The notes under the pieces are model-generated. The model saw only the letters and a program-made list of their open reading frames with translations, searched no databases and had not been told where the DNA came from. A stretch of 64,000 nt of DNA from Tubulanus polymorphus (lineage: Eukaryota > Nemertea > Palaeonemertea > Tubulaniformes > Tubulanidae), in the NCBI RefSeq assembly GCF_964204645.1, contig NC_134034.1, positions 12,529,962 through 12,593,961 on the forward strand, written 5' to 3'. Below are positions 1-64,000 of the stretch, in pieces; within the stretch, counting starts at the first letter, position 1, and every line of letters starts with the position of its first letter. The position numbers and the translations under genes were made by a program.

Positions 1-199
1 TACGTGTTTTGCAAATGAGACCAAGATATTGTCATTATGATTATGTTTAAACACTGATTAAGACGGCTTGACCAGCCCCTCCCCCACTCCTCCAGCGTTT
101 GTCGTGTCAGAACAGACCACACAACTCGTCCCTGTTCAATCTTAACAAGGTTCAGTTAACATAATTAACCTTATTAGTTTCGAGTTTGGACAGGTATTC

Positions 200-309
200 G
201 TTCCCTGGCTATATTTAAATCGACGCAAAACTGCTCTTGAATTCAGTAGTGACCGCCTGACCGCCACGAGAGGACCATTTCAGTCACGGATCTCAGAGAC
301 GTTGTAGCA
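200..309 (+). promoter_or_regulatory. Candidate promoter and non-coding first exon upstream of lectin gene A
   Basis: A TATA-like stretch (TATATTTAAAT, about 209-219) is followed about 30 bases later by an initiator-like TTCAGTA (about 241-247). The presumed leader ends at a good 5' splice site, GTAAGT at about 310. No coding frame is evident. Assigning it to the lectin gene at 2356 is inference. A second stretch, about 1695-1770, resembles the region upstream of gene B (about 9950-10000) and may be another leader exon. Confidence 0.3.
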
Positions 310-729
310 GTAAGTTTTCTTCATGATAATAGTTAAACACTATATACAGTCCACAGTTAACTAAACCTCAGTATCTTAGGATTAAGAGAGAGAGAGAGAG
401 AGAGATAGGGGTCTGAAACTTTGAAACATTTTTGATCTCAATTCTTTATGATATGATTTCGTTTTTAATCTTTGAAATGTATTTCTAGTTGGTCTTGTTA
501 TCTAGTTCTCCTCAGTAGGTACCGGTATTTTACTATTGCGAAATGGCTTTTTCGTACGCTATATTCTACTCAACTTTCTTGTCATGTTCATTCATTGTTC
601 GACAAAAACAGATCATTTTCTGCACAGAATCATTCATTGTACCCTTTTGGGCCATAGTAACCTTTCCAAAAAATCATCGTTTTTTTTTTTTACTATACGA
701 ATTACTCGATATTTCTGCAATGAAAACAA

Positions 730-1000
730 CTTTTAAAATTGTTTAAATGAATCGGAACCGAATTTCCCAATTATGTATTTCGATTTAAACAAAATACTTT
801 CGGAAACTCAACCGCCGATCACACAACTATGTCTGTACTTCGATTTCCGATTTCAAAATCAAACCCCCCGTTTCGCTCCCAGCAGGTGTGGTGGGTCTGT
901 AAGGGACACTCAATCAGAAAATCAAACGAAATTTACAAACCAAATAAATAACAGGGACAATCCCTATTTTAAGATTAAAAAGATGTGTATTAAAGAGCGT
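730..1000 (+). repeat. Dispersed repeat, copy 1 of 3
   Basis: The core GGTGTGGTGGGTCTGTAAGG (about 885-904) and its flanks recur in the same orientation at about 3917-4037, in an intron of lectin gene A, and inverted at about 9160-9390, between the two lectin genes. Family unknown; probably a SINE or a short non-autonomous element. Nothing else is apparent between 310 and 1690 apart from a short (AG)n run at about 385-405. Confidence 0.6.
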
Positions 1001-1104
1001 GACCGTGACGTCAACAGGTTTAGACTCTATAGATAATGTGCGGTCGTTAGGAAATTTGGAATGGATTTGGACCTTTTTAAGAGAAATTCTACCCCTTTCT
1101 TTGA

Positions 1105-1270
1105 AAAATCCTAGGGACGCCCTTCAACGATTCAGTAAAATTATTTTTAGTTACTAATGACTGACGACCTTCTCATTATCGATAACTTCAACGATTCAGT
1201 AAAATTGTTAATAGTTGTTAATGACGACCTTCTCATTCTCAATAATTTCATCGATTCAGTAAAATTATGA
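1105..1270. repeat. Short tandem repeat, about 60-70 bp unit
   Basis: The phrase AACGATTCAGTAAAATT, or close variants, recurs at about 1126, 1188 and 1251. Between copies are repeats of GACGACCTTCTCATT. This gives roughly two and a half units. No coding function is suggested; a minus-strand reading frame across it is a by-product. Confidence 0.6.
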
Positions 1271-2355
1271 TGAATTACGATATGGTTTGGTTGTAATAAA
1301 GCTCTGAAACGGGTGATCATAATTTTCCTCGTGACTTCGTGCAATTGGGATTGGCTTTGACTCCTATTTATACTTTCTAAGAAATCTCGATTATGCTTTT
1401 GTTTCCATATTTTGGAAAATCCAACAAATAAATCTTTCAACCGATTCAATTTTAACGGAATTTTGAAATATGGTTCAATGCACTTTAAGCCGGGCGCACA
1501 CTAGGCACGTCTTTTCCAGCCCGGCTTTATCATAAAGAGGCCGTTTCGTATGGGCAAGTTCATTGATGTATTCCGTAACCAAAATAAATGGTCGTTATCG
1601 ATGTAATTAATATTCAATTCAACTGCAATCACTCACGCGATTAAAACTTGACTTTAATGAAGATTGTGTGTTCGGGCAGATTTACTCATTAAGGCGCGTC
1701 GATCTTAGGATTAGTAGTTGTCAGTTTGGTTTCGGCGAGCTTCTCACAGAGTCTCAACTCCGCTCACAATACGGTTTGTCTACTGAACGAATAGTTGATT
1801 TTCTATTAATTAATTTTTCATAAATAAACTAAACATTCTAGGCGACATATTAGCTCGTGAATAAAAGAAAACGAAATTTCTGAATTGATTTGATTCCTCG
1901 TTATTTCACTGCATTTAGGAATCTTGTAAAAAATTGTTCACTAATTGTTGTTTGTTGAAAATATTTCGACTCCTAAATGTTTCAGTTAATTTTTAAATCG
2001 ATTGAATAAGAGGAACTGCATCATTTCGTGAAAACGTAAAGCTAGCGACTAATTTACAGACTTGACCTTCATTTAGGAAAGTTCAAGGTTATTTTTTACC
2101 GGGATGTCGCCGGAAGTAATGATCAGGATGTACCGATTTTCCACCGGGAGAACAAATCGGTCGAAGTTAATTGCCGGATCAGATTTCATTTATAATTAAT
2201 TGCTTGTGACTGCACGTCCACCACCAGTGAATTCTTCACTCAAAAAACCTTTTTTTAGAAATATTGCCTTCAGCGTTTAAAATCGATGGCGACGAACGGA
2301 TATCAGACATGCGATAAACGATGAATGTTTTTTTTTTCCAGGGATAATTACAGAA

Positions 2356-7611
<5,256 letters not shown>

Positions 7612-7704
7612 AAGAAAAGTCTGTAAAATAATTCAAGAATACTTCACCCTAGAGTGTGACCGAAACATTTGAAACATAATTTGAAAACTCCGAAAGAACT
7701 ACCA

Positions 7705-7810
7705 CCAAGGAGTGGGCCACCTGTTTTGTGGGTCATCTGTATTGTGGGTCACCTATCTTGTGGGGCACGTTTTGTGGGTCACCTTTCTTGTGGGTCACCT
7801 GTTTGTAATG
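7705..7810. repeat. Short tandem repeat based on GTGGGTCACCT
   Basis: GTGGGTCACCT and variants recur about every 16-20 bases just 3' of the gene A stop codon, so they may lie in its 3' UTR. The rest of 7810-9160 is AT-rich, and I see no gene in it. Confidence 0.6.
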
Positions 7811-9159
7811 GTCGGCTCAGGGAGAATTTTACTAAAACGTATTAATGGAAAATCGCTATACAAGATATTTCATATACTTTTATATCTTTATCATCTTTTC
7901 TATTCATACTAATAATTATCTATTTCAGTTTATTCACGTTAAAAAAAAACTATATTAGTTATTGGTGTGTCTATGGCGTGATGTATGAAACAATCAACAA
8001 AAATAATTAATAACTCATTCCTAGTTTAGTTGTCGTGTGTTTTTCTTACCTAAGTTTATAGAAATAACAAGTTTGTTAATGCATTGTCAAACATAAAACA
8101 AGATCTTACTACGATTGGCATACACCTCAACATAGAACATCAGATATCGAAATCCTAAAACAACTTACTGCAGATCGTGAGCAGTGGTGACATTAAGTAC
8201 ACGACATCTTGGCGCAGCGGCGCTTGCTGATGTAACCGGTGATGATGATGCATTATTTCTACTATATTGCATATTTTCTTTACTTTCTTTGTATCAATAT
8301 TTTTAGTTTTCTTCAGCTTTTCAATTGTGGTCGGATTTACTTTGCTTATATACATTGTTGTTCTTCGCCAAAAGATATTGTGTAATTTATAGAACTTATA
8401 TTCATATTTAAATTATAGAGTTCTTCGACATTTATTTTATGAAATTCAGTTGATCTAATTAAAAAAAACAATAAACTACATACACAATTTGAGTTAAGCT
8501 TTTCTTTATATGAGGCGTTGCGTGATTTTTTAGTTCAATAGTTTAGGAAGGGCAGAAGTAGCTAGAAATGGAACCAATGTATCCAAGAAAAATGAACTGG
8601 GGTTGGGGCTGGTTTTAACATCAATTTCACTGGTAGTAGTAGTTTGGGAACGACAGAAGCAGTTGGGCTTTTCAAGGAGCACGACTTAACAACAAACGCA
8701 TCCAAGCTTAATGAACCGGGGGTTGGAGTTCTATAAACTGGTTTCAACATCGATTTCACGGAAGAATGGAGGTCTCGATGCTGTTTTTGAATAACTATTG
8801 CTGGTTTTCCAGTTTGAACGGACTAGATCTCACCAGGCGCGGATACAGGGGGCCTTGGGTGCATATCCCTCTTGGAAAGTTTCCGTCATATGACTTATTT
8901 TCAGGTTTTCAACGCTACATTTAAGAATACATGGCAATAGTTATATTTGGGAGTACATCTTAAAATCATTATACTGCGAATTTTGTTAAACACAAAAAGA
9001 GATATCCGTGAACAAGCAAGAAATACACTATTCAATGTTCTTAAGAAAGAACTAACAGCAGAGCACTTATGAAAATCCTGGATCCGCCGCTGCACTTACT
9101 ACCGTTCTACAGAAAACCATAGTCATTCTCCTAAACAGTAGTCTCACTTCCTATATTTT

Positions 9160-9390
9160 TTTTTTTTTTTTTTTTTTGTAAATTTCGTTAGATTTTTTGA
9201 TTGAGTGTCCCCTACAGACCCACCACACCTGCCGGGAGCGAAACAGGGGGTTTGATTTTGAAATCGGAAATCGAAGTACAGATATAGTTGTTTGCTCGGC
9301 GGTCTAATTTACAGAATTTTTTTAAAATCGAAGTACATAATTGGAAATTCGGTTCCGGTTCGTTCAAACAATCTTCCAAGCAGTCTGAAC
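9160..9390 (-). repeat. Dispersed repeat, copy 3 of 3 (inverted)
   Basis: The reverse complement of the 730-1000 element, including the core CCCACCACACCTG at about 9220-9232. A poly-T run of about 20 bases (about 9158-9178) marks one edge; on the complementary strand this would be an A-rich tail. Confidence 0.55.
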
Positions 9391-9565
9391 CGGCAAGCGA
9401 TTGATTGGGGTGAATTTTTCTGGCTGCCTAATTTAATACATCAAGATTTTGGAAATAGCTAATTACAAGGTTGAAGATGATTGTGTCCATTTTTATATTT
9501 TTTTGGTCGTTTTCTACGTGTAAATAGTCCGATAGTTTATTGTGGTTTTTTCTCACTTCCTATAT

Positions 9566-9603
9566 TAACGGTGACTCGTGTTCGCATTCTCTGGAAGCAG
9601 CGT
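9566..9603 (+). pseudogene. Relic of an F-type lectin exon
   Basis: The stretch reads N-G-D-S-C-S-H-S-L-E-A-A and matches the first exon of lectin domain 3 in genes A (about 6430-6465) and B (about 14540-14575) almost base for base. There is no continuing frame and no nearby splice site. It is probably what remains of another copy, or debris from the unequal exchange that made the tandem pair. Confidence 0.6.
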
Positions 9604-10281
9604 TTTAGTTTTTTCTCGCACCGTCAAAAGGAACCCCTCTCGATTTTCTCATGAAACTACTTTTCAATTTCATGGACTCTGGTTTACTATAGGAAATCAT
9701 ATATAATTGTCCTTTGATTTCGAGCTCAGGACAAACAGCAATCTTTCAACCGCGACGAGACAATGAATGACATTTTAAAACACGGTTCAAATGTACTCTT
9801 TTTTCGGACGTTTCTCACGGACGAGTTCTTTCATAAAGATAGTAATTAAAGAAAATAAGACGCCTCTCGTTGTCATTATTGTTTAATTTTTCACACGGTC
9901 AATACTAGACCTCACAATGACCCAACGAACGAACTCGTGTTGAGACAGAGATCTTGAGGATTGGTTGTCAGTTTGGTCGAAGAAGTTCTCAGGGTCGGTA
10001 CCAGCACTTTGCTCTGAATCGGGTTTGCGTAAAACTACAGGTAATGAAATTTCCTAATTCTTAGTTCAATGATTGATAACATAATCAATAATTATTAAGT
10101 GAAACTGGAAATTACTGGATCCATTCGGAAAAAAACTTTGTATTAGGTCGAGTCTATTCTATAGAAAATCCGTCCATGATCGCATTAGGGAAACAAACAA
10201 TAATAGTCTTCGTTAGAGTTCCTTAAAATCAGAAATTCTATAAACGATGCGTGTTTCTTTTTTTCAGGAATAAATACAGAA

Positions 10282-11560
10282 ATGAAGCTTCTTGATTTAG
10301 TTGTGGTTTCGTTGTTACTGGCAGCAGCAGCAGCAGCAGGTAAGATTTTCTCTTAAAGATACGATTCATCTGCGTTATAACATTTTTCCCTTTATACTTC
10401 CAAACTTAAGTTTTATAAAAGGATGATAATAATGTGCGCTCAATCTTCGTCGAACTTTTTACTTAAAAAAAATAATATTGGTAGAAGTATCGAACCCATT
10501 CTATAATAATACCAATTTAATGGAAAACGCCGTTGACCATAGGTACAGTGAAAAGAGTGCTAGAAATGAAAACTCCGTGCGCCACCAGCTATCCCACATA
10601 GATGGCGTGCGTATCAGTCCTTAATCAATGAACTTTCGGTTAGATTTATAGCTTCATCAGAAATTAGAAAAATTGCTCCTCTTGATAAACTCAGATGATC
10701 TTTAGGTTCATGTGAATATGAATCACCATTCAAAGAAGATTTGCGATATTATGCATAAATGTTTATTGCATCTGAGAAGAAAATCGGGAGTTGTTGTCTG
10801 AATGCACACTAGCGAACCTGGTGGATCCTCGGTTGCCACAAGTGGAATCCTCGATTGCCACAGTCGAACGTAGAGTCCTCATTGACTTTCTATTAAATAT
10901 TATTACAATCGCTCATCCCAGTAACTGAACAATGTATGTTTCTGCATCAACAAATGCTATTCGACTGTTCATCGTTTTTTTTTGCGGGTACAGTTACCAC
11001 TTGGTTTGGTCCACGAAGTTGTTACAGCCTGTGGGCTCTGTCACTGCACCCTCGCATGTCGATGTAAACAGTGCTTTATATTTTTCTATTGTTATCTTTA
11101 AATGAAAAGTGAATGATAATAATGAACTCTTTCGACATTGACCTCGTAGAAGAAACCGGGATAAAGAAATGTGAATTGGCAGTTCCGCATTCGCATGAAC
11201 GTGTTCGCACTGAATTCGCTTAAACGTGTTCGCACCGAATTCGCCTAAACGTGTTCGCACCGAATTCGCCTAAACGTGTTCGCACCGAATTCGCCTAAAT
11301 GTGTAAGACCTCGGTCTCCCGAATCGAATAGCAGGCGAACTATACAGCAAAGCAATTCGTCTAATATTTATTAGTCTGGTCTCTGTATTTGTGTCCGTCA
11401 CAGAAGACTTATTTCATAATGTGCTCAACTCGCATGGTTGGTTGGTTGGTTGGTTGGTTGGCTGGCTGGCTGACTGACTGACTGACTGGATGGTTGATTT
11501 GATTGATTGATTGTTTGTTTGATTGATTGTTCGTTTGATTAATTGATGTATTAATTGATG

Positions 11561-11611
<51 letters not shown>

Positions 11612-14600
11612 GTATTGCAGCGATTGACGGTGGTTATTCCGATTGGACAAAGTGGAATCCTTGCTCGAAAACCTGCGGAGGTGGAACTCAGAAACGAACT
11701 CGTACGTGCACCAATCCAGTCCCAGCAAATGGTGGCAACCAATGTACTGGTCCTAGTGAGGAAACACGTGACTGCTACAAACAACCGTGTCAAGGTGATT
11801 ATGAAATTGGGCCCTGCATCTGAGGATGTAGTTTACATACTGTCTCACGGGTGAATCCAGACGAGAGCGCACGGAGCAGCTTTACCCCGTGCCTTTGTGT
11901 GTGTGTGTGTGTCTATTCTACTACAAGTTATAAGTTCTACTACAAGTTAAAACTCCCGAGGCCAGTTTTAACAGGTATCTACAGGTATTAACTTTAACCT
12001 GCGGGTTAACTCAATTCATTTTCTATTGAGTTAACCCCCGGGTTAAAGATGATACCGGTCTATAAAAACGGGCCCTGGTTTTTGTGTAGTTCCTCGTCAC
12101 CGCCGTCAGTTATAAAATACACTTGTTTCTCTTATTCCGAATAGTAAATGGTGGTTATTCCGTGTGGGGAACATGGTCCGAGTGTAGCAGTTCGTGCGGT
12201 GTAGCGTTCCGGACTCGGAAACGGACCTGTACGAATCCGACTCCGAGCGGATGCGGTGGAGATTGTTCAATATTCGGACCCGACATCGAGAAACAAGAAT
12301 GCGCGAGAACATCCTGTCCAGGTATTAATCTAACTTGAAAATGTTTGAAGTCGTTTCATGAAAATAGGTTTAACATAAGTCTCGGCATTAATTCAATTCT
12401 TAGTCCCTTTGTCCATGTTTAAGTTAAAACTGAACTAAATTCACCATCTTTCATTGGACTAGTTGGTACTGACCATTGTTCATGTAAAAATCTAGCGACA
12501 AAATGGTTTATATTTGACGAAAATGATACTTCATAATATTGTAGTCGTTGTTGATACTGCCGGTATGACCGCTACACAGAGTTCGACTGACTTTAATGGT
12601 GACGCGTCGCTTGCTGTCGATGGAAACGAAAAGCCAGATTATTACACCCCTGACAGTAGCTGCAGCCATACTGACGACAAATCTAAAAACTGGTGGCAGT
12701 TAGATCTGGGCGGTGAACGACCCGTATCGGAAGTGACGTTGGTCAATCGTCTGAAATTCTGTGAGTAACACGTCCTTTAACGTTTCAGACACACTTCATA
12801 GCGAGAAAACAATGATTTCTCGCTAAAATATTTCTTTTCACATTTCTAAACTCGAAAAAACTTAGCATGACCCCAATCAACTAACATATAAAGCCTCTCT
12901 TACTGTCGAGTTAGTTAGAGAATTATTTGAGGATGCTTTGTTTTTTTAAACGTGTCTGTTCTTCTATTTTCTGTTTAAGCTGAACGCCTTCAATCGTTCA
13001 AGATTTATGTAACTAAAACGGTGCCAGGCGACTACAACAACATTGCTGCTGAAAATATGTGTGGCGAACAGGGAGCTGTTGCTGTAGGACCTCGTCAAAC
13101 TTTCAAATGTCCGAAAATGACCGGAAGATACGTCATAGTCGTGCGGACGACGGTTGGAGTTTTGACGCTGTGTGAAGTGCTGATCAGTGAAACAATTGGT
13201 ATGTACCTTGAGAGTCAGAGAACAGCAGGGGCACGTATTGGATTCCATTGACAAGAGTGATTATTTGTAATACAATATTATTGTAGGGAACAAAAATCCA
13301 CCATCAGTTCAGGAGTGTTTGAAATATGCTGGAAAGACATTTTTGTACGAGGTCACTTTTATAAATTTTGTTAAGAGCTTTGAGGGTCTTTTAGTAAACC
13401 GCTTATAGAAGATACATTTGTATGATTATCCCTGTCATTATCTTATCGTTATCATTATCATCAAAATTATCCCTATCATTATCATTATCCGTATCAATAT
13501 CATTATCATTATCATAATGACTGAATAAAGAGTCGGTTCTGTGCAAAAATTAATTTGTACGAAGATCAATTTCACGCGATTTTCAATTGTAGAAACGTTG
13601 GACTTACGAGGCAAAAAGACGTATCAGAGTAATGGTTTAATCGAAGGAGGTGTGTCCGACCGAGCTGTTGACGGTATCGAAAACCCCGACTGGTACGGAG
13701 GAAGTTGTTCTCACACCGGTCCACCTGCTCAGGGTAGCAAACTCAGCTGGTGGACCGTCGACCTCGGGGCAACCTATGACGTCACTGATGTCTGGGTCAT
13801 GAACCGTAAGGATTGTTGTAGTAAGTATGACTCAGTTGGGAATGCATTGCGGGGCGCATTGTGGGGGTAGTCATTATAAGCAACATCAAGCTAATACAAA
13901 GCTAACCAATATTAAGCCGTTGGGTCCAACAGTTTTCGTATTGATTATTTTACAGGTGAACGCTTGAGAGACTTTAAAATATACGTGACGGACAAACAGA
14001 TAACAAGTGAACAGCCCAATTCGCTAGTTTGCGCCTCCCAGGTAAAAAGTATCGGCGCCGGTGAGTTGAAGAGGTTCCGATGTAAAAACGGAAAACTGGC
14101 AGGTCAATTCGTGACTGTGATGACGACAAGCGGTGAAGTGTTGACTCTTTGCGAGGTTCGTGTGGCTGGAACTTTGAAACTACAACCTGCAGGTTAGTAG
14201 TATTCACTTTTACCGTCAGCTTACAACCAAAATCATAGTTGAGGCGATCATTATTTTAACGACCTTTCAAAATGACGACTTACACTTTGTTTAGTGAATA
14301 AGGAGAATGAATGGGAGTCAACAAGGCATTTTAAGTGATGACTTTAAAGGGATGGTACTTGCTGTATGGTCATATCATCATCATCATCATGTTTGCAAAA
14401 CGAACATCTATTTTTCGTGTCTTTTTGTAGCGCCGATCGATTTGAGAGGAAAACCAGTTGAACAAAGTTCAATAGACCAAATCGATAAAGGTGATCCTAA
14501 AAAAGCGATTGATGGTAACGAAGATACCGACTACCTTAACGGCAACTCGTGTTCACACACTCTGGAAGCCCCGGTCAACTGGTGGAAGATTGATCTCCAA

Positions 14601-15233
14601 CGGGAATTCGTAGTGACTAGTGTTACAATAGTAAACAGAGCTGATTGTTGCAGTAAGTAATAATCCTGATACCATTTCTATAGCAAGCCTGACAAGAACG
14701 GTGGGTGCAGGAAACTATGGTTTTGATCGTTGGAGCCCTAAAAGATTTTCCCTCACCCAACCCCTCTACGTATTCGTGAACAAGTACAAACGTATTAAAA
14801 AGGTTAATTTTGAATTGTCCTCATTGAAAAAAAAGAAGTTTACCGAATATTTAGAGTTTAACTTTAACCCGAAATTCGTGACTATTCGTGTTTTATGTTG
14901 AAGAACCAGTAAGATCTAGAAGCAGCATTTACATCTTTGTCCTTTCAATCGTATATATGTTTCCATTTCACCCAATCAATATCAATTTCTATTTCTTCAG
15001 GTGAGAGACTGAATAATTTCAAGATTCTTGTGTCCGCGACTCCATTCGATCAAACAGCTAAGTTCACGCAAGATCAAGTATGTCACTCGAATCCAGGTGT
15101 TGTCGCTGCTGGAGCCAAAGTAGAATTTACTTGTCCGGCCAATTTGAGAGGAAGATACGTCGCCATCAGAACGGAGAGCGGAACCTACTTGACTCTTTGC
15201 GAGGTCTTTGTCAAAGGGTCACCCATTTTGTAA
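10282..15233 (+). CDS. Secreted TSP1 / F-type lectin protein, tandem copy B
   Basis: Nine coding exons: 10282-10339, 11621-11794, 12145-12321, 12545-12760, 12980-13198, 13593-13820, 13956-14192, 14431-14652, 15001-15233. They sum to 1764 nt (587 aa), with the same phases and domain order as copy A. The signal peptide begins [16 protein letters not shown]. The TSP1 exons are almost identical to those of A; one visible change turns WNSC into WNPC. In lectin domain 1, GSSCSHT becomes TPDSSCSHT, and this domain again lacks the CC pair (NRLKFSERL). Domains 2 and 3 keep NRKDCCSERL and NRADCCSERL. Intron lengths differ from A mainly through microsatellites and in the last intron. A candidate leader exon ends at about 10040 with donor GTAATG. 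Function as for copy A, by family only. Confidence 0.88.
11198..11300. repeat. 25-bp tandem repeat in intron 1 of gene B
   Basis: About four units built on CGTGTTCGCACCGAATTCG with a 25-bp period. Copy A has no equivalent in its much shorter intron 1. Confidence 0.8.
11434..11616. repeat. GGTT / GACT / GATT microsatellite ending at a splice acceptor
   Basis: A compound tetranucleotide tract: GGTT first, then GGCT, GACT and finally GATT. It runs into the acceptor at 11615-11620. It corresponds to 2565-2633 of copy A but is nearly three times as long. Confidence 0.85.
11959..12078. mobile_element. Palindromic MITE family 1, copy in gene B intron
   Basis: Same element and same intron position as 3449-3563, with the same central GGTTAACTC/GAGTTAACC arms, so it was inherited through the gene duplication. 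Confidence 0.75.
13425..13520. repeat. ATTATC-type microsatellite
   Basis: Repeats of CATTATC and variants in the intron between lectin domains 1 and 2 of gene B. The matching intron of A instead holds unrelated unique sequence. Confidence 0.75.
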
Positions 15234-15286
15234 AGTCCGTAAAATGGTTTTTAAGACTACTAGACCGTAGAGTGTTAAAGCCCGCT

Positions 15287-15292
15287 AATAAA
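15287..15292 (+). terminator. Candidate polyadenylation signal of lectin gene B
   Basis: AATAAA lies 54 bases after the TAA stop of gene B, a normal place for a short 3' UTR. From here to 16979 I see no gene: the stretch holds a (GGCGGTATA) motif repeated near 15780-15920 and a short tandem repeat at about 16525-16700 built on CAGCGCTTACTGC, which may belong to the PAR-3 leader. Confidence 0.5.
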
Positions 15293-16979
15293 GAATAGCC
15301 GAAACATTCAACATCATAATTTTTATAACCAATTCAAACTTTCTGTTTAAAACCGTTCTGTATGCTCAAGATATCGCGAGTTTTCAAAAAAGTTGAAAAT
15401 CGAATTTCGAGGTTTTGCTAAATCTTTTTGGATTTATATATGTGGATGATATCACTACTGTTCAATCTCAGGGTGAATCTAATTTCCATAACCCTTCACT
15501 TGATCTGATTTACTTAACATAGGATATTTCCATACAGTTCGAGATTTTTATTTTCTTTTCATTAACTATATCTACGATCTATGTTAGTCTGAATATCTTA
15601 AATCGGTTATTACTGTAATCTATTAGGTCAAACAATTATTAGAATAATCAATATCGATAATTCCTTTCGTGTTTTCGTGAGTTTTCTTCGTTCCAGTTTG
15701 GAAATTACTAGTTTGTTAACACATTTTAATTTTACTATTGCACATTTTCTTTACAAATTTGTTTGGTCAATCCCCATGATTATACCGCCCACATCGGCGC
15801 AGAACGATTTTGGCGGTATAGGAAGAATGGCGGCGGTATATCGGGGTTGTTTTATTACTTTTTTTAGAAAACCTGGCAGTAGGCGGGGTGGCGATAAATG
15901 AGAGGGCGGTATATCGGGGGTTGACTCACGGTATTTTCATTTTTTTTTATAGATATTCAATTGTTTGTTTGTTTCTCACTCGTGTTGTTGCTTACCAAAC
16001 ATAAACATTGTGTAAATTGTACTTCACGTTAGCGAAGGTTAACGTAGACTTTTGTATTTTACAATAATCGATCAGTTCCTCAAGGCATAATAACGCAAAA
16101 AATGACCCGGCCGACCAGGAGGAACAAGTATCATGTCTTAGCCTAAATTTAATAAATCAAGTACAAACACAACTTTTCTTTTATGGTCGTTACTCTGAAT
16201 TTTTGTCCGATATGAATTAGCCGGGGCGGAACCCAGGCTATCAGAATTTTTCAAAGACTTCCCAGTAGTCGGTGTCAATAATCTTGAAAGATCACCGAAG
16301 AGTGGATGTATTAGGATCGTAGCTATATCGGCATGAAGCGAGGATGCTCGAGACGATATCGGTCGGCAGGGTTTTGTACGGCCAATCACCGCCGGCCCGC
16401 ACGGCAAGCCGAATCAATTGGTCGTGTGTAAAGGCCGTGTGTATGAACACGTATCTGGAAATCTCTCTTCTCACCGCCATAGACTGTGATTACGACACAG
16501 ATGTCTTGTCTTGTCGCAATCAGCGTCTATTTCAATCAGCGCTTACTGCGGCATGCGAATTCTCTCAGGAGTCGAAAAAGAAGTGGCGACACTAAACGGT
16601 CGATTCAGTCAGCGCTTACTGCTGCATGCGGTGTCGAAAATGGTGGCGACACTAGACGGCCGGTTCGCATAACGCATACTGCGGCACGCGAATCCCCAGT
16701 CAGCCAAGTCGTTCATGTTGACATTCGTGCGTATATCTCTACGCGTACTATTCAGTTCGGGGAAGCCCTCTTATTAATAATCAATTAAACCCGTCGTTAA
16801 TTAGTCCCCGTTCATCGAAACGATACGTAACCGTCCCAGGATTAAACTGCAATGTTTCAGCTTTCGGTGGATATACGGATTTACCAGATACACATGGATT
16901 AAAGTATCAGATGGATTAGTCATCCCTAGCCCTCAGTCATTACTCTGCTGGGTGTGTTTCAGCACTCTGATGTTGTTAG

Positions 16980-37893
<20,914 letters not shown>

Positions 37894-37914
37894 TACGTAT
37901 ATTCATCATTACTA

Positions 37915-38345
37915 AATAGTATCCATTTCCACGGTTTCTGGATCCAATTCCACAGTTCTGGATCCATTTCCACAGTTCTGGACCCAGTTCCACAGTTCTG
38001 GACCCAGTTCCATGATTACTGAACCCGGTTCCACAGTTGCTGGACCCAGTTCCACATTTCTGAGTTTAAAATCTTGAAAAACGTTGGTAATGAACTATTA
38101 TTGATTCTAACTGTGGCCAAGTCGAAGTCTACAGAAAACTGTTGAACTTCGTTCTCGGACTAAAACTGCGTTTCTTTTAACTGTTGAACTTGGTTCTCGG
38201 ACTAAAACTGCGTTTCTTTAAACTGTTGAACTTGGTTCTCGGACTAGAACTGTGTTTCTTTAAACTGTTGAACTTGGTTCTCGGACTAAAACTGCGTTTC
38301 TTTAAACTGTTGAACTAGGTTCTCGGACTAGAACTGTGTTTCTTT
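37915..38345. repeat. Two minisatellites in the PAR-3 3' flank
   Basis: 37915-38065 has about seven CCAGTTCCACAGTTCTGGA units. 38105-38345 has about five units of roughly 42 bp built on GTTGAACTTGGTTCTCGG. Both probably lie in the PAR-3 3' UTR; ATTAAA at about 38472 is a possible poly(A) signal. From 38.5 to 41.6 kb I see no convincing gene. Confidence 0.8.
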
Positions 38346-39567
38346 GTACTTTTTTACTCTGTATATGAACTGAATTGTTGAAGATTTTCCGTAATTAAGA
38401 CGCGTTTGATCAATAGCAGTAACGTTCGTGTAATATAAGACAATAGTTCTGTGCTCGTTCTTTGTATCAATGTATTAAACTTTCATCTCAGTTTAAACTG
38501 ATTAATCTGTTGTGTAATAAGAGTTTGCTAGTGAATCATTAGGGCAAATTATCTTTGCAAATCTTCTATATTCTCGATGTGTAAACCAAGTTGACCGCCG
38601 TCTGCTTCATCGGATATTGTTAGTTCGTCATATGGTGCTTTGTATGTCAGTATTTCGGTACGAGGGGGAGGAGCGTGGGATGGTCTGATTGACAGGAGAG
38701 GAAGGCGGGGCCAGTGCGAGTGGACAGGGTACGCTCGAAGTTGGATCCAGTTTTCGATCATACGTGGACTTCACTTCGAATTTAGTCCACAAGCTAGAGA
38801 GAGAGTACACTTTACCTCAATTTATATTCTAAACCAACGGGATACCAGCACTCACCAGACGGCGCAACAAAACACTAGGTCCTTTGTAGTGAAAATTAGT
38901 TTGGTTTCACTGCTATTTGAACCTTGTTTTTAGGCTTCCAAATCTGAAAATTATCTAACGAGTCATCAGATATATAAAGATTCACTTTCTCACTCAGTGT
39001 ACGGTTATAGATTTCACCGAAAATTGATTAACTAATCAGAAAAGTTGACTCAAGAATTTAATCGAAATGCAGAAGAAACCCAGTGCCACTAGCGACACCT
39101 GGCGGAATCTTCACTTAGCGTTGCCGGTATCCCATTACGATTAATATAATTATAATTTAGCATTTCTTTGCTAGTTAAACTATCAATATTGGCTTATAAT
39201 CAGTTACTAAGGTTACAAGAAAACTTATTATTATTATTATTATTGTTTTATCGTTTTAAATGAATTGATAATTAGCGAGTTTGTAGTTAATTTGTATGAA
39301 TGTTTATACGTTACAATCTGTATTCATGTGCTTTGTATATTGTGTATTATACGTTACTTTGTGAGGAATGCGTTTTGAATGGTGTCCCCCGCCTCAACAC
39401 GGGTCATCGTCCGGTCATTGAAATATTCCGCGGCTCAGTCCCGCAACTGTCGGAGTTTTAATTGAAATCGATTTTCGCTTTCGGAGGTTCCAATTTTTCT
39501 TGCCGGTAACTGTGGAACTCGGTCCTAAAAACCTTTTTCATTCCAACAGGAAATAGGGCTTCGATAT

Positions 39568-40042
39568 TTGAATAAATACAACTAGACAAGTAGTACTTAA
39601 CTATGTAGGTTAACTAGTTTATTGGGAACAGGAGCTTTCGCTACTTTATATAGAAGCTTCGTCATGTGAATGAGTCATGAAGCTACTATATTATACATTT
39701 GTAGTGAAAGCTTGTGCGTCAAATAAACAAGTTTACCGATTAACCCTTTCAGTGCGGTGTATAAATCTGATAGATTTTGCTAGTACACCGCACTGCGGTG
39801 TATTGATGTAATTAGTATTTATCTCTCTTCGAAAAATGACAGCACCTGTCAAACATAGTGAAATACTAGTAACTAACGATACACCGCGCCGCGGTGTAGA
39901 TGCACTATAGTGGTATTCCCGTTATTCAACACACTAGGGTGGAATTTTTAAAAATTTTCAAATTATCTCCAGCACTATAGGGTATTGATTAGTCAGGACT
40001 GAGAGGATTAAGTACTACTTGTCTTGTTGTATTTATTCTAAA
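39568..40042. mobile_element. Palindromic element with a nested piggyBac-type MITE (copy 3)
   Basis: The ends GAATAAATACAACTAGACAAG (near 39570) and CTTGTCTTGTTGTATTTATTC (near 40018-40038) are complementary. Inside, 39744-40007 is a piggyBac-type MITE flanked by TTAA on both sides. The same pair of elements recurs at about 54640-55110 in more decayed form. Confidence 0.65.
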
Positions 40043-41639
40043 CCTGGTTAACACAGCTCCTCTAGAATCTTAAGATATTTGACTAACTTTTAGTGATATT
40101 TCTATGAAAACGTATAAAAAAGGGACCTGAACTATGAATTCATACATTGTATGTATGTGCATCGTAGAACATTGATTGTAGACATTATATTGATTAAATA
40201 CAGCGTAAAATGTATTGTAGTTTTTTTTATTAAGTGCAATAGAACTGAAATCATAATTCGATATAGAATATATTTATTTATTTATCAAAGTAAGACGTTA
40301 TTCGAAATGTGAATTTGAATTCATGGTCGTCAAAATGATGTACAATAGAATGATGTAGATCGCGACACAGAGTGTGTATATTCAAAATTTTATACGGTAG
40401 CTATGGAAACCGTTTAACTGCTCATATTGTTAGAATACTGCTCACAGACGTCGTCGTCGGGTTTCATGAAAAAGTTTTCGCTCCGAATTTCGATCCGGTT
40501 TCAGCGGACATAACGTTGCAACAGATTTTTTTGGGGGGCTTAAACTTTTTCGCAAAAACCCGACCTCGAGATATGACTTAAACTTAGTCCATGATTTCAA
40601 ATACTGTGATTGAAATCCAGTGACTTCCATGAACTCCATATCCAAGAGATGGGATGGGGTTGGGGGTGTTTCACGGCCCCCTGTGACAAACACGGTTTCA
40701 ATACTCAACTATTTATCTAGCTGGTGCTGCCCTCTAGTGTGCTGGAATGTTACTAGTAATGTACAACCCAATACTAATTATAGGTTGTCTCTAAATAAGA
40801 AATTTGTTATGAAAGTTCAAGTTTGATATTGACTTGGAATGATCATCGATAGTAATCTCCAGGTTCCAGTCACCCAATAGTCGGACTCAGTGAGTTGAGA
40901 TTTGACTCAGAGTTAACTCAAACTTACAACTGTATATCTGGGTCCAGGGGTCTTGGTACCAGCAATAATTCACTGATGCAGTAACTAAGGGTTTTTGTCT
41001 ATTCATCTGTGCTATCCATCCATTCTGTCCGTCTGCTCTATCACTTTTTCAGCCGTCTCTGAACTACACAAATATCTATTTATAATGATCTATTTATATA
41101 AATGATAAACGTCCAAATATTTCATATAATAAAACTGTCCATCATATTCTACTATTCAAAATGGCTGCCCCTTAATCACCCTATGACATCTTCAAATTGC
41201 CTTCTCAGTCATTTTGATCCATTTGACTTCCAGAAAATATTTTATGATGTCATAGGGGGATTACTGGAGTTAACCATTATTTGACTATGCTATGTGTAAA
41301 CAGTTGGTCGGCTGTACTTTGTAAAGAGGACACCACTTTAAACTTCTTTCGTACATTCATGAAAAGAAGACCATGATTTAATTGAAAAGATGGGTTCTAT
41401 AAGATCACCTCTATAGTGATGTCATAGTGCGATATACGGAGGCGGCCATCTTTCTCAGAGTAGTAAGACTCTGTATAATGGTGTATATAGAAGTAAGGCT
41501 GGTGTGACGTGTATTTTTATAAACAGCTTTTGATGATGAAATTCGTACACTGTGTATAGAATTATAATGTATTGTATACAGCGCAATGTAATTAAATTGA
41601 ATAGAATATTATTACTGTATCTACTTGAAGAGTTGTTTT

Positions 41640-44600
41640 AAAGAGGGATGATGTCCCTGGTTCAAACCCTTCTGATGCTGAATAGAGGATGAAGAGGGAT
41701 GTCCAAGGTTCAAACCCTCCTGATGCTGAATAGAGGATGTACAGGGGTGTCCCTGGTTCAAACCCGGTCTATTGGTACTGATTCAGAGTGTTCCTGATGC
41801 TAAATAGAGGATGTACTGGCGTGTACCGGCCGTACGGTGCTGCCGCTAGGCTCATCGTTAGCGGGTTTTTCATACACTAACTTTAGTCAACTCTGGCAAT
41901 CGACGTGCTCTCCAGTAATACTCCGTAACCCTAGCTTGCCAGAGTTGACTAACGTTAGTGTATGAAAATCCCGCTAACAATGAGCATAGCGGCAGCACCG
42001 TACGGTGAAATGTTGATATCTTAAAAAAAATAATTACTGGCACTTATTCAAGGTGGTCCTGATGCTGAATAGAGGATGTACAGGGGTGTCCCGAGTTCGA
42101 ACCCAGTGATTACTGATACTGATTCTGAGTGTTCCTGATGTTTAGAGTTGTCATGCATAGATGGCTAATAACGACATGTTCGCCATCTATTGGAATTTCG
42201 CTGAACTGTCAAATTTCTAGAATTGACAATGGCAATCATTTTTGCTGAACCATATTTCACATGCGCCATCTACCAGAATTAAAGAGAACTAGTTATTTGA
42301 AAAAACGGATAAATAATGTGTCTCAGGTTCGAACCCACTCCCAGGTACTGACTCAGAGTGATTGATACTCAATTCCAGTGTTATATTCCAGTGCTGATAC
42401 TGATTCAGAGTTGTCCTGATGCTGAATGGGGGATGTACAGGGGTGTCCGGGTTCAAACCCATCAATTACTGTGATTCAGTGTGGTCGTGATGGATAAAGG
42501 ATGAACAGGGGTGTCCCAGGTTCGAACACAGTAATTACTGATACTGGTTCAGAGTGGTACTGATGCTGAATAGAGGATGTACAGGGGTGTCCTGGGTTCA
42601 AACCCAGTAATTACTGATACTGATTCAGAGTGGTCCTGATGCTGTATAGAGGATGTACAGGGGTGTACGGGTTCGAAACCAGCGCAAACTGACTGATTCA
42701 GTGGTCCTGATGCTGTATAGAGGATGTACGGGGGTGTCCCGGGTTCAAACCCAGTAATTACTGATACTGATTCAGAGTGGTCCTGATGCTGTATAGAGGA
42801 TGTACAGGGGTGTACGGGTTCGAAACCAGCGCAAACTGACTGATTCAGTGGTCCTGATGCTGTATAGAGGATGTACGGGGGTGTCCCGGGTTCAAACCCA
42901 GTAATTACTGATACTGATTCAGAGTGGTCCTGATGCTGTATAGAGGATGTACAGGGGTGTACGGGTTCGAAACCAGCGCAAACTGACTGATTCAGTGGTC
43001 CTGATGCTGTATAGAGGATGTACGGGGGTGTCCCGGGTTCAAACCCAGTAATTACTGATACTGATTCAGAGTGGTCCTGATGCTGTATAGAGGATGTACA
43101 GGGGTGTCCGGGTTCTAACCCAGTAATTACTGATACAGTGATCCAGAGTGGTCCTGATGCTGAATAGATGATGTACAGGGATGTCCCGGGTTCGAACCCA
43201 GCGTAAACTGACTGATTCAGAGTGGTCCTGATGCTGTATAGAAGATGTGTAGGGGTATCCTGGGTTCGAAACCAGTAATTACTAATACTGATTCCGAGTG
43301 TTCCTGAAGCTGTATATAGGATGTACAGGCCGGGTGTCACGGGTACGAAACCAGTACTGACACTGATTCAGAGCGGTCCTGATACTGGATAGATGATGTA
43401 CAGGGTGTCCCGGGTTCGGACCCAGTAATTACTGACAGTGATTCAGAGTGGTACTGATGATGCCGAGTAGACTGGAGGATGTACAGAGGTGTCCCGGGTT
43501 CGAAACCAGTATATTGGTACTGACATGATGCTGATTAGAGGATGTACAGGGCGCGTCACGGCCGTACGGTGCTGCCGCTATGCTCATCGTTAGCGGGATT
43601 TTCGTACACTAACGTATATCAACTCTGGCAATCGACGTGCTTTCCAGTTATACTCCGTAACCCTAGCTTGCCAGAGTTGATTTACGTTAGTGTATGAAAA
43701 TCCCGCTAAAAATGAGCATAGCGGCAGCACCGTACGGTAAAATGTTGATATCTTAACAAAAGTAATTAGTAGTACTGATTCAGAGTAGTCCTGATGCTGA
43801 ATTGAGGATGAAAAGGGGTGTCCCTGGTTCGAAACCGGTATATTGGTACTGACATGATGCTGATTAGAGGATGTACAGGGTGCATCCCGGCCGTACGGTG
43901 CTGCCTCTATGCTCATCGTTAGCGGGATTTTCATACACTAGTGTCAGTCAACTCTGGCAATCGACGTGCTGTCCAGTAATACTCCGTAACCCTCGCTTGC
44001 CAGAGTTGACTAACGTTAGTGTATAAAAATCCCGCTAACAATGAGCATAGCGGCAGCACCATACGGTAAAATGTTGATATCTTAAAAGTAATTACTAGTA
44101 CTGATTCAGAGTGGTCCTGATGCTGAATTGAGGATGAACAGGGGCCGGGTACCCAGTAATTACTGATACTGATTCAGAGAGGTCCTGATGCTGAATAGAG
44201 GATGTACAGGGGCCCGGGTACCCAGTAATTACTGATACTGATTCAGAGTGGTCCTGATGCTGAATAGAGGATGTACAGGAACCCGGGTACCCAGTTATTA
44301 CTGATACTGATTCAGATTGGTCCTGGTGCTGTTTATTGGATGCACAGATGTGTGGGTTTATTATGCATAGATTGCTAATAACGACATGTTCGCCATCTAT
44401 TGGAATTTCGCTGAACTGTCAAATTTCTGGAATTTACAATGGCATTAATCTTTGTTGAACCATATTTCACATGCGCCATCTATCGGAAGTAAAGAAAACT
44501 CATGCTTCGAAAAAATTGTATGGGGGTGTCCCATTACTGATACTGATTCATAGCGGTGCTGATTCTGAGTAGAGGGATGTACAGGGGTGTCTTGGGTTCG

Positions 44601-44640
44601 AACCCAGTAATTAAATCCTCTCACGAAAGTCATGACAGAA
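41640..44640. repeat. Complex satellite block with embedded foldback elements
   Basis: Units of 71-76 bp contain TCCTGATGCTGTATAGAGG and GGGTTCGAACCCAGTAA. Between 42633 and 43080 two unit types alternate (71 + 76 = 147 bp), giving three copies of a higher-order repeat. Three foldback elements are embedded (about 41827-42006, 43560-43740, 43890-44068), each with arms of about 70 bp starting CCGTACGGTGCTGCC. Two copies of another element with CGCCATCTAT ends lie at about 42152-42282 and 44363-44495. The long minus-strand frame here is a by-product of the 147-bp (49-codon) period. Confidence 0.9.
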
Positions 44641-44756
44641 AATCATTAAAATTTTACTAGAAATTTTTATAAAATTTATTCATCGAAATATTAATATATT
44701 TACAATATTTTTCTGCATACACATACACATACAGATCATTCAGACACTAAAACACT

Positions 44757-45215
44757 CTACTATGCTATATTCTATCTCCTGAGAGGGTTTAGGCACTACC
44801 CTGACCCCTGAGAGGGTTTAGGCACTACCCTGACCTCTCAGGGGGTGAGGCACTACGCTGACCCCTGAGAGGGTTTAGGCACTACCCTGACCTATCAGGG
44901 GGGTGAGGCACTACGCTGACCCCTGAGAGGGTTTAGGCACTACCCTGACCTCTCAGGGAGGTGAGGCACTACCCTGACCCCTGAGAGGGTTTAGGCACTA
45001 CCCTGACCTCTCAGGGGGTGAGGCACTACCCTGACCCCTGAGAGGGTTTAGGCACTACCCTGTCCCCTGAGAGGGTTTAGGCACTACCCTGATCTCTCAG
45101 AGGGTGAGGCACTACCCTGTCCTCTCAGAGGGTGAGAGGTACTACCCTGTCCCCTGAGGGGTTGAGTCACTACCCTGACCCCCGAGAGGGTGAGGCACAA
45201 CCCTGTCCCCCATTA
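44757..45215. repeat. 28-29 bp minisatellite
   Basis: About 16 units alternating CTGAGAGGGTTTAGGCACTA and CTCAGGGGGTGAGGCACTAC. It lies just 3' of the CCDC34 stop codon on the minus strand, so it may be transcribed in that gene's 3' UTR. Confidence 0.92.
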
Positions 45216-45365
45216 AGGGAGTCTCTACTATATAGAAATAAATTACTATTTGAAAGCAGCTGAAATGCGAAAGGCACGAGTTTGGCTGGTTAGTAACGAG
45301 ACAGTCCTCTATATCCATGGAAACTGATACAGTTTTTCATTGGTCCGTCCGGGGGTTTGAACCGA

Positions 45366-48300
45366 TCAATAATATTTACTCGGATTCCAGCGTTTATTTT
45401 TCGGGTTTACCGGTTTCGTTTTCTTCCTAGCGACATGTTGTTTGGGTACGTGTACCGGTTGCCATGGTATCGGATTGTAGTAACTAGGCGTCGGGTAGGC
45501 CGTGCGATCGTAATAACCTGAAACAGATACCAAAACATCTGAGAATTCTTCAATTCAGTTCAGGGATAGGTAGCTGCTGCATCCTTAGACCTGAGGCACT
45601 ATTACTGGGAAGCTTCCTCTATGTAGGACCGACCGTGTCTTAATCCGCCCCTGATTTTTCAAAGGGTTTTAAAGGAAAAAAATATCCACAATCTGTGGTA
45701 GCCAGACACCAGGGTGCGATCTAAGCACTTGTCCGATTGCCCGGGACAAGTATATTCTCATCAGGGCAAGTAGGTTATCATTTATCACTTGTCCCCCGGG
45801 CTAGTGCAATTTTATGTCACAAAGCTTTTTTCCCACTCGATACAACGGACGATAGTGTCACCAATCGGACTGCCTGTGTAGGGCAAGTAGCTTTTGGACG
45901 AGGGGGCAAGCGAAATTTCAAATATGCTTCGTGGATTTCATTCCTTAGATCGGACACGAGACACGCGCTGGTAAATGGGAACACTGCGCTATAAACCGGT
46001 TTGAAAGTCTAGGCAGTCGCCTGGCGTGTACGCACTACAATAAAACCAATTTGAAAGGGAAACCGGTTAATAATCGACTGAATTATCGTTCAATTCGAAC
46101 CTAGATAAATTTGCGTTAACGTTGTGTAAATTGTCGGACGAAGTCGTTTTCAATGTAGCCATTATTAAATATAAATACTCATACACTACATTAACGGTGC
46201 AATAATGTGTGTGCGTTTTTTTTTCATTCATTCATTCGTTGTAATATTGATTTTTGTTTCCGTACTGTCCCGGCGTCAACGTTGTTGTTGTTGCTAGCCG
46301 CGGTAACGTACGCGCGCTTTAAAAACCGCACCGAACCGACGTAGCAACCAGATATCAACAACAAACACCGCGCAAAAAATAACGTAATAGTCACGGGTGA
46401 CTCGGTCGGAGAGTGCAGAGATTACGGATTACGGCAGCTGATTACTGATTAGTCATAGAGGATTAACACATTTTTATCACGGTTTAGGTACGTTTTCTCA
46501 AATTGATGACCTATTTCATAGTTTATTTCGAAATAAAGCGAAATCTAAATAGCTATTTGAACTCTTCGTTGCTTTTCGTATTTCAGCTTCGAAACGTGAA
46601 TTCGAAACGTGAATATTTTATTTCGCAGAACAAATAACGTATTGGAACTAGAATGGAGAACGAATCGGAAATACCGGACTCGCAACAAACCGAGGAACAA
46701 CAGGAAACTACTCCAGAAGAAACTACGACCGAAACTACTCAAGAAGTAGAGGCCGCGGATGAGCCCATCTCCGAAACTGGCCAACAACCTGAAGCTCCGG
46801 GAGAACCTACTTCGGAAATTACACAAGAACAGGAGACTGCAGGAGAACCGTCTGCTTCTGAAACTACGCAAGAACCAGCAGCAGAACCGGAAGACTCACA
46901 AGAAGTACCCGAAGAGGATGGTAATTCTCGTGAGGCCTCGCAAACAGTGGAAGAAGAAACCCCCGCGGAATCTCAGGAAAACGAGCAACAATCGCAAGAC
47001 GTCGTCGCCGGAGACGAAGAAAGTGAATCGCCGTCTGCCGCAAGGAGAGAAACGTCGGCAAAATCGGAGAAAACTGTTTCAATAGCCGAGGAAGAGGTGA
47101 CAGGTCAAGAGGTCATAGCTGATAGTCAGGAGGTCACAGATGGAGGCCAGGATGTTACCGATGGAGGTCAGGAGGTTTCTCGGGATATTACCGATGGAGC
47201 TCAAGAGGTTGCCGCTGATGACGAAGGTGCAGGTTCTAGACCGGTTACAGGAGGTACCCAGCAGTCACGACAAAGCACGGCCAAATCGGGTAAAAACAGA
47301 AGAACCGACAAAGCGCCCTCTAGTCGCTGACGTCGTCACTATTCTAACGATTAACATCCGTCTGCTATTGATTTTCAGGACGTACGTTCAGCACGCGGTC
47401 ACCGAGCAGCGTAGCGTTCACCGACGTTAAAGACGATCCGTTCAGGGTGAAAGCCGATCCGCCGAAAACGTTCGACGCGTGTTACCTGGCCAACGCGCTC
47501 GGTAACGTGCTCACCGAGGCGCTCGCCGAGGTCGCCGATAAACGACCTTGGGATCCGGTGGAGTACCTGGCGATGTGGTTGTACAAATACGCGGAAACTC
47601 GCGACCAGAAAATTCAGGTTAGGCTAAATTGAAATAATACCTTGTTTCTCCTAATCAGCAAGGTCACTTTCATAAACCGCAACAAAATTTGTAATCGGTT
47701 CATTTCTATAACTGCCGGGTCTGTTATTGTCAGCTTGATCATAATTTTGATCATAAAATAATGTACAGGGGCCAGTTCCACAGTTGTGAGTTTGTTACCT
47801 CTGAGTTAAAAATCAGTTCATTTCCTCCAATGAGTTAACTCCCGAGTCAAATCCTAACTCACAACGGTGGAACTGGGTCCAGGGTAGATAGAAACAACTA
47901 CTTTTAAGCTCAGTAGAAATGAGAAACAAGGTACCAATTTTAGTAGCCTAACGACTAAATGACTTCGAGATCGATATCTTTGAAATACATCGACGGTTAT
48001 AAACGATGTATTTTCAGGAAGCCGAAGAACTGGAAGAACGACAAGAGCTGGAGCGAGAGCAACGAGAACAACAGGAACGTAAACAACAACTTAAAGAGGA
48101 ACTGAGCGTTCAAAGGGAACAAGATAAACAAATAGCTAAACAAAAACAGGAAGAACAAGAGAGAGAACAACAATTACAGTAAGTTACCGTGGAAACCCGC
48201 TTGATTCGGGATGGTTTGATCCTAGGGCTGCAATCGCTCATAAGTTGGTTACAGATATCCCCCGGATAAATACCATAGTAACAATGAACTTCTAATTGTC

Positions 48301-51300
48301 ACTGTGTGAACTGTCCACTGGTTAACTCTAACCAACTTTAGAGCAACTGCAGCCCCTGATTTTGATCCAATGTTTAATCCAGAATTCCCATAAACCAGAC
48401 AAATTTCTTTGTTCCTAATGATCCGTGTTAAGTAGGTTCTACTATAGAACAATGCGGTCTAATAGACACTGGAGTCTGGATCCATCCATTACTGTCGATA
48501 TTTTCAGGGAGGCTGCAGCAGGTTTAGCAGATGTGACCGGAGCTGAAAGAGCAGCAGCAGCAGCAGCTGAAGGAGGAGAACCAGCTCCTGAACAGGACGA
48601 TCCTACAGCTGTAACTACGACGCAAACTGAATTAGACTGGAAGGTTTTACATCGAGCCGCCGCTGATCCAGGTTTAACTCTTACTGTTATATGTCGCTGT
48701 TAATTATACTCTAAAACCTAACTCAGGTCGACTAAGATCCGATCAGATCGTTGGATCTTTAAGGCAGTCAAATCCGTGATTTTTAATTCGGGAACAGCTT
48801 TGATTACGACCGATCGTAAGTTGAATCGCGAGGATAGAACCAAGTTCTATTCTCTACAACCCGATCAGATCACCGTAGCTAATGCATCACATTGCCCGGG
48901 ACAAGTAATATTCTCATCAGGGCAAGTAGGTTATCATTATCACTTGTCCATCGGGCGAGTGTAATTTCATGTCAGAAAACTTTTTTCCCACTCGATACAA
49001 CAGATGATAGTGCCACCAATCGGACTGCCTGTGAAGGGCAAGTAGCTTTTGGACGGGGCAAACGAAATTTCAGATATGCTTGCCCCCCGGGCAAGTGGCT
49101 TTCATTCCCTAAATCGAACCCTGATGACCTAGTCGTAGCCTGCCTGAGTGCTCTTTAAGAAACCTGCGACGAACGAATCGACAATCAGCGTTCTGTTCTT
49201 ACGACAATCTTGTTTTAATTGTATTACAGACAGCGATATGACGGCGTTATTGAATCAAGGCTACGATTTAACGACGCGTGATTCAAATGATAAAACAGTT
49301 CGTGAAATCGCTATTGATAAACAAATACAAACGCATGTAGACGCTATCGGTGAGTTATTTACTTCAATTTATCAGTGCGGCTACTCTTAATTCACTCACT
49401 TTTCTCCTGACTATTCCATGCATGTTGTTTTCCCTGATTTTCATGCTTTTTTCCATAAAATTCCCAGACTATTCTCAGACTTTTTTAAGAAGAGAAAATT
49501 CCGTGACTTGGCCCTGGACCCAGTTGCACAGTCATGACTTAAGTCCAAAAGTGGTCTTAAATCTTTAGACTGGTCTTAAGTTGTTAGATTGGCTGTAGAT
49601 TGGCTGTCTTAGACTGGACTTTAGTCTAAGCCTTGACTATGCAACCGGCCCCTGAGTTCTAGCTTTTTTTAAACAAAATTCTGTGACTTTTTAAAGAAAA
49701 AAAAAATTCCGACTTTCCCCCCGATTTTTAGCTTTTTCACAAAATTCCACAATATTACTCGATTTTCAAGTTAGTGGCGCCACCCTGCTTCCTGTTTCTA
49801 AATAATCATGGGAAGAATTCTTTCGGTTGAAATTCTTAAATATTTTCCCGCTGTTTTTAGACGCGCATGTTTGCGGTTTATTCGAGAAAGGAGATATGGA
49901 TCAAATACAGCGCCTCCTATTGAGAGGATATGCGCAATTCCCGGAGCTCGGACTGAAATACGGAACAGAAGGGGAAGGACTGAACGAAGAGGCGTTCCAA
50001 TTCTGGAAAATCATTCCGGACTTACAGGTAATGCCACCTAGCTGTGTCAAATCGTAGATCATTTCAAAGATGGACGCTTCCTTAAATCCCCCCTATGACA
50101 TCATAGCTTATCGCGGTACGATTTCTTTTTTCGTCGACTAGCAAAAAATAGCGTCCGCCCACAAAGCGGTCCTCGATGGCGACCTACGAGAATTACAACA
50201 ACAATTAGATCGCAAACAACTGGCAGGCGGCGTCGACGAGAAAGGGTTAACGCTGTTACATAAAGCCATTATCAACGAGAAAATGGAGCTAATCGATTAT
50301 CTGATAACAACGTTCCCGGAGATATTAGAGCTGACCGATCCGGTGAGTGTTTTGAGATTCATAGTTTTTCGAGAGACGGACGCTCCACGTCGGATTCAAC
50401 CGGTTTTTATCATCTATCGTTACAGTCTAAGAGAACAGCGATGCACTACGCGTACGCCTCGACTAACGATGGTATAGTCGAACTACTCAAATCAAACAAC
50501 GCCTCACTAACTACTCTAGATCTGGTAAGAATTGAAAAAAATATCAACGAAAACTAGTTAAATTCGCCATGGTAACGCAACAATGCGTATATTTAATAAT
50601 CGGTATCGTCGTTCAGGGAAATCACGAGCCTCAGTTTTACGCGACGAACAAAGAACTTATACAACGATCGTTACTAACGGTAACCGAGCAGACGGAAGAA
50701 GCGGCTGTAGCAGCAGACGGACAATCCGAAGAACCCGCGGCGATGGAGGATGGAAATGCTGATGCTGCTGCTGATGCTGTTACTGACGGAGCTGCTGCTG
50801 ATGTCGAGGGTATTTCATCCTGTTTCTTTCATCAAATCAGAAACTGTCAGAATTTGAATTCCATAGAAATGATATATGAGTTTAACTAATTTGAATTGCA
50901 GGGCAGCAGGCAGAGGAGGTTGGAGCCGGACTGGAGGAGGTTGGAGCCGGACAGGAGGAGGTTGGAGCCGGGCAGGAGGAGGTTGGAGCCGGGCAGGTAG
51001 ACCAACAGGAAGAGGCAGCCGAATAAATAAATATCATTATTTATGCATTAATTATTTATATCTTTACTAATTAGTTCATAGCAATAAACAATGTTATTGG
51101 ACGTTATTATTTGTGACTTTTTTACTTCTGATACATGGACGCTAAACACTAACAGTGAAATCGAAGCAAAAACAATGAAATGAATCTTGAAAACCAAATT
51201 GATACAAAATACACTCAAAACTGAGGCAAAAATACTCTTGAAATGGACCCTAACCTCATGATCGAAGCAAAAATACTTTTGAAATGGACCCTAAACTCGA

Positions 51301-53341
51301 AATTGAAGCAAAAATACTCTTGAAATGGAACCTCAAGTGAAGCACATAATCAAAGCCACTTTTTCTACCAATTAAGGAATGCAGTGTATGAACTGATCAC
51401 ACACTTACCGGTCAGTTTACCAGACGTATACCCGTAACTGTTGAACGCTGTTTTCGGACGATCTTTCGATAATTTCAGCCACTTTTCAAACGCGGCCGTC
51501 GCTTCCTCTTTCTTACGTTGCTGCTCTTCTAACGTTTTCTGTTTTTTCTCATCTTCCTCTTGTTTCTGTTTCAGTTCGGCTTCTTTTTTTTGTCTGAACG
51601 AAAAAAAATGTTTAATTTTTTCAATTTTTCGTAAATTCATCCTCTCGGAAAAGTGATTTTCAGATAAGTGGCGCCACCGTGCTCCCCGTTACCTCGACCA
51701 TTCTTTATATTTCTGTTTCGATTTCTCTTCGACGTGTCGTTTCTCTTCGGTTTTCATTTCCTCCGCGACTTTTTGTTTCTGTTTCTCGAGTTTCGTTTTC
51801 GTTTGTTCCTGGATGTTTTTCTGATGAAGCCACTCTTTACGTTTCTCCTCGGCTTGTTTCAGTTTGCGCTGTTTTTCCGTTTCCAGGCGCTGTTTCTCTT
51901 CCTGTTCGCGTTTCAGTTTCTCTCGTTCTTGCGTTTTTTTCTTGCGTTCGAGTCGGGCTTTTTCGACGAGCCATTTCTCCCACGACGACAGCTTTTTGAT
52001 TTTTGCCTCCTCATCATCATCATCATCATCAGCAGCAGCAGTTTCACTGAATCATTAAAATAAACATGATTATAATCTTACATATTACTTATAGAAAGAA
52101 TACCCCAGATTATCCATATATGAACCTGGGCCCGGTTCACCAGTTGAGAGTTAGAGTTAACTCGGAGTTAAAGTTAGTTCATTTCAGTGAGTTAACTCAG
52201 AGTCAAATCTTAACTCAGAACTATGGAACTGGGTCCTGATCTATTTATAAAAAGGCCTCGCCTCTGGGGCCAGTTGTTGCTCTGTCATGGCTTAGACTCA
52301 AGACCAGCCTAAGGCCAACTTATTTCAATAGCCAATCTAACAACTTAAGACCAGTCAAACACCATTTTGGTTCTATAGCCAATCTAATAATTTAAAACCA
52401 GTATAAGCTCATTTTGGTTCTATAACCAATCTAACTTAAGACCAGTCTAAGCTCATTTTGGTTTTACAGCTAATCTAACAACTTAAGACCAGGCAGTCTA
52501 AGACCATCATAGCTCAATTTGGTTCAATAGCCAACTTAACAACTTGAGACCAGTGATAAAACTTAAGACTTTTGGAATTACTTTGCAGCCAGGTCAAACC
52601 CGCTCTAAACCTTGAACTTCAAACAACTTTATGACTAAAGCAGCTTCTTCGCCCTACCTCCCTCTCCCCCACTCAACTCTCCTTTCACCTCTCACCTACC
52701 CTCCCCCAGACCTTTTTACTCACCTCTCCCTTCCCAGGATTATCTACTCACCTCCCCTATCTAACCACTCCACCTCCAACCCTTAATTCTCACCTATCAA
52801 ACGCTTTTATTCCGTTGTTATTCAATTCTTTATTCTGTTTATCGTCGAGTTCAGTTTTCTTGTCGTCGTTTTTCTCCTCGTTCCGCTCATCCTCATTGTT
52901 GCGGCCGTCGACGGTTACGCCGCCGATATTCTCTATATCTGCGTCGTAATCGTCGAGGCTGTCGTGATCGAGAACGGAGATCAAAGATTTCGTCGAATCG
53001 CCTGAAAATTAAATTAAATAAACTTTGAATTCTTTCACTCAAGCCTAAATTGGTTCTAATTCTTCCTCAGAAAATTTGCTTCATTTTTAGATATTTTTTT
53101 CTTAACTTTATATTTCAAATTAAGTTCCAAAAAAAATCCTATTCTAATTTTTGGGTCAAAAAAAGACAAGAATCCTAGATCTGCCCAGAATAATGAACTT
53201 GAACTTCAATTCAATTATATTGTTGATACCTGTTGAATCTAGTGATAATGAATGACTGCTTGAACTGATAATTCGAGTGCTCTCATGAACCGGTGACGGG
53301 TGTTTAACAATAGCGGTCACTGGACGAGGTCTCGCACTCAT
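45366..53341 (-). CDS. CCDC34: Coiled-coil domain-containing protein 34
   Basis: Five coding exons on the minus strand: 53341-53230, 53001-52794, 52046-51693, 51593-51409, 45517-45366. They sum to 1011 nt (336 aa) with matching phases. The middle exons encode a charged coiled coil with family marks WEKWLVEKARLERK, HQKNIQEQ and KYKEWS. Exon 4 ends FNSYGYTSGKLTG. Exon 5 continues YYDRTAYPTPSYYNPIPWQP; human CCDC34 has SYGYANGKLTG followed by a similar NPIPWKP segment, so the distant last exon is well supported. A non-coding leader probably precedes it (acceptor at 53375, donor near 53703). Human CCDC34 is linked to sperm flagella and ciliary function. The last intron, 51408-45518, holds a complete gene on the other strand. 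Confidence 0.92.
45714..45955 (+). repeat. Dispersed repeat around GCCCGGGACAAG, copy 2 of 3
   Basis: Same family as 32206-32466 and 48888-49125. It lies in the long CCDC34 intron, upstream of the nested gene. Confidence 0.75.
46653..51026 (+). CDS. Dpy-30 motif, coiled-coil and ankyrin-like repeat protein (nested gene)
   Basis: Ten coding exons: 46653-47289, 47379-47617, 48018-48178, 48508-48671, 49230-49349, 49861-50027, 50142-50342, 50426-50524, 50617-50809, 50902-51026. They sum to 2106 nt (701 aa). Residues 1-212 are acidic, rich in E/T/Q and probably disordered. Near 247-285 is a Dpy-30 motif (YLANALGNVLTEALAEV, then RPWDPVEYLAMWLYKY). Residues about 293-346 form an E/Q/R coiled coil. 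Ankyrin-like helices follow (KVLHRAAADPDSDMTALL, LTLLHKAIINEKMELIDYL, AMHYAYASTNDGIVELL). The tail has four EEVGAGQ-type 21-bp repeats. Dpy-30 motifs dimerise and occur in COMPASS and in axonemal proteins; ankyrin plus coiled coil suggests an axonemal scaffold, as inference. A leader exon may end at 46488, with acceptor at 46626. A poly(A) signal lies at 51083-51088. The donor after exon 4 (GTTTAA) is weak. Confidence 0.88.
47768..47889. mobile_element. Palindromic MITE family 2 in the nested gene
   Basis: Starts GGGGCCAGTTCCACAGTTGT and ends GGTGGAACTGGGTCCAGGG, with inner arms GAGTTAAAAATCAG and GAGTTAACTCCCGAG. It lies in intron 2 of the Dpy-30 gene. Confidence 0.75.
48888..49125 (+). repeat. 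Dispersed repeat around GCCCGGGACAAG, copy 3 of 3
   Basis: Same family as 32206-32466 and 45714-45955. It lies in intron 4 of the nested Dpy-30 gene. Confidence 0.75.
49510..49653. mobile_element. Palindromic MITE family 3 in the nested gene
   Basis: Starts GGCCCTGGACCCAGTTGCAC and ends GACTATGCAACCGGCCCC, with complementary ACTTAAGTCC and GGACTTTAGTC arms. Same family as 22048-22188. Confidence 0.7.
51083..51088 (+). terminator. Candidate polyadenylation signal of the nested Dpy-30 gene
   Basis: AATAAA lies 57 bases after the stop codon. Another AATAAA overlaps the stop itself (about 51022-51027). Either would end the transcript before CCDC34 exon 4 (51409-51593), so mature mRNAs need not overlap. 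Confidence 0.5.
52128..52236. mobile_element. Palindromic MITE family 2 in CCDC34 intron 2
   Basis: Starts GGGCCCGGTTCACCAGTTG and ends CTATGGAACTGGGTCC. The central arms are TTAACTCGGAGTTAA and TTAACTCAGAGTCAA. Same family as 47768-47889. Confidence 0.7.
52266..52595. mobile_element. MITE family 3 copy with internal tandem expansion
   Basis: The family 3 end GGGCCAGTTGTTGCTCTGTC is followed by about five copies of a unit of about 55 bp containing AACTTAAGACCAGTCTAAG and CATTTTGGTTCTATAGCC. It ends TTTGCAGCCAGG. The repeat unit is the element's own inner arm. Confidence 0.65.
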
Positions 53342-54507
53342 TGTTGTTTTGTTGTCTTCTCGGGTCCGGACAAACTGGAAAAAAAATATTTTCTAATAAG
53401 TAAAAATATTCGTTCTGCACAGCAGTGACCAATCTGATAAAAAGTTGATAAACTGTTAAATACACTTTTGGATAAAGTTTCGCACAATTGAATAAGATTA
53501 AATTCGATTATTTTTGAACTCTTTTGAAAGCGCCATAAAACGGAAAAAACGCAGACTATTTTCTCGACAAAAAAACTAACCGGTTTTAAGTGGATTATTC
53601 GGTAATTTTGAAGCGCTGTCAACTCGAACAATCACTTCACGAGATTAACCACATTAAATATTACATCAGAGATTATTCATTCTAGAATTAAACGAGTTCT
53701 TACCGGTTAAAACGTGTCAATACTTGTTTATAAAACAACTCAACGGTCGCGTAACGGTCGCAGTTTGTTTACTTCCGCCCGGATGTGCCTCGGCTTGTCC
53801 GACTCCGGTTCCTAAGCCGAATCCTTATCCGAAATGACTCCGAGTCCGATTTCCGAATAGTCCGATATCATGCAACGGAAAACGGGGAACCGGACAAACT
53901 CAGTAAAATACGGAAAAAGACTTAGGAATTCCCGTGCGGGCTATGACTCCATCCGGCAATTCGATATTTCGATTTTTGATTGAGGAAAATGATTCTGCAA
54001 TTTATTTGGCATGAATAAGTTTGAATAAGACACCCACACAATAGGCCCCCCTGAACCCCGAGCTTAGGTCTAAATTAGCAGATACTAAATACAACAAACA
54101 AGCACTATAGACCTGTGAGGCCGCCCTTCCGCTCAGCCCACCAGTCATTCGAATCACAGAAAAAATTACTACCTGCAATTAATTGACTTTTTCTTCATTA
54201 TCGAATGAAGTTTTATTGTAAAATGCACTTAACAAGTTTTGGTTTACACATATTTTTCATTAAAAAGGCAGTTTATGCAAGAAGTTTGGGTTCCGCGACG
54301 GAACAAGTTTTATAACTGCTCATCAAAACACAACACATAATACTACAAGACACAAAGATAGAGCACCATCAACTATTACAGAATCATTAATACAATACGA
54401 TAAAACTAACACGTAATACATGATATAATCATCCGAATACAGTTGTAAAATATGACTCAACCCTGGAAAGAGACGAACTGGAAACCCTAGTTAATATAAA
54501 CCATCAG

Positions 54508-54620
54508 GATCCAGTTCCATTAGTCGTGATGAGTGGAGTTAATTCTGAGTTAAAATTAGTTCATTTTCGATGAATTAACTCTCCAAGAATCAGATCCTAA
54601 CTACGAACTGTGGAACTGGC
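54508..54620. mobile_element. Palindromic MITE family 2, intergenic copy
   Basis: Starts GGATCCAGTTCCATTAG and ends CTGTGGAACTGGCC, around TTAATTCTGAGTTAA. It lies between CCDC34 and PNKD; apart from this element, the next one and a minisatellite, 53.8-55.8 kb shows no gene. Confidence 0.65.
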
Positions 54621-54801
54621 CAGTGGAGCCAATGTCTAGAATAAATACCCCGAGACGAGTAGTACTATATAGGTTAACTATTACTTTAAAGGTTAACTAA
54701 TACTTTGCTATTAATGTATGGTAGTTTCATCATTCACCTCATCAAGCTACTATACATTAGTAGTGAAAGCTTGTGCGTCAAATAAATAGTTTACCTTTAA
54801 C

Positions 54802-55086
54802 CGTTTCAGTGCGTCTACACCGCAGTGTGGTGTATAAATCAGTAATGGATTTTGCTAATACACGGCAATGCGGTGTATTGATGTAATTAGTAATTAGTAA
54901 TTATCTCTCTTGAAAGATGGCAGCACCTGTCAAACATAGTGAAATATTAGTAACTAACGATACACTGTGCCACAGTGTAGACGCACTATAGTGGTATTCC
55001 CGTTATTCAACACACTAGGGTGGAATTTTTAAAAATTTTCAAATTATCTCCAGCACTATAGGGTATTAATAAGTCAGCACTGAAAC
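54802..55086. mobile_element. piggyBac-type MITE, copy 4
   Basis: Homologous to 25924-26211 throughout. Left flank TTAA (54798-54801) is kept; the right end reads GCACTGAAAC, with the right TTAA lost. As at 39568-40042, it sits inside a decayed larger element (about 54640-55110). Confidence 0.8.
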
Positions 55087-55324
55087 TCGACTCGTATCTG
55101 GTTAACATCGTTCCTGATCTACGAAATGTCTAGGACGTCAAAAAGGAAGGAAATCCCTGAGACAGATACATCCACGATTAAAATCCAAACTGATCTATCT
55201 CTATTTACACAGTATGCTGCTAACAGGAAGACCTAGTGACCAGTTGTATGTGGAGGCACTTCAATTGTTTTTGTACTCACAAATATACATACAAATACTT
55301 CATAGTAAACAAACTCGATAATTG

Positions 55325-55760
55325 AGCGACAGCACTGAACTCCCAGAGCTGTGTCCTGAACTGTGGAACTAGATCCAGAACTGTGGAAACGGGTCCAGAA
55401 CTGTGGAAATCGATCCAGAACTGCGGATCTGGGTCTCGGATTGTGGAACTGGGTCCAGAACTTCAGAACTGAAACTGATTCAAGCACTGCGGAACTGGAT
55501 CCAGAACTGTGGAACTGGCTACTGAATTGTGGAACTAGTACTGAACTTCCAGAGCTGTGTCCTGAACTGTGGAACTAGATCCAGAACTGTGGAAACGGGT
55601 CCAGAACTGTGGAAATCGATCCAGAACTGCGGATCTGGGTCTCGGATTGTGGAACTGGGTCCAGAACTTCAGAACTGAAACTGGTTCAAGCACTGCGGAA
55701 CTGGATCCAGAACTGTGGAACTGGCTACTGAATTGTGAAACTAGTCCTGGTGTCTGGATT
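55325..55760. repeat. GGAACTGGATCCAGAACTGT minisatellite with 206-bp higher-order repeat
   Basis: Units of about 22 bp in the opposite orientation to the PAR-3 arrays of the same family. A block of 206 bp is duplicated almost exactly (starts at 55349 and 55555). It lies just 3' of the PNKD gene. Confidence 0.9.
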
Positions 55761-55854
55761 GTTCAACGGCTGCTGCCTGACTATACGATAATATTCCACT
55801 GCATATTTCTGTTCAGATCAATGTCAAGGTCACATATGTAGACGCCGTTTTATT

Positions 55855-58257
55855 TCACAGTTTATATTTGAATTTATCTTTACTCTGACGTAACGAGAGT
55901 AACATCTGAACACGTGTGGAATCCGGTTCCGTGTTGTATTGTTCCAATAATCCGATCGCCGATAGCAACATCGGGTCGTCCGTTCGTAGGAATGGATTAT
56001 ATTGTTTTTCTTCCCAAATACTCGACGGAACCTGAAAACATACAACATACAACATACAACATTCAACATACAACATACAACTCTTAATTTCATGTTTCAA
56101 GTTTATAAAGATCTGAAGGCTTACCGTGGAGAGTCGTTTTTCTCTTTGAGTTTTCACCCAGTCATGTTTCTCCTAAAAGAAAACCAAAGATATCAAAATT
56201 TTACCGTAAAATTATAACCTTTATTACGCCACCGTTGGAACTGATGACAAATAACGAATTTGACATTATGAAGAATTATATTTTCATTGAGAATTTGAGT
56301 TAGATTTCAATGAATTTGCGCAGACCTGAGATCTGACTTATCGAACTGAAAAAAGTATCTCCATTTAGCCATAAATTAGTCATTTATTTATCCTTCACTC
56401 TGTGCATATAGTTCACATACAACCCCGCGCGGTGGCGCTATTTATGATGTTATCTATGACAATCAACACAAGCTCGTATTTGACAAAAAACGGGTCTAAT
56501 TTTTTACAAGGTATAAATTTACCAATCTTGCATAGTGATGATGGACTGATAAAGTGAATTCCTTAAATATCAGAAGAGGCAGAGGAAGAGAGAGAGAAAG
56601 AGAGAGAGAGAAAGAGGGGAGAGAGAGAGGGAGATATGAAACGGTACCTGTAATTTCTGATTATTTGGGTTGATATATCGAGCGAATTCGAGATTATCGA
56701 GAGCGTACTCGTGACCGGGCCACAGTAACGTATCCTCGTGAAGATTCGAGATTCTATCCAGCGATTGTTGCATCGTTGCCGCGGTTTCTTCAAACATTCG
56801 TCCTAAAGTACGAGAAAATAAATCTCCGATTTTCAAATGGAAATTATACGAAGTAACCGATAGCGTCGATCTGATTGTTGACTTACCGCAACCTCCGATG
56901 AATAAATGATCTCCGCAGAATAACGAATTCGGGGCGTTGAAACTCTTGCCGTCGAGTAAATAGGTCACGTGACCGACCGTGTGTCCGGGGGTGAAAATAG
57001 CGGTGAATTTCAATCCGCTGTTCGGAATTAAAATCTCTTCGTTATCGACGACAGATCTGCAAAATATCGAAATTCACAACGATATATCGAGTGACTAAAA
57101 TGAGAATGTTTCGTTTTCGGTCGGAGCAGACGTACTTCGTGACGTCTGGCACGTGGTCGTCCGCGTTACCAACTATCTGTACGTTTCTATATTTAGATTT
57201 GTAGAATTTATTTCCACCGCTGTGATCCCTACAAATACACAATTAATTAGTGATTTCATAGGGGGAAATATAGAGCTGGCCATCTTGTCTATAGACCAAA
57301 TTCGGAATAGGGAGATTTATGGAGGCAGATATTTTTCCTGAAGTGGTCTAGAGATCAAATCACTAGCAGACAATTTGATGATGTAATGGAAAGGGGCTGT
57401 TGTTTTTGTAATTAGGGGGATCTTTAACGGAATCCAGGGTTAAAGGTAATACCAGTATATAAAACTGGCTCCTGGGTTCTTGTAGATGCTATCAAACTTG
57501 ATGATGTCATAGGGAGTTTTGATCTGACAGGACTCGGGGGCAATATGATGAGGTCATACGGGGACTAATGGAGAAAACACTCATTTCTGGATTGAAGCAA
57601 AAATTTGATGATGTCATAGGGGGATGTGACGTACCAGTGTTTATGAGTCGTAAGAACTGTTTGTAAATTCACTTCTTCTTTAGTAAGTATCGGTTGAATG
57701 GCGTCCGGATCAGCGGGGTCAATCAGTACGCCCGACCCGGTTTTCATATCTTTAATTAGATAACAGTAATTATCTAAACTAATCGGTATCGGTAAAATGC
57801 GTAGACCGCCGTCGAAATCCAGCGGTTCAACAACCGAGTGTCCGTTCTCGTATTTCTGGTTGGCTTTAGTAACGTCGCGACGATAATAGAAATATCCCAG
57901 ACGTGTTCGAGTGTAGAAAAAATACCTGAAATATAGAATAGGAAAAACTAATGAGGCCGCGAGGAGGGTTGAGGGCATCATATCGGCTGCTACCCCGGAT
58001 TTCAATCTGTCTCTGTGCATTAGGCCCTTCCCACTCCAGCTAGCAGAACCTACAACCGTCACTAGCCCGAAATGACTAAGCAGTGATGAATGCCCAACAT
58101 TACCCAATTTTCGGAGAGCGTACTAAGGGGGAGCTAGAGCTTGATTAGTGTTTACCTACTATTCATTTCACTTCATGTTTTAGTTAGCCTAGTTAGTAAT
58201 AGTAGTAGCATAGTATATTTACCCTATTTTGAAGAGTGTACTGCCCTGTTTTGCCAT
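55855..58257 (-). CDS. PNKD: PNKD-type metallo-beta-lactamase-fold hydrolase
   Basis: Seven coding exons on the minus strand: 58257-58223, 57925-57635, 57228-57136, 57056-56887, 56802-56648, 56172-56125, 56031-55855. They sum to 969 nt (322 aa). The N-terminus MAKQGSTLFKIG leads into YFFYTRTRLGYFYYRR, as in PNKD, rather than a cytosolic glyoxalase II start. Metal-binding motifs are complete: THKHWDHSGGN, FTPGHTVGH, FCGDHLFIGGCG and LLWPGHEYA. The C-terminus has EKQYNPFLRT, also typical of PNKD. Glyoxalase II-like proteins hydrolyse S-acyl-glutathione; the substrate of PNKD is less certain. An AATAAA follows the TGA stop directly (55849-55854), so the 3' UTR may be very short. It is divergent from AFMID copy 1. 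Confidence 0.93.
56570..56635. repeat. (GA)n-rich tract in PNKD intron
   Basis: GAGAGAGAAAGAGAGAG-type purine tract just after the donor of PNKD exon 5 (pyrimidine-rich on the transcribed strand). Confidence 0.85.
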
Positions 58258-58588
58258 ATTGTTCAGTTTTCTGTAAGCATATAAACACACGCATATAAAT
58301 ACAACCACAGCTGAGTAAACTAATATCATTCCTAACAGTATTAACGGTAGATTTCAGCGATTTTTGGATTTTTCTGAAAATGAAAAATGGTACGTAGCAG
58401 GGGTTTTCCAGGGAATCACCGTTTTCGGAATTTCCTCACGAATCCCGGCCTTTCCTCTACGGAAGCCCTGTCTGTCACACCTACTCTCCGTGCGACGTTT
58501 TGGTCCGTAATTTCGTTAATAATCGGTTTATCTACCTTTATTATGCATCAATTTGTTCAGTGAGGAATTTGAACACCGCTGTACAGTA

Positions 58589-59037
58589 GGTGACATAAGA
58601 GATAATTTTTTTCATAATTTCGACTTAATAAGTCGAATTTCGAGATAATAAGTCGAATTTCGTGTTAATTAAGTCGAATTTCGACTTGATAAGTCAAAAT
58701 TCGACATAATAAGTCGAATTTCGTGTAAATTAAGTCGAATTTCGCCGAAAATAAAACTCGAAATTCGACTTAATTAACACGAAATTCGACTTATTATCTC
58801 GAAATTCGACTTAATAAGTCGAATTTCGACATAATTAGTCGAATTTCGTGTTAATTAAGTCAAATTTCGACTTAATAAGTCGAAATTCGACATGAAAATA
58901 AAACTCGAAATTCGACTTAATTAACTCGAAATTCGACTTAATTAACACGAAATTCGACTTATTAAGTCGAAATTCGACTTGTTAAGTCGAAATTCGACTT
59001 AAGTCGAAATTGTGAAAAAGTTTTCTCGTATGTCACC
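58589..59037. mobile_element. TA-flanked palindromic element filled with a self-complementary satellite
   Basis: Left end GGTGACATAAGAGATAATTT and right end (reverse complement) GGTGACATACGAGAAAACTT form terminal inverted repeats of about 38 bp with mismatches, flanked by TA on both sides (58587-58588, 59038-59039). Between them are about 20 copies of AAGTCGAATTTCGACTTAAT-like units in both orientations. TA target duplication fits a Tc1/mariner-type MITE, by inference. It lies between PNKD and AFMID copy 1, about 150 bases from the AFMID start. Confidence 0.75.
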
Positions 59038-59080
59038 TAGGGGCTTCCGTATTCCTCGGCCCGGGAATCACCCTTTCCCG

Positions 59081-59090
59081 ATGACGTCAT
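59081..59090. promoter_or_regulatory. CRE-like site upstream of AFMID copy 1
   Basis: TGACGTCA lies about 108 bases before the ATG. The same site in the same context precedes AFMID copy 2 (62271-62280, about 106 bases). Both are followed by TTTGTCACTTTC and TTGTGGAATTTGGATCG. The palindrome is the consensus for CREB/ATF bZIP factors. Confidence 0.5.
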
Positions 59091-59188
59091 TTCAGCTCTC
59101 CGGTGTCGGCGTCACTCGAATCAATTTGTCACTTTCACTCGAACTATTGTGGAATTTGGATCGGTTTTAACAGGATTTGACAATAAGT

Positions 59189-61797
59189 ATGAGTTGGACA
59201 CCGAGAAGCGATGAAGTGAGTTTATAAATACTGAAAAAATTTATGACTGACAAAATCTAAAAATGGATTTAATTTATCAAAACTGTGAAAAAACGAACAA
59301 ATTCAAACCAGTTTTATTGTTTGATCTTTTTAACCCATTGTTTTCTTCTATTATGAAACAGGAGTTGGATCATCAATACGATTGTAGTCGATGGACTAAA
59401 CGTGTTGATGCGGAGACAATGCGCACTGATCCAGATAGAATTGTAACTATACATCTGGATGCATTGAAAAAAAGTACGACAAAACAATCCAACCTTTTCC
59501 AAATCTTTGATTTTGTAATATCCGAGATGTTAGGGTACCTCCCCTTAGAATCTTATTGATACCGTGGTCTGTCCCTTAGTGATGAAAGACATGTATTTCT
59601 AGATGAAATCACTGATGCAAGTATTCCGTGTGAAGTTTTATCCTACGACGAATCGGACCGTCAAAAAGTGGCAGTCTACGTACCGAAAAATCTACCAAAA
59701 GGTCATTTAGTTTATTTTCCATTCGTGAAACGTTCAAAACAATAATCAACAAGTTAGAAATTCCGATTGATTATTATTTCAGACGCGCCAGTTTTGATAT
59801 TCATACACGGAGGATATTGGCAAGCGCATTTGTAAGTAAAAAATATATATGAAAAATCGGTATTCCATGTAGCTCCGATCAAACCCGACAAGAGGCTGTT
59901 CATAAATGTCCACATGAAATTGTAGAATTTTTACCCCCTCCCCCCATTTTCCATATTGCACTAACCCCCTTGTCGATTGGACTCAAAAATGCAAGGATAT
60001 CAGAAAAATAATGTTTTTCCATTCACTTAATCATTTATAATACATTCTGGACTACAGTTGCTTATTCCATACATTATCTTTTGAAAACATATCCATCTGA
60101 AGTATTCCTCCTCTAATTCGAAGTTGAAGTTATCATCCATGTATTAATGCACTGAATGATTTGTTGCGGTTTACAGAAATTAAGACGTCCACATCCAAAC
60201 AACCATCCTCCCTTGTCCACAAAAGTCCAAATTTCACAATCCCCCCGCCGCCCCCCTTTGACCTCGGACGTCTTTTATGAGCAGCCCCATATTACGTATA
60301 TTACAGTGTAACTCACGATTTGTTCCAAATTGTCGCTAAGGCCTTCGCGCCGTTCGGGGCGGCCGTCGCGTTGCTAGGTTACAACCTGTGCCCGGACGTT
60401 ACCATGTCGACGTTGGTCGAACAAGTTCTGACGGGTATCGATAAAGCTGTGGAATTTGCGGCGCAAAGAGGTTCCAGGTAAACGACCGAAGAATCGAGAA
60501 AAATTTCGATAAATCTTTTCGGATGATCGAATGATTTGAATTTATATTCAGAGGTGTTTATGTGGCTGGTGTGTCGGCTGGTGGACATTTAGCGGCGATG
60601 GTCCTCGCTAAATCTAGTCACAAATTGATCAAAGGTAGCAGCACACAATTCAGGGTTCGGTTGATGACAAGTTGGTTTGAATGTTAACTGTAGGGTAACT
60701 TACTGTGACAATTGAACAATCATGGCGTTTGTTCTCCGGTTAAAACTCAACCAACTTTTGAGCTACGCCACTAACCCTTGACGCTAAATTTTAACGAGTA
60801 ATGAGAAATCTGTCATTTTCAGGTGGGGTTCCAATCAGTGGTCTTCACGATGTTCGTAGATTGGTTCCGACTACTATTAATAAACCACTTTATCTGAATG
60901 AGTAAGTGAGAAGTAACGTCAAGTGTTTGTGTCATTATGCAGGCTGGCAGCCACCTTGATTTTACTTGCTTTCCCCCCTGACTTGCAAATTGTTTTCTCT
61001 GACTTGATCTGCTAAGAATTCGATCAATTAATTACGTAAAAAACATGGACAGAAAATGTTTGATTTTAAGCATGATCCGATGAGCTCGACATAATTCCCT
61101 GATCTTACGCATTTTTACAAAATTCCATGACGTTAATTCTGAGGATAAAAAAATTTCCTCGACTTTTGCCTGATTTACAGGTTGATAGTTACCCTATTAT
61201 AATGTCGTTCTGATCTTCATGATCATTAAAATGATCATTATTATCTCCCTATATATTACAGTGATACGGCGTGGGAAGTGAGTCCCTTGAATCAGTTGGA
61301 TTCGTACAAGAAAAACTGCGTCGATCGTAAGATTCTAATCACTTATGGAATGAACGAATCACCGGAATTCGCTGATCAATCCTCGAACTTAAACCAGGTA
61401 TGAATCAATCGCCCCATCAGTAGCCGGTAGCGCCCTCTATAATTCCCTCCTATCAGTTTCGTAACTGTTTGTTTATTTCAGGCTTTAAAGAATCTGGGAA
61501 TCGATAGCGTTCTGCTTCCTGTTCCCGATGTCGATCATTTCAACATTATTGAAAATCTTATCGACCCGGAATTTCTGCTGACAAAGGTACGTATAATACT
61601 ACGGACCATTCGGGGCTAAATCCCCCTATGACATCATTAATCCCTTTTCAGCAAATTGATGATGTCATAGGGAGATCTAAAAGAGAAGTCATGTTTTCTG
61701 GAATCATCAGTTTATAACTGTACGATTTTATTTGCCTAGGGATTTTTATTTTCTCTCTTTTTCCTTTCAGGAGATTGTCAAGTTGATGGGTCTTTGA
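59189..61797 (+). CDS. AFMID: Kynurenine formamidase, tandem copy 1
   Basis: Ten coding exons: 59189-59215, 59362-59473, 59603-59701, 59783-59831, 60307-60477, 60552-60634, 60823-60901, 61262-61397, 61482-61586, 61771-61797. They sum to 888 nt (295 aa), close to the human length of about 300. The N-terminus ELDHQYDCSRWTKR matches the family. HGGYW at 88-92 is the oxyanion-hole motif, GVSAGG near 159-164 holds the nucleophilic serine, and DVDHFNIIENL near 268-278 holds the catalytic histidine. The expected aspartate position appears as glutamate in MNESPEF (human FDSPEF). The enzyme hydrolyses N-formylkynurenine to kynurenine in tryptophan breakdown. I chose the acceptor at 59602 for exon 3 because only it fits the phase. 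AATAAA lies at 61991-61996. Confidence 0.93.
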
Positions 61798-62270
61798 ATG
61801 GGTCTGTGGCAAGTAAGAAGTTAGCTATTTCATACCCAGTATGAAAGGAAAATATAATTCTCAATGTACACTATGTACGGTATACAATTTTCTTTTAAGG
61901 ATTGAAAATGTAAATGTAATCTTTTATAATTTACGGTAAATTTCTCATCTAATATACTCAATTTATTCAGTTTTAAAGCACATAGATATAAATAAAACGT
62001 TATGCTGATTAACGGGTTATATCGATCATAGAAATAAATTATTTTCACTCTAATATATTTATTCCTTTTGTTTTATATTGTATGGATTTTAAACAGGAGA
62101 ATAAAAAGGCATTCTTTAATACTTTTCATGGAAAGTCACCATATTGAATGGGACAGGCAACCAGTCTATCTTGAATGGGGCAGGCTACCAGTCTAGTTAG
62201 CTGTCAGTCGGGGTTTTCCAGAATCAGCGGCCTTTGGGATTTCTTCGGAAATCCCCGTCCAGAGTTCTCG

Positions 62271-62280
62271 CTGACGTCAT
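62271..62280. promoter_or_regulatory. CRE-like site upstream of AFMID copy 2
   Basis: CTGACGTCAT in the same promoter context as 59081-59090, retained after the gene duplication. Confidence 0.5.
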
Positions 62281-62376
62281 CTCAGCTCGGGCGTCGGCTT
62301 CACTCTGATCAATTTGTCACTTTCTCTCGAACCATTGTGGAATTTGGATCGTTTCGCAGCAGAATTGATAGCAAGA

Positions 62377-64000
62377 ATGAGCTGGACGCCGAAAAGCGAC
62401 GAAGTAAGTTTAAGAATACTGTAGAATTTATGACTGACAAAATCTAAAAACGGATTTAAGTTATCAAAAACAGCGAAAAACTAGCAAATTCAAATCAGCT
62501 TTATTGTTTGATCTAAATTTAGTAGGCCTAAATCATATACTATATTTGAACCACAGTCAAAACAAGTATCAATAACCAACCCCAGTAAATCAGTATGACC
62601 AACTCCAGTATAATATTCCTGTAATCGATTTTTTGAAACATGGTCAGGGTTAGTTACCTAATCGTTGGTGGTAAGCTTTTTATAATCGGATGGGCTTATA
62701 TGTGGTTTGTGAAAATATCCGATCGTGAAACTAAACCACAGACAGGTTACTGACTAGGCTCTATGATGGTGTAGGTCTAGTGGAGTATCTAGCTGTTTTT
62801 CCTTAAACAAGGGGACCGTAACAACGTCTGGTGTTCAGATTAGGGTTTGGGTCATACTGGTTTTATCCATTCACTATATCAATAACTGCTAGAAGTCCCT
62901 ATGATTTGAAACGTTCTGATTCTGATTTTTACTGTTCCGTTTATCGTGATTAAGGAGTTTAAAATTTGGTTTTGTTTCTACGACACACAGGAGTTGGATT
63001 ACCAATACGCCTGCAGTAAATGGACCAAACGTGTCGATGCAGAAACTCTTCGCGCTGATCCAGATGTTCTTCTAAATACTCATTTCGATCTTCTTAAAAA
63101 AAGTATTGTACCTTATAGTGATACTCCTTGTCGATATAGAGCACTTTACAAACCTGATTTCCTGGGCCTTGTTTCTGTTGTCAAAACTCCCGTATAAGAA
63201 TGATTATGAACCTGCAACCCTGGGCCCGGTTTTATAAACTGGAATCAACTTTAGCCCGGGGGTTAACTCAATTCATTATCAATTGTGTTAGCCCCAGGGT
63301 TAAAGTTTATACCAGTCTATGAAACTGGGCCCTGGACATCAATGCCATCGGTCTCCGATGTATTTCTAGATGAAATCACCGATGGCAGTATTCCGTGCGA
63401 AGTTTTATCCTACGGCGAATCGGACCGTCAAAAAGTGGCAGTCTACGTACCGAAAAATCTACCAAAAGGTCATTTAATTTAGTTTATACTCTTCCATCCA
63501 TTTCTCAAACAACAGTTAACCAGTAAAAGCGGAAATTCGTTTTCAATCTGATTTTATTTCAGATGCACCGATTCTGGTATTCATACACGGAGGATATTGG
63601 CAGACACATTTGTAAGTCGCAATAATGTTTTTCAAAACAAAACAAAAAAAAACTCCTTCCAGCGTGAATCGAACTCAGTAGTCCGTTTATCATATCATAT
63701 ATCACATATCGTATCATATATCATATTATTATTTACCATCAAAGAAGGCTATAGGCCTCATATACAGACAGCCTCTTATAGTTCAGATATTTAGTGTCTT
63801 TTCTGATGTAGTCTATTTATCATATCATATCATATATCATTATACAGACAGCCTCTTACAGTTTAGATATTTTGTGATCATTGTGAAGGAAGTATTCAAT
63901 GCACCTGTCTTAAATTGTTATCAAATTCGCCGGGGTTTGTTACAGTATAACTCACGATATGTACGAGATCCTCGCGAGAGCCTTCGCTCCGTTCGGGGTA
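62377..64000 (+). CDS. AFMID: Kynurenine formamidase, tandem copy 2 (cut by the window end)
   Basis: Exons visible: 62377-62403, 62991-63102, 63370-63468, 63563-63611 and 63946 to beyond 64000, with exactly the lengths and phases of copy 1. The protein begins MSWTPKSDEELDYQYACSKW and includes EITDGSIPCEVLSYGESD, HGGYWQTHF and ITHDMYEILARAFAPFGV. The serine and histidine motifs lie beyond the window. No frameshift is seen in the five exons, so it is probably functional. A MITE family 1 element ends 34 bases upstream of exon 3. Intron 2 is much longer than in copy 1. Confidence 0.9.
63222..63335. mobile_element. Palindromic MITE family 1 in AFMID copy 2 intron 2
   Basis: Starts GGGCCCGGTTTTATAAAC and ends GTCTATGAAACTGGGCCC, with GGTTAACTCAATTCATT in the middle. 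AFMID copy 1 lacks it, so it inserted after the duplication. Confidence 0.75.

Follow-up and report, generated by a model that had tools for sequence, protein, structure and literature searches.

Nested genes are genes that lie in full within an intron of another gene. According to one survey, nested structures hold 4.3-8.7% of the protein-coding genes in seven vertebrates (PMC8467205), and 2357 nested genes have been described in one ctenophore (PMC8527503). The former survey places the two genes of a simple nested pair on opposite strands in 220 of 296 human and 193 of 248 mouse cases, and describes internal nested genes as typically short and intronless. It further states that the expression divergence of nested pairs is not significantly above that of unnested pairs in human and mouse, whereas in Drosophila it is (PMC8467205). 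Since nesting is common among animal genes, and in mammals usually involves opposite strands, passive nesting is the default, and the best reading, for the pair described below.

Here, a nested pair is described from the palaeonemertean ribbon worm Tubulanus polymorphus. The window, that is, the whole stretch of DNA that was analysed, is 64 kb long and comprises bases 12,529,962-12,593,961 of contig NC_134034.1, in a genome assembly of 268 Mb and 77 contigs. Larger genome sizes were obtained by flow cytometry for animals named T. polymorphus, namely 358 Mb for Atlantic and 313 Mb for Pacific material, as given in PMC8468679. Both gene models were rebuilt from the sequence, and a Dpy-30/ankyrin gene of the plus strand was found to sit, with each of its ten coding exons, in the last intron of the minus-strand CCDC34 gene. 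No overlap exists between coding exons of the two genes, which makes them a nested pair as judged from coding exons, the UTR ends being predicted. The span of the nested coding sequence takes up 74% of the 5891-bp intron, and GT-AG borders were observed at all 13 introns of the two models. As in the nested sets of human, mouse and Drosophila (PMC8467205) and of the ctenophore (PMC8527503), a full gene lies within one intron, on the opposite strand and with no coding-exon overlap. The arrangement is well known, and the Tubulanus pair is a new instance of it; our literature search found no work linking CCDC34 to nested genes. We consider this to be a real, ordinary nested pair, in which a full-length CCDC34 is spliced over a 5.9-kb intron bearing an independent plus-strand Dpy-30/ankyrin gene (probability about 0.8). 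It offers a clean ribbon worm case of a gene with several exons sitting in the intron that separates two conserved coding exons. At the level of sequence, the gene models, their domains and the single CCDC34 locus found are established; the coordinates are collected in Table 1.

Table 1. Features of the CCDC34 host gene and of the nested Dpy-30/ankyrin gene, in window positions.
Feature	Position	Strand	Remarks
CCDC34 probable 5'UTR intron	53375..53703	-	AACCG|GTAAG ... TTTCCAG|TTTG; placed by sequence inspection
CCDC34 coding exon 1	53230..53341	-	ATG at 53341; first residues MSARPRPVTA same as Lineus longissimus CCDC34-like
CCDC34 coding exon 2	52794..53001	-	GT-AG borders
CCDC34 coding exon 3	51693..52046	-	CCDC34 domain begins here; Pfam match in genome search
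CCDC34 coding exon 4	51409..51593	-	end ...SYGYTSGKLT + first base of Gly; donor GTAAGT; Pfam match
CCDC34 last intron	45518..51408	-	5891 bp; houses the opposite-strand gene
CCDC34 coding exon 5	45366..45517	-	YYNPIPW tail + stop; single genome match for tail
Nested probable 5'UTR intron	46488..46586	+	GGTTTAG|GTACGT ... TTTCAG|CTTCG; placed by sequence inspection
Nested exon 1	46653..47289	+	acidic low-complexity N-terminus; one DNA match in genome
Nested exon 2	47379..47617	+	Dpy-30 motif, PF05186, residues 248-284
Nested exon 3	48018..48178	+	long helix predicted C-terminal to Dpy-30 motif
Nested exon 4	48508..48671	+	rebuilt model, GT-AG
Nested exon 5	49230..49349	+	rebuilt model, GT-AG
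Nested exon 6	49861..50027	+	linker in common with nematode ankyrin module
Nested exon 7	50142..50342	+	ankyrin repeats
Nested exon 8	50426..50524	+	ankyrin repeats
Nested exon 9	50617..50809	+	rebuilt model, GT-AG
Nested exon 10	50902..51026	+	four copies of 21-bp coding repeat + stop
Nested candidate poly(A) signal AATAAA	51083..51088	+	about 320 bp before CCDC34 exon 4

The five coding exons of CCDC34 join into 1011 nt including the stop codon and encode 336 amino acids. Its introns measure 228, 747, 99 and 5891 bp, and all four have GT-AG borders. The end of exon 4, at its donor, is in phase 1; TTTCAG precedes exon 5, whose first bases are GT. The preliminary description had proposed precisely this join, with one base of a glycine codon at 51409 completed at 45517 by the exon that carries the YYNPIPW tail, and it is supported by the phase, the Pfam match and the C-terminal profile match of the rebuilt model. 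The translated model belongs to Pfam family PF13904 (CCDC34), which it matched at 119.6 bits (cut-off 35, E=1.5e-34) over the complete profile (1-169 of 169). The match covers residues 125-305 and thus extends past residue 287, where exons 4 and 5 join.

Among 5.8 billion proteins, with lengths of about 185-588 aa considered, 75 CCDC34 relatives were identified. The best of these was the CCDC34-like protein of Lineus longissimus, which is 44% identical over the full length of the query. The two proteins have the full-length domain, the N-terminus and the Y/FYNPIPW tail in common. In Tubulanus, another gene fills the last intron; the comparison with Lineus was made at the protein level. Among solved structures, no convincing relative of CCDC34 was identified (best E 0.96).

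The assignment of exon 5 was then evaluated with the relatives. When scored against a profile of the 75 proteins, the spliced model reached 316.1 bits, compared to 243.3 for a read-through of the exon 4 donor and 236.9 for a stop at exon 4; the exon 5 tail is therefore worth 73 bits over the read-through form. The NPIPW-type tail, joined in frame, is present in Tubulanus CCDC34, and the motif occurs in 67 of the 75 relatives. A C-terminal HMM was built from these 67 proteins, the other eight, which lack the motif, having been dropped. Run against the 3367 reading-frame segments of the window, it matched 45369-45554 on the minus strand with E=1e-18, and the runner-up had E=0.61, which demonstrates that the tail match is not due to chance. 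When the 75 relatives served as tblastn queries, the starts of 70 matching stretches fell at 45300-45600 (stretches are counted here, not proteins, and two of them come from one protein in at least one case). The BLAST match between the exon 5 tail and the Lineus tail showed 61.5% identity.

At the scale of the 268-Mb genome, the 50-aa CCDC34 tail gave one match, which is exon 5 itself. The Pfam model gave two matches among the five candidates scored, namely exons 4 and 3 of the same locus, and hence no second CCDC34 copy was found. The preliminary description had also raised the use of another last exon. At the sequence level this candidate was rejected, with one convincing C-terminal HMM match in the window and one genome match for the tail.

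The CCDC34 protein of Tubulanus itself was absent from the 75 relatives (5.8 billion proteins, about 185-588 aa), while the nested Tubulanus protein is present in the searched set. The absence can be explained by a public model that is missing, truncated or fused, or by a host gene that is truly damaged. The public annotation may be missing or wrong for CCDC34 in T. polymorphus, and the gene merits re-inspection by annotators, as a model that breaks at the long intron loses the conserved tail. Within approximately 870 bp past the CCDC34 stop codon, the sole AATAAA or ATTAAA begins at 44675, on the far side of a 29-bp minisatellite, and we count this against the reading as an ordinary nested pair. 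The minisatellite extends over 44778-45210, shortly 3' of the stop codon, and holds about 15 copies. A 76-bp repeat array was observed at 42394-43511.

The position of the host intron can also be traced, indirectly, in protein records of other species. The CCDC34 record of Dreissena polymorpha ends in ...SFGYTSGKLTG, exactly at the position of the worm exon 4/5 border, and that of Mytilus edulis ends in ...SFGYTSGKLTGM, one residue beyond it. In Argopecten irradians, six additional residues (ISQYPG) are located between KLTG and YHD, at the same border. Gene predictions tend to stop or insert residues in this fashion at exon ends. These three bivalve records were chosen by eye from the 75 relatives, several others of which differ here without marking a border. 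The breaks point to an intron position that is probably common to the ribbon worm and bivalves, and hence to a host intron that is probably old.

The ten coding exons of the nested gene run from 46653 to 51026 on the plus strand and join into 2106 nt including the stop codon, encoding 701 amino acids, with GT-AG borders at all nine introns. The translation is identical over 701 of 701 residues to the NCBI entry 'uncharacterized protein LOC141912018 [Tubulanus polymorphus]' (P0076). The preliminary description had reported a ten-exon opposite-strand gene within a 5.9-kb intron and joined coding lengths of 1011 and 2106 nt; both lengths were reproduced, and the rebuilt models, their 13 GT-AG introns and the identity to the NCBI protein bear out the arrangement. 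The nine coding introns led us to reject the nested gene as a retrocopy. The probable 5'UTR intron and the AATAAA downstream of the stop codon indicate that the nested transcript likely fits inside the host intron. A further AATAAA, beginning at 51022, is found at the stop codon. With its ten coding exons and its 74% share of the intron, this gene is unlike typical internal nested genes, and we count the number of its exons against ordinary nesting. The 21-bp repeat in exon 10 (50913-50997, four copies) encodes EEVGAG(Q/L) repeats.

The nested protein combines two domains, Dpy-30 (PF05186, 6.7e-12, residues 248-284) and Ank_2 (PF12796, 3.9e-10, residues 503-593). Among PDB chains, its Dpy-30 part matched DYDC2 (1.2e-12), DYDC1 (1.5e-12) and, more weakly, 'Flagellar radial spoke protein 2' (5.6e-4), the shared region being the Dpy-30 motif together with the residues that follow it. 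The DYDC chains are 159-177 aa long and match only the Dpy-30/helix part, whereas the nested protein has ankyrin repeats besides. Single-sequence structure prediction gave a mean pLDDT of 47, with only the helix at about residues 291-350 well predicted and the Dpy-30 helices at 42-65.

In searches of the 5.8 billion proteins, which reach relatives sharing exact five-residue words at lengths of about 385-1226 aa, the proteins that passed among the best 7995 candidates, and among 3944 candidates in a second search, were the nested protein itself and a protein of the nematode Haemonchus contortus (P0077). Residues 410-640 matched this protein at 282 bits summed over several modules, with a best single BLAST match of 90.9 bits; for comparison, the best ankyrin PDB chain reached 28.2 bits against the whole nested protein. 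The homology extends beyond generic ankyrin similarity, as matches are also seen in the Dpy-30 motif and in the linker that leads into the repeats. The Dpy-30 motifs are identical at 20 of 47 residues, and one ankyrin module including the linker at 53 of 167. The domain order differs, however: Dpy-30 precedes the ankyrin repeats in the nested protein, while in P0077 the ankyrin repeats come before Dpy-30 (1173-1208). The nested protein also has a single ankyrin module where P0077 has several.

Proteins with related domains are known from cilia. In C. elegans, ARCP-1 is described as an ankyrin/DPY-30 ciliary scaffold that localises to cilia and binds a phosphodiesterase, as reported in PMC6953435. 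Both the nested protein and P0077 resemble ARCP-1 in their domain combination, ARCP-1 being compared here by its domain content. By analogy, P0077 may be the ARCP-1 ortholog and the ribbon worm protein may act like ARCP-1. DPY30 domains act as tethers between proteins and radial spokes in mammalian axonemes (PMC11779644), and a role of the nested protein as a ciliary scaffold is plausible. The nested gene further suggests that a spiralian possesses the pairing of ankyrin and Dpy-30 domains known from a nematode ciliary scaffold. As for the host, a review lists CCDC34 with intraflagellar-transport-related genes and links its mutations to malformed sperm flagella (PMC11506864). The preliminary description had linked both families to cilia or flagella; the link stands for CCDC34, while for the nested gene it is plausible.

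Following the reading as an ordinary nested pair, we infer that CCDC34 transcription crosses the nested gene, which would be taken out with the last intron by a predicted splice from 51409 to 45517. The nested gene would be read in the opposite direction from its own start region and end at its own poly(A) signal, each gene being transcribed independently. In terms of history, an old CCDC34 intron may have received the other gene as DNA, introns included, and not as a retrocopy, this direction of nesting being the presumed one. Neither mRNA has coding exons complementary to those of the other, so that an interaction between the genes would more likely take the form of polymerase collision or of pairing between nuclear pre-mRNAs. 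The default expectation is that the nesting has little or no regulatory meaning, and the ciliary theme of both genes makes their co-expression plausible.

A different outcome would be that CCDC34 was broken or cut short by the nested gene. It would then read past exon 4, gain KCVISSYTAFLNW before reaching a stop, and leave exon 5 behind as a stranded relic. The read-through frame after exon 4 does stop 13 residues on, the Tubulanus CCDC34 is absent from the protein search matches (about 185-588 aa), and the Dreissena and Mytilus records, which stop at the border or one residue past it, show that short forms have been annotated in relatives. Against this, exon 5 retains an open frame, the correct phase, a TTTCAG acceptor and its identity to the Lineus tail; such an intact exon disfavours a relic, which should decay. 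The tail also has no other copy in the genome, and exon 4 ends at a GTAAGT donor, and we regard a damaged host as quite unlikely. An older origin of the pair concerns its age only and is compatible with ordinary nesting: the arrangement could be ancestral to a larger clade, such as nemerteans or spiralians, and have been kept for long. This would be in line with the seemingly old position of the host intron and with the nematode relative of the Dpy-30/ankyrin protein. However, the searches brought up no relative of the nested protein in other spiralians (best 7995 and 3944 candidates; five-residue words, about 385-1226 aa), whereas Lineus and many molluscs were among the relatives found for CCDC34. 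We consider an ancestral nesting unlikely.

The arrangement could also be functional, with each gene controlling transcription of the other, through convergent interference or shared ciliogenesis elements, such that expression of the two cilium genes changes jointly or in opposite directions. Both proteins have ciliary relatives, and the two genes occupy opposite strands of one stretch. Two candidate sites fit the same idea. The sequence GTTGCCATGGTATC at 45458-45471, which we take to be an RFX X-box-like palindrome, lies upstream of the nested gene, in the coding part of CCDC34 exon 5, and TGTTTAC at 53766, presumably a forkhead-like site, is located near the CCDC34 start. Yet the X-box-like site sits on the conserved IPWQP codons, and the protein accounts for it in part. 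Furthermore, 11 X-box-like sites with at most one mismatch were counted in the 64-kb window, whereas ten first-order Markov sequences contained 0.6 on average, which indicates that such sites are not specific to the CCDC34 locus. The expression data on human and mouse nested pairs in PMC8467205 likewise weigh against mutual control, which we consider very unlikely. The most elaborate form of this idea, in which an ARCP-1-type scaffold and a cilium-assembly gene make up a mutually regulated nested unit in ribbon worms and antisense transcription selects the product in each ciliated cell (for example, sperm or sensory), is highly improbable. If the nesting proved to be regulatory, the significance of the locus would rise.

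The repeats around the insertion were also inspected. No convincing pair of direct repeats was observed at the two ends of the host intron among the 20 largest of 23 direct families and 25 of 26 inverted pairs. The locus also has two copies of a dispersed repeat of approximately 190 bp, one between CCDC34 exon 5 and the start of the nested gene (45740-45930) and one in intron 4 of the nested gene (48908-49081). In a genome search with the first copy, 40 of 511 candidates were scored, and all 40, the query included, showed 91-100% identity. The presence of this element does not prove how the nested gene arrived. In the 64-kb window, no known RNA families, at gathering thresholds, and no tRNAs were reported. 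Ten of the 117 window frames were scanned for domains, which revealed two possible neighbouring genes: a plus-strand open reading frame with a galactose-binding domain above the cut-off (PF22633, 5243-5779), and a minus-strand one with weak metallo-beta-lactamase similarity below the cut-off (56570-57073). A related repeat was further noted in opposite orientation in intron 5 of the nested gene (49565-49645) and in intron 2 of CCDC34 (52276-52492).
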